Both the position numbers and the translations under genes were made by a program. From NCBI RefSeq assembly GCF_030580675.1, contig NZ_JAUQUB010000007.1, positions 1 to 62,520 of the forward strand: a stretch of 62,520 nucleotides of DNA, read 5' to 3'. The notes below the pieces were generated by a model. It was not told where the DNA came from and did no database searches. It worked only from the letters and a program-made list of their open reading frames with translations. Positions 1 to 62,520 of the stretch are shown here, one piece after another. Origin of the DNA: Antiquaquibacter soli. GTDB taxonomy: Bacteria > Actinomycetota > Actinomycetes > Actinomycetales > Microbacteriaceae. Each line of letters opens with the position of its first letter. The first letter of the stretch is position 1.

Positions 1-438
1 CAAGCCGCCGACCTCAAGCACGGCACCGGGTTCTCCTACCTCGAAGGACAGACCGCGTTCCTGTCCACCGCCACCGCCCAACGCCTCGCCTGCGACACCG
101 GGTGGCTACCAGTCCTCTTCGACGGCGCCGACCCCATCGACGTCGGCCACACCCAACGACTTCACACCCCGAGACAACGCATCGCCGCCACCGCCCACTG
201 GAACGGCTGCCCCTGGGGCGACTGCGACCGACCACCCACCATGACCGAAATGCACCACATCCACGCATTCGACGGCACCAACACCACCCTCGACAACGGC
301 ATCCCCCTCTGCCGCTTCCACCACATGCAACTCCACAACAACCACTGGCACATCCACCAACAACCCCACGGACTCACCGCCATCTCCCCCACCGGAGACG
401 AAGTACCCCTCCGACCCAAAAGCCCATTCACGCAGTAG
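1..438 (+). CDS. DUF222/HNH endonuclease-like protein, C-terminal fragment (5' end outside window)
   Basis: An open frame runs from base 1 to a TAG at 436-438. The translation has the CPWGDC zinc-knuckle-like segment, MHHIHAF, and LCRFHHMQLHN. These are the C-terminal HNH features of the actinobacterial DUF222 or '13E12 repeat' family. The N-terminal DUF222 part lies outside the window. The family is usually multicopy in Micrococcales genomes and its role is unknown; nuclease activity is assumed only from the HNH residues. A second, different C-terminal fragment of the same family closes the window on the opposite strand. Confidence 0.85.
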   Translation, partial: QAADLKHGTGFSYLEGQTAFLSTATAQRLACDTGWLPVLFDGADPIDVGHTQRLHTPRQRIAATAHWNGCPWGDCDRPPTMTEMHHIHAFDGTNTTLDNGIPLCRFHHMQLHNNHWHIHQQPHGLTAISPTGDEVPLRPKSPFTQ

Positions 439-475
439 TCGGGATGCACTCGATCGGCCGGGATAGTCTCGGAGT

Positions 476-1225
476 ATGTCGAGGACGACCATCACCTACA
501 TCGGCGGACCCACCGCCGTGATCGAGTACGCGGGACTGCGAATCGTCACGGACCCGACATTCGACCCGCCCGGTTCGTACGGTGAGCCGGATGACCCGCC
601 CCTCGTCAAGACGGCCGGCCCGGCCATCCCGCGCCTCGAGCTCGGCCCGATCGACCTCGTCCTCCTGTCGCACCACGAGCACGAGGACAACCTCGACTAC
701 GAGGGTCTTGAACTACTCGCCACGGGGGTGCCGACGCTCAGCACCATGAAGGCCGCGAGCGATCTCTTCGGAGGCGGCGTCATCGGCCTCGACAACTGGG
801 AGACCCACGAGATCGGAGACGTCGTCGTCACCGCGGTTCCGGCACTGCACGGTCCGCCCGGCTCGGAGAAGCGGCTCGGCCCCGTCATCGGCTTCGTCCT
901 CGAAGCGCCCGGATGCCCGACCGTCTACGTCTCCGGAGACAACGCGTCGCTGCCGCTCGTCGAGCAGATCGCCGGAGCCTTCGACCGCATCGACATCGCG
1001 ATCCTGTTCGCCGGGGCCGCCCGCATCCCGCAGATCGACGCGCCCTTGACCCTCACGTCGCTCGACGCGCTCGAAGCGGCGCGACTGCTCAACGCCACCA
1101 CCGTGGTGGGCCTCCACACGGAGGACTGGGAGCACTTCAGCGAATCGCGCGAGCAGCTCGAGGAGGCGTTCGCGGACGCGGGGCTGCTCGTGGCAAACCC
1201 GCGCGGCGAGACGATCGTGCTCTAG
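476..1225 (+). CDS. metallo-beta-lactamase-fold hydrolase
   Basis: The 249-aa protein has the metal-binding segment LSHHEHEDNLD (residues 65-75), which matches the SH-x-HH-x-DNLD variant of the HxHxDH motif. VYVSGDNAS near residue 150 and GLHTEDWEHF near the C-terminus supply further metal ligands. It is a cytosolic UlaG/YycJ-like hydrolase with unknown substrate. The start follows a TAGTCT -10 box (464-469) by 6 nt, so the mRNA is probably leaderless. The gene ends directly against the convergent aldo/keto reductase. Confidence 0.85.
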   Translation: MSRTTITYIGGPTAVIEYAGLRIVTDPTFDPPGSYGEPDDPPLVKTAGPAIPRLELGPIDLVLLSHHEHEDNLDYEGLELLATGVPTLSTMKAASDLFGGGVIGLDNWETHEIGDVVVTAVPALHGPPGSEKRLGPVIGFVLEAPGCPTVYVSGDNASLPLVEQIAGAFDRIDIAILFAGAARIPQIDAPLTLTSLDALEAARLLNATTVVGLHTEDWEHFSESREQLEEAFADAGLLVANPRGETIVL

Positions 1226-2056
1226 CTAGAAGCGCGCAGCCTCCGGGTCGGCGCCGACACGGTTGCCGGCGTCGAGCGCATCGATCGCACCCATCTGCTC
1301 GCCCGACAGCTCGAAGCCGAAGACGTCGAAGTTCTCGGCCATGCGCTCCCGCGAGTTCGACTTCGGGAACACGATGATGCCCTTCTGTAGGTGCCAGCGG
1401 ATCACGACCTGCGCGGGGCTGACACCGTGCGCCGCCGCAGCATCCGCGATGGCCGGCAGGCCGAACAGGTCGTACTTCCCCTGACCGAGGGGACCCCACG
1501 CCTCCGTGTGGATGCCCTTGCTTGCGAGGTACTCGCGCAGCGGGGCCTGGGCGAACGTCGGGTGCAGCTCGACCTGATCGACAGCAGGCACGACCGTCGT
1601 CTCCGCGAGCAGCCGGTCGAGGTGGTTCTCGTGGAAGTTCGACACCCCGATCGAGGTCGCCTTGCCGGAGCGCTGGATCTCCTCGAGCGCGAGCCAGCTC
1701 TCCACGTACTTGTCGAGGTCGGGACGCGGCCAGTGGATGAGGTAGAGGTTCACGTGCTCGAGGCCGAGCTTCTCGAGGCTCAGGTCGATCGCGTCGAACG
1801 CCGACTGCGTGCCCTGGTCGCTGTTCCACAGCTTGGTCGTGACATAGAGCTCGTCACGCGGGATGCCCGACTTCTCGATCGCGCGACCGACTCCGACCTC
1901 GTTGCCGTAGACGGCAGCGGTGTCGATGTGCCGGTAGCCGACCTCGAGCGCGTCGGAGACGATGCGCTCTGTCTCGTCGGGGTCGACCTTGAAGACACCG
2001 AAGCCGAGCTGCGGGATCGTGGTTCCGTCGTTGAGGGAGATGGTGGGAACAGTCAT
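1226..2056 (-). CDS. aldo/keto reductase (AKR5, 2,5-didehydrogluconate reductase-like)
   Basis: This 276-aa protein should form a TIM barrel. The catalytic tetrad is visible: Asp45 and Tyr50 in HIDTAAVYGNE, Lys75 in TTKLW and His108 in LIHWP. The NADPH-binding segment is FPKSNSRERMAENF. It should reduce aldehydes or keto sugars with NADPH; the true substrate cannot be read from sequence. The ATG overlaps the stop of the upstream MFS gene by 4 nt (ATGA), so the two are translationally coupled and probably form one unit. Confidence 0.9.
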   Translation of the reverse strand: MTVPTISLNDGTTIPQLGFGVFKVDPDETERIVSDALEVGYRHIDTAAVYGNEVGVGRAIEKSGIPRDELYVTTKLWNSDQGTQSAFDAIDLSLEKLGLEHVNLYLIHWPRPDLDKYVESWLALEEIQRSGKATSIGVSNFHENHLDRLLAETTVVPAVDQVELHPTFAQAPLREYLASKGIHTEAWGPLGQGKYDLFGLPAIADAAAAHGVSPAQVVIRWHLQKGIIVFPKSNSRERMAENFDVFGFELSGEQMGAIDALDAGNRVGADPEAARF

Positions 2057-3288
2057 GCGTCCAGCCTAGAACCGGGCCCGCGCTCGATCGCCCAGTTGAC
2101 GACGCCGAGCACGACGAGTACGGCCGTCGAGGCGACCACGAGCAGGAACGCCGTCGAGTGGCCCGCGGCGTCGGCGACCGCCCCGGTGATCGCACTCGAC
2201 AGCGACTGGCCGAGGATGACGCCGCCGCTCACGAGCGTCATCGTCGTCGTCGCCCGTCCCGCCGGCGAGCGCACCGAGGTGAGGCTGAACAGGGTGACGA
2301 GGATCGGGCCGATACCGAAGCCCGTGACGAGGAGCACCGCCACCATGGCCGGGATGCTCTGCACGAACGGCATCGCAGCCGAGCCCGCGAGGGCGACGAC
2401 GGCGAAGAGCATCCATCGCCATCGATAGGGGAAGCGCTCGGGCAGCAGCACGATACCGAGCGCGAACGCGGCAGACCCGATGCCCATCGCACCGTAGACG
2501 ATGCCCGCTTGCGATACCTCGGCATACACGCCCATGAAGGCAGTGAGCGACGTGAGCGCGGCGCCGAAGAAGAAGCCGACGGTCACCGTACCCGCCGCGA
2601 GCACGAGGATGCCCGCCCGGAACAGCTCCGACCGCGGAGCAGCCACCGCCGGAGTGCCCGCCCGCACAGCATCGACCCGCGCCGTCGGATGCAGCGCGAA
2701 CGCGCCCACGAACACCAGGGTGAGCACCGCAGCGATCACGATCGGCGACCACGGCCCGACGAGGAACGCGAGAACGCCGACGAGCAGCGGGCCGAAGACG
2801 AACACGAGCTCGTCGGCCATCGACTCGTAGCTCATGGTTCCTGCGATCGCCTTCGCGTGCCGCTCGATCGGCAGCGTGCGGCCGAGGATGGCGACGAGTC
2901 GCGTGCGCGACATGGGTGAGAGCTGCGGGCTCGTCGCCCCGACGAAGAACGCCGCCGCGAGCACCACGGGCAGTCCAACCGCCCCGTAGACGAGCGCGGT
3001 GATGGCGAGCAACGCCGCCGCGTTGAGGGCTGCGGCGACGAGCAGCACCGGCCGCTGGCCGAGCCGGTCGGCGAGGGCGCCGAGGAACGGACCGCACACC
3101 GCGCTACCGATCCCCACGAACGCCGAGGTGAGGCCGGCCTCCGTGTACGACTCGCGCACGGTCGCGACGAGCGTCAGCACCCCGACGACGGTCATGGCGA
3201 ACGGCAGCCGGCCGATGAACGCGACGGGGAAGTAGCTCCAGCCGACCGCTCTCAGCAGGCTGGCTTTCGGGGGTGCGGAATCGATCAT
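2053..3288 (-). CDS. MFS transporter
   Basis: The 411-aa protein has a series of hydrophobic segments typical of a 12-helix major facilitator carrier, and a loop after helix 2 with the ALADRLGQRP motif (GxLaDrxGrkp). The start is placed at the ATG at 3288 (MIDSAPPKAS), because the frame is open upstream but not protein-like. It is an inner-membrane carrier with unknown substrate, coupled by ATGA overlap to an aldo/keto reductase. The pairing could reflect export or import of a carbonyl compound or sugar, which is inference only. Confidence 0.85.
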   Translation of the reverse strand: MIDSAPPKASLLRAVGWSYFPVAFIGRLPFAMTVVGVLTLVATVRESYTEAGLTSAFVGIGSAVCGPFLGALADRLGQRPVLLVAAALNAAALLAITALVYGAVGLPVVLAAAFFVGATSPQLSPMSRTRLVAILGRTLPIERHAKAIAGTMSYESMADELVFVFGPLLVGVLAFLVGPWSPIVIAAVLTLVFVGAFALHPTARVDAVRAGTPAVAAPRSELFRAGILVLAAGTVTVGFFFGAALTSLTAFMGVYAEVSQAGIVYGAMGIGSAAFALGIVLLPERFPYRWRWMLFAVVALAGSAAMPFVQSIPAMVAVLLVTGFGIGPILVTLFSLTSVRSPAGRATTTMTLVSGGVILGQSLSSAITGAVADAAGHSTAFLLVVASTAVLVVLGVVNWAIERGPGSRLDA

Positions 3289-3372
3289 GGGGTGCGCTTT
3301 CGACGTGCGCTCGACCCTGCCCTCAAAGCGCGATGCCCGAAATGGACCCGGCGGCCCACCCACCGCACCAGT

Positions 3373-4218
3373 CTACGAGTAGAGCTCGCCGAGCAGTTCG
3401 CCGAAGAGCTCCTCGGCGTCGACGGGCACGCGCCGCCGCGAGAACCACTCGGCGATGTTCACGCAGTCACGGTGCAGGAGGTCGAGCCCGTTCGGGTTGC
3501 TGATCGCGTCGACGATCTGGGGCAGGTCGATGACCACCACCCGACCGCGGTTCACGAGGAGGTTGTACGGCGAGAGGTCGCCGTGCGCGAAGCCCGCTCG
3601 CGCAAAGACCCGCATCGCGTCGACGATCTGCTCGAGCAGGTCCGGCAGCGACTCGTCGTCGCGCACCTGCGCCAGTCGCGGGGCGGCCGTGGTCCCGTCG
3701 CCGATGAACTCCATGAGCAGTTCCGTGCCGTTGACCTGCACGGGGTACGGCACGGGTGCGCCGAGCAGGTGCATCCGGCTCAACGCCTCGAACTCGGCGA
3801 AGGCCCAGTGGTCTGCGGCGAGCGCCCGACCGTAGGCGCTGCCCTTGGCGAGGGCGCGGGCATCCCGGCTCCGTCGCGTGCGACGACCCTCTTCGTACAG
3901 CGACGACCGCGTGAAGTCGCGGTGCTCGGTACCGCGATAGCGCTTGGCCGCGAGGATGCTCGACGGCCCGCCGGGCTCGCCCCGCTCGATGAGGTAGAGG
4001 TCTGCCTCCTTGCCGGTCTTGACGATGCCGAGCTCGGTGTCGAGCGCACCGTCGGACGTGATCACCCAGTCGGGCCACGGCTGGGGGCCGCGCTGGCTGG
4101 GAGTGATGGCGGTCCAGGTGCTGCGGCGCTGGCCGTCGCCGGGTTCGACGTCCGTGAACGTCAGTGTTGTGGACAGCGCCTGGGACGCGTCGGTGGGGTC
4201 GATCGAATCGAGAAACAA
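3373..4218 (-). CDS. RIO-like atypical serine kinase
   Basis: The 281-aa protein has the RIO features: the nucleotide loop TGKEADLY (68-75), ATP lysine Lys92 in AAKRYR, catalytic loop HGDLSPYNLLV with Asp214, and metal-binding Asp231 in IDLPQ. RIO kinases act in ribosome maturation in archaea and eukaryotes; the bacterial members have no firmly known role. The start is TTG at 4218, chosen because AGGAG lies 9 nt upstream and the conserved N-terminus continues to it. A leader ORF and a hairpin covering this ribosome-binding site lie just upstream. Confidence 0.85.
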   Translation of the reverse strand: MFLDSIDPTDASQALSTTLTFTDVEPGDGQRRSTWTAITPSQRGPQPWPDWVITSDGALDTELGIVKTGKEADLYLIERGEPGGPSSILAAKRYRGTEHRDFTRSSLYEEGRRTRRSRDARALAKGSAYGRALAADHWAFAEFEALSRMHLLGAPVPYPVQVNGTELLMEFIGDGTTAAPRLAQVRDDESLPDLLEQIVDAMRVFARAGFAHGDLSPYNLLVNRGRVVVIDLPQIVDAISNPNGLDLLHRDCVNIAEWFSRRRVPVDAEELFGELLGELYS

Positions 4219-4222
4219 CGTG

Positions 4223-4248
4223 AGGTGCTCCTAGAACAGGAGGCGCCT
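4223..4248 (-). promoter_or_regulatory. hairpin sequestering the RIO-kinase Shine-Dalgarno
   Basis: On the minus strand the RNA reads AGGCGCCTCCT, loop GTTCT, AGGAGCACCT. The arms pair for about ten base pairs with one C-A mismatch and one bulged C. The loop-proximal part pairs CTCCT with AGGAG, which is the ribosome-binding site of the TTG start. The hairpin begins 8 nt after the stop of the leader ORF, close enough for a terminating ribosome to open it. This suggests translational control; it has not been tested. Confidence 0.5.
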
Positions 4249-4256
4249 CGACAGAA

Positions 4257-4319
4257 TCAGAGCGAGCGCGCCTCGGAAAGGGAAAGGTCGGCTGAGAGCA
4301 CGACAAAGACCGTGGTCAC
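4257..4319 (-). CDS. 20-codon leader ORF upstream of the RIO-like kinase
   Basis: A GTG start has a near-ideal ribosome-binding site (GGAAGGAGG, 5 nt spacer), stronger than that of the kinase it precedes. The peptide begins VTTVFVV and ends SEARSL. Its composition (five Leu/Val in the first nine, then repeated Ser/Leu) shows no single amino-acid run of the kind seen in classical attenuators. It ends 38 nt before the TTG start of the kinase, just ahead of the sequestering hairpin. It is probably a regulatory leader peptide rather than a functional protein. Confidence 0.5.
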   Translation of the reverse strand: MTTVFVVLSADLSLSEARSL

Positions 4320-4372
4320 GATTGCCTCCTTCCGTTCCGAGTGGACCTGAAGCGTATACCCGATCGGCGGGT

Positions 4373-5485
4373 TCAGGGAAGGTGCCGCTCCTCCGAGCCG
4401 ACGTACGAGCTCAGCGGGCGGATGAGCGCGTTCGCGCGCAACTGCTCGATGATGTGCGCGGTCCACCCGGTCACACGGCTCGCCACGAACAGCGGGGTGA
4501 ACGTGAGAGTGTCGAACCCCATGAGGTGGTAGGCGGGGCCGCTCGGGTAGTCGAGGTTCGGCAGGATGCCCTTGCGCTCCGTCATCGCGGCCTCGAGCGT
4601 GTCGTACAGCTCCCCCAGGTCGGGCCGCTCGTAGTGGGCGATGAGGGTGTCGAGCGATGCCTTCATCGTGGGCACCCGCGAGTCGCCGTTCTTGTAGACG
4701 CGGTGGCCGAATCCCATGATCTTGCGCTTCGCAGCGAGCGACTCCTCGAGCCACGCGACCGCGCGATCAGCCGACCCGATCTCGTCGAAGATGTGCATGA
4801 CGGCCTCGTTCGCGCCGCCGTGCAGCGGGCCCTTGAGCGCACCGATGCCGCCCACGACCGCCGAGTAGAGGTCGGAGAGCGTCGACGTGATGACCCGCGC
4901 CGTGAACGTCGATGCGTTGAAGGAGTGCTCCGCGTAGAGGATCATCGACACGTCGAACGCCGAGACCACGACCTCCTCCGGCACCTCGCCGAAGGTCATG
5001 TGCAGGAAGTTCGCGGAGTAGCCGAGGTCGTCGCGCGGCTCGACGAGGTGCTCGCCGCGACGGCGGCGCTGGTCGTACGCGACGATGGCGGGGAGCTGCG
5101 CGAAGAGTCGCGTGGCCTTGTCGAGGTTCGCCGTCTCCGAGTCATCCGGCGTCGAAGGGTCGGAGGCGCCGATCACACTCACCGCCGTCCGCACGACGTC
5201 CATCGGATGCGCGGACTCCGGCAGCTCGTCGACGACGCGCTTGACCACCGGATCGAGGTGGCGGTGCGCCCGCTCGAACTGCTCGAACTCGGCGAGCTGC
5301 TTCTCGTCGGGCAGTTCGCCGTGCCACAGCAGGTACGCCACCTCCTCGAAGGTGCACTTCGCGGCGAGCTCCTGCACGGGGTAGCCGCGGTAGAGCAACG
5401 AGTTCGTCTCGGGGTTCACCTTCGAGATCGCGGTGGTGTCGACGACGACTCCCGCGAGCCCCTTGCGGATCTCGGTCTCGGTCAT
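4373..5485 (-). CDS. prpC: 2-methylcitrate synthase / citrate synthase family
   Basis: The 370-aa protein shows citrate synthase active-site segments: YAEHSFNASTF, GGANEAVMH and GFGHRVYKNGDSR. The short type II-like length and its place directly after prpD and prpB mark it as PrpC, which condenses propionyl-CoA with oxaloacetate to 2-methylcitrate. It starts at ATG 5485, 11 nt after the stop of prpB, with GGAGCACACCCC as a weak ribosome-binding site. It is the last gene of the gntR-prpD-prpB-prpC operon. A plain citrate synthase role is less likely because of context. Confidence 0.9.
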   Translation of the reverse strand: MTETEIRKGLAGVVVDTTAISKVNPETNSLLYRGYPVQELAAKCTFEEVAYLLWHGELPDEKQLAEFEQFERAHRHLDPVVKRVVDELPESAHPMDVVRTAVSVIGASDPSTPDDSETANLDKATRLFAQLPAIVAYDQRRRRGEHLVEPRDDLGYSANFLHMTFGEVPEEVVVSAFDVSMILYAEHSFNASTFTARVITSTLSDLYSAVVGGIGALKGPLHGGANEAVMHIFDEIGSADRAVAWLEESLAAKRKIMGFGHRVYKNGDSRVPTMKASLDTLIAHYERPDLGELYDTLEAAMTERKGILPNLDYPSGPAYHLMGFDTLTFTPLFVASRVTGWTAHIIEQLRANALIRPLSSYVGSEERHLP

Positions 5486-5496
5486 GGGGTGTGCTC

Positions 5497-6402
5497 CTAG
5501 CGGTTGGTGCTCAGATCGAACGTGAAAACGCCCTCGTCGAAGGCAGCATAGGCCGAGTAGTCGACGAGCTCGTAGAGCCGGGCGCGGGTCTGCATGGTCG
5601 GTACCTGAGACTGCAGCGACCCCTCGGCGGCGAGGGCATCGAGACCACGCTCGATCGCACCCATCGCGATGCGCAGCAGCGACACCGGGAAGATGACCAT
5701 GTTCACGCCGACGTCCTGCAGCTGCTGCACGGTGAAGAGGTCGCTCTTGCCGAACTCGGTCATGTTCGCGAGGATCGGCACGTCGACCGCGGCCCGCATC
5801 GCCTCGAATTCGGAGAGATCGGCCATGGCCTCGGCGAAGATGGCGTCGGCACCCGCATCCACGAGGGCCTTCGCCCGATCGAGGGAGGCCTGCAGTCCGT
5901 CGACACCGCGGATGTCGGTGCGCGCCATGATGAGGAAGTCGGGGTCGCGACGCGCCTGGACGGCAGCCCGGATGCGCTTCACCGCGGTCTGCTCGTCGAC
6001 GACGTCCTTGCCGTCGAGGTGACCACAGCGCTTCGGGTTGACCTGGTCCTCGAAGTGGACGCCCGACAGGCCGGCGTCCTCGAGCACCTGCACGGTGCGG
6101 GCGACATTCATCGGCTCGCCGAAGCCGGTGTCGCCGTCGATGAGGGTGGGCAGGTCGGTCGTGCGGGCGATCTGACCGCCCCGTTGGGCGACCTCGCTGA
6201 GCGTCGTGAGCCCGATGTCGGGCAGGCCGAGCTCGTTGGCCATGACGGCGCCCGAGATGTAGACGCCCTCGAAGCCCTTCTCCTGGATGAGCCGCGTCGA
6301 CAGCGGGGTGAACGCCCCGGGGAAGCGCTGGATGGTGCCGCTCGACAGTCCGGCGCGGAACGCCTTGCGCTTGTGGGAGGCGGTGACGTGGGAGTGCAGC
6401 AT
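5497..6402 (-). CDS. prpB: 2-methylisocitrate lyase
   Basis: The 301-aa protein belongs to the isocitrate lyase/PEP mutase superfamily. KRCGH (residues 124-128) is the catalytic signature of PrpB, and DGDTGFG (89-95) plus FEDQ contribute metal ligands. It splits 2-methylisocitrate into pyruvate and succinate, the last step of the methylcitrate cycle. The ATG at 6402 overlaps the TGA of prpD by one base (TGATG), so translation is probably coupled. Confidence 0.93.
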   Translation of the reverse strand: MLHSHVTASHKRKAFRAGLSSGTIQRFPGAFTPLSTRLIQEKGFEGVYISGAVMANELGLPDIGLTTLSEVAQRGGQIARTTDLPTLIDGDTGFGEPMNVARTVQVLEDAGLSGVHFEDQVNPKRCGHLDGKDVVDEQTAVKRIRAAVQARRDPDFLIMARTDIRGVDGLQASLDRAKALVDAGADAIFAEAMADLSEFEAMRAAVDVPILANMTEFGKSDLFTVQQLQDVGVNMVIFPVSLLRIAMGAIERGLDALAAEGSLQSQVPTMQTRARLYELVDYSAYAAFDEGVFTFDLSTNR

Positions 6403-7907
6403 CAGAAGATCCCCTTCGGCGTGACGGCGGGGAACGACCCGCGTACGGTGAGTCCGCCGAGCTCGGCGGCGGTGAGCTCGGGCAGCCGCTGGGCGACGTC
6501 GAGGAAGCGCTCGATCTCGGCATCCGCGAGCACTCCCGCGGCGAGCGAACGGAACTTGCCGACGTACTGCTCGCGCGCGAACGGGCGAGCGCCGAGCGGG
6601 TGCGCATCGGCGACGGCGATCTCGTCGACGAGGCGCGAGCCGTCGGCGAGCTCGATCTCGACGCGGCCGCCGAACGCCTTCTCGGCGATGTCGAGGGAGT
6701 GGTAGCGGCGCGTCCACTCGGCGTCCTCGACGGTCGTGACCTTGTTCCAGAGCGCGACGGTGTCGGGTCGCGCCGCGCGCTCCGGCGAGTAGGAGCGCTC
6801 GTGGTGCCACTCGCCGTCCTGGAGCGCCACGGTGAAGATGTACGGGATCGAGTGGTCGAGCGTCTCGCGGCTCGCGGTCGGGTCGTACTTCTGCGGGTCG
6901 TTCGCGCCCGAGCCGATCACGTAGTGGGTGTGGTGGCTCGTGTGCAGCACCGCGCGCACGATGTTCGCCGGGTCGCGGAGCTCGGGATGCTCGGTGCCGA
7001 GCTTGCGGGCGAGGTCGATCCACGCCTGCGCCTGGTACTCCGCCGAGTGCTCCTTCGTGTAGGAGTCGAGGATGGCGAGCCGCGGCTCCCCCGCCTCCGG
7101 CAGCGGCACCTCGTAGCGCCCCTCGGGCCCGTCGAGGAGCCATGCGATGACGCCGTCCTCGCCCTCGTAGATCGGGGTCGGACTGGTCTGGCCGCGCATC
7201 GCCCGGTCGACGGCCTCGACGGCCATCTTGCCGGCGAATGCGGGGGCGTGCGCCTTCCACGTCGAGATCTCGCCCTTGCGGGACTGGCGGGTCGCGGTCG
7301 TGGTGTGCAGCGCCTGGCCGATCGATTGGAAGATCGTCTCGGTCGGCAAGCCGAGCAGCGTGCCGATTCCGGCGGCCGCCGAGGGGCCGAGGTGGGCGAC
7401 GTGGTCGATCTTGTGCTTGTGCAGGCTGATCGCCTTCACGAGGTCGATCTGGATCTCGTAGCCCGTGACGATTCCGCGCAGGAGTTCCGCGCCGGACCGC
7501 CCGAGGTGCTGGGCGACGGCGGTGATCGCGGGGATGTTGTCGCCCGGGTGCGAGTACTCGGCCGACAGGAATGTGTCGTGGTAGTCGAGCTCGCGCACCG
7601 CCACCCCGTTCGCCCACGCCGCCCACTCGGGGCTCGTGAGCAGGTCGCTGCCGACGACGGTGGCCCCGTCGCCGCCGCGCGACACCGGGTGCGCCTCCGC
7701 CTGGGCGCGAGCCGAGACCACGGGCGCGCGGGTGAGCGAGGCAACGGCCACGGCGGCGTTGTCAATGACCCGGTTGATGACCATGTCGGCGACCTCGGCG
7801 GTCGGTTCGAGCTGCTCGCTCGCGACTTCGGCGATCTTCCAGGCGAGCTGGTCCTCTCGGGCGAGGTGCTCGTCGCTGCGGTAGGTGCGGACGGGGTGGA
7901 GCTTCAT
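6402..7907 (-). CDS. prpD: 2-methylcitrate dehydratase
   Basis: The 501-aa protein is a full-length MmgE/PrpD-family dehydratase. Family segments include [10 protein letters not shown] near residue 50, HPGDNIPAI and [16 protein letters not shown] in the middle. PrpD dehydrates 2-methylcitrate to 2-methyl-cis-aconitate in cofactor-free fashion. The ATG at 7907 directly follows the TAG of the GntR gene with no spacer. No aconitase (AcnD) or propionyl-CoA synthetase (PrpE) gene is in the window. Confidence 0.93.
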
Positions 7908-8537
7908 CTACTTCCTTCTTCCGAGGATGTTCTGCAGGCTTCGGTGCAGGTGGACGTGGGTGGCGGATGCCGCGAGCTCACCATCGCCCGCGGCGACGGC
8001 CTCGACGATCGTGAGGTGCTCGTGCGCCGCCTCGATGAGGCGGTCGGTGTCGTCCTGGGAGATCCGTCGGACCCGAGCGAGGTGGGGTCGGACGGTGCGC
8101 AGGGCCGCCACGAGGTAAGGGTTGGCGGCCGCGGCATCCATCGCCTGATCGAAGCGAGCGACGAGGTCGTAGTACTCCTCGCGATCGTCGGTGGCGAGGA
8201 GCGCGGGGGCGGCGGAGAACTCGAGCGCGAGCTGCTCGAAGACCCGGGGGTCGCGACCGCGCGCCGCGAGCCGGGCGAGCTGCTGCTCGAGGGCCTGGCG
8301 GAGCTCGAAGAGCTGGGCGATGTCGTCGAGCGAGACGGCGGTCACCACGAGTCCGCGGCCGCCTTGAGCGGCGACGAGCCCGTCGGCGACGAGTCGGCCG
8401 AGCGCCTCGCGCACGGGGGTTCGGGAGACGCCGAGCCGCTCGGACAGCTCGACCTCCGCGAGCACCGTGCCGGGCTCGATCCGCCAGTCGATGATGTCCT
8501 CGCGGAGGGTCGAGTACGCGCGTTCACTCGCTCGCAT
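7908..8537 (-). CDS. GntR-family (FadR/FCD type) regulator of the prp operon
   Basis: The 209-aa protein has an N-terminal winged helix with the GntR recognition segment LSERLGVSRTPVREALGRL (about residues 31-49) followed by an all-helical FCD ligand-binding domain with Asp/His metal-type ligands (FDQAMD, HEHL). The start at ATG 8537 is preceded by AGGAGG at 4 nt spacing. Two perfect TGTATACA-type palindromes lie immediately upstream. As first gene of the operon it probably represses itself and prpDBC, with a methylcitrate-cycle intermediate as likely inducer. This last point is inference. Confidence 0.88.
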   Translation of the reverse strand: MRASERAYSTLREDIIDWRIEPGTVLAEVELSERLGVSRTPVREALGRLVADGLVAAQGGRGLVVTAVSLDDIAQLFELRQALEQQLARLAARGRDPRVFEQLALEFSAAPALLATDDREEYYDLVARFDQAMDAAAANPYLVAALRTVRPHLARVRRISQDDTDRLIEAAHEHLTIVEAVAAGDGELAASATHVHLHRSLQNILGRRK

Positions 8538-8545
8538 CGCACCTC

Positions 8546-8559
8546 CTGTGTATACACAG
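8546..8559. promoter_or_regulatory. GntR operator, proximal
   Basis: CTGTGTATACACAG is a perfect 14-bp palindrome placed directly before the ribosome-binding site of the GntR gene. Its core TGTATACA is typical of FadR-subfamily operators. Its centre is 52 bp from that of the distal site, about five helical turns, so both dimers would lie on one face of the DNA. Confidence 0.75.
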
Positions 8560-8599
8560 CGTACGCCTTGTCGCGTTGAGATGTCACCACCGGCGCCGA

Positions 8600-8609
8600 A
8601 TGTATACAT
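8600..8609. promoter_or_regulatory. GntR operator, distal
   Basis: ATGTATACAT is a perfect 10-bp palindrome with the same TGTATACA core as the proximal site. Together the two sites probably bracket the prp promoter and permit cooperative repression. Confidence 0.65.
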
Positions 8610-8636
8610 CCCCGCGCGGGCGAGAGGGCCCTCCCT

Positions 8637-8722
8637 TTCCGAAACGACGGAGATCGCGGTGAGATAGTGGGCGCCAGACTACGAGGGCCGCCCTCCCCGC
8701 GGGGATCTCCGTCGTTTCGGAA
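8637..8722. repeat. intergenic inverted-repeat element, copy A
   Basis: Two 19-nt arms (8637-8655 and 8704-8722) are exact reverse complements and contain GAAACGACGGAGATC. A shorter GCGG/CCGC pairing extends the stem inwards after a 3-nt bulge. The loop is about 48 nt. The same arm sequence occurs at 44398-44479, so this is a dispersed REP/MITE-like element. It lies between the prp regulator and the 3' end of the MarR gene and contains no ORF. Confidence 0.75.
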
Positions 8723-8781
8723 GTGGACAGGGTCAGGTCAGGTCAGGGAGGGGGGACAGGGGCGGGGACGAGGGATGGTCG

Positions 8782-9267
8782 CTAGGTGCGCGCCAGCCAC
8801 TCCCGCAGGATGCGCTCGAGGGTCGCGCGGTCACGCTCCGGCACCTCCGCGAGGAGCCGCTGCTCGTTCGCCATGTGGTCGGCGAATGCCGCGTCGATCA
8901 CCTCTCGACCGCGATCGGTGAGGGCGACAACCCGGGCGCGGCCGTCGTGCTCGGATGCCCGCCGGGACACGAGCCCGGCATCCTCGAGCCGATCGACGCG
9001 CTTCGACATCGCCCCCGTGGTCACCATGGTGTGGTCGGCGAGCTCGCCCGGCGCGAGCTCGAACGGATGCCCCTGCCGGCGCAGCGCGGCGAGCACGTCG
9101 AACTCCCCCTCCCCGAGCCCGTGCTGCCGGTACACCGCGACGAGCTCGTCCGTGAGCCGGTTCGCGAGCCGATGCAGTCGGCCGATGACGCCGAGCGGCG
9201 CGACATCGAGGTCGGGGCGCTCGCGGCGCCACTGCTCCTGGATGCGAGAGACGTGGTCGGGGGTCAT
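8782..9267 (-). CDS. MarR-family transcriptional regulator
   Basis: The 161-aa protein has a winged helix with FDVLAALRRQG, TTGAMSKRVDRLEDAGLV and the wing motif RRASEHDGRARVVALTDRG. MarR dimers usually bind palindromes and release on binding small ligands. The start is ATG 9267, preceded by a TATTAT -10 box at 6 nt (leaderless). It is divergent from an EamA transporter and shares a 40-bp promoter region with it; it is most likely the repressor of that transporter and of itself. Confidence 0.88.
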   Translation of the reverse strand: MTPDHVSRIQEQWRRERPDLDVAPLGVIGRLHRLANRLTDELVAVYRQHGLGEGEFDVLAALRRQGHPFELAPGELADHTMVTTGAMSKRVDRLEDAGLVSRRASEHDGRARVVALTDRGREVIDAAFADHMANEQRLLAEVPERDRATLERILREWLART

Positions 9268-9272
9268 CCGTC

Positions 9273-9306
9273 CATAATATCTTCCTCGGAAGCTATAGTA
9301 GCTTCC
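9273..9306. promoter_or_regulatory. divergent leaderless promoters with MarR operator
   Basis: GGAAGCTA-TAG-TAGCTTCC (9288-9306) is a 19-bp inverted repeat. It covers the TATAGT -10 box (9294-9299) of the EamA gene and ends at the base before its ATG. On the other strand TATTAT (9279-9274) lies 6 nt before the MarR ATG. Binding here would block transcription and the start codon of the transporter directly. Confidence 0.7.
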
Positions 9307-10185
9307 ATGGAAACTAAATGGCGGTGGATGCTCGTGACCGCGATCGCCCCCGTCGCGTGGGGCTCCACGTATATCGTGACGCGCGAACTGCTGCCCGCAG
9401 ACCAGCCGCTGTGGGGAGCGTTCATCCGCGCGCTGCCGGCGGGCCTCATCCTGCTCGCCCTCGTACGCCGCCGCCCGCACGGGTCGTGGTGGTGGAAGTC
9501 ACTCGTGCTCGGCGTGCTCAACATCGGGGCGTTCTTCGTGCTCGTGTACCTCGCGGCGCAGCTGCTGCCGTCGAGCGTGGCCTCCACGGTCATGGCGACC
9601 TCAGCGGGGGTTATCCTGCTGCTGGCCTGGCCGATCCTGCGGCAGCATCCCACGTGGCTGTCGCTCGCGGGGGCGCTCGTGGGGTTCGCCGGGGTCGTCG
9701 TCATGCTCTCCCCGGGCGGCGCCGACGTGAACCCGTGGGGCGTCGTCGCCTCTCTCGCCGCGATGTGCTGCTCCTCCGTCGGCTTCCTGCTCGCGCGTCG
9801 CTGGAGCGGGGATGCCCCCATCCTTGCGACCACCGCCTGGCAACTGCTCGCAGGCTCCGTACTACTCGCCCCCGTCGCCGTCCTGGTCGAGGGCCCTCCG
9901 CCGTCGCCGACCCCGGGCTCCGTCGTCGGCTTCGCCTACATCACCCTCATCGGCACGGCGCTCGCCTTCGTGGCATGGTTCACCGGACTGAAGCACCTGC
10001 CTGCGGGCGTCGTCGGCGTGGTGGGTCTCCTCAACCCGGTAACCGGCGTCCTGCTCGGCACTCTCGTCGCCGGTGAGTCGCTCACGGCGCTTCAAGGGCT
10101 GGGCATCCTGCTCGTGCTCGGGGGTGTCGGGCTGGGCAGCGCTAGATCGCCTGGGCGACGACGCGAGCCAGCCGCTTCCCGATGA
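9307..10185 (+). CDS. EamA/DMT-superfamily transporter
   Basis: The 292-aa membrane protein has two EamA halves and about ten hydrophobic helices. WGSTYIVTRELLP near the N-terminus and TLIGTALAFVAWFTGLKHLP near residue 215 are typical of YedA/RhaT-like drug/metabolite exporters. The ATG at 9307 follows the MarR operator without any leader. The 3' end overlaps the convergent hydrolase gene by 44 bp. The substrate is unknown; control by MarR suggests efflux of a toxic compound. Confidence 0.87.
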   Translation: METKWRWMLVTAIAPVAWGSTYIVTRELLPADQPLWGAFIRALPAGLILLALVRRRPHGSWWWKSLVLGVLNIGAFFVLVYLAAQLLPSSVASTVMATSAGVILLLAWPILRQHPTWLSLAGALVGFAGVVVMLSPGGADVNPWGVVASLAAMCCSSVGFLLARRWSGDAPILATTAWQLLAGSVLLAPVAVLVEGPPPSPTPGSVVGFAYITLIGTALAFVAWFTGLKHLPAGVVGVVGLLNPVTGVLLGTLVAGESLTALQGLGILLVLGGVGLGSARSPGRRREPAASR

Positions 10186-10909
10186 GGTGGTCGCTCGCGG
10201 CGACCCGGTGCACCGTGACCCCCCGCAGTCGGGCGACGATCTTCATCGAGCCCGCCGCGGAGAACTCGTCCATCGAGCCGTAGACGATCTCGACGGGAGC
10301 CTTCACGGCGGCGAGGTCGCTCACGGTCGTCTGCGACTCGATGGAGTTCTGCAACGACTTCACGAACGGAGTCCAGGTGCGCTCGGTGATGTCCATCGCC
10401 TTCGGGATCGCTAGGAACTTCTCGACGATCGCCGCGTGCTGAAGGGTGAAGCCTTTGTTCTCCCGGATGTAGCGGTAGGCCCTCAGGTAGAAGTCCATCA
10501 CCCCACGATCGAGGTCGTCCGAGAGCTCGCCCGGGGACAGGTAGATGGGCGGGCTCACGAGCACGAGCTTGGCGACGTGCCGCGGCCATCGAGCGGCGTA
10601 CCGGGCGCCGATGAGCGCGCCCATGGAGTGGCCGACGAGCGTGAAGGGCTCCCGTAGCCGCAGAGACTGGATCGTGCGGTGGATCGCTCTTGCGTGGTCG
10701 GCGAGCGCGTAGTCGCAGTCCTCCACGATCGGCGAGGTGCCGAAGCCGAGCAGGTCGATGGAGATGCAGCGGTGACCGCTCTCGAGGAGCGGGATGAGGT
10801 TCTGGAACGTCACCGAGGACGACGCGATGCCATGGATGAGAACGACGACGGGTCCATCGCCGCGGTCGTCGACGATGTTCAGCAGCGGCGGCGGCGACAA
10901 CCAGCGCAT
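10142..10909 (-). CDS. alpha/beta hydrolase (paralogue of 25947-26744)
   Basis: The 255-aa protein has an oxyanion segment HGIASS (26-31), nucleophile Ser95 in GHSMG, and a C-terminal SDHL with the catalytic His. It shares an unusually similar core with the hydrolase at 25947-26744, including SLQN-x-IESQTTV and VYG. Substrate is unknown; probably an esterase or lactonase. It converges on the EamA gene and is divergent from hrpA. Confidence 0.85.
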   Translation of the reverse strand: MRWLSPPPLLNIVDDRGDGPVVVLIHGIASSSVTFQNLIPLLESGHRCISIDLLGFGTSPIVEDCDYALADHARAIHRTIQSLRLREPFTLVGHSMGALIGARYAARWPRHVAKLVLVSPPIYLSPGELSDDLDRGVMDFYLRAYRYIRENKGFTLQHAAIVEKFLAIPKAMDITERTWTPFVKSLQNSIESQTTVSDLAAVKAPVEIVYGSMDEFSAAGSMKIVARLRGVTVHRVAASDHLIGKRLARVVAQAI

Positions 10910-10982
10910 GCGACGAGTATGCCCTAGCGATCATCTCTGGCGATCATCCCAAAGTCCCACCGGGGATTAAGCTGGAGGGCTC

Positions 10983-13900
10983 ATGTCTGAGACCGCCCCC
11001 GTCATCTCCTACCCGCCCGAGCTGCCCGTCAGCCAACGGCGGGACGACATCGTGCGCGCGGTCAGCGAGAACCAGGTCGTCATCGTCGCCGGTGCCACCG
11101 GCTCGGGCAAGACGACCCAGATGCCCAAGATGCTGCTGGAGATGGGCTTCCGAACGATCGGGCACACCCAGCCGCGGCGGATCGCGGCGCGCACGATCGC
11201 CGAGCGCGTCGCCGACGAGCTCGGCACGACCGTCGGCGGACTCGTGGGCTACCAGGTGCGGTTCACGGATGTCGCGGGACCGGACACCCGCATCCGGCTC
11301 ATGACCGACGGCATCCTGCTCAACCAGATCCACCGCGACCGCGACCTGACGCAGTACGACGCGATCATCATCGACGAGGCCCACGAGCGCAGCCTCACCG
11401 TCGACTTCCTGCTCGGCTACCTCAAGCAGCTACTGCCCCGCCGCCCGGACCTCAAGGTCATCATCACGAGCGCGACGATCGACCCGGAGAGCTTCTCGAA
11501 GCACTTCGACGGCGCACCCATCATCGAGGTCTCCGGTCGCACGTACCCCGTGGAGATCCGCTACCGCCCTCTCGTCGCGGAGGCGTCGGACGACGAGGAC
11601 GGCGAGGAGACGGCGGACCGGGACTACCTCCAGGGCATCAACGACGCACTCGACGAGCTCGCCCGCGAGTCCGACGGCGACGTTCTCGTGTTCCTGTCCG
11701 GGGAGAACGAGATCCGAGATGCCGAGGATGCGATCCGCGGGCGGAACCTGCCGCTCACCGAGGTGCTGCCCCTCTACGGGCGCTTGAGCGCGGCCGACCA
11801 GCACAAGGTGTTCGATCGGCGCAGCCCGGGCATCCGCCGCCGCATCGTCCTCGCGACGAACGTCGCCGAGACCTCGCTCACCGTGCCGGGCATCAGGTAC
11901 GTCATCGACGCCGGAACCGCGCGCATCAGCCGCTACAGCGCCCGGTCGAAGATCCAGCGGCTCCCCATCGAGGCGATCAGCCAGGCCTCCGCCAACCAGC
12001 GCTCGGGTCGCTCAGGGCGCACGAGCGACGGCATCGCGATCCGGCTCTACTCGGAGGAGGACTTCCTCCGTCGGCCCGAGTTCACCGACCCCGAGATCCT
12101 GCGCACCAACCTGAGCTCGGTCATCCTGCAGATGATCTCGCTCGGCCTCGGCGACATCGAGGCCTTTCCCTTCCTGCAGAAGCCCGACTCCCGCGGCGTG
12201 CGCGACGGCCTTGACCTGCTCAAGGAGCTGAATGCCCTCGACAAGGACGGCCGCATCACGCAGATCGGTCGTCAGCTCACCCGGCTTCCGCTCGACCCGC
12301 GGCTCGCGCGCATGGTCATCGAGTCGAAGCGGCAGGGATGCACGCGCGAGGTCATCGCGATCGTCGCGGGCCTGAGCATCCAGGACCCTCGCGAGCGCCC
12401 CCTCGAGCGACGCGCGCAGGCGGACCAGCAGCACGCGCGGTTCGTCGACCCGACGAGCGACTTCCTCACGCTGCTCAACCTGTGGAACCACCTGCACGAG
12501 CAGCAGAAGGAGCTCTCCGGCAACCAGTTCCGCCGCACGGTCAAGGCCGAGTACCTCAACTACCTGCGAGTGCGGGAGTGGCAGGACGTCTACCGCCAGC
12601 TCACCCGCTCTGCCAAGCAGCTCGGCCTCCACGTCGGCGAGCCGCACATCAACCCGGACGGCATCCACCGCAGCATCCTGTCCGGACTGCTCTCGCACAT
12701 CGGCCTCCGCGACCTCGCGAAGAAGGACTACGCCGGCGCCCGGGGCACCCGCTTCATCGTGTTCCCGGGCTCCGCGCTCGCGAAGAAGCAGCCCGCCGCG
12801 ATCATGAGCGCCGAGCTCGTCGAGACCAGTCGCTTGTTCGCGAGGATGAACGCCGCCATCGATCCGGCGTGGGCGGAGCCGCTCGCGGGCGACCTCGTCA
12901 AGCGCACCTACTCGGAGCCGCACTGGGAGAAGAAGCAGGGCGCCGTCGTCGCGTTCGAGCGCGTCACCCTGTACGGGGTGCCGATCGTCGCGAAGCGGCG
13001 CGTGCAGTTCTCGAGGATCGACCTGCCCTACGCCCGCGACCTGTTCATCCGGAATGCGCTCGTTGACGGCGATGTGCCGTTCGAGAGCCTCAGGGGACGG
13101 GCCTGGGGCTTCTTCGTGGCCAATCGCGAGCTGCGGGAGCGCCTCGCCGAGGTCGAGGAGCGCACGCGCCGCCGGGACATCCTGTTCGACGACGAGGCCG
13201 TCTTCGAGTTCTACGATCGGCGGATCCCCCGCGACGTGGCGAGTGTGCGCGACTTCGAGGGCTGGTGGAAGAAGGCGCGCACCGACTCCCCCGACCTGCT
13301 GCTCATGCGCGAGGAGGACCTCCTCGACGACGACGACGAGCTGCCCGACACCCAGGACTTTCCCCCGACCTGGTCGCACCGCGACCAGTCACTCGCCCTC
13401 TCCTACCGCTTCGAGCCCGGCGCCTCCGACGACGGCGTCACCGTCACCGTGCCGCTCCCCCTGCTCGCCGGGCTCACCGCCGACGGATTCGACTGGCAGG
13501 TGCCGGGGTTGCGCGAGGAACTCGTCACGGCGCTCATCAAGGCTCTCCCGAAGCACATCCGCAAGAACGTGGTCCCCGCCGCGGACTGGGCGCGCCGGCT
13601 CCTCGCGGATGCCCCCGCCGAGCCGGAGGGATCGATCACCGACTTCCTCGCCCGCCAGATCCAGGCGCAGACGCACACGCCGGTCACGCCCGCCGACTTC
13701 GACTGGACGCGCGTGCCCGAGCACCTCACCGTGACCTTCGCCGTCGCGGATGCCCGCGGGAAGGTCATCCGCCGCGGCAAGTCGCTCTCCGCCCTCCAGG
13801 CGGGCCTCAAGCCCGCCGCCCGCGAGTCCGTCGCCCGGGTCGTGGATGCCCCCCGCGCCGCCGAGCGCGTCGAGCGCACGGGCATCACCTCGTGGGACTT

Positions 13901-14723
13901 CGGAGACCTCGAGCGCTCGCGCGATGTCTCGCACGGCGGCAACACGATCCGTGCCTACCCGGCGCTCGTCGACGAGGGCGCTTCGGTGGCGATCCGGCTG
14001 CAGGCGACCGCGGCGGACCAGGCGGCGATTCACCGGCGCGGGGTCCTGCGCCTGCTGGTGCTCGCGACCCCCTCGCCGGCCGGCTACGTGCAGGAGCACC
14101 TGACCACTCAGGAGAAGCTCGCGCTCGCCGCATCCCCCTACCGCTCGAATGCGGAGCTGTTCGAGGACTGCCTCATCGCGTGCATCGAGGCCGTCGTCGA
14201 CGTCGGCGAGATCTTCACTCAGGCGCAATTCGAGGCCGCGCGCACCGCGGTCTCCGCCGCGATCATGGACCTGCTGTTCGACACCGTCTCGCTCGTGTCG
14301 CGCATCCTGTCGGGGGCGCGCGATGCCGACAAGGCGATCCGGGATGCCACGAGCATGTCGCTCATCGCGCCGCTCGGCGACGCCCGCTCCCAACTCGATG
14401 CGCTCGTGCATCCCGGCTTCGTCTCCCGTGCGGGGCTCCCCCGACTTCGCCGGTACCCGCTCTACCTGCAGGGCATCGTGCACCGGGTATCTCGGCTGGC
14501 GGACAATGCTGGTCGCGACCGGGCGTGGATGCAGGAAGTGCAGGCGGCGACGGCGACGTACGTCGCCGCGGGTGGCAGCCTGCCCCTCGCGGCCGACGCG
14601 AGCCCCGCTCTGCGCCGGGTGCGCTGGATGCTCGAGGAGTTGCGTCTCTCGCTGTTCGCCCAGCACCTCGGCACCGACGGACCGGTGAGCCCGCAGCGGA
14701 TCGCGAAGGCACTGGTCGAATAG
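10983..14723 (+). CDS. hrpA: DEAH-box ATP-dependent RNA helicase HrpA
   Basis: The 1246-aa protein has the full HrpA layout: Walker A GATGSGKTT (37-45), DEAH box (131-134), motif III SATID, motif VI QRSGRSGR, then helicase-associated, OB-fold and DUF3418 domains. HrpA unwinds RNA and in E. coli helps rescue collided ribosomes. A TAAGCT -10 box lies 9 nt before the ATG with GGAGGG partly in between, so the leader is very short. The length matches the family (about 1300 aa). Confidence 0.95.
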   Translation: MSETAPVISYPPELPVSQRRDDIVRAVSENQVVIVAGATGSGKTTQMPKMLLEMGFRTIGHTQPRRIAARTIAERVADELGTTVGGLVGYQVRFTDVAGPDTRIRLMTDGILLNQIHRDRDLTQYDAIIIDEAHERSLTVDFLLGYLKQLLPRRPDLKVIITSATIDPESFSKHFDGAPIIEVSGRTYPVEIRYRPLVAEASDDEDGEETADRDYLQGINDALDELARESDGDVLVFLSGENEIRDAEDAIRGRNLPLTEVLPLYGRLSAADQHKVFDRRSPGIRRRIVLATNVAETSLTVPGIRYVIDAGTARISRYSARSKIQRLPIEAISQASANQRSGRSGRTSDGIAIRLYSEEDFLRRPEFTDPEILRTNLSSVILQMISLGLGDIEAFPFLQKPDSRGVRDGLDLLKELNALDKDGRITQIGRQLTRLPLDPRLARMVIESKRQGCTREVIAIVAGLSIQDPRERPLERRAQADQQHARFVDPTSDFLTLLNLWNHLHEQQKELSGNQFRRTVKAEYLNYLRVREWQDVYRQLTRSAKQLGLHVGEPHINPDGIHRSILSGLLSHIGLRDLAKKDYAGARGTRFIVFPGSALAKKQPAAIMSAELVETSRLFARMNAAIDPAWAEPLAGDLVKRTYSEPHWEKKQGAVVAFERVTLYGVPIVAKRRVQFSRIDLPYARDLFIRNALVDGDVPFESLRGRAWGFFVANRELRERLAEVEERTRRRDILFDDEAVFEFYDRRIPRDVASVRDFEGWWKKARTDSPDLLLMREEDLLDDDDELPDTQDFPPTWSHRDQSLALSYRFEPGASDDGVTVTVPLPLLAGLTADGFDWQVPGLREELVTALIKALPKHIRKNVVPAADWARRLLADAPAEPEGSITDFLARQIQAQTHTPVTPADFDWTRVPEHLTVTFAVADARGKVIRRGKSLSALQAGLKPAARESVARVVDAPRAAERVERTGITSWDFGDLERSRDVSHGGNTIRAYPALVDEGASVAIRLQATAADQAAIHRRGVLRLLVLATPSPAGYVQEHLTTQEKLALAASPYRSNAELFEDCLIACIEAVVDVGEIFTQAQFEAARTAVSAAIMDLLFDTVSLVSRILSGARDADKAIRDATSMSLIAPLGDARSQLDALVHPGFVSRAGLPRLRRYPLYLQGIVHRVSRLADNAGRDRAWMQEVQAATATYVAAGGSLPLAADASPALRRVRWMLEELRLSLFAQHLGTDGPVSPQRIAKALVE

Positions 14724-14728
14724 CACGT

Positions 14729-14758
14729 GTTAAGCAGAGGTGTACACCAAGGCTTAAC
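14729..14758. promoter_or_regulatory. 30-bp nested palindrome upstream of the CitE-like gene
   Basis: GTTAAGC and GCTTAAC form the outer arms; GGTGTACACC forms a 10-bp inner palindrome. Both share the same centre (14743.5), with only three mismatched pairs between them. A TAGCCT -10 box (14763-14768) follows 4 bp later. The position just upstream of that box suggests an operator for a dimeric or tetrameric regulator. It could also act as the hrpA terminator, but it lacks a U-tract. Confidence 0.5.
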
Positions 14759-14798
14759 GCGGTAGCCTGGGAAGCCCCCAAGGAAGAGGTTCGTCGCA

Positions 14799-15638
14799 GT
14801 GCAGCAGCAGACCCCCCGAGACGTGTCCGCCGAGATCGCCCGCTCCTGGCTCCTCGTCGCCGCCACGCGCCCCGAGGACTTCGACGCAGCCGAGGCGTCG
14901 CGCGCCGACCAGATCATCCTCGATGTCGAGGACGCCGTCGACCCCCGTCGCAAGGACAGCGCCCGCGGGGACATCGTCGACTGGCTGAGCTCCGGCGGCA
15001 GCGGCTGGGTACGCATCAACGACCGCACGAGCGACTTCTGGTCGGACGACGTTGACGCCCTCGCCGGTTTGCCCGGTCTCCGCGGGGTCATGCTCGCCAA
15101 GACCGAGGCCGGCGCCCACGTCACCGAGACGTTCGACCGGTTACGCGGCACGACCCCGGTCATCGCTCTCGTGGAGTCCGCCCTCGGCATCGAGGAAGCC
15201 GCCGCAATCGCCCGCGCGCGCGGCGCCTACCGGCTCGCTTTCGGCAGCGGCGACTACCGCCGCGACACCGGCACGAGCGCCGACGACCTCGCGATGGCGT
15301 ACCCGCGCAGCCGCCTCGTCGTCGCGAGCCGCGTCGGCAAGCTGCCCGGTCCCATCGACGGACCTACGGTCGGTACGAGCCATCCGGTGCTGCGCGAGCA
15401 GTCGTCCGTGGCCGTCGCGCTCGGGATGACCGGCAAGCTGTGCCTCGACCTGGAGCAGCTTCCGATCATCAACGAGGTCATCAGCCCGACGCGCTCGGAT
15501 GTCGCGTGGGCGCGCGAGTTCCTCGCCGACTTCGAGGCCCGCGGCCGGGTCATCCGCGACGGCTCCGACCTGCCGCGGTTGGGCCGTGCGGAGAAGATCG
15601 ACAAGCTCGCGCGGGCGTTCGGGGTCGAACCCGCCTAG
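14799..15638 (+). CDS. HpcH/HpaI aldolase / CitE-like lyase
   Basis: The 279-aa TIM-barrel protein carries the CitE signature ILDVEDAVDPRRKDSAR, with acidic metal ligands, and AKTEAG and VESALGIEEA further on. Family members cleave citryl-CoA, malyl-CoA or citramalyl-CoA. With no CitF or CitD here it is a stand-alone CitE-like protein. GTG 14799 is chosen for its AGGAAGAGG site 9 nt upstream. A strong palindrome lies in its promoter. Confidence 0.82.
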   Translation: MQQQTPRDVSAEIARSWLLVAATRPEDFDAAEASRADQIILDVEDAVDPRRKDSARGDIVDWLSSGGSGWVRINDRTSDFWSDDVDALAGLPGLRGVMLAKTEAGAHVTETFDRLRGTTPVIALVESALGIEEAAAIARARGAYRLAFGSGDYRRDTGTSADDLAMAYPRSRLVVASRVGKLPGPIDGPTVGTSHPVLREQSSVAVALGMTGKLCLDLEQLPIINEVISPTRSDVAWAREFLADFEARGRVIRDGSDLPRLGRAEKIDKLARAFGVEPA

Positions 15639-15652
15639 CTCCCGGCCCCGGG

Positions 15653-15673
15653 GCGCTGCTACGGCAGCAGCGC
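15653..15673. terminator. bidirectional hairpin between convergent genes
   Basis: GCGCTGCT and AGCAGCGC form an 8-bp stem with a 5-nt loop. It lies between the ends of the CitE-like gene and the oxidoreductase gene and includes the latter's stop codon. No U-tract follows, as is common in high-GC actinobacteria. Confidence 0.5.
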
Positions 15674-16594
15674 GACCTGGCCGCCCGGGTGGCCGCTCGC
15701 GACGAGCTCGAGGGCGGCGCGCGCCTCCGCGAGCGGGAACGTTCGGCCCACCACCACATCGAGGGCGCCGCGATCGGCGAGCTCCACGAGGGGACCTCGT
15801 GCGGCCGAGCGGATCTCGCGTCCCGGGTCGGCACCGGGCCCGCCCCCGAGCAGCCGGATTCCCGCCTCTCCGCCCCGCGCGAACGCCGCGATCGTCGCGA
15901 TGCGATCCCGGTCCGCGACCAGTTCGAGGGAGACGTCGACCGCTTCGTCGGTGCCGACGGTGTCGAGGGCGACATCGATGCCCTCCGGGGCGGCCGACCG
16001 CACCCGGTCGGCAAGCCCCTCCCCGTAGATGACGGGGATGCCCCCGTGATCGGCCACGAGCTGCTGGTTCGCGGCGCTGGCCGTGCCCACGACCGTCGCC
16101 CCGCGCTGGAGAGCGAGCTGGAGGGCGGTGAGCCCGACGCCGCCCGAGGCGCCGTGCACGAGAACCGTGTCGCCGTCGTGCACGCCCGTCGCCTCCAGCA
16201 GGTGGGTCGCGGTCACCCCGACGAGGAGCAGGTTCGCTGCCCGCGCCCAGTCGAGCGCGCGCGGCTTGCGCAGCACCGAGGTCGCGGGCACCGTGACGTC
16301 CTGGGCATAACCGCCGACCACCGGGTAGGCGACGACCTCGTCCCCGACCGCGATCTCCCCGAGCGGACCGACCGCGCCGTCGCCGACCGCCGTCACGACG
16401 CCCGACAGCTCGATACCCGGTCGCGCCCCCGCCTCCGCGCCGGCGAGCTTCTTGAGGTCGACGGGGTTGATCCCTGCCGCCCGCACCGAGATCGTCACCT
16501 CCCCGGAACCCGGCGCCGCCAGCGGCACCTCCCGCAGTTCGAGAACCTCCGGCCCACCGGGGCCGCTCGCCACGATCGCGTGCGTCGTCGTCAT
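15659..16594 (-). CDS. NADP-dependent zinc-less alcohol dehydrogenase / quinone oxidoreductase family
   Basis: The 311-aa MDR-family protein has the GroES-like start (VRAAGINPVDLKKL) and the nucleotide-binding motif VHGASGGVGLTALQLA. It lacks the cysteine cluster of the structural zinc and so belongs to the quinone-reductase-like branch. The ATG at 16594 follows a TAGCGT -10 box by 7 nt. That box overlaps the TAG stop of the acetyltransferase gene upstream on the same strand. Substrate is unknown. Confidence 0.87.
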   Translation of the reverse strand: MTTTHAIVASGPGGPEVLELREVPLAAPGSGEVTISVRAAGINPVDLKKLAGAEAGARPGIELSGVVTAVGDGAVGPLGEIAVGDEVVAYPVVGGYAQDVTVPATSVLRKPRALDWARAANLLLVGVTATHLLEATGVHDGDTVLVHGASGGVGLTALQLALQRGATVVGTASAANQQLVADHGGIPVIYGEGLADRVRSAAPEGIDVALDTVGTDEAVDVSLELVADRDRIATIAAFARGGEAGIRLLGGGPGADPGREIRSAARGPLVELADRGALDVVVGRTFPLAEARAALELVASGHPGGQVALLP

Positions 16595-16604
16595 GCTCCC
16601 GACG

Positions 16605-17087
16605 CTACTCCAGGCGCTTGCGGTAGCACAGGGCGTTCGCGATGACGCCGTACTTGCCGAACGCCGGGATCTGCTCGTAGCCGAGGCTGAGATACAGCGC
16701 GATCGCCGCGACCTGCAGCGGCCCGGTCTGCAGGACGAGGGATGCCACGCCCCGCTCCCGCGCGACCGCCTCGAGCTCGAGCATGAGGGCGCGGGAGATC
16801 CCGCGCCCCCGGGCCGTCGGCGTCACGAACACCTTTTTGACTTCGAGCTCCCGCTCGAACGGACGCAGGGCGGCGTGTCCCACGGGCTCGTCCCCGTCCA
16901 GGGCGAGCACGGTGTGCACGATGTCCGCAGCATCCACCGCGAGCGCGTCGTCGATTGCGGCGTTCACCTCTGCGCTGTTGCCCGCGGTGAACACCTCGTA
17001 CATGGCGCTCGTCTCCGCGTTCATCGCATCGCGAAGGGCGGCCGCGCGCGGGTCGTCCCACTCGACGGTGACGAGCCGCAGACTCAC
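16605..17087 (-). CDS. GNAT-family N-acetyltransferase
   Basis: The 160-aa protein has the acetyl-CoA motif GRGISRALMLELE and the C-terminal LYLSLGYEQIPAFGKY typical of YitH/ElaA-like GNAT proteins. The GTG at 17087 overlaps the nrdB stop by 4 nt (GTGA), so it is translated from the nrd transcript. The acceptor substrate is unknown. No link to deoxynucleotide metabolism is evident. Confidence 0.85.
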   Translation of the reverse strand: MSLRLVTVEWDDPRAAALRDAMNAETSAMYEVFTAGNSAEVNAAIDDALAVDAADIVHTVLALDGDEPVGHAALRPFERELEVKKVFVTPTARGRGISRALMLELEAVARERGVASLVLQTGPLQVAAIALYLSLGYEQIPAFGKYGVIANALCYRKRLE

Positions 17088-18076
17088 CTGGATGCGGTCG
17101 TCGCGGACGCGTTCGACTCGTACGACGTGTTGGTCGACTCGAAGAAGTTGACGAGCTGGAGGGTGTCGTTGGCGGCCGCCATCCACTTCGCCGGGTTCGC
17201 GACGTTGTAGTGGGCGCCGAAGCCCAACTCCTCGAGTCGGCGGTCGGCGAGGTACTTGACGTACTGGTTGATGTACGTCGCGTTGAGGCCGAGGATGCCG
17301 CCGGGCAGGAGGTCGAGGTTGTACTGCTCCTCCATCTCGACGGCGTCGAGGATCATCTGCTTGATCTCCGCCGCGAACTCCGGCGTCTGCAGGTCGGGGT
17401 TCTCCTCGAGGACGGTGAGGATGAGGTTGATGCCGAACTTGAGGTGCAGGCTCTCGTCGCGCACGATCCAGTCGACGAGGGAGCCGAAGTTGCGCAGCAG
17501 GTTGCGCTGGCGGAAGCTCAGCGCGACCATGAACCCCGAGTAGAACCAGATGCCCTCGAGGATGATGTTGTACGCGATGAGGTTGCGGATGAAGTCCTGC
17601 TTGCCCTCGGTCGTCGTGATGTCGAGGGCGTCCTCCGTCATGCGCTTGATGAACTTGACCTCGAACTCCTCCTTGCGCGCCATCGACGGCACGTCGACGT
17701 GGGAGTTGTAGGCCTCCTCGCGGTCGATCGGGAAGGTCTCGAGCACGTACTCGAAGCTCATGCAGTGGTTGGCCTCCTCCCACATCTGCTTCGCGAGGTA
17801 GAGGTGCGCCTCGGGGGCGTTGATGTAGGGGTAGACGCCGAACGCGAGCGCCTTGTTGACGAGCAGCTCGTTCGGGTTGAAGTAGCTCATGAGGAAGGTG
17901 ATCGCGTGGCGCTCCTCCTCCGTCATCTTCTTGAAGTCGGCGATGTCCTCGCCGAGCTGGATCTCGTTGGGGAACCAGGTGTTGGCGACGGCCTGGTCGT
18001 AGAGGTCCATCGCCCACTTGTAGGTGACGGGCTTGAGGAGGAGGCCCTCCTGGATTCCGGTGCCGAGGATCGGCAT
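17084..18076 (-). CDS. nrdB: ribonucleotide reductase class I beta subunit
   Basis: The 330-aa ferritin-like protein has the di-iron ligand segments EEANH, IAYNIILEGIWFYSGF and DESLHLKFG. NrdB houses the metal/tyrosyl radical cofactor and ends with an acidic/aromatic tail that docks on NrdA. The start at ATG 18076 has AGAAGGAG at 6-nt spacing. It is downstream of nrdA with a 28-codon ORF between. Confidence 0.93.
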   Translation of the reverse strand: MPILGTGIQEGLLLKPVTYKWAMDLYDQAVANTWFPNEIQLGEDIADFKKMTEEERHAITFLMSYFNPNELLVNKALAFGVYPYINAPEAHLYLAKQMWEEANHCMSFEYVLETFPIDREEAYNSHVDVPSMARKEEFEVKFIKRMTEDALDITTTEGKQDFIRNLIAYNIILEGIWFYSGFMVALSFRQRNLLRNFGSLVDWIVRDESLHLKFGINLILTVLEENPDLQTPEFAAEIKQMILDAVEMEEQYNLDLLPGGILGLNATYINQYVKYLADRRLEELGFGAHYNVANPAKWMAAANDTLQLVNFFESTNTSYESNASATTASR

Positions 18077-18143
18077 GATGACTCTCCTTCTGGGATGTTC
18101 CGAGCGGGGCCCGCCCGCGGTCGGCGTGCGGGCCCCTAGGGGG

Positions 18144-18230
18144 TTACTGGCAGCTGTCGCACTGCAGGTCGTCCATGGGGTCGACCGGCACGTCGTACTC
18201 GACGGTGTTCACGAAGACGGAGCGCTCCAT
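18144..18230 (-). CDS. 28-aa CxxC peptide between nrdA and nrdB (detached NrdA tail?)
   Basis: ATG at 18230 lies 2 nt after the nrdA TGA, in the -1 frame relative to nrdA. The peptide starts MERSVFVNTVEY and ends DDLQCDSCQ. A C-terminal cysteine pair of this kind is what class I alpha subunits use to receive electrons from thioredoxin or glutaredoxin, and NrdA here has none at its own end. A run of five G on the coding strand (18242-18238) directly precedes the junction. One extra G would fuse the frames. The peptide may be made by -1 frameshifting, by reinitiation, or the split may be a sequencing error. Confidence 0.6.
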   Translation of the reverse strand: MERSVFVNTVEYDVPVDPMDDLQCDSCQ

Positions 18231-18232
18231 GG

Positions 18233-20704
18233 TCACGCCCCCAGTCCGCCGAAGCCGCGGCGGGCGGGAGCCGCAGCGGGAGCGGCCGCCTCGACGGGAG
18301 CCGCGGCATCCGCCGCCGCACCGAAGCCGCGCTTGGCGCCCTCGGTGATCTCCTCCGTCTTGTTGACCTTGACCGTCGACTGCTCGGCCGTGTGGCGGGG
18401 CTTCATGTGCAGGTAGTACGTCGTCTTGACGCCGCGCTCCCACGCACCGAAGTAGATGTCCATCATGTCGCCGAGGTCGCGCGTCTCGAGGTACATGTTG
18501 CGGCTGATGGCCTGGTCGATCCACTTCTGGGCGCGAGCGGCGACCTCGAGGAAGGCGTAGGGCGAGAGCTGGAAGCTCGTCTTGTAGACCGCCTTGAGGT
18601 CGTCCGGGATCGCGGCGATGCCCTGGATGTCTCCCTGGCTGCGCAGGATCGACTCGCGGGTCGACTCCCAGATGCCGAGGCGCTGGAGGTCGGCGACAAG
18701 GTTGCGGTTGACCTCGAGGAACTTGCCGTTCGAGGTCGCGCGGCTGAAGATCTGCGAGAACTGCGGGTCGAGACCGGGGGTCGTGCCGGCGACGAGACCG
18801 ATCGACGCGGTGGGCGCGATCGCCATGAGCGTCGCGTTGCGCATACCGCCCTTGACCTTGGCGCGCAGCGCGTCCCAGTCGAGGCGGGTGGTGCGGTTCA
18901 CCTTGATCTCGACACCGCGGTCCTGCTCGGTGAGGGCGATCGAGTCGAGCGGGACGAGGCCCTGCGACCAGCGGCTGCCCTCGAAGTTCGGGTAGGCGCC
19001 CCGCTCCTTCGCGAGTTCGGTGGATGCATCGATCGCCGCGTACGAGACGTGCTCCATGATCTCGTCGATGAGGTCGTAGGCCTCTTCGCTCTCGTAGCTG
19101 TAGCCGAGCTTCTCGATGATGTCGGTGAAGCCCATCACGCCGAGGCCGACGGCGCGGTTCTGCTGGTTGGAGAAGTCCGCCTCCTTGACGCTCGAGCGCG
19201 TGATGTCGATAAGGTTGTCGAGCTGGCGCACCGCGAGGCGGGCCGACTCCTCGATCTTCGCGAAGTCGACGGTGGGACGGGCATCCGGCGTCGACGCCTC
19301 GATGAGGTGCTGCGACAGGTTGATCGACGCGAGGTTGCAGACGGAGACGTTGTCCTCGTCCTGCGGGAGCGTGATCTCGGTGCACAGGTTGGAGAGGTGG
19401 ATCGTGCCGGTGTTGTTGTTGAGGGCGCGGTTGTTGATCGTGTCCTTCCAGGTGAGCCACGGGTGGCTCGTGGTCTGGAGGGAGATGAGGATCGCCTTGA
19501 ACTGCTCGCGCGCCGAGATCTTCTTGACCATCCGCAGCTCGCCCGCCTCGGCCTTGGCGACGTACTCGTTGTAGCGCGCCGAGAACTCCTTGCCGTAGAG
19601 CTCGTTGAGGTCGGCGACCTCGAGCGGGTCGAACAGGTACCAGTCGTCGTCGTTCTGCACACGCTTCATGAACTCGTCGGAGATCCAGACAGCCGTGTTC
19701 GCGGTGCGGGTGCGGCGGTAGGGGTCGCCCGAGTTGTTGCGCAGCTCGAGGAACTCGGGGAAGTCGAGGTGCCAGTTCTCCATGTAGAAGCACAGCGCGC
19801 CGAACTTCTTGCCGCCGCGGCTGACCGCGCGAAGGATCGAGTCGATCGTGTGCATGAACGGGATCGGACCGGTCGAGGTGGTGTTGTTGGAGCGGATGGG
19901 CGAGCCCTGCGCGCGGAGCTTCGTGACGGAGAGGCCGATGCCGCCGGTGCCCTTCGTGAGCCACATGACATCGCGCGTCGTCTTCGCGATGTGCTCCATG
20001 TCGTCCTGCATCTCCATGACGAAGCAGTTCGCGAGCTGCGGGTAGATCGTGCCCGCGTTGACGAGGGTGGAGCCGGCCGCGAGGTACTCGAGGCTCGACA
20101 TCTTCTCGTAGAACTTGAGCGCCGCCTCGGTGGGGTTGGCCTCGTTGAGCGAGAGGCCCATCGCGATGCGCATCCAGAAGTACTGGGGCACCTCGAGCGC
20201 GTCGCCGTTGCGGCCCTTGATGCCGTAGCGGTTGTTGAGGGTCACGACGCCGATGTACTTGAGCAGCTCGTCGTGCGAGGGCTCGAGCTGGGTCGCCAGG
20301 TAGTCGAGGTCGAAGAGCTGGGTGAGGCGGGGGTCGAGGAGTCCCTCCTCGACGCCGCGGGTCACGTTGGGCTTGAAGTGCGCGCGGTGCAGCTCCTTGA
20401 GCTCCTCCGCCGTCTCGTAGTCGCCGAGCACGCGCTTGTAGATGGTCTTGAGCAGCAGGCGCGCGGCGACGATGTCGAACGCGGGGTCGTCCTTGACGTT
20501 CTGCAGGGCGACCTGGATGACCGCCTCGTCGAGCTGCTGGGTGGTGATGCCGTCGAACAGCGTGAGCTCGAGCTCGGACGCGATCTGCGTCACCCACGTG
20601 ATGTTCTCGTCGAGGCCGGCGCTGGCCGCCTCGATCGCCAGGTTGATCTTGTTCGCGTCGTACGGCTCCCGCTCGCCGCTGCGCTTGACGACAGTGATTC
20701 CCAC
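18233..20704 (-). CDS. nrdA: ribonucleotide reductase class I alpha subunit
   Basis: The 823-aa protein has an N-terminal ATP-cone (first about 90 residues, VVKRSGEREPYDANKI), the catalytic region NLCTEI and CNLASINL, and the radical-transfer tyrosines near the C-terminus (FGAWERGVKTTYYL). It reduces ribonucleoside diphosphates. The extreme C-terminus is an Ala/Pro-rich linker ending GFGGLGA and lacks the usual redox cysteine pair, which instead is coded by the next frame. GTG 20704 is used with GGGAG upstream. NrdR and DnaA boxes lie in the promoter. Confidence 0.93.
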   Translation of the reverse strand: MGITVVKRSGEREPYDANKINLAIEAASAGLDENITWVTQIASELELTLFDGITTQQLDEAVIQVALQNVKDDPAFDIVAARLLLKTIYKRVLGDYETAEELKELHRAHFKPNVTRGVEEGLLDPRLTQLFDLDYLATQLEPSHDELLKYIGVVTLNNRYGIKGRNGDALEVPQYFWMRIAMGLSLNEANPTEAALKFYEKMSSLEYLAAGSTLVNAGTIYPQLANCFVMEMQDDMEHIAKTTRDVMWLTKGTGGIGLSVTKLRAQGSPIRSNNTTSTGPIPFMHTIDSILRAVSRGGKKFGALCFYMENWHLDFPEFLELRNNSGDPYRRTRTANTAVWISDEFMKRVQNDDDWYLFDPLEVADLNELYGKEFSARYNEYVAKAEAGELRMVKKISAREQFKAILISLQTTSHPWLTWKDTINNRALNNNTGTIHLSNLCTEITLPQDEDNVSVCNLASINLSQHLIEASTPDARPTVDFAKIEESARLAVRQLDNLIDITRSSVKEADFSNQQNRAVGLGVMGFTDIIEKLGYSYESEEAYDLIDEIMEHVSYAAIDASTELAKERGAYPNFEGSRWSQGLVPLDSIALTEQDRGVEIKVNRTTRLDWDALRAKVKGGMRNATLMAIAPTASIGLVAGTTPGLDPQFSQIFSRATSNGKFLEVNRNLVADLQRLGIWESTRESILRSQGDIQGIAAIPDDLKAVYKTSFQLSPYAFLEVAARAQKWIDQAISRNMYLETRDLGDMMDIYFGAWERGVKTTYYLHMKPRHTAEQSTVKVNKTEEITEGAKRGFGAAADAAAPVEAAAPAAAPARRGFGGLGA

Positions 20705-20792
20705 CAGAACTCCCTCTGTTCAGACCTCGAATCGGGGCATTGTGTACCCCGGAATACGCTCTCCGGCAGTCTCCCCCGCCGGACGGTTCGAT

Positions 20793-20838
20793 CACTATAT
20801 CTCGTGCCACCGACACGGGGGTAACCCTAGATGTAGTG
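20793..20838. promoter_or_regulatory. tandem NrdR boxes upstream of nrdA
   Basis: CACTATATCTCGTG (20793-20806) and CCCTAGATGTAGTG (20825-20838) match the NrdR consensus ACACwATATATwGTGT. They are 32 bp apart start to start, the three-helical-turn spacing known for NrdR operators. A TATAGT -10-like hexamer for nrdA lies inside the first box. Confidence 0.75.
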
Positions 20839-20844
20839 GGCGTG

Positions 20845-20894
20845 TCGTCCACAGGTGTGGATAAGTTCGGCGGGGTTATGCACACTTTTCACAG
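20845..20894. promoter_or_regulatory. DnaA box cluster between nrdA and the MFS gene
   Basis: TGTGGATAA (20856-20864) is a perfect DnaA box in reverse orientation, and TTATGCACA (20876-20884) fits TTATNCACA. TCGTCCACA (20845-20853) and TTTTCACAG (20886-20894) are weaker matches. Four boxes in 50 bp suggest DnaA control of nrdA, as known in E. coli. No dnaA, dnaN or AT-rich unwinding region is nearby, so an origin is unlikely. Confidence 0.6.
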
Positions 20895-20955
20895 GCTCCG
20901 GGGCTCCATTCCGGCCCGTGATCACGCGAATGCCCGCCGCTAAGCTGGGAGCCTT

Positions 20956-22164
20956 GTGAGTAGCTACATCAGCCTGTTGAGAACCCCCGGAGTCGGACGG
21001 ATCATCGCCGCCCAGCTCACCGCGCGGTTCCCCGGCGGGATGCTCTCCCTCGCGTACCTCCTCCACATCGAGCGCGTGCACGAGTCGTACGGCGCGGCCG
21101 GACTCGTGCTCGCCGCCACGAGCATCGGGCAGGCGATCGCCGGCCCGCTGACGAGCCGGTGGATGGGCGTGTGGGGCATGCGCCGCGTGCTCGTGCTCAC
21201 GCTCATCGTGTGCGCGACGAGCATCTTCTCGATCGCCCTCATCCCGATGTCGGTGCCGGTCTACATGCTCGTCGGCTTCCTCGGCGGGCTCAGCACTCCC
21301 CCCATCCAGCCCGCGGTGCGGACGATCTACCCGAAGATGGTCAACTCCCGGCAGCTCACTCCCCTGTTCTCGCTCGACGCCTCGGCGCAGGAGATCATCT
21401 GGGTGGCCGGGCCGGTCATCACCACCTTCGTCGCGACCCAGGTGTCGACGCAGTCGGCGATCATCCTCGCCGGGGCCTTCCTCATCGGGGGCGGGATCTG
21501 GTTCATCGCCTCCCCGGAGGTCGGGCGCGTCCGCATCCCGCGATCCAAGCGCTCGTTCGGCACTGTCCTCAAGCGACCGCCCGTACTCCTGGCGACCATC
21601 ACGGGCTTCCTTCTCGTGGGCGCGTGCGCGGCGGTCGAGGCTGGCGTTGTCGCCGTCTTCGGCCACGGCGGACCCGAGGCCGGCATCGTCCTCGCCGTGT
21701 TCGCGCTCGGCTCGCTCGTCGGCGGGCTGTCGCTAGGCCACCTCCCGATCGGCCCGTGGGCGCTCGCGCGCCGGATGCTCGTCGTCTTCGTCGGCATGGC
21801 GCTCGCGATGGCGTGGCTCGACTTCTGGTGGCTCTCGATCGCCTTGCTCGTCGCGGGCATCGGAATCGCCCCCGCGCTCGCCGTCATCTTCGCGATCGTG
21901 TCGTCGAGCGTGAAGTTCAGCGACACCGCCGAGGCCTACGGCTGGGTCGGTACGGGGCAGCTCATCGGCGCGGCGATCGGCTCCGCGATCGCGGGCTTCC
22001 TCATCGACGCGAACGGCGCTATCGGCGGGTTCTGGGCCGCGGCCGCGTTCGCCCTCCTGGGCTTCGTCGTGCCCACCCTCCTGCGCCGATGGCATCCCGA
22101 CCTGCGCGGTCGCGAGGTGGGGCCGATTCCCGACACGGCGCCGGTGCCGGTACAGCCGAGCTAG
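20956..22164 (+). CDS. MFS transporter
   Basis: The 402-aa protein has about twelve hydrophobic helices and SRWMGVWGMRR in the helix 2-3 loop. It is an inner-membrane carrier without clear substrate, resembling YfcJ/SetA-like sugar or drug exporters. The GTG at 20956 (MSSYISLLRTPG) has GGGAG 5 nt upstream and a TAAGCT -10 box. It is divergent from nrdA, with DnaA and NrdR boxes in the shared region. Confidence 0.83.
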   Translation: MSSYISLLRTPGVGRIIAAQLTARFPGGMLSLAYLLHIERVHESYGAAGLVLAATSIGQAIAGPLTSRWMGVWGMRRVLVLTLIVCATSIFSIALIPMSVPVYMLVGFLGGLSTPPIQPAVRTIYPKMVNSRQLTPLFSLDASAQEIIWVAGPVITTFVATQVSTQSAIILAGAFLIGGGIWFIASPEVGRVRIPRSKRSFGTVLKRPPVLLATITGFLLVGACAAVEAGVVAVFGHGGPEAGIVLAVFALGSLVGGLSLGHLPIGPWALARRMLVVFVGMALAMAWLDFWWLSIALLVAGIGIAPALAVIFAIVSSSVKFSDTAEAYGWVGTGQLIGAAIGSAIAGFLIDANGAIGGFWAAAAFALLGFVVPTLLRRWHPDLRGREVGPIPDTAPVPVQPS

Positions 22165-22199
22165 CGACCACCACGGCCCGCGTCATCCCGCTCCACCCC

Positions 22200-22264
22200 G
22201 TTTCTCAGGAATATCAGCCCGCGGGCGACACTATCCACTCGGCGGGCGCGTATTCCTGAGAAAC
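22200..22264. repeat. intergenic inverted repeat with GTTTCTCAGGAATA arms
   Basis: GTTTCTCAGGAATA (22200-22213) and its exact complement (22251-22264) flank a 37-nt core that contains a further CCCGC/GCGGG pairing. Flanking CCC/GGG extends the outer stem with one mismatch. It lies between two convergent genes, so it may serve as a bidirectional terminator or be another REP-like element, different in sequence from the pair at 8637 and 44398. Confidence 0.6.
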
Positions 22265-22299
22265 CGGGTTGTCTCAGGATGCTCCGGCGAGTTGCCGCC

Positions 22300-22863
22300 C
22301 TATACCGGGGTGCGCAGCGTCGTCAGCGCACTCGACAGGTCGTGCAGCTGGTTGAACACCGTGTGCAGGATCGAGTCGTGCTTCTGCTCGGGGTGGAAGA
22401 CCCCGTCCTGAACGTGCTGGCCGACGAAGTTGATCTCGACGTTCGCCCCCGCCTTGACGAGGCCGATCGTCGTGAGCACGGGCTCCAGCGCGGCGACACC
22501 TCGGCTGCCCGCGGACACTCCGCCGTAGCTCACGATCGAGACCGGCTTGTGCCGCCACTCCTGCGACAAGTAGTCGAGGGCGTTCTTGAGCACGGGCGAG
22601 TACGAGTGGTTGTACTCGGGGCTCACGAGGATGAACGCGTCAGCAGCATCCACCCGCTCGCTCCACGCGATCGTGTGCGGCTTCGTGTACTGGCGCTTGG
22701 CCGGGTGGGCGGGCTCGTCCATGAACGGGAGGGCGAGCTCGGCGAGATCGACGAAGTCGACGTCGAAGCGCCCCTCGCTCGATGCCCGCTGGTGCACCCA
22801 CTGAGCGATGGGAAGGCCTGCTCGGCCCGGACGGACGCTGCCGACAATGATCATGAGCTTCAT
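22300..22863 (-). CDS. NADPH-dependent FMN reductase-like oxidoreductase
   Basis: The 187-aa flavodoxin-fold protein has the phosphate-binding loop GSVRPGRAG (residues 8-16) and the family segment SPEYNHSYSPVLKNALDYL. Such proteins reduce FMN, quinones or azo compounds with NAD(P)H. The ATG at 22863 (MKLMIIVGSVRPGR) is preferred over the upstream ATG four codons earlier because it matches the family N-terminus. It is divergent from an alpha/beta hydrolase. Confidence 0.87.
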   Translation of the reverse strand: MKLMIIVGSVRPGRAGLPIAQWVHQRASSEGRFDVDFVDLAELALPFMDEPAHPAKRQYTKPHTIAWSERVDAADAFILVSPEYNHSYSPVLKNALDYLSQEWRHKPVSIVSYGGVSAGSRGVAALEPVLTTIGLVKAGANVEINFVGQHVQDGVFHPEQKHDSILHTVFNQLHDLSSALTTLRTPV

Positions 22864-22922
22864 GTGACAAGTCAACCATTGGAGGGCTGAGAGCCTTCCC
22901 GGGGATTCGGTACCGTATGCGG

Positions 22923-23645
22923 ATGACCCTCCCCACCGTCACCTGGGGCACGCCGGGCGGCCCCCGCGCCCTCCTCGTCCACGGCCTCAGCTCCGAGTCG
23001 GGCTCGTGGTGGCACCTCGCGCCCGCCCTCGTCGAGGAGGGATGGCACGTCACCGCCGTCGACCTGCGGGGCCACGGCGCGGCGGCGCGAGCCGACTCCT
23101 ACGCTCTCGCCGACTATGCGGGCGACCTGCCGCGCCAGGGCTGGGACCTTGTCGTGGGCCACTCCCTCGGCGGCGCGTCGACCGTGCTCGCTGCTCAGGA
23201 TGCCGGCTTCGCGCGCAGGCTCGTGCTCCTCGACCCGGTGCTGCACGTGCCGGCAGAGCTGTGGGACGAGACCATCGCCGACCAGGTCTCGGAGCTCGAG
23301 CTCACCGCCGAGACGATCGCCGAGCTCAAGCCGCACTGGCACGAGCGCGATCGGGCGGCGAAGCTCGAGGGCGTGCGCGCCGTGCATCCCGACGCCGTCT
23401 CCCGCACGTTCACCGATTCAGGCACGTGGGACATCCGCTCCGAGGCCGAGGCTCTCGGAGTTCCGACGCTCATCGTCTCGGGCGACCCCGAGGTCTACAC
23501 GATGCTCGCGCCGGAGACCGCCGCTCGTGTCGCCGCGAACCCTCGCGTCGACTATGTGATCGTGCCGGGCACCGGGCACTCGCCCCACCGCGACCGGCCC
23601 GACGAGACCATGGCCGTCATCCGGGAGTGGCTCGCGCGCGGCTGA
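22923..23645 (+). CDS. alpha/beta hydrolase
   Basis: The 240-aa protein has the oxyanion segment LVHGLSSES, the nucleophile elbow GHSLGGAS and a C-terminal GHSPHRDRP with catalytic His. ATG 22923 is chosen because a TACCGT -10 box lies exactly 6 nt upstream, the pattern seen at many starts here; ATG 22917 inside the -10 spacer is the alternative. Substrate is unknown. Confidence 0.83.
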   Translation: MTLPTVTWGTPGGPRALLVHGLSSESGSWWHLAPALVEEGWHVTAVDLRGHGAAARADSYALADYAGDLPRQGWDLVVGHSLGGASTVLAAQDAGFARRLVLLDPVLHVPAELWDETIADQVSELELTAETIAELKPHWHERDRAAKLEGVRAVHPDAVSRTFTDSGTWDIRSEAEALGVPTLIVSGDPEVYTMLAPETAARVAANPRVDYVIVPGTGHSPHRDRPDETMAVIREWLARG

Positions 23646-23664
23646 CGGCTACTGCGCGGCGAGC
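23630..23664. terminator. bidirectional hairpin between convergent genes
   Basis: GCTCGCGCGC and GCGCGGCGAGC pair with one bulged base and a 14-nt loop that holds both stop codons. It separates the hydrolase and the convergent MFS gene, which are only 3 bp apart. Confidence 0.4.
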
Positions 23665-24920
23665 GGATCCGTCGGGCCGGCACCGTCATCCTGCACGACG
23701 TCCTCGGGGTTGGGCAGCGACCGAAGGAAGGGGAAGAAGGCGAGGCTCGCGAGCATCGCCGCACCGCCTCCGACGAGGAGCGGGAGGGCGAGCGACCCCG
23801 TCGCGATCGCGCCGCCGAGCAGCGAGCCGATCGGCATGGTGCCCCACAGCAGGGTGCGCCAGGCGCCGTGCACCCGCCCGAGCAAGCCACCGGGGATGAT
23901 GCTCTGCCGCAGCGACATGATCAAGATATTCCACGTCGTGATGGCCAGGGAGCTCACCGCGAAGCCGATCGCCCCGCCCCAGACGGTCGGCACGAGTCCC
24001 GCGAAAAGGAACGCGGCGCCGGAGAGCGCCGACATGACCCCCATCGTCGTGCCGGCTCCCCACCAGCGCTTGAGCCGATCGGTGATCGCCGCGCCGATGA
24101 TGCCGCCGACCGCTCCCGTGATCATGAAGACGCCGAACCAGGCTTCCGGCACCTCGAGCGTCTCGAGCACGAAGAGCACCCACGTCGCCGTCGCGGCGGA
24201 GGTCGCGATGCCGATGAAGATGGTCAGGAACCACAGGATGCGCAACTGCCGGTGCCCGAGGATGAATCGGAACCCGTCGGCGAACTGCCGATACCAGGCA
24301 GGCCTCGGCCCCGCATCCGCATCCTCGAACTGAAGCCCGGATGCCGCGCGCGGCAACGCGAGCGCGAGCGCCCCCGCCACCGCGAACACGAGGCCGTTGA
24401 GCCCGAGCGGGATGAGCACGGACACGGCGAAGAGAGCCGACGTCAGCGGACCGGACACGAAGTTCTGCACGACGAGCTCGCCGCCTTCGATGCGGGAGTT
24501 CGCGCGCGGGAGATTCTCCCGAGCGACGATGCTCGGTACGACCGCCCGGATCGCGCCGTCGTACAGCGTCTCGAACGCCCCGTAGACGAAGATGACGATA
24601 TACAGCCACCAGATGGTGAGCTCGTCGGTGGCGACGAGCACGACGAGCAGCACCCCGAGGGCGGTGCGCACCGCTTGCGCGACGGCGAGCGCGCGGCGCC
24701 GGTCGACCCGGTCGATGACGATGCCCGACGGGATCGCGAAGAACAGCCACGGCAGCATCGCGAGCGCGGCGATCACCGAGATGAGCACGGGGTCGCTCGT
24801 CAACCGGGCGGCGAGCAGCGGGATCGCCGTGCGGGCGATCCCGTCGCCGAGGCTCGACGCGAGGTTTGCGGTGAAGAGGTTGCCGAACGCCGGGCCGAGA
24901 CCCGGGCGCCGGCTCACCAT
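23649..24920 (-). CDS. MFS transporter (enterobactin exporter EntS-like)
   Basis: The 423-aa protein has about twelve hydrophobic helices and the IVIDRVDRRRALA loop after helix 2. Its N-terminus (FGNLFTANLASSLGDGI) is typical of the MFS_3/EntS-like group of exporters. ATG 24920 overlaps the end of the upstream aldo/keto reductase gene by 7 nt, so the two are co-translated. Substrate is unknown. This is the second AKR-MFS pair in the window. Confidence 0.85.
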   Translation of the reverse strand: MVSRRPGLGPAFGNLFTANLASSLGDGIARTAIPLLAARLTSDPVLISVIAALAMLPWLFFAIPSGIVIDRVDRRRALAVAQAVRTALGVLLVVLVATDELTIWWLYIVIFVYGAFETLYDGAIRAVVPSIVARENLPRANSRIEGGELVVQNFVSGPLTSALFAVSVLIPLGLNGLVFAVAGALALALPRAASGLQFEDADAGPRPAWYRQFADGFRFILGHRQLRILWFLTIFIGIATSAATATWVLFVLETLEVPEAWFGVFMITGAVGGIIGAAITDRLKRWWGAGTTMGVMSALSGAAFLFAGLVPTVWGGAIGFAVSSLAITTWNILIMSLRQSIIPGGLLGRVHGAWRTLLWGTMPIGSLLGGAIATGSLALPLLVGGGAAMLASLAFFPFLRSLPNPEDVVQDDGAGPTDPLAAQ

Positions 24921-25900
24921 CGGTCGTGGACGGCTGCCCGGATGCGCCGGTCGTAGAGGTCGCGGACCTGCTCGGTGAACTCGGGCGTGAGCTCCGGAAC
25001 CGAGCCCGCGCTCGCGTTCGACTGGGCCTGCCGCACGGTGCGCGCGCCGGGGATGACCGTGGTGACGCCCGGCAGCTGCGCGAGCCACGCGAGGGCGGCA
25101 ACCGCGGGGGTGAGCCCCTGCGAGTCGGCGAGCTCGGCGAACTCGAGGGCGGCCTCGACGCCGAGCTCGAAGTCGATGCCGGAGAAGGTCTCGCCCACGT
25201 CGAACGCCTCGCCGTGGCGGTTGTAGGTGCGGTGATCGTCGGCGGCGAACACGGTGTCCTTCGTGTAGCGCCCGCTCAGCAGTCCGCTCGCGAGCGGCAC
25301 GCGCGCGATGATCGCCACTCCCGCATCCATCGCCGCGGGCAGCACCTCGTCGAGCGGCTTCAGCCGGAACGCGTTGAGGATGATCTGCACGCTCGCGACT
25401 CCCGGCCGGGCGATCGCGGTCAGCGCCTGCCCCGCCTCCTCGACGCTGACGCCGTACCGCGCGATCGCTCCCTCCGCGACCAGCGTGTCGAGGTCGTCGA
25501 AGACGCGGTCGGACTCGATGACCGCGGTCGGCGGGCAGTGCAGCTGCACAAGGTCGAGGGTGTCGCGGCGCAGGTTGGCGCGCGAGCGATCCGTCCAGGC
25601 GCGGAAGTTGGCCATCGAGTAGTTCTCGGGCTCCTGCGGCAGCCGCCGGCCGAGCTTCGTCGCGACGAAGACGTCGAGGTCGGGGTGATCCGCGAGGAAG
25701 TCCCCGATGAACGACTCGCTCCGGCCGTCGCCGTAGACGTCGGCGGTGTCGAAGAAGTCGACGCCGGCCTCGACGGACGCGGTGAGGATGGCACGGGCAT
25801 CCGCCTCGCTGACATCCCCCCAATCGGCGCCGAGCTGCCAGGTGCCGAGGCCGATGACGGAAACAGGGCGGCCGAGCCGCGCGGCGGTGCGATGCTGCAT
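24914..25900 (-). CDS. aldo/keto reductase (YajO/AKR11-like)
   Basis: The 328-aa protein has catalytic Asp and Tyr in DFFDTADVYGDGRSE, Lys in VATKLGR and His in VQLHCP. The C-terminal VIPGARTVRQAQSNA binds the NADPH phosphate. ATG 25900 is chosen because a TAGCGT -10 box lies 7 nt upstream; a GTG three codons earlier would lie within the promoter. It overlaps the MFS gene behind it by 7 nt. Confidence 0.9.
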   Translation of the reverse strand: MQHRTAARLGRPVSVIGLGTWQLGADWGDVSEADARAILTASVEAGVDFFDTADVYGDGRSESFIGDFLADHPDLDVFVATKLGRRLPQEPENYSMANFRAWTDRSRANLRRDTLDLVQLHCPPTAVIESDRVFDDLDTLVAEGAIARYGVSVEEAGQALTAIARPGVASVQIILNAFRLKPLDEVLPAAMDAGVAIIARVPLASGLLSGRYTKDTVFAADDHRTYNRHGEAFDVGETFSGIDFELGVEAALEFAELADSQGLTPAVAALAWLAQLPGVTTVIPGARTVRQAQSNASAGSVPELTPEFTEQVRDLYDRRIRAAVHDRW

Positions 25901-25946
25901 GGGCTCCACGCTAGCCGATGAGCCCCCACCGATGACTAGCCGATGA

Positions 25947-26744
25947 CTACCCGATGACCTTGACGAGCTCGCGGGCCAGCCGCGGGCGAACGAGGTGGTC
26001 GTTGACCTCGACGCGATGCATGGTGACGTGGCGCATCTGCCCGATGATGCGCATCGTGCCCGGCGCGAGGAACTGGTCGAGCGCCCCGTACACGACGTCG
26101 ATCGGCACGCGGACCGCCGCGATGTCGGCGACCGTGGTCTGCGACTCGATGCAGTTCTGCAGGCTCAGGATGAACGCACTCCAGTTGCGCTCCGACACCT
26201 CGAGCGCCGTACCGAGCTTGAGCATGCGCGAGATGGTCGCCGCGGTCGCCATCGTGAAGTCCTTGTTGGTGCGCAGGAACTCGTAGACGCGCAGATAGAG
26301 GCTCACTTGCGCCCGCGCCGCAGGGTCGGCGAGCTCCATGGGTGAGAGGTATACGGGCGGGCTCACGAGGATGAGCCGCGACACCTGTGCCGGGTTCTGC
26401 GCGGCGTAGCGCGCGGAGAGCAGTCCGCCGAGCGAGTGCCCGACGAGGATGAACGGCGCACCGAGCTTCAGGGAGGCGATCGTGGCCTTGATGGATGCCA
26501 CGTGCTCCTCGATCGTGTACGTGGCCCCCTCGGGCGCCGGCGACTCGCCGAATCCGAGGAGCTCGAGGCTGATGCAGCGGTAGTGCTTCTCCAGGTCGGG
26601 GATGACCCGGCGGAACGTCGCCGCCGACGAGGCGATCCCGTGGATGAGGATCACCACGGGGCCCTCGCCGGTGTCGCCCGCGACGTGCAGGAGCGGCGGC
26701 CGACGGCGCGAGAGCGCCGCCCGGAGCCTCCGCCACCACGACAT
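25947..26744 (-). CDS. alpha/beta hydrolase (paralogue of 10142-10909)
   Basis: The 265-aa protein has HGIASS, nucleophile Ser104 in GHSLGG and a C-terminal NDHL with catalytic His. It is clearly related to the hydrolase at 10142-10909: both have ILSPP/LVSPP-YLSP, SLQN-x-IESQTTV, and VYG near the acid residue. An extra basic N-terminus (WWRRLRAALSRRR) could bind the membrane or nucleic acid. A TAGGTT -10 box lies 6 nt before the ATG (leaderless). Confidence 0.85.
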   Translation of the reverse strand: MSWWRRLRAALSRRRPPLLHVAGDTGEGPVVILIHGIASSAATFRRVIPDLEKHYRCISLELLGFGESPAPEGATYTIEEHVASIKATIASLKLGAPFILVGHSLGGLLSARYAAQNPAQVSRLILVSPPVYLSPMELADPAARAQVSLYLRVYEFLRTNKDFTMATAATISRMLKLGTALEVSERNWSAFILSLQNCIESQTTVADIAAVRVPIDVVYGALDQFLAPGTMRIIGQMRHVTMHRVEVNDHLVRPRLARELVKVIG

Positions 26745-26808
26745 GGTGCCAACCTAACGCAGAAGCGGGAGCGCCCGGAGGTGCTCCCGCTTCGATGCAA
26801 CGGTGCTG

Positions 26809-27042
26809 CTACGCGGTGGGCGCGGCCTTCTCGTCGTCGCCGTCGAGCTTGTCGCGGACGAAACCACTGAGGTCCTCGCCCTTCTCGCGGACGTACTCGG
26901 CCGCGTCGCCCGCCTTGTCCTTGGCGAACTCGGCGGCATCGCCCGCCTTGTCCTTCACGAACTCGGCAGCGTCGCCCGCCGCGTCCTTGGCCTTCTCGAA
27001 TCCCTCGGCCAGGTTCTCCTTGGCGTCATCAATGAAACCCAT
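26809..27042 (-). CDS. small LEA-like protein with 11-residue repeats
   Basis: The 77-aa hydrophilic protein contains four consecutive 11-mers: AGDAAEFVKDK (22-32), AGDAAEFAKDK, AGDAAEYVREK and GEDLSGFVRDK (55-65). This periodicity is the hallmark of group 3 LEA and apolipoprotein-like amphipathic helices, associated with desiccation or membrane protection. AGAAGGGTGGAG precedes the ATG. It lies next to a second small protein sharing the MG-[FL]-[IL]-DDAK start. Confidence 0.75.
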   Translation of the reverse strand: MGFIDDAKENLAEGFEKAKDAAGDAAEFVKDKAGDAAEFAKDKAGDAAEYVREKGEDLSGFVRDKLDGDDEKAAPTA

Positions 27043-27111
27043 GCTCCACCCTTCTGATGAGTGCGGCGTGCGCCGACGGTTCGAGGATAGTGGCGGCCGA
27101 CCCGGAGGGGA

Positions 27112-27327
27112 CTAGTCGCGCAGCTGTTCCTTGTAGTCGTTCTTGGCCTTCGTGGCGTCGCGTTCGGCCTCGGCGCGCTTCACGTCGGCCTCGGCGCGCG
27201 TGACCTCGGCATCGGCCTGGACCTCGTCCACCTTGTCGCTGATGCGCTCCTTGGTGTCGTCGACCCATTCCCCGACCTTCTTGCCGGTGGCCTCTGCAGC
27301 GTCCTTGGCGTCGTCGAGCAGTCCCAT
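27112..27327 (-). CDS. small helical YtxH/LEA-like stress protein
   Basis: The 71-aa protein is strongly charged and predicted to be one long helix (EVTRAEADVKRAEAERDATKAK). AAGGAGG at 6-nt spacing gives a strong start. Together with the adjacent 77-aa gene it probably responds to osmotic, drying or envelope stress; no direct evidence of function exists in the sequence. The first codons resemble the neighbour, suggesting duplication and divergence. Confidence 0.7.
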   Translation of the reverse strand: MGLLDDAKDAAEATGKKVGEWVDDTKERISDKVDEVQADAEVTRAEADVKRAEAERDATKAKNDYKEQLRD

Positions 27328-27504
27328 GGTGTTCCTCCTTGTGGGTCGTTTCCTGATGGTTTCTTGACCCTACAACGGGGGGTACGCCCGTTACCGAGCC
27401 TTCACCGTTCTCCCAGAGCGCTCCCAGACAACGCCCGGACTGACGCCCGAATCGTGAGAAACGTTGGGTAGCGGTGAGGGATGCCCGCCCCTAGCGTGAT
27501 CACC

Positions 27505-28485
27505 ATGAGGCGCATTCTTATTCTTCCCACAGCACTGGTTCTCTCCGCGCTCGCCCTCACAGGCTGCGCGGCCGGGGGCGGCGATTACTCGTCGAGCGAC
27601 TCCGCCGGCGGCGTCACCGCTCCGCAAGCGATGGACAACGAGTCGATCGCGACCGAGGACGGCACCCGAGCAGACTCGGCCGACCGCCAGGTGATCGTCA
27701 CCGGCTGGATGACCGTGACGGTCGAGGAGCCGCTCGAGGCGGCGGTCGAAGCGGTCCGCATCGCCGAGTCCGTCGGCGGCCGCGTCGACGGACGGCAGGA
27801 GTACGCCCCCGTCGACGGCGACAAGGGCAGCGCCACGCTGACCCTGCGCCTCCCGGCCGAGGGGCTCAGCGCCACGCTCGACAAGCTCAAGGAGCTCGGG
27901 GACGTGCAGGAGGTCTCCCTCAACTCCACCGACGTCACGATGGCCACGCAGGACCTCGACGCGCGGATCACGGCGCTGTCGGCATCCATCGACCGGCTCC
28001 TCGCCCTCCTCGAGAAGTCGACGGACATCGACACGCTCATCTCGCTCGAGACGGCGATCTCCGACCGCCAGGCCCAGCTCGAGAGCCTCGAGGCCGAACG
28101 GCGCTACTACGCCGACCAGGTCGCGCTGTCGACGGTGACCCTCAACCTCGTGTCGGTCGCGGACGCGCCGGTCGAGGAGCCCGTCACGTTCTGGGACGGA
28201 CTCGTCGCCGGCTGGACCGCGTTCGTCGCGTTCTTCGCCGGGCTGCTCGTGGTGCTCGGCGCGCTCATCCCGTGGCTCGTGCTCGCGGGGATCATCACCG
28301 CGATCATCCTGCTCCTGGTGCGCGCGAGCGCCCGCCGGAAGGAGCGCGCTGCCACCGCGGCCGCTGCCCCCGTGGTGGCCGAGTCGGGTCCCGCTGTCGA
28401 GGCGGAGCCCGCTGCCGCGGCGGAGCCGGCGGCACCCGCCCCGGCGCCGCGGACCCGCAAGTCCCCCGCCAAGAAGAGCGAGTAG
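27505..28485 (+). CDS. DUF4349-domain lipoprotein
   Basis: The 326-aa protein has a lipobox signal peptide (ALALTGC, Cys about residue 20), a DUF4349 domain with two beta segments (RQVIVTGWMTVTV, STVTLNLV) around a coiled coil (residues 140-190), a transmembrane helix near residues 240-270 and an Ala/Pro-rich basic tail. It should sit in the cell envelope. ATG 27505 has a TAGCGT -10 box 7 nt upstream. Function of DUF4349 is unknown. Confidence 0.85.
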   Translation: MRRILILPTALVLSALALTGCAAGGGDYSSSDSAGGVTAPQAMDNESIATEDGTRADSADRQVIVTGWMTVTVEEPLEAAVEAVRIAESVGGRVDGRQEYAPVDGDKGSATLTLRLPAEGLSATLDKLKELGDVQEVSLNSTDVTMATQDLDARITALSASIDRLLALLEKSTDIDTLISLETAISDRQAQLESLEAERRYYADQVALSTVTLNLVSVADAPVEEPVTFWDGLVAGWTAFVAFFAGLLVVLGALIPWLVLAGIITAIILLLVRASARRKERAATAAAAPVVAESGPAVEAEPAAAAEPAAPAPAPRTRKSPAKKSE

Positions 28486-28497
28486 TCGAGAGGACGT

Positions 28498-28525
28498 GCT
28501 CGTCGCGGGTCAGCCCGCGGCGAGC
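28498..28525. terminator. bidirectional hairpin between convergent genes
   Basis: GCTCGTCGCGGG and CCCGCGGCGAGC pair over 12 positions with one T-G wobble and a TCAG loop. The loop holds the stop of the convergent LLM oxidoreductase gene. It is a strong candidate terminator for both genes. Confidence 0.6.
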
Positions 28526-29550
28526 ATGTCCTTGACCATCGGCACGACGACCGAGCCGTAGAGCTCGATCGAGCGCATCGACTTCTCGTGCGGGAGCGTT
28601 CCCGCCGAGTACTTCAGATCGAAACGCTGCACCCCGAGGGCCTTGACCTTCGTCGCGATCTTCCGAGCGACGGTCTCGGGCGAGCCGAGGTAGAGGGCGC
28701 CGTGCTCGATCTCGTGCCGGTATTCGTCGGGGCCGGTGGGCGGCCATCCGCGCTCCGCGCCGATGCGGTCGCGCATCACCTTGTGGTGCGGCCAGTACTC
28801 CTCCGCCGCCTGCTCGTCCGTGTCGGCGATGTAGCCGGGCGAATGCACGGCGACCGGCAGGTCGGGCTTCTCCATCTGCGCGAGCGCCCGGTGGAACAGG
28901 TCCACGTAGGGAGCGAAGCGCTCGGGGTCGCCGCCGATGATCGCCAGGACGAGCGGCAAACCGTAGCGCGCCGCGCGGACCACCGACTCGGGGCTGCCAC
29001 CGACGCCCACCCAGGTCGGGATGCGCCCGCCCTCGGTGTGCGGATAGACGCCCTGATCGGTGAGCGGTGCCCGCAGGCTCCCCGACCACGTCACGGGCTC
29101 CTCGGTGATGAGCTGGGAGAAGAGGTCGAGCTTCTGCTCGAAGAGTTCCTCGTACTTGGCGAGGTCGAATCCGAAGAGCGGGAAGGACTCCGTGAAGGAG
29201 CCCCGGCCGAGGATGACCTCCGCACGGCCGTGGGACAGGGCATCCACCGTCGCGAACCGCTGGAAGACCCGCACCGGGTCGTCGGAGGAGAGCACGGTGA
29301 CCGCCGATCCGAGATGGATGCGCTTCGTCGCGGTCGCGAGCCCCGCGAGCACGACCTCGGGGGCGGAGACGGCGAAGTCCTGCCGGTGGTGCTCGCCCAC
29401 TCCGAAGAAGTCCAGCCCCAGTTCGTCGGCGAGGACGCCCTCGGCGACGACGTTGCGGATCACCTGCGCGTGGCTCAGGGGCGCGTCATCCGGGCCCACC
29501 GTCACGTCGCCGAACGTGTCGAGTCCGAACTCGACCTGCTGGTCAGCCAT
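28510..29550 (-). CDS. LLM-class flavin-dependent oxidoreductase
   Basis: The 346-aa protein is a luciferase-like TIM barrel with LDFFGVGEHHRQDFAVSAPEV and ILGRGSFTESFPLFGFDL, typical of bacterial 'LLM class' enzymes. They use FMN or F420; which one cannot be decided here. ATG 29550 is chosen for the GAAGGGGAGCAG site; the frame is open 16 codons further upstream. Substrate is unknown. Confidence 0.88.
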   Translation of the reverse strand: MADQQVEFGLDTFGDVTVGPDDAPLSHAQVIRNVVAEGVLADELGLDFFGVGEHHRQDFAVSAPEVVLAGLATATKRIHLGSAVTVLSSDDPVRVFQRFATVDALSHGRAEVILGRGSFTESFPLFGFDLAKYEELFEQKLDLFSQLITEEPVTWSGSLRAPLTDQGVYPHTEGGRIPTWVGVGGSPESVVRAARYGLPLVLAIIGGDPERFAPYVDLFHRALAQMEKPDLPVAVHSPGYIADTDEQAAEEYWPHHKVMRDRIGAERGWPPTGPDEYRHEIEHGALYLGSPETVARKIATKVKALGVQRFDLKYSAGTLPHEKSMRSIELYGSVVVPMVKDMLAAG

Positions 29551-29630
29551 CTGCTCCCCTTCGCGTGAGGTCGATGCGTTTGCATCGGTGTTACTCAACC
29601 CACGCTAGCGGTTCTCCATTCCCTGCGGCA

Positions 29631-30899
29631 TCAGAAGGCCTCCGCGACGGACGCGGCCTCCGCCTGCACCGTGGCGGAGTCGACGAGCGACTGGGTGCCG
29701 AGCACCGCGACCCACTCGTCGAGAGCGGCTTGCGCCGCGCCGCTGTCGACCAGCGTCGACCGGAGCTCGGCGAGCGCGGACTCGTAGAGCGCGGCGAAGC
29801 CGTCGTCGGCGAGGAAGCGCTCGGAGAGCACATTGCCCTGGCTCGGGCCCCCGGCCATGCCGCCCGCTCCCCCGCCGCCGGGCCGGTCGCCGTCCGCGGG
29901 CCGGTCGCCGCCGTCGCCCGGGCCGCCGGCCTCCCCGCCGCCCGGCCCGCCGCCCGGGCCGCCGTTCGAGACGCCGAGTGCGAGGTTGAGGTCCCACGAC
30001 ACCACCGTCATGAGCCCGGTCGACTCGTCGTAGCGGAGGTAGGAGTTGTTGCCCGGGCCGTCGATGTCGTCGAAGTTCCCGACGATCTCCTGGAATGCGA
30101 GGTAGGTGGCGAACGCGTCGACGTCGAGCCAGTCGCCGAGCCCGCTCGCGAACTCCTCGTCGCTCGCGGTGTTGACGAACTCGAGGAAGTCGATGAGCGG
30201 CGTGAGATCGTCGTCGCCCGCCTCCTGGTCGAAGACGTCGGCATAGGCATCCGGATCGTCGCCGCGGTAAGAGTAGTCGCCGCCCGCTTCCGCCTTATAG
30301 AGCGCGCCGTCGGTCCCGAACTCGGCGGCGTCCCACTCCTCGCCAGGATTCTGGATGACCAGACGCAGGTCGCTCGCACCGTTGACCGACACCTCCGCCG
30401 CGATCGCCTCCTCGCTCGCGAGCCCGGTGAGCTCGAGCAGCTCGAGTGCGACGGCCTCGTTGAGGGAGGTCTCGGAGTTGTTACCGCGCACGACGAGCTC
30501 GGTCCAGCCGTCGTACTCCTGCCCGTCGACGAACTCGTCGAGGCGGATGAGCCACGGCAGCTCCTCCGCCGCGCTGTCGACGGAGATGCCGCGCAGACTC
30601 GAGTTGCCCTTGAGCTTGATGCCCACGTTCTCGAACACCGTTCCGTCGATCGTGACCGTCGCCGAGACCCACACCTTCTCGCCCGAGTCGACGTACGACT
30701 GGAGGGCGGCGCGCAGCTGCGACTCGTCCACCTCGATGGCGATCGAGTGCACGACGCTCGAGTCCCAGAGGGTGGCGCTTGCGGCGGAAGCACTCACGGG
30801 AGCCTCGGCAGGCGTCGTTGTCGCGGCGGGCGTGGAGCATCCGGTGAGGATCAGGACGACGGATGCTGCGGCGGCAAGGGCCAGTCGGGAGCGAGTCAT
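29631..30899 (-). CDS. CotH-family atypical kinase-like lipoprotein
   Basis: The 422-aa protein has a lipoprotein signal (VVLILTGC) and the CotH fold: LKGNSSLRG, ELVVRGNNSETSLNEAVALELL and TVVSWDLNLALG with the metal-binding Asp. CotH proteins are secreted or spore-surface kinases; in non-sporulating actinobacteria the target is unknown. A Gly/Pro/Asp-rich low-complexity insert (about residues 305-350) separates the kinase core from a helical C-terminus. Confidence 0.83.
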   Translation of the reverse strand: MTRSRLALAAAASVVLILTGCSTPAATTTPAEAPVSASAASATLWDSSVVHSIAIEVDESQLRAALQSYVDSGEKVWVSATVTIDGTVFENVGIKLKGNSSLRGISVDSAAEELPWLIRLDEFVDGQEYDGWTELVVRGNNSETSLNEAVALELLELTGLASEEAIAAEVSVNGASDLRLVIQNPGEEWDAAEFGTDGALYKAEAGGDYSYRGDDPDAYADVFDQEAGDDDLTPLIDFLEFVNTASDEEFASGLGDWLDVDAFATYLAFQEIVGNFDDIDGPGNNSYLRYDESTGLMTVVSWDLNLALGVSNGGPGGGPGGGEAGGPGDGGDRPADGDRPGGGGAGGMAGGPSQGNVLSERFLADDGFAALYESALAELRSTLVDSGAAQAALDEWVAVLGTQSLVDSATVQAEAASVAEAF

Positions 30900-30914
30900 G
30901 GCACCCAGTCGACC

Positions 30915-30946
30915 AGCGCCCCCTCGCCCGACGCTGGGTGGGCGCT
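30915..30946 (-). terminator. possible hairpin between aquaporin and CotH genes
   Basis: AGCGCCC and GGGCGCT form a 7-bp stem around an 18-nt loop. A competing stem CACCCAG/CTGGGTG (30902-30940) is also possible. It may end aquaporin transcription on the minus strand or regulate entry into the CotH gene. Confidence 0.35.
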
Positions 30947-30955
30947 ATCGATCGG

Positions 30956-31639
30956 CTATGAGCCGTCGACCGCCTCGCCGCGAGCCGTCGGTGCGGGCGC
31001 GAACCAGAGGATCGCCAGCACCCCCACGGCACCGCCGATCAGCTGGGCGAGGACGAAGCCGGGAGCGGATGCGGGGGCGATGCCCGCGAACGTGTCCGAG
31101 AACATCCGACCGATCGTGATGGCGGGGTTCGCGAAGCTCGACGAGCTCGTGAAGAAGTACGCCGCGCCGATGTAGGCACCGACTGCCCAGGGGACTACCG
31201 CGCCGCGCCCTGTCCTCGCGAGCACGAAGACCACCAGCACGAGACCGGCGGTCGCGATGATCTCCGCAAGGAATCGCGGCGGGTCCATGCGCTCGGTCGC
31301 GCTCAGGGCGAGCGCCGGGAGCCCGAACATGGTGTTCGCCAGCACCGCGCCGCCGATGCATCCGGCAACCTGGGCGGGCACGTACGCCGCAACGTCGCGC
31401 CAGCGGCGACCACCGAGGGCCGCATCGACGAGGGAGACGACGGGATTGACGTGGGCCCCGCTCACGGCGACGAAGACGAGGATGATCACGGGCAGACCGA
31501 GTGCGGTCGCGAAGGCGTTCTCGAGGAGTTGGAGCCCCGTGTCGGTCGGCGACAGCCGCTGGGCGGCGATCCCGGAGCCGATCACGAGGGCCGCGAGGAG
31601 GGCGCTGCCGAGGAACTCGGCCGCGATCCGGCGGATCAC
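30956..31639 (-). CDS. aqpS: aquaporin of the arsenic cluster (AqpS-like)
   Basis: The 227-aa protein is a MIP channel with about six helices and the two half-helix motifs NPV (65-67) and NPA (171-173), the latter followed by selectivity-filter Arg178. Neutral As(OH)3 passes aquaglyceroporins; in Sinorhizobium meliloti AqpS replaces ArsB as the As(III) exit route. GTG 31639 overlaps the arsR stop by 4 nt (GTGA), so both are made together. NPV instead of NPA in the first motif is unusual and may alter selectivity. Confidence 0.82.
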   Translation of the reverse strand: MIRRIAAEFLGSALLAALVIGSGIAAQRLSPTDTGLQLLENAFATALGLPVIILVFVAVSGAHVNPVVSLVDAALGGRRWRDVAAYVPAQVAGCIGGAVLANTMFGLPALALSATERMDPPRFLAEIIATAGLVLVVFVLARTGRGAVVPWAVGAYIGAAYFFTSSSSFANPAITIGRMFSDTFAGIAPASAPGFVLAQLIGGAVGVLAILWFAPAPTARGEAVDGS

Positions 31640-31989
31640 GCCGACTGGAAGACGCGGGCGAGCGCGTCGAGCGACCCGGGGACGAGCTGGTAGTAGGCCC
31701 ACGTGCCGCGCTTGGACCGGGTGAGGTAGCCGGCGTCGAGGAGAACCTTGAGGTGGTGGGACACGGTGGGCTGACCCAGGTCGAACGCCTCCGTGATGTC
31801 GCACACGCACGCCTCCTGCTCCGGGGACCCCGCGATGATCGAGATCATGCGGAGGCGGGTCGGATCCGCAAGGGCCTTGATCGAGCGGGCCAGGTCGTCG
31901 GCCTGGGTATCTGTGAGGGTCTCCTGGGTGAGGGGCTCGCAGCAGACGGCGGCCTCGGTGACCGACAGCGGCAGAAGTGCGGTGGGCAT
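31636..31989 (-). CDS. arsR: ArsR-family As(III)-responsive repressor
   Basis: The 117-aa winged-helix protein has DLGQPTVSHHLKVLLDAGYL as recognition region. Cys16-Cys17 near the N-terminus and Cys61/Cys63 in ACVC match the unusual As(III) site of the Corynebacterium glutamicum ArsR (a vicinal pair plus a distal Cys), rather than the E. coli CxCxxC site. ATG 31989 is leaderless (TACGAT, 6 nt). Two ATCGA-N6-TCGAT palindromes occupy the divergent promoter region. Confidence 0.9.
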   Translation of the reverse strand: MPTALLPLSVTEAAVCCEPLTQETLTDTQADDLARSIKALADPTRLRMISIIAGSPEQEACVCDITEAFDLGQPTVSHHLKVLLDAGYLTRSKRGTWAYYQLVPGSLDALARVFQSA

Positions 31990-31991
31990 GC

Positions 31992-32060
31992 ATCGATCGT
32001 AGTCGATATTGACAGACATCGATATACGGTCCACACTCGAACATCGACAGATATCGATGT
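31992..32060. promoter_or_regulatory. two ArsR-type operators in the ars divergent promoter
   Basis: ATCGATCGTAGTCGAT (31992-32007) and ACATCGACAGATATCGATGT (32041-32060) both contain ATCGA-N6-TCGAT. This is the spacing of the known ArsR/SmtB operator ATCAA-N6-TTGAT. The first covers the -10 box and the bases before the arsR ATG; the second ends next to the AAGGAG of the CxxC microprotein gene. Binding would shut both directions. Confidence 0.7.
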
Positions 32061-32072
32061 AAGGAGATCCCG

Positions 32073-32243
32073 ATGTTCGGAGCGAACCCCGGCGCCTGGC
32101 TGGCCCTCCACCGACAGGAGCGCGACCAGCTCGAGCGCGCAGTGCGGGGCCCCCGCCGCCCGCGGCGCCTGCCCTCCCTCGACCGACTGCTGCCGAGCGC
32201 CGCGCCGGTCGCCTCTCCCGCGCCCGTGTGCGCCACCTGCTGA
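32073..32243 (+). CDS. 56-aa microprotein with C-terminal CATC (CxxC), first gene of ars operon
   Basis: ATG 32073 has a strong AAGGAG at 6 nt and a stop overlapping the next ATG (TGATG). The protein begins MFGANPGAWLALHRQERD, has a basic Arg/Pro-rich middle and ends in VCATC, giving a CxxC pair at residues 53 and 56. It is not a member of any family recognised here. Codon use is like its neighbours. Position under the ArsR operator suggests an As(III)-binding, chaperone or redox role, which is inference. Confidence 0.65.
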   Translation: MFGANPGAWLALHRQERDQLERAVRGPRRPRRLPSLDRLLPSAAPVASPAPVCATC

Positions 32244-33544
32244 TGACTCTCATCGACCTCTCCCCTGCGCCACCGACGGGCTCCGTCCTGCGCGACCTAC
32301 CGGTGGTGGTGATCGGCGCCGGCCCCGTCGGGCTCGCCGCTGCCGCCCACCTCGCCGAGCGCGGCATCGACTTCGTCGTGCTCGAAGCCGGGGCCGTCGC
32401 CGAGAGCGTCTCGTCCTGGGCGCACATCCGGCTGTTCTCGCCCTGGAAGCACCTCGTCGACCCCGCCGCCCGGCGCCTTCTCGAGTCCGACGGCTGGTCC
32501 GCGCCCACCGAGTCGCTCGCGCCCACCGGGGGCGAGCTCGTGGAGCGCTACCTGCGGCCGCTCTCCTCCCTCTCCGCCATCGCGCCGCGCGTGCGCACGG
32601 CGGCGCGAGTGGTCGCCGTGAGCCGCCGCGGCATGGACCGCACGCGGACGTCGGCGCGGGCATCCACCCCGCTCGTGGTCCGGTTCCAGGACAGCTCAGG
32701 CCTCTCGGAGCTCTCCGCGCGAGCCGTCATCGACGCCTCCGGCACGTTCCGCAGTCCCAACCCGCTCGGCTCGAACGGGCTGGACCCGCTCGGCGCGCAC
32801 GCCGTGGCCGACCGCCTGCTGCCTGCAATGCCCGACGTGCTCGGTGTGCGGCAGTCCGAGTTCGCCGGACGCCACACGACCGTCGTCGGCGCCGGCCACT
32901 CCGCGGCGAACACGCTCGTGAGCCTCGGCGAGCTCATCCGGCAGGAGCCGTCCACCCGCGCGACGTGGGTCATCCGCAGCCGGGAGGCGACGCGGGTGCT
33001 CACCGCGGAGAGCGACGAGCTCGCCGATCGCGCTTCCCTGTCCTCCCGCCTTCGTCGGCTCCTCGAATTCGGCGTCATCGACATCGTCGACCGGTTCGAG
33101 ATCGTCGGCCTCTCCCGAGAGGACGACGGGATGCTCGTGACGGGCCAGCGCGCCGGCGGGCTCGAGTCCTTCCACACCGATCTGCTCGTCAACGCGACCG
33201 GCTTCCGGCCCGACCTCGGGATGCTCCGGGAGGTGCGTCTCGATCTCGACGAGGTCGTCGAGGCGCCGCGACGACTCGCCCCGCTCATCGACCCGAACCT
33301 GCACAGCTGCGGCACGGTCGCGCCGCACGGCGTCGCCGAGCTCGCGCACCCCGAGCCCGGTTTCTTCATCGCCGGCATGAAGAGTTACGGCCGAGCCCCG
33401 ACCTTCCTCCTGGCGACCGGCTACGAGCAGGTCCGCTCGATCACCGCGTTCATCGACGGCGATCTCGAAGCGGCGCGTGCGGTGCAGCTCGTGCTGCCCG
33501 CGACGGGGGTGTGCTCGACGTCGTCCGCGGAGGCGTGCTGCTAG
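32243..33544 (+). CDS. arsO: FAD-dependent oxidoreductase, ArsO-like flavin monooxygenase
   Basis: The 433-aa protein has an FAD motif VIGAGPVGLAAAAHL, an NADPH motif VVGAGHSAANTLVSLG and the ATG-like motif NATGFRPDL. This layout fits flavin-containing monooxygenases such as ArsO of Streptomyces ars clusters. It ends in CSTSSAEACC, a cysteine-rich tail suited to metalloid binding. The ATG overlaps the microprotein stop. The reaction on arsenic is not established for the family. Confidence 0.75.
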   Translation: MTLIDLSPAPPTGSVLRDLPVVVIGAGPVGLAAAAHLAERGIDFVVLEAGAVAESVSSWAHIRLFSPWKHLVDPAARRLLESDGWSAPTESLAPTGGELVERYLRPLSSLSAIAPRVRTAARVVAVSRRGMDRTRTSARASTPLVVRFQDSSGLSELSARAVIDASGTFRSPNPLGSNGLDPLGAHAVADRLLPAMPDVLGVRQSEFAGRHTTVVGAGHSAANTLVSLGELIRQEPSTRATWVIRSREATRVLTAESDELADRASLSSRLRRLLEFGVIDIVDRFEIVGLSREDDGMLVTGQRAGGLESFHTDLLVNATGFRPDLGMLREVRLDLDEVVEAPRRLAPLIDPNLHSCGTVAPHGVAELAHPEPGFFIAGMKSYGRAPTFLLATGYEQVRSITAFIDGDLEAARAVQLVLPATGVCSTSSAEACC

Positions 33545-33547
33545 TCG

Positions 33548-33565
33548 CATAGGCTGTCGTCTATG
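33548..33565. promoter_or_regulatory. CATAG-N8-CTATG operator over the arsR-arsC start
   Basis: CATAG (33548-33552) and CTATG (33561-33565) form an inverted repeat that includes the ATG of the fusion gene. A TAGGCT -10 box (33550-33555) lies inside it, 7 nt before the ATG. The same pattern with the same spacing lies ahead of arsC at 34493-34510, pointing to one shared regulator. Confidence 0.6.
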
Positions 33566-34477
33566 AATCGCGGGATGCCTCGCCATGAAGCCGAGCGCAT
33601 CGCCCGCGGACTGCGGGCTCTCGCCGACCCCACCCGCGTTCAGCTCCTCGCCCTTCTCGTCGAGGCGCCCGGCGGTCGGCGAGGGGTGACGGAGCTCGCG
33701 GTCGAACTCGGCTTGCGCCAGCCGACTGTCAGCCACCACCTCGCGCTCCTCGCCGAGGAGGGTCTCGTGCTCCGTTCGCAGGAGGGGCGCACCGCGTGGT
33801 ACTCGGTGATGCCCACTCGCTTCGGCGACGTCGTCGAGGCGATGCGAGGGCCCGAGCCCGTCGCCGCGGCGGTCGCGCCCGCCGTGCTCGAGCGGATCGC
33901 CGACGATCTCGCGACGCGCTTCGCCGGAGTCCTCTCAGCGCCGACCGTCGACCGCTACGTGCGTGACAGCTACGAGCTCCTGGCCGAACGGGCGCGCATC
34001 ACGCGGTACTTGCCCTCGCTCACCGCCCGGTTCGCGGCGGACCGGCTGTCCGCGGTGGCGGCGGTCGAGCATCCGGCCGATCGTCCGCGGGTGCTGTTCG
34101 TGTGCGTCCAGAACGCTGGCCGATCCCAGCTCGCTGCGGGCATCCTGCGCTCGCTTGCCGGTGACCGGGTCACGGTGCTCACGGCGGGATCGCAACCAGC
34201 CGCAGAGGTCAACCCGCTCGTCGTCGACGCGCTCGACGAGGTGGGCGTGCCCCTCGGGGCCGAGTTCCCCAAGCCCCTCACCGATGAGGTCGTTCGCGCG
34301 GCTGACGTGGTCGTGACGATGGGCTGCGGCGACGCGTGCCCCGTCTACCCCGGCCGCCGCTACCTGGATTGGGACCTGCCCGACCCCGCAGGGATGAGCT
34401 TCGAGGGAGTGAGGACGGTGCGCGACGAGATCGAGGCGCGCGTGCGCTCCTTGCTCGGGGAGTTGAACATTCGGTAA
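33563..34477 (+). CDS. arsRC: ArsR-ArsC fusion (regulator plus arsenate reductase)
   Basis: The 304-aa protein joins an ArsR winged helix (1-95, LRQPTVSHHLALLAEEGL), a three-helix bundle (105-165) and an LMW-phosphatase-fold ArsC (176-304) with CVQNAGRSQ at Cys181. Cys255 and Cys259 are in GCGDAC. The only cysteines in the protein are these three, so the DNA-binding domain lacks any As(III) site of its own. The transcript is leaderless (TAGGCT, 7 nt). ArsRC fusions are known in other bacteria; signalling by them is not settled. Confidence 0.85.
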   Translation: MNRGMPRHEAERIARGLRALADPTRVQLLALLVEAPGGRRGVTELAVELGLRQPTVSHHLALLAEEGLVLRSQEGRTAWYSVMPTRFGDVVEAMRGPEPVAAAVAPAVLERIADDLATRFAGVLSAPTVDRYVRDSYELLAERARITRYLPSLTARFAADRLSAVAAVEHPADRPRVLFVCVQNAGRSQLAAGILRSLAGDRVTVLTAGSQPAAEVNPLVVDALDEVGVPLGAEFPKPLTDEVVRAADVVVTMGCGDACPVYPGRRYLDWDLPDPAGMSFEGVRTVRDEIEARVRSLLGELNIR

Positions 34478-34492
34478 CGACATCCTCAAATC

Positions 34493-34510
34493 CATAGATA
34501 TCCGTCTATG
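34493..34510. promoter_or_regulatory. CATAG-N8-CTATG operator ahead of arsC
   Basis: CATAGA-TATCCG-TCTATG is a perfect 6-bp inverted repeat with 6-nt spacer. The TATGCT -10 box of arsC (34507-34512) overlaps its right arm, and the ATG follows 7 nt later. It matches the site on the arsR-arsC fusion, so the fusion protein probably controls both. Confidence 0.6.
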
Positions 34511-34519
34511 CTTTGAGCT

Positions 34520-34927
34520 ATGACCGACAAGCCCACCGTCCTGTTCGTGTGCGTTCACAACGCCGGCCGCTCCCAGATGGCCGCCGGCTTCCTCTCCTCG
34601 CTCGCGGGCGACCGCGTCGAGGTGCTCTCCGCCGGGTCCGAGCCCAAGGACCGCATCAACCCCGTCGCCGTCGAGGCCATGGCCGAGGTGGGCATCGATA
34701 TCGCGGGCAACGGGCCGAAGGTGCTCACCGTCGAGGCGGTCAAGGAGTCCGACGTCGTCATCACGATGGGCTGCGGCGACGCGTGCCCCATCTTCCCGGG
34801 CAAGCGCTACGAGGACTGGGAGCTCGACGACCCGGCCGGGCAGGGTATCGACGCGGTCCGGCCGATCCGCGACGAGATCAAGCGACGCATCGAGGCCCTC
34901 GTCGCCGAGATCGCTCCGGCGGCCTGA
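34520..34927 (+). CDS. arsC: arsenate reductase, single domain
   Basis: The 135-aa protein has the P-loop CVHNAGRSQ (Cys11), then Cys85 and Cys89 in GCGDACPIFPGKRYEDW. It is like the actinobacterial ArsC proteins that use mycothiol/mycoredoxin to reduce arsenate. It is expressed from its own leaderless promoter with a CATAG-N8-CTATG site. The next gene begins 2 nt after its stop codon. Confidence 0.9.
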   Translation: MTDKPTVLFVCVHNAGRSQMAAGFLSSLAGDRVEVLSAGSEPKDRINPVAVEAMAEVGIDIAGNGPKVLTVEAVKESDVVITMGCGDACPIFPGKRYEDWELDDPAGQGIDAVRPIRDEIKRRIEALVAEIAPAA

Positions 34928-34928
34928 C

Positions 34929-35591
34929 ATGGACCTCGCGCAGCGGCGCGGGATGCCCGGCCTCGCGTTCCCCGAGCAGTACCTCGAGCGGCTCGCCGCC
35001 GAGCTCACCGAGCGCTTCGCGGGCGTCTTCAGCGCGGAGACCATCGAGCGGTACGTGCTCGAGTCGTACACGAGCATCCTGCGAGCATCCACCGTCCGGA
35101 CGCACGTCGCCGTGCGGACCGCCCGCTTCGCGACCGACCGGCTGACCGCGCTCGCCCAGGCGAAGGGAGCGATCGAGCGCCCGGTGCCCGAGGTGCTCTT
35201 CGTGTGCGAGCAGAACGCGGGGCGATCGCAGATGGCCGCCGTGCTCACGAATCATCTGGGCGCGGGCCGGGTGCACGTCCGCTCCGCGGGCTCCGCGCCG
35301 AGCGGGGAGCTCAACCCTGCCGTCGTCGCGGCGATCGCCGAGCTCGGCCTCGACCTGTCCGAGGAGTTCCCCAAGCCGCTCACCGACGACGTCGTGCAGG
35401 CCGCCGACGTCGTCATCACGATGGGCTGCGGCGACGCGTGCGCCATCTATCCGGGCAAGCGCTACGAGGACTGGGAGCTCGACGACCCGGCCGGCCTTGA
35501 CCTCGACGGGGTGCGGCGAGTGCGCGATGACATCCGCGCCCGGGTCGAGACGCTCCTCGGCGAGCTACTCGTGCCCAGCTCAGCAGTGTGA
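34929..35591 (+). CDS. arsC: arsenate reductase with N-terminal three-helix bundle
   Basis: The 220-aa protein has a three-helix bundle (15-75) like that inside the ArsR-ArsC fusion (both have RFAGV-[FL]-SA and R-Y-V-x-[ED]-SY), then an ArsC domain with Cys93, Cys167 and Cys171. This layout resembles C. glutamicum ArsC1', a thioredoxin-linked three-thiol reductase. It follows arsC by 2 nt. It is the third ArsC domain in 2 kb, so two reductant systems may act side by side. Confidence 0.88.
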   Translation: MDLAQRRGMPGLAFPEQYLERLAAELTERFAGVFSAETIERYVLESYTSILRASTVRTHVAVRTARFATDRLTALAQAKGAIERPVPEVLFVCEQNAGRSQMAAVLTNHLGAGRVHVRSAGSAPSGELNPAVVAAIAELGLDLSEEFPKPLTDDVVQAADVVITMGCGDACAIYPGKRYEDWELDDPAGLDLDGVRRVRDDIRARVETLLGELLVPSSAV

Positions 35592-35617
35592 ACGGCGGCT
35601 CGGGCTAGCCTGGCCTC

Positions 35618-36388
35618 ATGAGCATCCACGACAAGGCCGCCGCCCTCAAGAGCCTCCACGAAGCCCCCGAAATCCTCCGCGTCGTCAACGTGTGGGACGC
35701 CGTGAGCGCGAAGGTCATCGCCGACCTGCCCGAGACGAAGGCGATCGCGACCGCCGGGCACTCGATCGCTGCGAGCTTCGGCTACCCTGACGGCGGGATG
35801 CCCCTCGACACCGCGCTCGCCGGTGTCAAGACCATCGTCGACGCCGTCGAGCTACCGGTCACCGCTGACCTCGACGACGGCTACGACGAGCCGGGCGAGA
35901 CCATCCGCCGCGCGATCGGCCTCGGCATCGTCGGTGCCAACGTGGAAGATCGGCTGCGGCCGTTCGACGAGTCCGTCGCCCGGGTGCGCGCGATCATCGC
36001 CGCCGCACAGGCGGAGGGGGTCGACTTCCAGCTCAACGCCCGCACCGACGCCCTCGTCCGCGGCCGCGACCGCTCCGCCGAGGAGAATGTCGCCGACGCC
36101 ATCGAGCGTGGCCGTGCCTACCTCGCTGAGGGCGCCGCGCTCGTCTTCGTTCCCGGCATCCTCGACCGCGACACGACGCTGCGACTCGTCGAGGGCATCG
36201 GCGAGCGGAAGGTCTCCGTGATCGGACTGCCCGGCGCGCTCTCCGCCGCCGAGTACGAGTCCCTCGGAGTCGCCCGCATCTCCTACGGACCGCTCCCCCA
36301 GCGCGTCGCGCTTCGAGCGCTCCGCGACCTCGCGCTCGACCTGCAGGGCGACGGAGTCATCCCGGCAGACACTCCCGCGCTCAACTAA
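35618..36388 (+). CDS. isocitrate lyase/PEP mutase-family protein
   Basis: The 256-aa TIM barrel has AGHSIAASFGYPDGG, LTADLDDGY (metal Asp) and NVEDRLRPF. It lacks the KRCGH catalytic loop of PrpB, so it is not a methylisocitrate lyase; oxaloacetate hydrolase or phosphonopyruvate-type activity is possible. TAGCCT lies 6 nt before the ATG (leaderless). It overlaps the convergent HxlR gene by 8 nt. Confidence 0.83.
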   Translation: MSIHDKAAALKSLHEAPEILRVVNVWDAVSAKVIADLPETKAIATAGHSIAASFGYPDGGMPLDTALAGVKTIVDAVELPVTADLDDGYDEPGETIRRAIGLGIVGANVEDRLRPFDESVARVRAIIAAAQAEGVDFQLNARTDALVRGRDRSAEENVADAIERGRAYLAEGAALVFVPGILDRDTTLRLVEGIGERKVSVIGLPGALSAAEYESLGVARISYGPLPQRVALRALRDLALDLQGDGVIPADTPALN

Positions 36389-37001
36389 CGAGCGACCTCA
36401 CGAGACCGGCGGGGTCCTCGATCTCGAGGCCCCGCTGGCGCGCGGCAGCAAGCGGGAGTGCCCGGGCGAAGAGTCCGAGGATGGCAGCGCTCGGACCCGC
36501 GACGAGGGCGTCGGCCCGGCGGGGTCCGGACGGGGAGACGGATGCCCGCCCGTCGTGCAGGTGGATCGCGGCATCCATTCCGTCCGCCCGCAGATGGATC
36601 GTCCCCTCGGCTTCGAGTCCCGACGAAGGCAGGAGCGCCTCGAGGGCGAGCAGCACCCACTGGGGCTGAACGGCGTCGTCGGGGCGCGGACCGGCGGACA
36701 TGGTGGCGGCGCCCCAGCGCACGAGACCGAGCACCGGTTCGCGAAGCTCTGCGCCACGCGGGGTGAGTGAGTAGCTCACGGCTTTGCGACCGCTCTCCTC
36801 GCGCCGGGCCACGATGCCCGCGGTCACGAGGGTCTGGAGGCGCTCGGCGAGCAGGTTCGTGGCGACGCCCGGAAGCGCGGAGCGCAGCTCGGAATGGCGG
36901 CGCTCGGCGATGAGCAGCTCACGCACGATGAGCAGGTTCCAGCGGTCCCCGATGAGATCGAGAGCTCGAGCGAGTCCGCAGAACTGGTGGTACTCGGCCA
37001 T
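36381..37001 (-). CDS. HxlR-family regulator with C-terminal SCP2-like domain
   Basis: The 206-aa protein has an HxlR winged helix (residues 1-95: FCGLARALDLIGDRWNLLIVRELL) and a C-terminal lipid-binding-like domain (GTIHLRADGMDAAIHLHDG, VAGPSAAILGLF). Cys8 is a possible redox sensor. GGAAGAG precedes the ATG. It is divergent from a haloalkane-dehalogenase-like gene and is probably its regulator. Confidence 0.82.
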   Translation of the reverse strand: MAEYHQFCGLARALDLIGDRWNLLIVRELLIAERRHSELRSALPGVATNLLAERLQTLVTAGIVARREESGRKAVSYSLTPRGAELREPVLGLVRWGAATMSAGPRPDDAVQPQWVLLALEALLPSSGLEAEGTIHLRADGMDAAIHLHDGRASVSPSGPRRADALVAGPSAAILGLFARALPLAAARQRGLEIEDPAGLVRSLVS

Positions 37002-37024
37002 AGCTCTTCCCTTTCCATCGCATT

Positions 37025-37041
37025 TTGATTTATTTTATCAA
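37025..37041. promoter_or_regulatory. TTGAT-N7-ATCAA palindrome in HxlR/hydrolase divergon
   Basis: The palindrome contains the TATTTT -10 box (37031-37036) of the hydrolase gene, which starts 7 nt after it. The site is unusually AT-rich for the window. It is the likely HxlR operator. Confidence 0.55.
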
Positions 37042-37043
37042 CC

Positions 37044-37931
37044 ATGACACTGACGACTCGCACCGACCCGCCGTGGCTCGACCGAGAGCTCTACCCGTTC
37101 AACGACGCGATCGCCGACATCGACGGGCACCGCATCCACTACGTCGACGAGGGCACGGGACCCGTTCTGCTCATGATCCACGGCAACCCCACGTGGTCGT
37201 TCGTCTGGGGCGGCGTCATCTCGCGGCTCTCCGACTCGTTCCGCTGCATCGCGGTCGACCTCCCCGGGTTCGGGCTGTCCGAGGCGCCCGCCGACTTCGA
37301 CGGGCGGCCCGAGTCGATGGTGCCGGTGGTCGAGGAACTTGTCCGGTCCCTCGACCTGCGCAACGTCGTCCTTGTCGCCCAGGACTGGGGAGGCCCGATC
37401 GGCCTCGCCGTCGCGGAGAGGATGCCCGACCGCTTCGCCGGGCTCGTGCTCGGCAACACGTGGGCGTGGCCGATCACGGGGGATCGCCACTTCGAGTCGT
37501 TCGCAGGAGCGATGGGCGGGCCGGCGGGCGCGTGGCTGACCCGGCGCGCCAACCTCTTCGTGAACGTGATGATCCCGATGGGACATCGGCGGCGGCGGTT
37601 GTCACGGGCCGAGATGCGGCACTACCGCCGCGCCCTCGGCACTCCCGCTCGGCGGCACGCCTCAGCGATCCTGCCGCGCGAGATCACGCAGAGCGCCCCG
37701 TTCCTCGCGACGGTCGAGGTCGGGCTTCCCGCCCTGCGCGAGCTGCCCGCACTGCTTATCTGGGCCGACCGCGACATTGCTTTCCGCGCGACCGAGCTCG
37801 AGCGCTGGCAGCGCGAGCTGCCGGGCGCGACCGTCGTGCCGGTGCCTGGTGCGGGGCACTTCGTGCAGTCGGACGCTCCCGAACACTTCGCGGCGGCGAT
37901 ACGGGAGTGGTCCACTAGCGCGTCGTCGTGA
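37044..37931 (+). CDS. haloalkane dehalogenase-like alpha/beta hydrolase
   Basis: The 295-aa protein has the dehalogenase signatures: HGNPTWSFVW with halide-binding Asn48, nucleophile Asp114 followed by halide-binding Trp115 in QDWGG, and a C-terminal GAGHFVQ with catalytic His. An Asp nucleophile plus Asn/Trp halide ligands distinguishes it from the Ser hydrolases nearby. The mRNA is leaderless. It overlaps the convergent MFS gene by 17 bp. Activity on halogenated compounds is an inference. Confidence 0.8.
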   Translation: MTLTTRTDPPWLDRELYPFNDAIADIDGHRIHYVDEGTGPVLLMIHGNPTWSFVWGGVISRLSDSFRCIAVDLPGFGLSEAPADFDGRPESMVPVVEELVRSLDLRNVVLVAQDWGGPIGLAVAERMPDRFAGLVLGNTWAWPITGDRHFESFAGAMGGPAGAWLTRRANLFVNVMIPMGHRRRRLSRAEMRHYRRALGTPARRHASAILPREITQSAPFLATVEVGLPALRELPALLIWADRDIAFRATELERWQRELPGATVVPVPGAGHFVQSDAPEHFAAAIREWSTSASS

Positions 37932-39465
37932 CCAGCGCGAGCTCGTCGTCGTGCGAGGGCAGCACGAGCACCACGAGCACCGCGCCGATCACGATCGCGG
38001 TAGAACCGACGGCGTATGCCCCGATCGCTCCCGCCTGGAGACTCGCTCGGGCCGCCTCGATGATCTCGTCCTTGAACTGCGGATACTGCTCGGCGACGTG
38101 CAAGGCCGAGGCGTAGGACGCCTGCAAGGCGCGGGTGACCTCGTCGCCGATGCTCGCGGCATCGGACGAGCTCTCGATCGCCGCAGCGAACGAGCGGCTG
38201 AAGCCGGCTGCGAGGATCGCGCCCAGCACGGACGACATGAGCGAACCGCCGAGGTCGCTCTGCAGGTCCGATGTCGCCGAGGCCATGCCCACCCGCGTGA
38301 CCGGGGTGATCCCGGTGAGAGATCGCGACGACGCGGTCATCACGAGCGCTGCTCCTGCACCGAGAGCGAGGAACCCGGCACCGACGAGGGCGTAAGACGT
38401 GCCCTCGCGCCACGCCAGCATGGTCACGAACGCCGCGAGCACGCACGCGTAACCCACGAGCATCGTCGCGCGGGTACCGCGCGCGTCGACGAGCCGAGCC
38501 GAGACGGGCGCCATGAGGAGCAGGCCCGCCGCTGCGGGAACAACGGCGAAGCCGGCCTGCATCGGGTCGTAGCCGAGGACGTTCTGCATGAACTGCTCTC
38601 CGACGAAAATGGCGCCGATGAGCCCGCCCACGGCGATCGCGCCCGACAGCGCCGGCACCCAGAACGGTCGTTGTCGCGCGACCGACAGGTCGAAGAGCGG
38701 ATGCGGCGCGCGCGACTGCCGCCACACGAAGCCGACGAGGAGCAACGCCGACGCGACCAGGAGCAGAACTCCGAGTGCCTGTTCTCCCGGGGCGAGCGCA
38801 AGGTTGGCGCCGAGCACGAGCGATCCGATGCCGAGAGCGGAGAGGATGCCCCCCGCGTGGTCGACCGGCTCGGAGGACTCGTTCACGTGCGACGGCACCA
38901 CGGCGATGACCAGCACGAGACCGGCGATCGCGACGGGCACGGCGAGCAGGAAGGCGGCGCCCCACCACGCGACCTCGAGGACGAGACCCGCGATGACCGA
39001 GCCCGTGACGCTCGCCACTCCGCTCACACTCGCCCACAGCGCGATCGCTGCCGTCCGGCCCGGCCCGGGCGACCAGAGGGCGGTGATGAGTGACAGCGTC
39101 GTCGGATAGGCCATGCCCGCCGCGATTCCCGTGAACACGCGCGCGGCGATGAGCACCTCGACGCTCGGCGCGGCGGCGGCGATGACGCTCGCGGCAACCG
39201 TCAGCACGAGACCCAGGATGAGCAGCTGCTTGCGCCCGTAGCGGTCCGCGAGAGCACCCAGATAGAGCACGGAGATCGACAGGCCGAGACCCGTCCCCAC
39301 GCCCACGAGGTTCAATAGCGTCTGCGATGCGCCGAACGCATCCCCGACCTCGGGCAGCGCGACGGTCGCCGAGGCGACGTTGATGTTGCACACCACGGCG
39401 GCGAGCACGAGGGCCGCGAGCACGAGGGGGGCGCGGGCGGGAGCATCCGGGGCATCAGCACTCAC
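37915..39465 (-). CDS. DHA2-family drug efflux MFS transporter
   Basis: The 516-aa protein has 14 predicted helices, LGALADRYGRKQLL after helix 2 and GMAYPTTLSLI near residue 115, typical of EmrB/QacA carriers. The start is GTG 39465, since a TAGGGT -10 box lies 7 nt upstream; further upstream frame is not protein-like. A large helix 13-14 loop (residues 430-485) is hydrophilic. Probable proton-coupled multidrug export. Confidence 0.87.
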   Translation of the reverse strand: MSADAPDAPARAPLVLAALVLAAVVCNINVASATVALPEVGDAFGASQTLLNLVGVGTGLGLSISVLYLGALADRYGRKQLLILGLVLTVAASVIAAAAPSVEVLIAARVFTGIAAGMAYPTTLSLITALWSPGPGRTAAIALWASVSGVASVTGSVIAGLVLEVAWWGAAFLLAVPVAIAGLVLVIAVVPSHVNESSEPVDHAGGILSALGIGSLVLGANLALAPGEQALGVLLLVASALLLVGFVWRQSRAPHPLFDLSVARQRPFWVPALSGAIAVGGLIGAIFVGEQFMQNVLGYDPMQAGFAVVPAAAGLLLMAPVSARLVDARGTRATMLVGYACVLAAFVTMLAWREGTSYALVGAGFLALGAGAALVMTASSRSLTGITPVTRVGMASATSDLQSDLGGSLMSSVLGAILAAGFSRSFAAAIESSSDAASIGDEVTRALQASYASALHVAEQYPQFKDEIIEAARASLQAGAIGAYAVGSTAIVIGAVLVVLVLPSHDDELALVTTTR

Positions 39466-39538
39466 GACCTGCACCCTATCGGGATGTGCGGCAGGGGCCG
39501 TGGAACAATGGGTGAGCACGTGAACGGACGGTGATCCC

Positions 39539-40843
39539 ATGCTGCCGAACCCGGCGCAGACTGACTTCTCGAGCGACGAGCTCGACGCGATCCGGGCGCA
39601 GTTCCCGATCCTCACCGAGCGGGTGAACGGGCATCCGCTCGTCTACCTCGACTCGGGGGCGACCGCCCAGCGGCCGCAGCGCGTGCTGGACGCCGAGCGC
39701 GACTTCGTGCTGCGCCGCAACTCCGCCGTGCACCGGGGAGCGCACTGGCTCGCCGCGGAAGCGACCGAGGAGTTCGAGGATGCCCGCGCCACGGTAGCCC
39801 GCTTCGTCGGTGCCCGGCCCGAGGAGCTCGTGTGGACCTCGAACGCGACGGAGGGCGTCAACCTCGTCGCCCAGTCGATCGCCGAGGCATCCCTCGATCC
39901 CGCCGCCGACCCGCGGGTGCGACTCGCCCCGGGAGACGAGATCGTGGTGACCGAGCTTGAGCACCACGCGAACCTCCTGCCGTGGCAGCGCCTCGCGCGC
40001 CGCACGGGGGCGACCCTGCGCTACCTCCCGGTGTCCGACGAGGGAGAGGTCGAGGGCATCGACGAGGTCATCGGCGAGCGCACCCGCCTCGTCGCGTTCT
40101 CGCACGCCTCGAACGTGCTCGGCGGCTATTCGCCGGTCGAGAGAATCGTCGCCCGCGCTCGCAGCGTCGGCGCGCTCACCTTCCTCGACTCGTGCCAGGC
40201 CGTGCCGCACGCGCCCGTCGACTTCGGCGCGCTCGGCGTCGACTTCGCGGTCTTCTCGGGCCACAAGATGCTCGGCCCCACCGGCATCGGCGCGCTCTAC
40301 GGACGCTTCGAGCTGCTGGATGCCCTGCCCCCCTACCTCCTCGGCGGCTCGATGATCACGACCGTGACCATGGACGGCGCCGAGTACCTCCCGCCTCCCC
40401 AGCGCTTCGAGGCCGGCACGCAGCGGATCAGCCAGGCGATCGCCCTCGCGGAGGCGGTGCGTTTTCTCGACGAACTCGGCATGGAGCGGGTCGCGGCCCA
40501 CGGCGAGCGGCTCGGCGCCCGCCTCGCGGAGGGGCTCGCGGGCATCCCCGGCGTGCGGGTGCTCGGCCCCGGCCCGGGCGCACCCCGCATCGGCCTCGCG
40601 AGCTTCGTGCTCGAGGGCGTCCACGCGCACGACGTCGGGCACGTCCTCGACGAGCGCGGCATTGCCATCCGGGTCGGGCACCACTGCGCGCAGCCCCTGC
40701 ACCGGCGGCTCGGCATCGCGGCGAGCGCCCGGGCATCCACGTCGGTGTACTCGACGCACGCGGAGATCGACGTGTTCCTCGAGGGAGTGGCCGAGGCGGC
40801 CGAGTTCTTCGGGGTCGCGGGCACCCGGGAGGTGCTCGCGTGA
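39539..40843 (+). CDS. sufS: cysteine desulfurase SufS
   Basis: The 434-aa protein has PLP-binding Lys243 in SGHKMLGPTG, His142 in ELEHHANLLPW and catalytic Cys383 in RVGHHCAQPL. It removes sulfur from cysteine for Fe-S assembly. The sufBCD genes are not in the window, so this is a stand-alone sufS-sufU pair. The sufU start overlaps its stop by 4 nt. Confidence 0.92.
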   Translation: MLPNPAQTDFSSDELDAIRAQFPILTERVNGHPLVYLDSGATAQRPQRVLDAERDFVLRRNSAVHRGAHWLAAEATEEFEDARATVARFVGARPEELVWTSNATEGVNLVAQSIAEASLDPAADPRVRLAPGDEIVVTELEHHANLLPWQRLARRTGATLRYLPVSDEGEVEGIDEVIGERTRLVAFSHASNVLGGYSPVERIVARARSVGALTFLDSCQAVPHAPVDFGALGVDFAVFSGHKMLGPTGIGALYGRFELLDALPPYLLGGSMITTVTMDGAEYLPPPQRFEAGTQRISQAIALAEAVRFLDELGMERVAAHGERLGARLAEGLAGIPGVRVLGPGPGAPRIGLASFVLEGVHAHDVGHVLDERGIAIRVGHHCAQPLHRRLGIAASARASTSVYSTHAEIDVFLEGVAEAAEFFGVAGTREVLA

Positions 40844-41268
40844 GCGATTTGCGCCACCTCTACCAGGAGCTCATCCTCGACCACTCGCGGTCGCCGCACG
40901 GCTTCGGGCTGTCGACCGACTCGCCCCACCGCTCGCACCAGGTGAACCCGACGTGCGGGGACGAGATCGCCCTCGCGGTCGTGCACGACGGCACCACCGT
41001 CGAGTCGGTCCAGTGGGAGGGCCAGGGCTGCGCGATCTCGCAGGCGTCGGCATCCCTGCTCTCCACCCTTCTGGAGCGGCGGCCGCTCGCGGACGTCGAG
41101 CCGCTCGTCGCCGAGTTCCGTGAGGCGATCCAGTCGCGCGGCACGATCGAGCTCGACGAGGAGCGCTTCGGCGACGCGATCGCGCTCAACGGGGTGTCGA
41201 AGTACGTCGCCCGGGTCAAGTGCGCGATGCTCGCCTGGGTCGCCCTTGAGGACGCGCTCGACTCCTAG
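40840..41268 (+). CDS. sufU: SufU zinc-dependent sulfur acceptor
   Basis: The 142-aa protein has the SufU/IscU fold with Cys39, Asp41, Cys64 and Cys128 (NPTCGDEI, GQGCAIS, VKCAML). SufU accepts persulfide sulfur from SufS in Firmicutes and actinobacteria. GTG 40840 overlaps the sufS TGA (GTGA). Confidence 0.93.
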   Translation: MSDLRHLYQELILDHSRSPHGFGLSTDSPHRSHQVNPTCGDEIALAVVHDGTTVESVQWEGQGCAISQASASLLSTLLERRPLADVEPLVAEFREAIQSRGTIELDEERFGDAIALNGVSKYVARVKCAMLAWVALEDALDS

Positions 41269-41329
41269 CCAGATTCGCGAGTTGCGAGTTTCGCACCTTC
41301 CGGAGCCCGATCGCGGTCAGGGAGGATGC

Positions 41330-42682
41330 CTAAGTCGTCACTCGCGGCACGCCACTCGCTCGCTCGATCACCTCGGCGGCCGCGAGCACGAGCTCGTCGT
41401 CGCCGAGCCCACCGCCGAGGTGCACACCGAGCGGCATTCCCCGCGCGTCGAGGCCCCACGGCACCGAGATCGCCGCACCTCCTGTCACATTGAACATCGC
41501 CACGAACGGCGAGAGCGTGAAGATCTCGCCGAACAGCTCCGAGGCCGCGCGGTCGGTCGTGACCGTTCCGAGGAGCGGCGCGGGTTGCGCTGTCGTCGGC
41601 GAGAGCACGAGGTCGACATCGGCGAAGCGGCGGGCGAGCGCGAAACCGAGCCCGTGGAGGTCGGATGCCGCGCGCACGAGGTCGACCGCCGTCATCCGCC
41701 GCCCGCGCTCGACGACCTCCGCGACCGCGGGCTCCAGCGCGTCCGGCGCGAGGCCGGGGCGTGTCAGCAGGTTCGCGAGATGGGCGCCCGCGATCGCGCC
41801 GAAGAGCGGGCCGATCGCCAGTGCCTCGGTCACGGCGGCCAGCTCGACGATCTCGTGCCCGGCATCCGCGAGGGCATCGGCGGCGGCGCTCGCTGCGCCC
41901 GCCCACGCGGGGTCGACGGGGATGCCGCCGGGCGCACCTCGCAGCAGGCCGACGCGCCAGCGCGGCGGGACCGGCCGCGCGGCCGGCACCGCGTTCCACT
42001 CGCCCGGCGCGAACCCCGCCGTCGCCTCCAGGATCAGCCGCGAGTCCTCGACGGTGCGCGTGATCGCGTGCTCGTGGCTGAGCCCGAACCAGTCGTCGAG
42101 GCGGTGCGGGCCGGCAGGCAGCATCCCGCGCGACGGCTTGAAGCCGACCACGCCGCACCACGCCGCGGGGATGCGCGTGGAGCCGCCCGAGTCGGTGGAG
42201 TGCGCCGCCGGCACGAGTCCTGCGGCGACGGCGGCGGCCGCTCCCCCGCTCGACCCGCCCGCCGATCGGGCCAGGTTCCACGGGTTCGCGGTCGGGCCGT
42301 GCAGCAGCGGCTCGGTCGTGATGCCGAGCCCGAACTCGGGGGAGTTCGAGCGACCGATGATGGTCGCGCCGGCAGCCCGCAGTCGCGCGACGAGTGTCGA
42401 GTCGGCGGTCGGCGCCACGGTCGCGTGCGACCGGGAGCCGCGCCGCAGCGGAAGGTCCGCCGCATCGGCCTGAAGATCCTTGAGCAGGTACGGAACCCCC
42501 GCGAGCGGCCCGTCGCCGGGGGCGATCGCGGGATGCTCGACCGTCGCCACCACGGAACCGATCGCGGCATCCCGCTCCCGGATCCGCGCGAGCGCCGCGG
42601 CGGCGAGACTCTCGGCCACGTCGGGCCGGTTCCTCGCCGCCGCGGCGATCTCGGCGAGCGAGCGGTCGAGGAGGTCGGTCAC
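41330..42682 (-). CDS. amidase (amidase signature family)
   Basis: The 450-aa protein has the catalytic triad Lys68 (LLKDL), Ser144 (AGGSSGGAAAA) and Ser168 (TDSGGSTR). It hydrolyses amides; substrate is unknown and it is not GatA since gatB/C are absent. GTG 42682 overlaps the end of the upstream hydrolase gene (GTGA). Confidence 0.9.
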   Translation of the reverse strand: MTDLLDRSLAEIAAAARNRPDVAESLAAAALARIRERDAAIGSVVATVEHPAIAPGDGPLAGVPYLLKDLQADAADLPLRRGSRSHATVAPTADSTLVARLRAAGATIIGRSNSPEFGLGITTEPLLHGPTANPWNLARSAGGSSGGAAAAVAAGLVPAAHSTDSGGSTRIPAAWCGVVGFKPSRGMLPAGPHRLDDWFGLSHEHAITRTVEDSRLILEATAGFAPGEWNAVPAARPVPPRWRVGLLRGAPGGIPVDPAWAGAASAAADALADAGHEIVELAAVTEALAIGPLFGAIAGAHLANLLTRPGLAPDALEPAVAEVVERGRRMTAVDLVRAASDLHGLGFALARRFADVDLVLSPTTAQPAPLLGTVTTDRAASELFGEIFTLSPFVAMFNVTGGAAISVPWGLDARGMPLGVHLGGGLGDDELVLAAAEVIERASGVPRVTT

Positions 42683-43395
42683 GGCCTTCCGGCGCGCTCG
42701 AGGCCGGCGGCGAGCGCGGCCGGGTCGGAGAACATGAGCTCGTGGCCGCCGGGGATCGTGACGAGGCGGAAGTCAGGCAGCCGCTGCGACATCCCGGGGT
42801 GCCAGCTGAACTCCGACGCGGGGAACACGTTGTCGTCGTAGGCGTACAGGTACGACATCGGAACGGTGAGCGAGTAGAAGCCGGCGAGGTCGAGCACCTC
42901 CGCGCTCCGGCCGAGGGGCTCGGGCGAGGTGAGGGCGTAGGCCCACTCCGCGGTCGCCGCGTCCGCGTCGTTCATGAGGTGCTCGCGGAAGTAGGCGTAC
43001 GGCAGCGTGAGCGTGCCGTCGGGCGAGGCGAGGGCGGTGAACGCCCCGGCGACCGACTCGGGCACATAGGTGAAGACGGTCGCCCCGTCGGCGATCACGT
43101 AGGCGTTGTAGAAGACGACGCGAGCCAGCCGGTCGGGCACCTGCTGCGCGACGAGCTGGGCGACCGCGCCGCCGAAGCTGTGGCCGACGAGCACGACCTC
43201 GGTGAGGTCCTTCGAGACGATGAGGTCGACGACGGCAGCCGCGGTCTCCGCCATGGTCACGGCGGGGTTCGCGAGGTCGCCGTTGCCGGGGAGCGTGGGG
43301 GCGTGCGCCTCGTGCCCGGCGGCGGTGAGGGCGGCGACCGTGGCATCCCAGCAACGACCGTCCTGCCAGGAACCGTGGATCAGTACATAGCGCAT
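42679..43395 (-). CDS. alpha/beta hydrolase (PNAE/MenH-like)
   Basis: The 238-aa protein begins MRYVLIHGSWQDGRCWD and has the nucleophile elbow GHSFGGAV and a C-terminal GGHEL. This group includes plant-type methylesterases and hydroxynitrile lyases. GAGAGGAGAACCCC gives a strong start at 43395. It is coupled to the amidase by a 4-nt overlap and sits near an AraC regulator on the same strand. Confidence 0.87.
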   Translation of the reverse strand: MRYVLIHGSWQDGRCWDATVAALTAAGHEAHAPTLPGNGDLANPAVTMAETAAAVVDLIVSKDLTEVVLVGHSFGGAVAQLVAQQVPDRLARVVFYNAYVIADGATVFTYVPESVAGAFTALASPDGTLTLPYAYFREHLMNDADAATAEWAYALTSPEPLGRSAEVLDLAGFYSLTVPMSYLYAYDDNVFPASEFSWHPGMSQRLPDFRLVTIPGGHELMFSDPAALAAGLERAGRP

Positions 43396-43478
43396 GGGGT
43401 TCTCCTCTCGGGTGGGTGTCAGGCCACCGTAGGAAGCGCTCGCGTGCGCGACGATACGGATCGCGCCGCCCGGATGCC

Positions 43479-44336
43479 CTATCCGCGCCAGTCCCTCGGG
43501 CTCGAGCCGAACCGCTCCCGGAAGTACGCGGCGAACCTCGACGCGGAGCCGAACCCCAGATCGGCGGCGATCGCGGACACGGCGGCGGCGGGATGCGCCC
43601 GCAGCCGCACCGCGGCCGCCTCGAGCCGGCGCTGCCGCACCGCGTGCGCCACCCCCTCGCCGTCGAACGCGCGCTCGAGCGTGCGCGGTGAGACGCCGAG
43701 CGCGGCGGACAGGAATCCCACGCCCAGCCGGAAGTCGCCGAGGTGCTCGTCGATCATGCGGTCCGCGCGGTCGCGCAGCGTCGAGGCGGATGCCCCGCCC
43801 GAGGCGACGAGCTCCACGACGGCCCGGACTGCGGTCCCCGCGGCGGGGTCGCCGCCGACCGGGAGGTACTCGAGGGCCGAGGTCACCGCGCGGCCGACCC
43901 GGCCGAGCTCGACGGTCCGGATGGGCCCGTGCAAGCGCCCGTAGGACTCGGCGACTCCTCCGGGGACGCACACGAAGACGAGCGAGGTGTCCTCGGCGTA
44001 GGCGACGTCGAAGCTCTCGGCCGCGGGGATGACGATCGTGCTTCCCGCGGCGACGCGCTCGACGCCGCGGCGGTGCGCGAGCTCGCCCGTGCCGGAGACC
44101 GCGTACAGGATGAACACGCTCGAGTCGTCGGAGTCCGCGGCGATGCGCCGGCGGGCCCGGATCGGGCTGACGCTCGTGCCGAGCACCGTCAGGCCCGCGG
44201 CATCCGACGACGACACACTCGCCGAGAAGGCGCGGTTCCGGTCGGCGACGATCTCCTGCGGCACGAGCGAGAGCGCGACCGCGTCCCGGAAGGAGCGCAG
44301 GCCGCGATCCCCGACGAACGACGCGGGCTGTGCCAT
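43479..44336 (-). CDS. AraC-family regulator
   Basis: The 285-aa protein has an N-terminal cupin-like ligand-binding domain and a C-terminal double HTH with IAADLGFGSASRFAAYFRERFGSSPRDWR. TAGCAT lies 6 nt before the ATG (leaderless). It probably activates the hydrolase-amidase pair that begins 83 bp downstream; this rests on position only. Confidence 0.88.
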   Translation of the reverse strand: MAQPASFVGDRGLRSFRDAVALSLVPQEIVADRNRAFSASVSSSDAAGLTVLGTSVSPIRARRRIAADSDDSSVFILYAVSGTGELAHRRGVERVAAGSTIVIPAAESFDVAYAEDTSLVFVCVPGGVAESYGRLHGPIRTVELGRVGRAVTSALEYLPVGGDPAAGTAVRAVVELVASGGASASTLRDRADRMIDEHLGDFRLGVGFLSAALGVSPRTLERAFDGEGVAHAVRQRRLEAAAVRLRAHPAAAVSAIAADLGFGSASRFAAYFRERFGSSPRDWRG

Positions 44337-44397
44337 GCGCCGATGCTAGTGCTGAAGTGTTTCGAGCGCGCTACGAGCCCCCCTCCTCCGACCCCGA

Positions 44398-44479
44398 CCG
44401 AAACGACGGAGATCGGCGCGGGATGTGACCTACTGCAGCGCGCAACGGACGGTCGCGCCCCGCAACTCCGTCGTTTCGG
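44398..44479. repeat. intergenic inverted-repeat element, copy B
   Basis: Arms CCGAAACGACGGAG (44398-44411) and their complement (44466-44479) flank a 54-nt core with an inner GGCGCG/CGCGCC stem. The arm GAAACGACGGAGATC is shared with copy A at 8637-8722. The element lies between the AraC promoter and the LacI stop; no ORF. Confidence 0.75.
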
Positions 44480-44525
44480 GGTGAGGGGAGAAAGGAGGTG
44501 AGGGAAGGGAGGAAGCGCCCCGCGC

Positions 44526-45566
44526 TCACACCGCCCGCGTCGACTCGCGCACCACGAGCGTCGTCGGCAGCGGGGTGGTCTCGGTCGCGGTATCGGGCTC
44601 CTCGATCGCGATGAGGACCTTCTGCATGACGAGGCCGCCGAGGGATGCGAAGTCCTGGCGCACCGTCGTCAGGGGCGGCAGCAGGTACGCAGCCTCGGGC
44701 ACGTCGTCGAACCCGACGATGCTCACATCCTCGGGAACGCGGAGCCCCCGGGCGTGCAACGCCGAGACGAGCCCGAGCGCCATGTAGTCGTTCGCCGCAA
44801 AGACGGCGGTGCCGGGCTCGATGCCCTCGAGCTGCATGCCGAGTTCGAAGCCGGACTTGGCCGACCAGTCGCCGTGGCTCACCTCCCCCACGACGAGGCG
44901 GTGGGCGGTCATCTCGTCGCGCCAGCCGCGCAGCCGCTCGATCGCGTCTGGCGCCTCCGTGGGGCCGGCGAGGTGCACGATCGACCGGTGGCCGAGCTCG
45001 ATGAGGTGGCGCGTCGCGGCACGCGCCCCCCGGTACTGGTCGATCGAGACGATCGCGGGGCTGCGCCGCGAAGTCGCGACAACGGCGACGAGCGGGATGC
45101 TCAGCTCGAGTCCGAGCACGACGTCGAGCACCGCGATGTCCGAGACGACGAGCACGATCGCGTCCACGCGCTGCCGCAGGAGCGATTCGACGATCGCCCG
45201 GACACCGGAGGGGTCGGAGTCGAGCGCGCTCACGGTGTCGACGCTGAAACGGGCTGCGCGTGCGGCGATGTTGAAGTTGACCGCGATCGACGTCGGACCG
45301 TACTCGGAGCGACCGGGAGTGATGAGGCCGATCGTGCGCGTGCGCCGGGTGACGAGGGCGCGCGCCGCGGGCGACGGACTGTAGCGCAGCTGCGCGATCG
45401 CTTGCTCGACCCGCGCCTTCGTCGCGGGGCGCACGTTCGGCACGTTGTTGAGGACGCGGGACACCGTCTGGTGGGAGACCCCTGCGAGCCGGGCGACGTC
45501 GAAGATGTTGGCGGCGCGGGCCGGCTTGTCGTCGCCGCTGCGCCCGCCGGTCTCACTCACCGTCAT
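44526..45566 (-). CDS. LacI-family regulator of the sugar ABC operon
   Basis: The 346-aa protein has the LacI headpiece (IFDVARLAGVSHQTVSRVLN, NVRPATKARV) and a periplasmic-binding-type sensor domain. Its start overlaps the stop of the second ATPase gene by 14 nt, so it is the last gene of the ytf-like operon. It probably binds repeated ATGTTAG-N2-TTCACAT sites ahead of ytfQ or the paired GTAACGT boxes. Ligand is unknown, perhaps galactofuranose or a related sugar. Confidence 0.9.
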   Translation of the reverse strand: MTVSETGGRSGDDKPARAANIFDVARLAGVSHQTVSRVLNNVPNVRPATKARVEQAIAQLRYSPSPAARALVTRRTRTIGLITPGRSEYGPTSIAVNFNIAARAARFSVDTVSALDSDPSGVRAIVESLLRQRVDAIVLVVSDIAVLDVVLGLELSIPLVAVVATSRRSPAIVSIDQYRGARAATRHLIELGHRSIVHLAGPTEAPDAIERLRGWRDEMTAHRLVVGEVSHGDWSAKSGFELGMQLEGIEPGTAVFAANDYMALGLVSALHARGLRVPEDVSIVGFDDVPEAAYLLPPLTTVRQDFASLGGLVMQKVLIAIEEPDTATETTPLPTTLVVRESTRAV

Positions 45567-47079
45567 CGGGCTGCGCGATCATCGCGAGGAGGGAGTCGAC
45601 GGTCAGCGCGTCGCTCTGCAGAGTGGCGACCGCTCGCCCGTCGCGGAGCAGAGTGATGCGAGAGGACACCCTCAGGACCTCCTCGAGCTCCGCTGAGATG
45701 AAGACGACAGACATCCCATTGTCGGCCAATTCGCCGACGAGCCGTTGCACCTCGACCTTCGCGCCGATGTCGATTCCGCGGGTGGGCTCGTCGAGCACGA
45801 GGATGCGCGGGGCGAGGGCCAGCAACCTGGCGAGCAGCACCTTCTGCTGGTTGCCGCCGGAGAGCGTGCCCGCGAGCTGCTCGGTGGAGGAGGGACGGAT
45901 GCCGAGCGCCTCGATCCAGCTGGCGGCGAGTTCCTTCTGCCGGGAGTGCCTCATCCGCCGGAAGATCCCGCGCTGGGCCTGCAGCGCGAGGGTGATGTTC
46001 TCGCGCACGGTCAGCTCGCCGATGATGCCCTCGGTGCGCCGGTTCTCCGACGAGTACGTGAGCCCGTACCCGATGGCGCGGCGGGGGTTGCGCGGCGAGA
46101 TCACGACGCCATCGAGGGCGATGGTGCCGTCATCCGGCCGGTCGATGCCGGTGAGGAGCCGGGCCACCTCGGTGCGGCCGGAGCCGAGCAGCCCCGCGAG
46201 ACCGAGCACCTCCCCCTCCGCGAGAACGAGGTCGACGCCCTCGAGTCGGCCGCGGCCGAGGCCGCGCACGTCGAGCATCGCTTCCTCGCCCGACTCGACC
46301 GGTTCCGAGCGAGGCCGCACGACGAGCTCGTCGGCAGAGCGTCCGAGCATCTTCTGCACGAGGTCGATGCGCAGCAGCTCCCGCGTGAGGTACTCCCCCA
46401 CGAGCTTGCCGCCGCGCAGCACCGTCACCCGGTCGCAGATCTCGTAGACCTGGTCGAGGAAGTGGGAGACGAAGAGGATCGCCACCCCGCGCTCCTTGAG
46501 CTCGCGGATCACCCGGAACAGCTCCGCGACCTCGTCGAGGTCGAGGCTCGAGGTGGGCTCGTCGAGCACGAGCACCTTCACGTCGGCCGAGATCGCGCGC
46601 GCGATGGCGATGAGCTGCTGGATGGCGAGCGAGTGGCTGGAGAGCGTCGAGGCCGGGTCCACGTCGAGCCCGAGTTCGCCGAGCACGGCCGCGGCCTCCC
46701 GCCGCATCGCCTTCCAGTCGATCGCGCCCCACCGTCGCGGCTCCCGGCCGAGGAGGATGTTCTCCGCGACGCTCAGGTTCGGCAGCAGATCGATCTCCTG
46801 GTAGACGGTGCGGATGCCCGCCCGTTGCGCGTCCGCGGGAGAGCCGAAGTGCACCGGCTCCCCGTCGAGGACGATGTCACCGGCATCCAGTCGCAGCGCT
46901 CCCGTGAGCCCCTTGATGAGGGTGGACTTGCCCGCGCCGTTCTCCCCCATGAGCGAGTGGACCTCGCCCGGGAACATCCGGAAGTCGACGCCGTCGAGCG
47001 CCGTCTCGGCCAGGAAGCGCACCGTGGCTCCCGTGACCTCGACGACCGGTCGCGCGTCGTCACTCACAGGCACCATCAT
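45553..47079 (-). CDS. second sugar ABC ATPase (RbsA/MglA-type)
   Basis: The 508-aa protein holds two ABC domains: Walker A GENGAGKSTLIKGL in the first, a degenerate GLLGSGRTEVARLL in the second, and LSGGNQQKVLLAR. It is a full-length paralogue of the ATPase at 49172-50716. The operon encodes only two permeases and one binding protein, so the extra ATPase is unexpected. The start at 47079 is followed by further in-frame start codons within a few residues, so the exact N-terminus is unsure. Confidence 0.88.
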   Translation of the reverse strand: MMVPVSDDARPVVEVTGATVRFLAETALDGVDFRMFPGEVHSLMGENGAGKSTLIKGLTGALRLDAGDIVLDGEPVHFGSPADAQRAGIRTVYQEIDLLPNLSVAENILLGREPRRWGAIDWKAMRREAAAVLGELGLDVDPASTLSSHSLAIQQLIAIARAISADVKVLVLDEPTSSLDLDEVAELFRVIRELKERGVAILFVSHFLDQVYEICDRVTVLRGGKLVGEYLTRELLRIDLVQKMLGRSADELVVRPRSEPVESGEEAMLDVRGLGRGRLEGVDLVLAEGEVLGLAGLLGSGRTEVARLLTGIDRPDDGTIALDGVVISPRNPRRAIGYGLTYSSENRRTEGIIGELTVRENITLALQAQRGIFRRMRHSRQKELAASWIEALGIRPSSTEQLAGTLSGGNQQKVLLARLLALAPRILVLDEPTRGIDIGAKVEVQRLVGELADNGMSVVFISAELEEVLRVSSRITLLRDGRAVATLQSDALTVDSLLAMIAQPDDGE

Positions 47080-47112
47080 GCCCGCCCGGAGCGCCGATCG
47101 ACCACCCGCGGT

Positions 47113-48132
47113 CTACCGTCTACTGGACCGCGCGACGATGATGCGCTGCACCACGACGAACAGCAGCAGCAGCGCGCCGATCGTGATGCGGGTCCAGGAC
47201 TGCTCGGCGCCGAGGAACGAGATGACCGTCTTGATCGACCCGTACACGAGCACGCCGATCATCGAGCCGAGCACGTAGCCGCTCCCGCCCGTGAGCAGCG
47301 TGCCGCCGATGACGACGGCGGCGATCGTGTCGAGCTCCGTGCCGATGCCGTTGAGCGGGTACGACGCCCCGGTGTAGGCGGTGAACACCACCCCGGCGAG
47401 GCCCGCGCACACGCCGCTCACGACGTAGGCGAGGAGCTTGGTGCGCACCACCGGGAGACCCATCAGCCGGGCGGACTGCTCGTTGCCGCCGATCGCATAG
47501 ATCGTGCGGCCGAAGCGCGTGTAGGCGAGCAGGAGCGCGCCCACGATCACGACGAGGATCGCGAGGATGCCCGTCGGCGTGATGAACCAGCTGCCCGGTG
47601 CCGCCTGGATGCGCGTCGACTGCAGCCACAGGATCGCCGGGTCCTCGACGCGGATCGACGACAGGCTCACCATGAAGGCCAGCCCCCGCGCGGCGAACAT
47701 CGCGGCGAGCGACGCGATGAACGGCTGCACGTCGAAGTACTGCACCATGATGCCGACTGCGAGCCCCATGGCCGCCCCGATGAGGAGCATCACCGGCACC
47801 ACCACGCCGACGGGGAGCCCGTCGCGGAGCAGGCTCGCGCCGAGCATCCCGGTGAAGGCCATCACCGCGCCGACCGAGAGGTCGATGCCGCCGGTGAGGA
47901 TGACGAAGGTCATGCCCACGGCGAGGATCAGCAGGTACGCGTTGTCCAGCAGGAGCGAGGAGATCACTCGCGGCGTGAGGAAGTTGCCGAAGTACGCCTG
48001 GGCTCCGATGAACATCACGATGAGGATCGCGAGGGCGGCGAGCACGGGGATCCACGAGGCGCGCCTCGAGAAGAAGCGGCGCAGCGCACCCGACGCGGAT
48101 GCCCGCTCCACGGTTACCGGGATGCCGGTCAT
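47113..48132 (-). CDS. yjfF: sugar ABC permease (YjfF-like)
   Basis: The 339-aa BPD_transp_2 protein has about eight to ten helices with LTGGIDLSVGAVMAFTGML, the family core signature. In E. coli YtfT and YjfF form the heterodimeric galactofuranose permease. ATG overlaps the upstream permease stop (ATGA). Confidence 0.88.
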   Translation of the reverse strand: MTGIPVTVERASASGALRRFFSRRASWIPVLAALAILIVMFIGAQAYFGNFLTPRVISSLLLDNAYLLILAVGMTFVILTGGIDLSVGAVMAFTGMLGASLLRDGLPVGVVVPVMLLIGAAMGLAVGIMVQYFDVQPFIASLAAMFAARGLAFMVSLSSIRVEDPAILWLQSTRIQAAPGSWFITPTGILAILVVIVGALLLAYTRFGRTIYAIGGNEQSARLMGLPVVRTKLLAYVVSGVCAGLAGVVFTAYTGASYPLNGIGTELDTIAAVVIGGTLLTGGSGYVLGSMIGVLVYGSIKTVISFLGAEQSWTRITIGALLLLFVVVQRIIVARSSRR

Positions 48133-49175
48133 GAGGCCACCTCCGAGCCGCCCTGCGGCGACGAGTTGCGGGGGCGCAGCGCCTGGGAGGCGCGCGCGAG
48201 GACGGAGCGCAGCCGGGGCGACTGCACGAGGACGACGATCACGACGACGATCGCGAGGAAGAGCGGGCTCACCGCGGGCGGGACCCCGAGAAACGTGATC
48301 GTCGACTTGAGCGTCTGGATCGTGAAGACCCCGACCACGGTTCCCGCGAGGCTGAACTTGCCGCCCATGAGGGAGGTGCCGCCGAGCACGACGGCGAGGA
48401 TGGCGTCGAGCTCGATGTAGAGACCGGCGGCATTCGCATCCGCCGCCATGATGTTGGAGCTGTACAGGATGCCCGCGAGCCCGGCGAGCAGTCCGCTCGC
48501 CGCGTAGGCGCCCCAGATGATGCCGCGCGAGCGCACCCCCGCGAGTCGGCTCGCCTCGGGGTTGATGCCGACCGCCTCGGTCAGCACGCCGAGCGCGGTG
48601 CGCCGCTCGAGGAGGGCGACGACGACGACCGCCGCCATCGACACGTAGAGCGCGAACGGCAGGCCGAGCACGTAGCCCTGGGCCATGAACTTGTAGGGCT
48701 CGCTGTTGATGGTCGTGATGAAGCCGCCCGTGATGAGGAGCGCTATCCCGCGGCCGGCGAGCATGAGCACGAGCGTGGCGATGATCGGCTGGATGCCGAC
48801 GACGGCGACGAGGAAGCCGTTCCAGACGCCGAGGACCAGGGCGACGAGCACACCCACGACGATCGCGACGAGGACGGTGCCGAGCCCGTTCGGGTCCGAC
48901 GAGCCCTCGATGATCGTGAGCGCGACCGCCCCCGACACCGCCATCACAGCGCCGACGGAGAGATCGATGCCGCGAGTCGCGATGACGATCGTCATGCCGA
49001 GCGCGACGAGCATGAGCGGCGCGGAGTTGCGCAGGATGTCGATGAGCGGCCCGTACAGCTGACCGCCCTGCACCGTGATGCTGATGAACGACGGTCGCGC
49101 GATCGTGTTGATCACGATGAGGGCGACGAGGGCGAGCACCGGCCAGAACAACCGGTTCTTGAGGATGCGTTTCAT
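48129..49175 (-). CDS. ytfT: sugar ABC permease (YtfT-like)
   Basis: The 348-aa protein has IATRGIDLSVGAVMAVSGAV and a hydrophobic core like its partner. It lies directly after the ATPase in the same order as E. coli ytfQ-ytfR-ytfT-yjfF. ATG 49175 overlaps the ATPase stop (ATGA). Confidence 0.88.
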   Translation of the reverse strand: MKRILKNRLFWPVLALVALIVINTIARPSFISITVQGGQLYGPLIDILRNSAPLMLVALGMTIVIATRGIDLSVGAVMAVSGAVALTIIEGSSDPNGLGTVLVAIVVGVLVALVLGVWNGFLVAVVGIQPIIATLVLMLAGRGIALLITGGFITTINSEPYKFMAQGYVLGLPFALYVSMAAVVVVALLERRTALGVLTEAVGINPEASRLAGVRSRGIIWGAYAASGLLAGLAGILYSSNIMAADANAAGLYIELDAILAVVLGGTSLMGGKFSLAGTVVGVFTIQTLKSTITFLGVPPAVSPLFLAIVVVIVVLVQSPRLRSVLARASQALRPRNSSPQGGSEVAS

Positions 49176-50716
49176 GCCACGTTCTCCGGGCTCTCGAGTG
49201 CCCCGTCGGCGATGAAATCGACGAGGTCTCCGACTTCGATGTCGTGCGAGGTCAGCTCGCCGATCTTACGACGATCGCGCATCACGACGACACGGTGCGC
49301 GAGGCGCAGCACCTCCTCGAGCTCCGAGGAGATGAAGACGACGGACATCCCCTGGGCGGCGAGCTCGGCGACCTTGCGCTGGATGTCGGCCTTCGCGCCG
49401 ACGTCGATGCCGCGCGTCGGCTCGTCGAGGATGATGAGCTGCGGCGCCGTCGCCAGCCAGCGCGCGAGCAGCACCTTCTGCTGGTTGCCGCCGGAGAGGT
49501 TCTTGATGAGCCGGTTCGGGTCGGCAGGTCGCACCCCGAGGGCGGCGATGTACTCGTCGACGAGCGCGGCCTGCTCGGCGCGGCCGACCTTGCGCAGCCA
49601 GCCCCGCTTCGCCTGGATGCCCAGCACGATGTTCTCCGCGACCGAGAGGTCGCCGATGATGCCCTCGGCACGGCGGTCCTCCGAGGAGAACGCGATGCGC
49701 TGGTCGATCGCGTGCCGCGGGGTGGTGATGCGGGCGGGCGTGCCCCGCACCTGCGTCGAGCCGGAGTCGGCGCGGTCGGCGCCGTACAGCAGTCGCGCGA
49801 GCTCGGTGCGGCCGGAGCCGAGGAGGCCGGCGAAGCCCACGACCTCGCCGTCGTACACGCTCACGTCGGCGGGCTCGAGAACGCCCTTGCGACCGAGGTC
49901 GCTCGCCTCGAGAACGGGGGCCGCGTCCCGGTCGATCTCACGGGCGGCGCTGCGGGAGAGCGCGTCGAGCTCATCGAGCTCGCGGCCGATCATGAGCGAG
50001 ATCAGTTCGCCGCGCGGCAGCTCCGCCGCGGGGTACTCGCCGACGAGCATCCCGTTGCGCAGCACCGTGAGGCGATCGGAGATCTCGTAGACCTGGTCGA
50101 GGAAGTGGGTGACGAAGAGGATGGCGACTCCGCGATCGCGTACGTCGCGCATGACGGCGAAGAGCTGCTCGACCTCGCTGCGGTCGAGGCTCGAGGTCGG
50201 CTCGTCGAGCACGAGCACGCGGGCCTCGCCCACCATCGCGCGGCTGATCGCGACGAGCTGCTGGATGGCGATCGAATGGGTGGACAGCGCCGAGCGGGTG
50301 TCGATGTCGAGACCGAGGTTGGTGAGGTGACGGGCGGCCTCGCGATGGGTGGCCTTCCAGTCGATGAGCCCGGCGCGGCGCACCTCATGGCCGAGCATGA
50401 CGTTCTCGCCGACCGAGAGGTTCGTACAGAGGTTGACCTCCTGGTACACGGTCGAGATGCCGGCGGCCTGGGCATCCGCCGTACCGCGGAAGACACGCTG
50501 CTCCCCCGCGACGGTGATGGTGCCGCCGTCGATCGGGTAGACGCCGGTGAGCGCCTTGATGAGCGTCGACTTGCCGGCGCCGTTCTCGCCCATGAGGGTG
50601 TGGACCTCGCCGGAGCGGAGGACGAAGTCGACTCCGTCGAGCGCCTTGACGCCCGGGAACTGGATGGTGATGCCGCGCATCTCGACGATGGCGGGCTGCG
50701 CGGGGGCCGCGGTCAT
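49172..50716 (-). CDS. ytfR: sugar ABC ATPase (YtfR-like)
   Basis: The 514-aa protein has two ABC domains: GENGAGKSTLIKAL and a degenerate GLLGSGRTELARLL, with LSGGNQQKVLLARWLATAPQ. It is the primary ATPase, placed between binding protein and permeases. Degeneracy of the second Walker A is normal in this family. A 90-bp gap separates it from ytfQ. Confidence 0.9.
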   Translation of the reverse strand: MTAAPAQPAIVEMRGITIQFPGVKALDGVDFVLRSGEVHTLMGENGAGKSTLIKALTGVYPIDGGTITVAGEQRVFRGTADAQAAGISTVYQEVNLCTNLSVGENVMLGHEVRRAGLIDWKATHREAARHLTNLGLDIDTRSALSTHSIAIQQLVAISRAMVGEARVLVLDEPTSSLDRSEVEQLFAVMRDVRDRGVAILFVTHFLDQVYEISDRLTVLRNGMLVGEYPAAELPRGELISLMIGRELDELDALSRSAAREIDRDAAPVLEASDLGRKGVLEPADVSVYDGEVVGFAGLLGSGRTELARLLYGADRADSGSTQVRGTPARITTPRHAIDQRIAFSSEDRRAEGIIGDLSVAENIVLGIQAKRGWLRKVGRAEQAALVDEYIAALGVRPADPNRLIKNLSGGNQQKVLLARWLATAPQLIILDEPTRGIDVGAKADIQRKVAELAAQGMSVVFISSELEEVLRLAHRVVVMRDRRKIGELTSHDIEVGDLVDFIADGALESPENVA

Positions 50717-50806
50717 GGTTGTTCGATCCCTCTGTCGGTGGCGTGGCCGCCGGGGCCGAGCGGATGCCCGGCCCCGGCGGTCACGGGTGATGGAGCTGAC
50801 CGTCCG

Positions 50807-51772
50807 TTAGTACGGGCGGGTCGGGAGCAGCTCGATCGCGTCCTCCTGGGTGAACGCGCCGTCCGGCACGATGTAGGCCTTGTCGACCGATTCGCCCGCG
50901 AGCACCTTCTTGACGAGGTCGGCGACCTGGTCGCCGAGGAGCGGGTTGCACTCGACGATGTAGTTGAACTCGCCGTCGGCGAGGGCCTGCATGCCGTCCT
51001 TGACCGCGTCGATCGTGACGATCTTGATGTCCTCACCGGGCGTGAGGCCAGCGGCCTTGATCGCGTCGAGCGCGCCGAGCCCCATGTCGTCGTTGTGCGC
51101 GAACAGAACCTGGATCTCGCTGCCGTACTTCTGCAGGAAGCCCTCCATGACCTTCTTGCCGCCGTCGCGGGTGAAGTCGCCGGTCTGCGAGTCGAGCACG
51201 TTGATGGACGTGCCGTCGATCGCCTCGGCGAAGCCCGTGGCGCGGTCGAGCGCGGCGGACGAACCCGTCGTGCCCTCGAGGATCACGAGGTTGGTGGGCT
51301 CGGCGCCGAAGTTGTCGGCGACCCACTCACCGGCGGTCTTGCCCTCCTGCTTGAAGTCGAGGCCGACCCACGTGGCATACAGGTCGTCGCTCGCGCTGAC
51401 CGTGCGGTCCTCGAGGATGACGGGGATGCCCGCGTCCTTGGCCTCCTTGAGCACGTCGTCCCAGCCGTCGACCGTGATGGGCGCGATGACGATCGCGTCG
51501 ACGCCCTGGTTGATGAAGCTGCGGACGGCGGCGATCTGCGCCTCCTGCTTGTTGTCGGCCGCGTTGAAGATCAGCTCGAAGCCGTTCTCCTCCGACAGCG
51601 CCGCCTTGAGCGACTCCGTGTTGGCGCTGCGCCAGCCGCTCTCCGAGCCGGTCTGCGCGAAGCCGACGGTGATGAGGTCGTCGTCGCCGCCTCCGCCCGT
51701 GTTGGCTGCGCAACCGGTCAGCGCGAGTGCCGCGATGCCGAGGGCTGCGATTCCACCGAGAACTCTCTTCAT
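50807..51772 (-). CDS. ytfQ: sugar ABC substrate-binding lipoprotein (YtfQ-like)
   Basis: The 321-aa protein has a lipobox (ALALTGC) and closely follows the YtfQ pattern: TVGFAQTGSESGWR, QGVDAIVIAP, DSQTGDFTRDGGKKVMEGFL, and FAHNDDMGLGAL. YtfQ of E. coli binds galactofuranose with high specificity. AAGGAGG precedes the ATG at 51772. The signature residues are well kept, so a furanose sugar is the likely ligand. Confidence 0.9.
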   Translation of the reverse strand: MKRVLGGIAALGIAALALTGCAANTGGGGDDDLITVGFAQTGSESGWRSANTESLKAALSEENGFELIFNAADNKQEAQIAAVRSFINQGVDAIVIAPITVDGWDDVLKEAKDAGIPVILEDRTVSASDDLYATWVGLDFKQEGKTAGEWVADNFGAEPTNLVILEGTTGSSAALDRATGFAEAIDGTSINVLDSQTGDFTRDGGKKVMEGFLQKYGSEIQVLFAHNDDMGLGALDAIKAAGLTPGEDIKIVTIDAVKDGMQALADGEFNYIVECNPLLGDQVADLVKKVLAGESVDKAYIVPDGAFTQEDAIELLPTRPY

Positions 51773-52092
51773 TCCCAAAACCTCCTTGTTCGGGCCCGGC
51801 CGAGCCGGGTGCGTGGTGTCAAGTCCTGCCGCGCACGCGAATGGCGTCATCGACATTGGACCAAATGTTAGCCTTCACATTCGAGTGCGGCGCAAGTCCG
51901 AAATGTAACGTTTCGGTAACGTGGCCCGGGAATCAGGCAAGTTTCGCGGTCACGGCGACCGTCGCTGGTGGCCGCCCGGGAACTGATGTGATGGCTGCGT
52001 GAGCCTTCACATCGTGATGTTAGGGTTCACATCAACAATTCCGGTCTATTTCGGCGAAACCGCGCGCTGACCGGCTCTTTTGGTGAGCTGGC
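51773..52092. promoter_or_regulatory. 320-bp control region of the ytf-like operon
   Basis: No ORF is credible here. ATGTTAG-N2-TTCACAT occurs at 51865-51880 and 52017-52032, and AGCCTTCACAT recurs at 52002-52012, making three TTCACAT sites. GTAACGT is repeated at 51905-51911 and 51916-51922, 11 bp (one turn) apart. GATGTGA (51985) pairs with TCACATC (52007) as a larger inverted repeat. These are likely LacI and possibly a second regulator's operators. The start of the SDR-free region begins with AAGGAGG of ytfQ. Confidence 0.6.
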
Positions 52093-52809
52093 TCAGCCGA
52101 ACTGGATGCCTCGAACGCGGTGCCCCACGGCGATCGACTCGCCGCTCACGGCGGCCGCCGCATCCGACGCGAGGAACGCCACGAGCGCGGCGATCTGCGA
52201 CGGCGAGGACTCTCCCCCGCGACCGAGGGCGACCTCCGCGCTCGGCGCATCCGTCACATTTCCCGGGTTCACGACGTTGACGGTGACGCCCGATCCGGCG
52301 AGCTCGTCGGCGATCGCCTTGGCCGACGTGTTGACGACGGCGTTTCGAGCCGCAGCCGTGACGGAGCCGCTCAGCCACGCGTTCTGCCCGCTGATCTGGA
52401 TGATCCGGCCGAAGCCGGCCGCGCGCATGACGGGCACCGCGGCCTCGGTCATCCGCAGGTACCCCATCGCCTTGCCGTCGATCGCGTCGAGCACCTGCTC
52501 GGCGTCATGATCGCGGGCGGGGTCGAGCGTCCCCGCGGACGGGGCGGCCGTGTTGACGAGCACGTCGAGGCGGCCGTGCGCCGCCAGCACCTGGTCGACG
52601 GCGGATCGGGCGGATGCCGCATCCCGGGTGTCCACGACGACGGTGCCCGCTGCCCCGACCTCCGCCTCCGCCACCTCCAGCTTCTCGGGGGTGCGGCCAC
52701 CGATCACGACCACTGCCCCTTCCTCGACGAAGGTGCGGGCGATCTCCCGCCCGATGTAGCCGGCACCGCCGACGACGAGAACCACGCGACCGCGGAGACC
52801 CAGATCCAT
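52093..52809 (-). CDS. SDR-family protein lacking the Tyr-Lys active site
   Basis: The 238-aa Rossmann protein has a variant dinucleotide motif VVGGAGYIG and the NTAA segment. At the place of the catalytic YxxxK it has A-x-x-x-N (AAARNAVVNTSAK), so ordinary SDR redox chemistry is unlikely. The Ser of ISGQN is kept. TAGCCT lies 7 nt before the ATG and overlaps the TAG stop of the next gene upstream. It could be a binding or regulatory SDR, or use other residues. Confidence 0.75.
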   Translation of the reverse strand: MDLGLRGRVVLVVGGAGYIGREIARTFVEEGAVVVIGGRTPEKLEVAEAEVGAAGTVVVDTRDAASARSAVDQVLAAHGRLDVLVNTAAPSAGTLDPARDHDAEQVLDAIDGKAMGYLRMTEAAVPVMRAAGFGRIIQISGQNAWLSGSVTAAARNAVVNTSAKAIADELAGSGVTVNVVNPGNVTDAPSAEVALGRGGESSPSQIAALVAFLASDAAAAVSGESIAVGHRVRGIQFG

Positions 52810-52819
52810 ACCTTCGAGG

Positions 52820-53689
52820 CTAGCGCGAGGTCGCGAGCCTGCGGTTCTGGCTTCGGAGCACCCTGTCGAGGAGTCGGTCGGTCGCGATCCGCGACATCGC
52901 GGTGAACATCGCGCCGTCGCGGCCGACCGTGTAGCGGGTCTTCGGTCGCCGCGCCCCTGCCGCCCGAGAAATCACCTCGGCCGCACGATCCGGGGAGGCG
53001 CCGTCTCGAGCGAAGCCCTCGGCTTGCGCGGTGAATGCCGCGATGAGCTCGTCGTACCGTCGGTGTTGCTCGGCGGTCATCGTGGCGCCGACGCGCTCGC
53101 TCGCCGCGAGTCCGCTCGCCGTGAGGTGAGTGCTCACGGCGCCCGGGGTGATCTTGATGACCTCGACCCCGAGATCGGCGACCTCGCGCCGCAGAGAGTC
53201 GCTCACGGCCTCCAGGGCGAACTTGGCTGCGGAGTAGGCACCGTAGTTCGCCATCGCGATGCGTCCGCCCACCGAGGTGACGTTGAGGATGCGACCGTGC
53301 GTCGAGAGCAGGGTCGGGAGCAGGGCGCGCGTGAGGGCGATCTGGCCGAAGAGCGACACGTCGAACTGCTGCCGCCAGTCGGCGAGTGTGAGCACCTCGA
53401 CGGGGGCGTTGATGGCGATCCCGGCGTTGTTGACGAGGAGGCGCAGCGGGCGCCCGGCTGGATCGGCGGCGACTCGCGCGGCCACCGCGGCGATGTGCTC
53501 GTCGTTCGTGACATCCAGGATGATGCCTTCGATGCTCTCGCCCGAAACGGCCTCGGCGTCGGCGACGGAGCGGACTCCGGCGAGCACGTGGAAACCGTCA
53601 GCGGCGAGCCGCTGCGCCGTCGCTCGGCCGATGCCGCTCGAGGTGCCGGTGACGAGGGCGAGGCCTCGAGGTTCAGTTGACGTTGTCAT
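52820..53689 (-). CDS. short-chain dehydrogenase/reductase
   Basis: The 289-aa protein has TGTSSGIGRA (14-23), NNAG and YSAAK, so it is a full classical SDR with NADP(H). ATG 53689 lies inside the left arm of a TetR-type inverted repeat and is leaderless (TAGTGT, 7 nt). It is almost surely controlled by the TetR protein encoded 50 bp upstream on the same strand. Substrate is unknown. Confidence 0.88.
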   Translation of the reverse strand: MTTSTEPRGLALVTGTSSGIGRATAQRLAADGFHVLAGVRSVADAEAVSGESIEGIILDVTNDEHIAAVAARVAADPAGRPLRLLVNNAGIAINAPVEVLTLADWRQQFDVSLFGQIALTRALLPTLLSTHGRILNVTSVGGRIAMANYGAYSAAKFALEAVSDSLRREVADLGVEVIKITPGAVSTHLTASGLAASERVGATMTAEQHRRYDELIAAFTAQAEGFARDGASPDRAAEVISRAAGARRPKTRYTVGRDGAMFTAMSRIATDRLLDRVLRSQNRRLATSR

Positions 53690-53730
53690 ATCAATCACAC
53701 TACGGAGTTGATATGACACTGTCAACTGAA
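53672..53730. promoter_or_regulatory. 23-bp inverted repeat (TetR operators) at the SDR promoter
   Basis: Two 23-nt arms (53672-53694, 53708-53730) match with two differences around a 13-nt spacer. Each holds a core TTGAC-N2-TGTCA. The spacer holds the TAGTGT -10 box of the SDR gene and the left arm covers its ATG. The same core occurs at the tetR promoter. Confidence 0.7.
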
Positions 53731-53739
53731 ATGCTCGTG

Positions 53740-54318
53740 CTAGCTCGCGCGACCTCCGACGAGGTCGATGAGCTCGTCCACCAGCTCGGGCGCCGACGTT
53801 CCCCACTTCTCACCATCGAGCTGCCCATTCGCCTCCATGCTCGCGACGCCGTGCGTGCTCGCCATGAGGAGGGCCGCGCTCCGGCGGGCATCCGCACTCC
53901 CGACCACATCCGCGACGATGTCGAGGAAGGCGTCCTGGGTCTCCGCCGCGGCGCCCAGCAACGCCTCCGGATTGCGCTCGGGCGCGACGAACATGATCGC
54001 GTACCGGTGGGGGCGGCCGCGCGCCAGGTCGAGCAGCAGGTGCAGGGACCGCCGGAGGCGGTCGACGGGTGCGAGCCGGGAATCCTCCTGCAGCTCACGC
54101 AGGGCGGCGGTGAGCGCGGACCAGCTCTCGATGGCCACCGATGCCAGCAACTCGCCCTTGTCGACGAAGTGCCCGTACGGCGCCCCGCGCGACACCCCGG
54201 CCGCAGCCCCGACGGCGCGCAGGGTGACCGCCTCGGGGCCGCCCTCGTCGAGGAGGGCGCCCGCCGCCGCGAGCAGCTCCCGCCGGGTCCGCGCCGCCGA
54301 TTCGGCTCGAGTCGTCAT
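53740..54318 (-). CDS. TetR/AcrR-family repressor
   Basis: The 192-aa protein has the TetR HTH (TLRAVGAAAGVSRGAPYGHFVDKGELL) at residues 32-60 and a helical ligand domain. ATG 54318 has a TACAGT -10 box 6 nt upstream. A TTGACGGTGTCA site in its own promoter and two at the SDR gene indicate autoregulation and control of the SDR. Confidence 0.88.
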   Translation of the reverse strand: MTTRAESAARTRRELLAAAGALLDEGGPEAVTLRAVGAAAGVSRGAPYGHFVDKGELLASVAIESWSALTAALRELQEDSRLAPVDRLRRSLHLLLDLARGRPHRYAIMFVAPERNPEALLGAAAETQDAFLDIVADVVGSADARRSAALLMASTHGVASMEANGQLDGEKWGTSAPELVDELIDLVGGRAS

Positions 54319-54331
54319 GGCATCACTGTAA

Positions 54332-54346
54332 GTGACACCGTCAACT
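54332..54346. promoter_or_regulatory. TetR operator at the tetR promoter
   Basis: CAGTTGACGGTGTCA (minus strand) matches the cores at the SDR promoter and lies 2 bp upstream of the -10 box. Confidence 0.6.
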
Positions 54347-54424
54347 GGGGGCGGCGCAACCCCCTGGCGTGGAGCGCACTCTCGGCGTTGAGTGGAGGGA
54401 CCAGCTCCACGAGAGGAGAGCACG

Positions 54425-54631
54425 ATGTCAGACCCCAACATGGATCAGGCGGCCATCCAGGCCGAAGCCGTCGAGGACGGCGAGGGAGCCCCCAAGAGCA
54501 CGTCCGCCCTCGGTTCGACGACCGCCGGCGATCAGCGCCCCACCGGCTCCGACCGGCCCGACTCCGACGACGACGAGGGTCCGATGGACCCGATCACCGG
54601 CGACACTGTGGGAACGACCGGCGACGACTAG
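54425..54631 (+). CDS. 68-aa acidic disordered microprotein
   Basis: ATG 54425 has an AGAGGAGAG site. The protein is acidic and rich in Asp, Gly, Thr and Pro (SDRPDSDDDEGPMDP) and is likely unstructured. I do not recognise a family. It is followed by a strong terminator. Expression is supported by the ribosome-binding site and the terminator; function is unknown. Confidence 0.6.
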   Translation: MSDPNMDQAAIQAEAVEDGEGAPKSTSALGSTTAGDQRPTGSDRPDSDDDEGPMDPITGDTVGTTGDD

Positions 54632-54642
54632 TGCCGAAACGA

Positions 54643-54679
54643 GAGAACCCCGCCCCGGCTAAGCCGAGGCGGGGTTCTC
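54643..54679. terminator. strong bidirectional hairpin terminator
   Basis: GAGAACCCCGCC and GGCGGGGTTCTC give a perfect 12-bp stem, extended by CGGC/GCCG after one C-A mismatch, with a TAA loop. It separates the acidic microprotein gene from the convergent tRNA-Ala gene and probably ends both. Confidence 0.75.
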
Positions 54680-54686
54680 ACACCGG

Positions 54687-54759
54687 TGGACCCTAGGGGA
54701 TTTGAACCCCTGACCTCCTCGATGCGAACGAGGCGCGCTACCAACTGCGCCAAGGGCCC
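54687..54759 (-). tRNA. tRNA-Ala (anticodon CGC)
   Basis: The 73-nt cloverleaf folds fully: acceptor GGGCCCT/AGGGTCC, D-arm GCGC/GCGC, anticodon stem CCTCG/CGAGG with loop TTCGCAT, and T-arm AGGGG-TTCAAAT-CCCCT. The anticodon is CGC. Base pair G3-U70, the alanine identity element, is present. CCA is not encoded. It reads GCG codons, common in this high-GC DNA. Confidence 0.97.
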
Positions 54760-54844
54760 TAGTGCGTCATCAAGGCTACCAGACGTGTGACCCGCTGTGA
54801 CGCACGGCCGCAGTGCCGGAGCATCCCGCGCGTAGCATGGCAGG

Positions 54845-55306
54845 GTGACCACCGAGCACTCGATCCGCCTCCACTCGGCCCAGCCCACCCCGTACACGTG
54901 GGAGGGGGTCGACGTGCTCGAGTACAAGGAGGAGGACGGTACCTTCAAGGCGGTCACGCGCCAGGTGCTCACCGACGCGGAGCACGGGCAGGGGGCGTCC
55001 TTGCGCTACTTCGAGGTCGGGCCGGGTGGGCACACGACCCTCGAGCACCACGAGCACACGCACGTCGTCGTCCCGATCCGCGGTCGCGGCCGGGCGCTCG
55101 TGGGCACCCAGGTCGTCGACCTCGCCCAGCACGACGTGGTGTTCGTCCCCTCGTGGACGTGGCACCAGTTCCAGTCGGTCGGCGACGAGCCGTTCGGCTT
55201 CCTGTGCAGCGTCACCGTCGAGCGCGACCGACCGGTGCGGCCGACGGCCGAGCAGATCGCCGAGCTCGAGTCGTACCCGGGCGTGGGCGGGTTCATCAAG
55301 TACTAG
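54845..55306 (+). CDS. cupin protein adjoining the RuBisCO-like gene
   Basis: The 153-aa single-domain cupin has metal ligands in GGHTTLEHHEHTH (residues 61-73) and His107 in PSWTWHQF, with GFLCSVTVERDRP after it. It converges on the RLP gene with a 24-bp gap. In Rhodospirillum rubrum a cupin acts after the RLP, splitting methylthioxylulose-5-phosphate into DXP and methanethiol. Same role is inferred here from context and general fold. GTG 54845 is leaderless (TAGCAT, 6 nt). Confidence 0.75.
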   Translation: MTTEHSIRLHSAQPTPYTWEGVDVLEYKEEDGTFKAVTRQVLTDAEHGQGASLRYFEVGPGGHTTLEHHEHTHVVVPIRGRGRALVGTQVVDLAQHDVVFVPSWTWHQFQSVGDEPFGFLCSVTVERDRPVRPTAEQIAELESYPGVGGFIKY

Positions 55307-55330
55307 ACGGCGAGCGCCGCCTCGAGAGCC

Positions 55331-56428
55331 TCAGCGAACGGTCTGGGCAGCCTCCAGGAACGCCTCCGCCGACGCCCGCAGGTCTCCCCCGCGGTGCAGG
55401 TCGCTGCCGATGAGCAGCAGCACGTCGCGGCCGTAGAGCTCCACGAGCTCGCCGATGCGGTCGACCGACATGCCTCCACCGGGAGCGGGAAGGGATGCCT
55501 CGAGCCCGGCGAACGGGCGCCGGGACTGCTCGGCGATCCCCCGGCACTGCTCCACCGTGAGGCTGAAGCGCCCGCCGGCGGACGGGAAGATCACCGTGTC
55601 GGCGCGAGCGAGCCGCATGATCGGGCCGAAGAGCACCTCCGGCGAGATGCCGTGCGTCGACGACGCGGTGAAGCCGCCGAGGAACGACGGGTGCGCCATG
55701 ATGATGGCGTCCTCGGGCAATACGGTCGCGGCGAAGCGCACCGAGTCGAAGCCGGTGACACCGGGCATGAGGAGCACGCCGTCGGCACCGGCATCCGCCG
55801 CGAAGCGCAACCGCTCCTCGAACTGCTCGAACGGGCCGGCCACCGCGGGGAAGTAGCGCGCCCGGCGGCCGGAGGCAGCGTTCGTCTCGCGCACCGCTTC
55901 GGTGACCCGCAGCACTCGCTCGCGGAAGGGTGCCCACGGCTGATTCGCGAGGCCCTGGTCGTCCTTGATGACGTCGAGGCCCCAGGCGAGCTTGGACGCC
56001 ATGGCGGCGAGGTCGGCGGGCTCGAGGCCGACGGGCTTGAGCGCGGTCGCGAGGAGCGGGCGGTCATCCACTCCGAGAACGCGGCGGATGCCCGCCGCCC
56101 CCAGCGGCGGACCGCCGCCCACGGCGGCCGCGAGCGACTCCGGCACCTCGAGCTCCACGAGGCGGATTCCGTCCTGGAGCGACACGTTGCCGATGAGGTG
56201 CACGAGCAGCTGGGCGAGCTCGCCGCCGGCGAGCTCCTCGGGGTACTCGACGACGGCGGTGTCGAACTCGGAACCAGCCTCGAACGAGACGACGTGGGCG
56301 AGCGAGCGCAGGGCGGGCTCCGGCGCGAGGTCGGTGGGCAGTTCGTGGCTCTGCTCGACGGCGAGGGCCTCGGCCCGGGCGCGGCGGTCGTCGCCGCGGA
56401 TCTCATAGGTCGCGACGATCGCGCTCAT
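55331..56428 (-). CDS. RuBisCO-like protein (form IV), methylthioribulose-phosphate pathway
   Basis: The 365-aa protein has the RuBisCO large-subunit barrel with Lys131 (ALKPVGL), the LDVIKDDQ segment (151-158, Lys155 aligned with the carbamylated Lys201) and GGGM (317-320). Gln158 replaces the metal-binding Glu of true RuBisCO, and loop-6 Lys is absent, so CO2 fixation is not expected. RLPs act as enolases or isomerases on methylthioribulose phosphates. It overlaps mtnA (ATGA). Without mtnB nearby, an isomerase role on MTRu-1-P is favoured. Confidence 0.85.
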   Translation of the reverse strand: MSAIVATYEIRGDDRRARAEALAVEQSHELPTDLAPEPALRSLAHVVSFEAGSEFDTAVVEYPEELAGGELAQLLVHLIGNVSLQDGIRLVELEVPESLAAAVGGGPPLGAAGIRRVLGVDDRPLLATALKPVGLEPADLAAMASKLAWGLDVIKDDQGLANQPWAPFRERVLRVTEAVRETNAASGRRARYFPAVAGPFEQFEERLRFAADAGADGVLLMPGVTGFDSVRFAATVLPEDAIIMAHPSFLGGFTASSTHGISPEVLFGPIMRLARADTVIFPSAGGRFSLTVEQCRGIAEQSRRPFAGLEASLPAPGGGMSVDRIGELVELYGRDVLLLIGSDLHRGGDLRASAEAFLEAAQTVR

Positions 56429-57402
56429 GCCTGTACCGCCTTCGCGATGGAGTCCGAGTACGGCGCGCGCAGGATGCCCGCCTCCGTGATGATGCCGGTG
56501 ATGAGCTCGGCGGGCGTCACATCGAAGGCGGGGTTCCAGACGCGCACGCCCTCGATAGGGGTGTCGAGCACCTCGTCAGCCGAGCGCTCCTCGATCTCGA
56601 TGTCCGCGCCGGAGGCGGTGCTCGGATCGATCGCGTTGAGGGTCGCCGCGACGTAGAAGGGCACCCCTTCGCGCGCAGCCGCGACCGCGAGCGACCGCGT
56701 CCCCACCTTGTTCGCCGTGTCGCCGTTCGCCGCGATGCGGTCGGCCCCGACGATCACCGCGTCGACGCGACCGGTGCCGAGCGCAGCTGCGGCCGCCGAG
56801 TCGACGAGCAGCTCGACGTCGATGCCCGAGGCCGCGAGCTCCCACGCGGTCAGCCGCGCGCCCTGCCGGAGCGGCCGGGTCTCCGTCGCGAGCACGGTGA
56901 GCGGCCGACCGGACTCGTGGATCGCATAGGCGACCCCCAGCGCCGTGCCCCATCCGGTAGTCGCGAGGCGGCCGGTGTTGCAATGGGTCAGGATGACTCG
57001 GGCCCCCGCGAGCTCGTCGCGGCCGAGCTCCCCGATCCGCCGCGTCTGCTCGTCGTCCGCCGTGAGGAGCCCGAGAGCGACGCCGAGCGGGTCCCGTCCG
57101 GCGTGGTACGCGTCGAGCGCGAGCCCGACGGCGACGCGGAGATTGACCGCGGTGGGCCGCGCGGCGATGAGGCGTGCGGCCGTGTCATCCGCGTCGAGCC
57201 CGGCCCGCACACCCAGCACGAAGCCGAGCGCTCCCGCCGAGCCGATCACGTTCGCGCCGCGCACCGCGAGCGTCGCGATCGCGTCGACGACCTCGTCGAC
57301 CGTCGCGAGGTCGCGCACCGAGAGCTGCCCTGGCAGGAGGCGCTGGTCGATGATGCGCACGGCATCCCCCGTCCAGCCGACGGAGGCGGGAAGGGCGCTC
57401 AC
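56425..57402 (-). CDS. mtnA: S-methyl-5-thioribose-1-phosphate isomerase
   Basis: The 325-aa protein has the MtnA active-site features: catalytic Cys141 in THCNTGRLATTG, Asp221 in VGADRIAANGDTANKVGT. RGANVIGSAGALG replaces the usual RGAPAIG segment. It converts MTR-1-phosphate to methylthioribulose-1-phosphate. GTG 57402 overlaps the mtnK stop (GTGA). It is clearly MtnA and not eIF2B because of the kinase neighbour. Confidence 0.9.
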   Translation of the reverse strand: MSALPASVGWTGDAVRIIDQRLLPGQLSVRDLATVDEVVDAIATLAVRGANVIGSAGALGFVLGVRAGLDADDTAARLIAARPTAVNLRVAVGLALDAYHAGRDPLGVALGLLTADDEQTRRIGELGRDELAGARVILTHCNTGRLATTGWGTALGVAYAIHESGRPLTVLATETRPLRQGARLTAWELAASGIDVELLVDSAAAAALGTGRVDAVIVGADRIAANGDTANKVGTRSLAVAAAREGVPFYVAATLNAIDPSTASGADIEIEERSADEVLDTPIEGVRVWNPAFDVTPAELITGIITEAGILRAPYSDSIAKAVQA

Positions 57403-58595
57403 AGTCCCAGGCCCGCGGCGGTGCGCTCGGCGAGTTGCGCCGGGGTCGCGACGAGCTCGCGGCCTTCGACCCACGCGCGCGCGGTGTGCAGCACCGCCGT
57501 CGCGGCCGCCACGTGCTGACTCGGGTCCAGGGATTGGATATCGGATGCCTTGGCGAGGCCGACGATGCGCCGGATGGCTTTGAGCCCGCCGAACCCGACG
57601 GCGTCCTGCCACGTCGAGCGCAACCACTCCTCGAGCACCGCATCGGAGAAGAACGGGTCCACGCGCGACGGCCAGAGCCGTCGGAACTCGCTCTCGAAGG
57701 ACGACCAGGTCTCCCCCACGAGTCCGGCGAGCCATCCCTGGAACTCTGCGGGCCGCTCGAGGACCACTGAGCGGGCCTGGGCGAGGAGGGTGTTGCCGAA
57801 GAACGCGCCCAGGTCGAAGCCGACCGGCCCGTAGAACCCGAACTCGAGGTCGAAGATCTTCGCGGGCGACTCGGAGGGCCCGTTCGGGACGAAGACCGAG
57901 CCGGTGTGCAGGTCGCCGTGCAGGAGCGCCTCGGAGCGCGTCATGAACGTGTACTTGAGGGCGGCGGCGTGATCGGTGAGCTCGCCCTCGCGCAGCGCGA
58001 GCACCGCGTCCTCGAGCTCGGGCACCCACGAGTTGCCGTCGTGGTCGACGTAGGGGTGGGTGAAGACGAGGTCCTCGGTGATCTTGCAGAGGTCGGGGTT
58101 GGCCGCACCGGCGCGGGCGGCGATGAGGGCATCCGATTCGAGTCCGAACGCCGAGGTGCCGAACGCGACCCGGGCGACGTGGCGGCCGATGACCGCGGCC
58201 GCGCCGGGCGAGATGCGGCCCTCGTTGAGGGCGCGACGCCATACCGTCCAGCCCGAGAGGTCCTCCATCGCGATCGTTCGCGACTCGACGTCGAGGCCGA
58301 AGTAGGCGGGGATCGTGTCAGGACTGTGGGCGACCGCGGCGTCGTAGCCGCGGCCCTCGGCGAGGATCCGGTCCTGGCTGAGCGGCCACGACTCCCCCAC
58401 GAGGCGCACGTACGGGAGCGACTGCTTCAGGGTGATGGAGCGGCCCGAGGCATCCCTCGCGATGAAGACGAGGTTGAGGTTGCCGTCGCCGACCTCGATG
58501 ACGGAGAGCGTCGATGGGTCGACCTGTGCCGCGAGGTGGGGCCGCGCCGCGATGTACTCGGGAACGGTCGCGACGGTGAGCACCGGGACGGTCAC
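57399..58595 (-). CDS. mtnK: 5-methylthioribose kinase
   Basis: The 398-aa APH-fold kinase has GDGNLNLVF (36-44), Lys57 in LKQSLPYVR, HGDLHTGS (226-233) and FDLEFGFYGPVGFDLGAF with metal-binding Asp249. These are MtnK signatures. It makes MTR-1-phosphate with ATP. GTG 58595 directly follows the permease stop, so MTR import and kinase are co-translated. Confidence 0.9.
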   Translation of the reverse strand: MTVPVLTVATVPEYIAARPHLAAQVDPSTLSVIEVGDGNLNLVFIARDASGRSITLKQSLPYVRLVGESWPLSQDRILAEGRGYDAAVAHSPDTIPAYFGLDVESRTIAMEDLSGWTVWRRALNEGRISPGAAAVIGRHVARVAFGTSAFGLESDALIAARAGAANPDLCKITEDLVFTHPYVDHDGNSWVPELEDAVLALREGELTDHAAALKYTFMTRSEALLHGDLHTGSVFVPNGPSESPAKIFDLEFGFYGPVGFDLGAFFGNTLLAQARSVVLERPAEFQGWLAGLVGETWSSFESEFRRLWPSRVDPFFSDAVLEEWLRSTWQDAVGFGGLKAIRRIVGLAKASDIQSLDPSQHVAAATAVLHTARAWVEGRELVATPAQLAERTAAGLGL

Positions 58596-59600
58596 TTAAG
58601 AATCCTTACGCTTGAACAGGCCCGAGAAGCTGAGCACGAGGGCTCCGAGCAGGAGGAGCCCCTTGATGAGGTCCTGGGTGTAGTACGGCAGGTTCATCAT
58701 GGTCAGTCCGTTGAGGACGACGCCGACGAAGATGGCCCCCACCACGGTACCGAAGCCGTTGGCCTTGTTCGCCCCGAGCACGGCGAAGCCGATGAGCGCG
58801 GCGGCGACGGTCTCCAGCAGGTAGCCGCCGCCCACGCCGACGTCTCCTCGGCCGAGGCGCGCGGTGAGCAGGATGCCTCCCACCGATGCCAGCACGCCGG
58901 AGATCGCATAGGCGAGCACCTTGTTGCGCCCCACGTGCACTCCCGCGAGCCGCGCCGCCTCGGGGTTGCCGCCGATCGCGCCGAACAGCCGGCCGGTGCG
59001 GGTGCGGGAGAGCAGGAGCGTGACGGCGACGCCGAGCACCACCATGACCACAACGGTGATCGGGATGCCCAGCACCGTGCCACGACCGAGCCACAGGAAC
59101 TCCGGGCTGATCGAGCCGGGTGCGGGCTGTCCGTCGATCGTCGAGCCGGTCGAGACGGACTGGCCGGATGTGAGCACGAGAGCGAGTCCCGCGAACACGA
59201 ACATCGTGGCGAGAGTCGCGAGCAGGTCGGGCACGCGCGCGACGACGACGAGGAAGCCGTTCACGAGACCGATGCCGAGGCCCGCGAGCAGACCCAGCAG
59301 CACGGCCACCCAGGGGCCGAGGCTCCAGTAGACCTGGGCGGCGGCGGTGAGCATGACGACGAACGAGATCGTCGAGCCGATCGAGAGGTCGAAGCCGTTG
59401 ACCGAGAGGGAGACGGTGACACCGAGAGCGACGATCGCGGTGATCGCGACCGACTGCAGGATGATGAGCACGTTGCGCCACGTGCCGAACGACGGCTGGG
59501 TCGCGGCGAAGAAGACCACCAGTACGACGAGCAGCACGAGAAGGCCGTAGCGGTAGACGAGGTCGCGGACGCGGTCGCGCGCCGACAGGGTGGAGGTCAT
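58596..59600 (-). CDS. sugar-type ABC permease of the MTR locus
   Basis: The 334-aa BPD_transp_2 protein has SLSVNGFDLSIGSTISFVVML, and hydrophobic helices throughout. It is the only permease gene, so it probably forms a homodimer, as in ribose systems. ATG 59600 overlaps the ATPase stop (ATGA). Confidence 0.88.
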   Translation of the reverse strand: MTSTLSARDRVRDLVYRYGLLVLLVVLVVFFAATQPSFGTWRNVLIILQSVAITAIVALGVTVSLSVNGFDLSIGSTISFVVMLTAAAQVYWSLGPWVAVLLGLLAGLGIGLVNGFLVVVARVPDLLATLATMFVFAGLALVLTSGQSVSTGSTIDGQPAPGSISPEFLWLGRGTVLGIPITVVVMVVLGVAVTLLLSRTRTGRLFGAIGGNPEAARLAGVHVGRNKVLAYAISGVLASVGGILLTARLGRGDVGVGGGYLLETVAAALIGFAVLGANKANGFGTVVGAIFVGVVLNGLTMMNLPYYTQDLIKGLLLLGALVLSFSGLFKRKDS

Positions 59601-61144
59601 GAGACGGTCCTCTGGTGGGGGTGGGAGGCGGCGGCGACCATGAGCTGCGCGAGCCCCTCGACGTCGGTGCCGCGCGGGTCGATCTCGGCGACGAGCTCGC
59701 CGTCGCCGAAGACGAGGATGCGGTCCGCGACCTCGAGGATCTCCTCCGGGTCGCTCGAGGCGACGACGGAGGCAAGCCCGACGCCGGACCGCAGGAGTGC
59801 AGCCAGGTCGGCTCGCGCGCCGAGATCGACGCCGCGGAACGGCTCATCGAGCACGAGCACCCTCGAGCCGGCGGCGATCCATCGCCCCACGATCACCTTC
59901 TGCCGGTTGCCTCCCGAGAGCGAGCGGAGGGCTGCGCGCGGCCCGCTCGCGACGACCCGCAGCGTCTCGATCACGAGTCGCGCGGCCTGCGTCTCGCGGG
60001 CCCGGCTCAGCAGTCCCGCGCGGCGGTAGCGGCGCAAGTCGGGCAGCGTGATGGTGTCGGCGATGTCCCAGTCGCCAATCTCCGCCGAGGCGCGGCGGTC
60101 CTCGGGAACGAACCCGATACCCGCGGCGACGGCGTCGGCGGGATGACGCGGCGCATGCTCGTGCCCGAGCAGGGTCATCCGGCCGCTCTGCAGCCGTGCC
60201 GCACCGACGACCTGCAGGAGCAGCTCCGTCTTGCCCGCCCCGAGGAGTCCGGTGATGCCGAGCACCTCACCCTCGCGGACGGCGAGGTCGAACGGTGCCG
60301 CGTCCGGTGCGGTGCGGACGCCCTCGAGGGCGAGCACGACTCGGTCGGTCGTGGCGCGGGAGTCGGAGGGCCGCTGCGTCGCGAGTCCGCCGAGCATCGC
60401 CGTGACAACCGCGGAGGGGTCGACCGGGGCGGCGAACTCGCCGGCGACGCGGCCTTCGCGCAGGGCGACGACGCGGTCGCAGATCGCGGCGATCTCGGCG
60501 AGGTGGTGGGTGATGTAGATGATGGCGGTCCCCTCCGCGGCGAGGGACCGCAGGCGGTCGTGGAGCTCCCGCTGCTCCGTCACCGAGAGGGCCGCGGTCG
60601 GCTCATCCAGGATGAGCACGCGGGCGCCGCGGTGCAGGGCTCGAGCGATGAGCAGCTGCTGCTTGCGGGATGTCCCGAGCGATCGCACCGGCACGTCGAG
60701 GTCGGCGGCTCCCGGGAGCACCTCCTCGGCACGGCGCCGAACCGAACGGGGGCTCACCCACGGTCCCAGTTCGCCGGCCGCCACTGCGTCGAGGACGAGG
60801 TTCTCGGCGACGGTGAGGTCGAGCACGAGCGCCTGGTCGACGTCCTGGTGCACGGTCGCGATGCCGGCGCGCGCGGCCTCGTCCGGGTCGGCGAAGTCGA
60901 CGACCGCGCCCTCGATCTCGAGGCGACCGTCGGTAGTGCGGATCGAGCCGGACAGGATTCCGATGAGCGTCGACTTGCCGGCGCCGTTCGCACCGACGAG
61001 TCCGACGATCTCTCCGGGCTGGAGCGAGAAGTCGACCCCGTCGAGTGCGCGGGTCGAGCCGAACTGCTTAACGACCGAATGGGCCGAGAGCACGGGCGTT
61101 GCGCCCGGTGCTCCCGACCCGTTCGGCGACGTGGTTCGGGGCAT
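59597..61144 (-). CDS. sugar-type ABC ATPase of the MTR locus
   Basis: The 515-aa protein has two ABC domains with GANGAGKSTLIGIL and GLLGAGKTELLLQV. The second Walker A keeps its Lys, unlike the two ytf ATPases in this window. The C-signature LSGGNRQKVIVGRW is present in the second half; the first half has LGTSRKQQLLIAR, degenerate. It is 6 bp behind the binding-protein gene. Confidence 0.9.
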   Translation of the reverse strand: MPRTTSPNGSGAPGATPVLSAHSVVKQFGSTRALDGVDFSLQPGEIVGLVGANGAGKSTLIGILSGSIRTTDGRLEIEGAVVDFADPDEAARAGIATVHQDVDQALVLDLTVAENLVLDAVAAGELGPWVSPRSVRRRAEEVLPGAADLDVPVRSLGTSRKQQLLIARALHRGARVLILDEPTAALSVTEQRELHDRLRSLAAEGTAIIYITHHLAEIAAICDRVVALREGRVAGEFAAPVDPSAVVTAMLGGLATQRPSDSRATTDRVVLALEGVRTAPDAAPFDLAVREGEVLGITGLLGAGKTELLLQVVGAARLQSGRMTLLGHEHAPRHPADAVAAGIGFVPEDRRASAEIGDWDIADTITLPDLRRYRRAGLLSRARETQAARLVIETLRVVASGPRAALRSLSGGNRQKVIVGRWIAAGSRVLVLDEPFRGVDLGARADLAALLRSGVGLASVVASSDPEEILEVADRILVFGDGELVAEIDPRGTDVEGLAQLMVAAASHPHQRTVS

Positions 61145-61150
61145 CCGTTC

Positions 61151-62170
61151 TTACGGTACCGGCACCAGATCGGGCGTCGCGAGCTCCGGGAACGCCTCCG
61201 TGAGGCCCTGGATGGTCGTCACGCCCTTCTCGAGAAGACCGGCCTGCGTGATGAGGGTCGGCGGGATCTCGATTGCGGACGGCACGTCGCCCCCGGTGGC
61301 CGCGAGGTAGGCGGCGCGGATGGTGACGGCACCGACGTTCGCCGGGTCGGTCGCGGCCGTCGCCACCCAGGGGCTGCCCTCCGCGGTGATGACCTCGATG
61401 TCGGCGGTGGAGATGTCGGCGCCGTACACCTTCACGGTGTCCTCGAGGCCGAGCTCCTGGATGGCGAGGGTCGCGCCCTTCGCGAACTCGTCGTACGGCG
61501 CGAAGATCGCCGTGACGCCGGGGTTCGCCTGGAGCGCGGCCTTGGCCTGCTCCGCGACCTCGACGGCGGTGTTCTCGTTGACGACACCGATCTGGGCGAC
61601 CTGGTTGAGGCCGGGGTTGTCAGCGAGGGTCTCCTGCCAGACCGCGTCGCGGCGGTCGAGCGGGGCGAAGCCCGCGACGTAGACGTAGATGACGTCGGCC
61701 TCACCTGCCGTGTCCTCCACGAGCTGGCCGAGCACCTGCTCGGCGAGCACGGCGTCGGACTGGGCGACGGTCACAGCGCGGTCGTCTCCGGCGTCGACGT
61801 CGAACGCGACGACGGGGATGTCGGCGTCGAGCGCGGCCGCGATGGGCGCCTGGACGGTCTCCGCGAAGCCGTGCGAGATGGCGATCGCGTCGACGCCCTC
61901 CCCGGTCGCGGCCTCGATGTCGATGGCCTGCTGGGCGTCGTCACCGTTCGCCTCGTAGATGGAGAGGTTGACGCCGAGACGGTCGGCCTCGGCCTTGGCG
62001 CCGGCAAGCCAGAGCTCGAAGTAGTCGCCCGAGCTGAGCTGGCGCACGAGCGCGATGTCGACGGCGTCGTCGGAGCCGCCGCCGTTGTCGGCGGGCGCGG
62101 AGCACGCGGTCAGCGCGAGCGCTGACACGGCGAGTGCCGCGACGGGAAGGAAGGCGGAGCGGAGCTTCAT
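61151..62170 (-). CDS. substrate-binding lipoprotein, probable methylthioribose receptor
   Basis: The 339-aa type I periplasmic-binding protein has a lipobox (ALALTAC), GVDAIAISHGF and VVAFDVDAGD, typical of the RbsB/autoinducer class. AGAGGACG precedes ATG 62170. Being the first gene of an operon with mtnK and mtnA, it probably binds MTR or another 5-modified ribose (for example 5-deoxyribose). This is inferred from context. Confidence 0.87.
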   Translation of the reverse strand: MKLRSAFLPVAALAVSALALTACSAPADNGGGSDDAVDIALVRQLSSGDYFELWLAGAKAEADRLGVNLSIYEANGDDAQQAIDIEAATGEGVDAIAISHGFAETVQAPIAAALDADIPVVAFDVDAGDDRAVTVAQSDAVLAEQVLGQLVEDTAGEADVIYVYVAGFAPLDRRDAVWQETLADNPGLNQVAQIGVVNENTAVEVAEQAKAALQANPGVTAIFAPYDEFAKGATLAIQELGLEDTVKVYGADISTADIEVITAEGSPWVATAATDPANVGAVTIRAAYLAATGGDVPSAIEIPPTLITQAGLLEKGVTTIQGLTEAFPELATPDLVPVP

Positions 62171-62224
62171 GGGGCACGTCCTCTGGTGGGGTCGGGATGA
62201 CACGGCTGCTGTGGCCGCTACGCG

Positions 62225-62254
62225 ACTCTAGGAGCGGGGCACCGCCCCACCCAA
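62225..62254 (-). promoter_or_regulatory. promoter of the MTR operon with operator-like palindrome in the spacer
   Basis: TTGGGT (62254-62249) and TAGAGT (62230-62225) are separated by 18 bp. The spacer contains GGGGC-ACC-GCCCC (62236-62248), a 5-bp inverted repeat in the position where a repressor would compete with RNA polymerase. The leader to the ATG is about 50 nt. No regulator gene lies in the operon. Confidence 0.5.
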
Positions 62255-62330
62255 AAGCTGTGACGTTGTGTTGCGACGCGTGGTGCCGCGGGCAGGGTCT
62301 TTGGCGGCATCGGGGTTCCGCCCGCCCTCA

Positions 62331-62520
62331 TTACTGCCGTGGTGGTGGGTGGACGCGGGCTGCGGTGGGGTTGCGGTGTTGTAGGGGCACACGATCGCCG
62401 GTGCCGCGGTCGAGCCAGTATTTCGCGCCGATTCGCACGATTCGCCAGTTCTTGGTGTGGAGGAGTTGGTGGTGGTGTCGGCAGAGGAGTACTCCGTCGT
62501 TGGTGGAGGTGTCGCCGTGG
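62331..62520 (-). CDS. DUF222/HNH endonuclease-like protein, C-terminal fragment (5' end outside window)
   Basis: The minus-strand frame reads HGDTSTNDGVLLCRHHHQLLH and ends in PPPRQ at the TAA. The HHHQLLH segment is the HNH end of the DUF222/13E12 family. The rest lies beyond the window. It is related in family but not nearly identical to the fragment at 1-438, and points inward in the opposite orientation. Confidence 0.85.
   Translation of the reverse strand, partial: HGDTSTNDGVLLCRHHHQLLHTKNWRIVRIGAKYWLDRGTGDRVPLQHRNPTAARVHPPPRQ

Follow-up and report, generated by a model that had tools for sequence, protein, structure and literature searches.

What does an actinobacterium do with a locus that joins a sugar importer to MtnK, MtnA, a RuBisCO-like protein (RLP) and a cupin? 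Both halves of such a gene set have already been described, an importer of 5-methylthioribose (MTR) with MtnK/MtnA in excerpts of PMC3228920 and an RLP/cupin shunt in excerpts of PMC5893883 and PMC4958253. The first of these, a prediction, places the MtrACB transporter alongside MtnK and MtnA in Enterobacteria and in Bacillus cereus. The second is the MTA-isoprenoid shunt known from Rhodospirillum rubrum and from Rhodopseudomonas palustris; it comprises MtnP, MtnA, a DeepYkr RLP, a cupin and an O-acetylhomoserine sulfhydrylase. An earlier note on the locus had judged the combination apparently non-standard. In agreement with this, we found no description of the importer-MtnK-MtnA-RLP-cupin set among the matches listed for titles and abstract openings of the open-licence literature without supplements, and it may be in print.

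Gene layout

The locus lies in a 62,520-base stretch of Antiquaquibacter soli DNA, termed the window, which is one complete contig of a genome of 3.22 Mb in 14 contigs, given as 100% complete. Six minus-strand genes form a tight operon at 55331-62170, adjoined by the cupin gene:

61151-62170, minus strand: SBP (receptor), lipoprotein-like, of a sugar ABC importer, probably for 5-methylthioribose (PF13407; ORF reaches 62203)
59597-61144, minus strand: ABC importer ATPase with two ABC stretches (PF00005; best NCBIfam name AraG, below cut-off)
58596-59600, minus strand: ABC importer permease (PF02653; ribose/arabinose-type names, below cut-offs)
57399-58595, minus strand: MtnK, 5-methylthioribose kinase (TIGR01767; solved 2olc)
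56425-57402, minus strand: MtnA, 5-methylthioribose-1-phosphate isomerase (TIGR00512; solved 1t9k)
55331-56428, minus strand: RLP, predicted 5-methylthioribulose-1-P 1,3-isomerase (PF00016)
54845-55306, plus strand: cupin, predicted 1-methylthioxylulose-5-P methylsulfurylase (PF07883; 3jzv)

The ORF coordinates and gaps confirm the earlier claim that importer, MtnK, MtnA and RLP are chained by overlaps or zero spacing: 6 nt separate the SBP and ATPase genes, the ATPase and permease genes overlap by 4 nt, the permease and MtnK genes abut (0 nt), and 4-nt overlaps join MtnK to MtnA and MtnA to the RLP. The cupin gene does adjoin, as had been stated, with its stop 24 nt from the RLP stop, but it is on the plus strand, convergent with the RLP gene and outside the operon. 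For the SBP, the inner ATG at 62170 was preferred over the ORF end at 62203 and gives a lipoprotein-like signal, as read by eye. The contig ends at 62520, on the upstream side of this gene.

Past the cupin gene lies a tRNA-Ala (54685-54759). At gathering threshold, no riboswitch was found in the whole window or in 10 related loci described below (L031-L034 and L038-L043), and the same RNA scan returned two tRNAs in total, one of them in the window and the other in L032. No shared regulator beside the operon was seen by eye among the neighbouring ORFs in loci L038-L043; flanking genes look different between most of these loci, with common flanks in L038 and L039, which belong to one genus. The window also holds a second sugar ABC importer (44526-51856, minus strand), which is YtfQ/YtfR/YtfT/YjfF-like with scores below curated cut-offs; its two ATPase genes (45553-47079 and 49172-50716) flank two permeases, and a LacI-type regulator accompanies them.

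Importer, MtnK and MtnA

The best match of the receptor is a solved 5-methylthioribose transporter protein, and its second-best structure match is the Yersinia receptor 5ulb, which would correspond to MtrB. Judged by sequence, the receptor appears to belong to the MTR-binding group, with MTR as its probable substrate. MtnK reaches 364.9 bits with TIGR01767 (NCBIfam equivalog cut-off 275) and matches the solved methylthioribose kinase 2olc at E 2e-65, while MtnA reaches 337.3 bits with TIGR00512 (NCBIfam equivalog cut-off 279) and matches solved 1t9k at E 1e-75. An ABC importer for MTR alongside MtnK and MtnA, together with the 5ulb match, recalls the MtrACB-MtnKA arrangement. There, however, the product passes to MtnB, MtnC, MtnD and MtnE, whereas here an RLP and a cupin follow and no riboswitch was found.

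Since the only models matched by the ATPase and permease are generic ones for sugar importers, with scores below their cut-offs, the operon might be thought to import an unrelated sugar, with the cupin as a bystander. We consider this very unlikely, because MtnK and MtnA exceed curated cut-offs, the cupin and a close RLP occur in the same 7 genomes, and an RLP-cupin fusion exists (see below).

RLP and cupin

By sequence and by model, the RLP is best matched by 3QFW, an R. palustris RLP, although the identity is only about 38%; it reads KDDQG at the KDDHG of 3QFW, and two relatives read KEDQG. We infer 3qfw to be DeepYkr RLP1, given that 2qyg, from the same species, is titled rlp2. In a tree with four typed partial reference rows and three long-branch rows, built without the R. 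rubrum RLP or other described RLP clades, the RLP falls on the R. palustris RLP side, apart from MtnW (branch 100/99). On these grounds it classifies as a DeepYkr-type RLP, rather than as MtnW or RuBisCO. Membership in the MtnW group was rejected by the tree and by a TIGR03332 score (129.9 bits) far below the cut-off of 513.6.

Among solved structures, the cupin is closest to 3jzv (E 1.7e-42), the methylthioxylulose-5-P cupin Rru_A2000 of R. rubrum. Residues H69, H71, H73, H107 and C121 are invariant across 12 cupins, and the histidines and cysteine of Rru_A2000 are kept. The protein is thus a predicted Rru_A2000-type methylsulfurylase.

Pathway genes in the host genome

The absence of MtnB and MtnD, which had been claimed for the locus, holds for the whole genome by profile scores: MtnD (ARD) gave no match, and the best MtnB score was 68.2 bits against a cut-off of 137, which no protein reaches. 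The genome encodes three class II aldolase-fold proteins, whose matched stretches are best named L-ribulose-5-P 4-epimerase/AraD-like (two) and aldolase/dehydrogenase (one). The earlier note had also pointed to mtnB and mtnD elsewhere in the genome, with the RLP acting as an enolase, as the finding that would speak against its reading; neither gene was found, and the RLP stands apart from MtnW. Its other counter-finding, a receptor that binds an unrelated sugar, was not encountered either. Classical methionine salvage was rejected on the same two grounds.

A Bacillus-type salvage, in which the RLP would be an MtnW enolase and unrecognised enzymes would supply the missing steps, is in our view extremely unlikely. 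Two MtnW models do give the RLP its best NCBIfam names, yet with 180 bits (cut-off 409) and 130 bits (cut-off 514); besides the missing MtnB and MtnD and the position in the tree, this reading leaves the linkage to the cupin unexplained. The locus shares MtnK, MtnA and an RLP with the MtnW salvage of B. subtilis, but its RLP is outside the MtnW group and MtnB and MtnD were not found. With the DHAP shunt (MtnA with the Ald2 aldolase) it shares the route to methylthioribulose-1-P; the cluster here, however, has no aldolase, though the three aldolase-fold proteins of the genome might act on methylthioribulose-1-P.

None of the 3 PF01048 proteins of the genome exceeds the cut-offs for MtnP/MtnN (at most 76.8 bits with the MTAP model, against 274.85), and their matched stretches are best named uridine phosphorylase (two) and purine nucleoside phosphorylase (one). 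The purine nucleoside phosphorylase (L056) or another enzyme could act on MTA without bearing the MtnP/MtnN name. AdoMet decarboxylase had no match in the host genome, so MTA from the AdoMet decarboxylase/polyamine route is unexpected. With no standard MTR-freeing enzyme found either, MTR is likely to come from import, though promiscuous enzymes could be an internal source.

Dxs, which the earlier note had listed for a genome check together with mtnB and mtnD, is present (588.6 bits; cut-off 465.95). Among three strong PF01053 proteins, one exceeds the cystathionine gamma-synthase cut-off and two (L074 and L075) pass the O-acetylhomoserine sulfhydrylase cut-off of TIGR01326; the latter are encoded elsewhere in the genome, outside the window.

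Conservation within the family

At E <= 1e-10, an RLP was found in 26 of 398 genomes of the host's family, namely the host's own, 6 at 55-59% identity, 2 at 40-41% and 17 at 35% or less. The cupin (E <= 1e-15) occurs in 7 of the 398, which are exactly the host and the 6 with a close RLP, and in all seven its gene is convergent with the RLP gene and directly after it, at distances from a 4-nt overlap to a 266-nt gap. The hypergeometric chance of this 7/7 overlap is 3.4e-15 over genomes and 4.9e-7 over genera (4 of 85), both figures ignoring shared descent. All seven genes are present in five of the six relatives with a close RLP. In the sixth (G159, L039), MtnA, RLP and cupin are present, whereas importer and MtnK were not seen in the fetched 14 kb; a gene read as gluconokinase-like lies just upstream of its MtnA gene. 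The host's genus is represented by 9 further genomes in the sample, and at these cut-offs none of them has an RLP or a cupin; the distribution of the module is patchy.

As a linkage control, the 18 distant RLP matches from 17 family genomes (identity of 35% or less; L013-L030, about 1.5 kb of flank) showed no MtnK, MtnA or cupin match. The same was true of seven of these when taken with wide flanks (L046-L052), two of which have generic ABC importer matches.

Related loci outside the family

Seven related loci were found outside the family, including four from Bifidobacterium and one from an Elusimicrobia MAG, besides Nitrospira and Myxococcales. Beyond the host, the full gene set is thereby seen in the five family relatives and a six-gene set (SBP, ATPase, permease, MtnK, MtnA and RLP, in the order of the window) in the four Bifidobacterium loci. 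Upstream, all four carry an O-acetylhomoserine sulfhydrylase gene (over the cut-off in L031, the one locus given a family scan; the other three match L031 at 83-99.5%) and a CoA-binding-domain gene, and three carry a nucleoside hydrolase. The hydrolase gene (L031:2294-3340; also in L033 and L034) lies between the sulfhydrylase and the importer, and its product could perhaps free MTR from MTA.

The cupin is present in all four Bifidobacterium genomes: it is beside the sulfhydrylase in L032 and cut by the edge in L033, and in L031 and L034 it appears contiguous with the locus, whose coordinates it continues. In Bifidobacterium psychraerophilum (L032:7561-9912), the MtnK and MtnA matches fall in one 783-codon frame, apparently a fusion. 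An RLP was found in 2 of 27 genomes of the genus of one bifidobacterium, and we found no paper on a RuBisCO-like protein in Bifidobacterium in the open-licence literature. In the Elusimicrobia MAG (L036:2690-4270), RLP and cupin are fused in one 526-codon frame, the stop flagged in the cupin match being, by its coordinates, the one that closes the frame. No cupin was matched in the genomes of Nitrospira and Myxococcales.

The conserved cupin also bears on whether the true substrate is 5-deoxyribose, scavenged from 5'-deoxyadenosine. Importer, MtnK and MtnA would then handle 5-deoxyribose, the RLP would make 1-deoxyxylulose-5-P (DXP) from 5-deoxyribulose-1-P, and MTR would be a side substrate. 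MtnK and MtnA can serve both sugars, and RLP chemistry on 5-deoxyribulose-1-P should yield DXP directly. A pathway described as bifunctional, acting on two by-products of S-adenosylmethionine, was published by North in 2020. Scavenging of 5-deoxyribose would, however, leave the CH3S-removing cupin without a task, although its gene adjoins that of the close RLP in 7/7 family genomes and is present in 4/4 Bifidobacterium genomes; the receptor, moreover, resembles an MTR receptor. We therefore regard this possibility as unlikely.

A sister RLP clade

A class sample of 394 yielded 9 RLPs at 40-46% identity, in addition to the 2 of the family sample; those that were placed in the tree, 9 rows, form one group (100/99). 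Wide flanks were obtained for 9 of these loci (2/2 from the family, 7/9 from the class sample; L044, L045 with L053, L090-L096). Their fetched stretches gave no cupin match, nor did the rest of the 2 family genomes with such an RLP. MtnA, a RhaD-like aldolase/dehydrogenase and a split transketolase (one or both halves) are each present in 7/9. Two loci (L090 and L094) are without MtnA and the RhaD-like gene, and their stretches end near the RLP. The gene set is not uniform, however, since L093 and L095 have no transketolase though their stretches do not end near the RLP. Importer genes like those of the window accompany L044 and L045/L053, and the genomes of this clade are mostly 1.3-2.1 Mb in size. 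Here the RLP product seems to have a different outlet, and the clade may hold another catabolic pathway of the RuBisCO-like kind.

Proposed pathway and implications

MTR import coupled to shunt chemistry is the reading on which several lines agree: the receptor, the enzymes, the genes not found, the co-occurrence, the fusion and the sulfhydrylase neighbour. Every substrate, activity and flux direction, as well as the actinobacterial thiol, is here predicted from observed gene content, order, relationships, conservation and genome absences. The ABC importer would take in MTR released by other organisms, MtnK would convert it to MTR-1-P, and MtnA would isomerize this to methylthioribulose-1-P. 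A 1,3-shift by the RLP would give 1-methylthioxylulose-5-P, from which the cupin would hand the CH3S group to a cell thiol, perhaps mycothiol in this lineage, and leave DXP. A sulfhydrylase would then form methionine from methanethiol and O-acetylhomoserine, while DXP would be a by-product that can enter the MEP pathway or vitamin synthesis.

Quite likely, in our view, the locus encodes a variant of the MTA-isoprenoid shunt that is fed by import and otherwise works like the shunt. The two have in common MtnA, a 3QFW-side RLP, an Rru_A2000-like cupin beside the RLP and sulfhydrylases in the genome. Here, in contrast, no MtnP was found, and importer and MtnK share one operon with MtnA and RLP; the locus is filed as a variant because the MtnP entry was sought and not found. 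The host also differs in being an actinobacterium; for Actinobacteria in general, a remark in PMC6302742 names mycothiol instead of glutathione. MTR uptake with an RLP/cupin shunt, as the earlier note had proposed, is hence supported by the receptor match, the RLP tree, the cupin match, the lack of MtnB and MtnD, and the conservation of the gene set.

Of the two purposes suggested there, sulfur supply is favored over the feeding of terpenoid synthesis: the main gain is probably reduced sulfur, because the bifidobacterial neighbour is a methionine-forming enzyme and Dxs supplies DXP in the host, whose presence makes the DXP output dispensable. In an excerpt of PMC10663253, RLP and cupin orthologues were sought as a substitute for Dxs, and both were found in 5 of 181 species missing only Dxs.

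A broader proposal, on which we are evenly balanced, is that this is a cross-feeding route, in which cells that make little or no MTA would import the MTR of their neighbours and split it anaerobically to methionine sulfur and DXP, with a cupin that has adapted to some thiol different from glutathione; the sister clade, which has a RhaD-like enzyme and often a split transketolase where this locus has its cupin, would add one more RuBisCO-like pathway not yet described. Escherichia coli, according to an excerpt of PMC3228920, has no salvage pathway and excretes MTR. An importer joined to the RLP/cupin route would give this excreted MTR a taker, some bifidobacteria included. It would also mean that the isoprenoid shunt does not depend on internal MTA, on MtnP or on glutathione. 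The seven-gene set can be expressed and assayed, which makes the function of such RuBisCO-like proteins directly testable.
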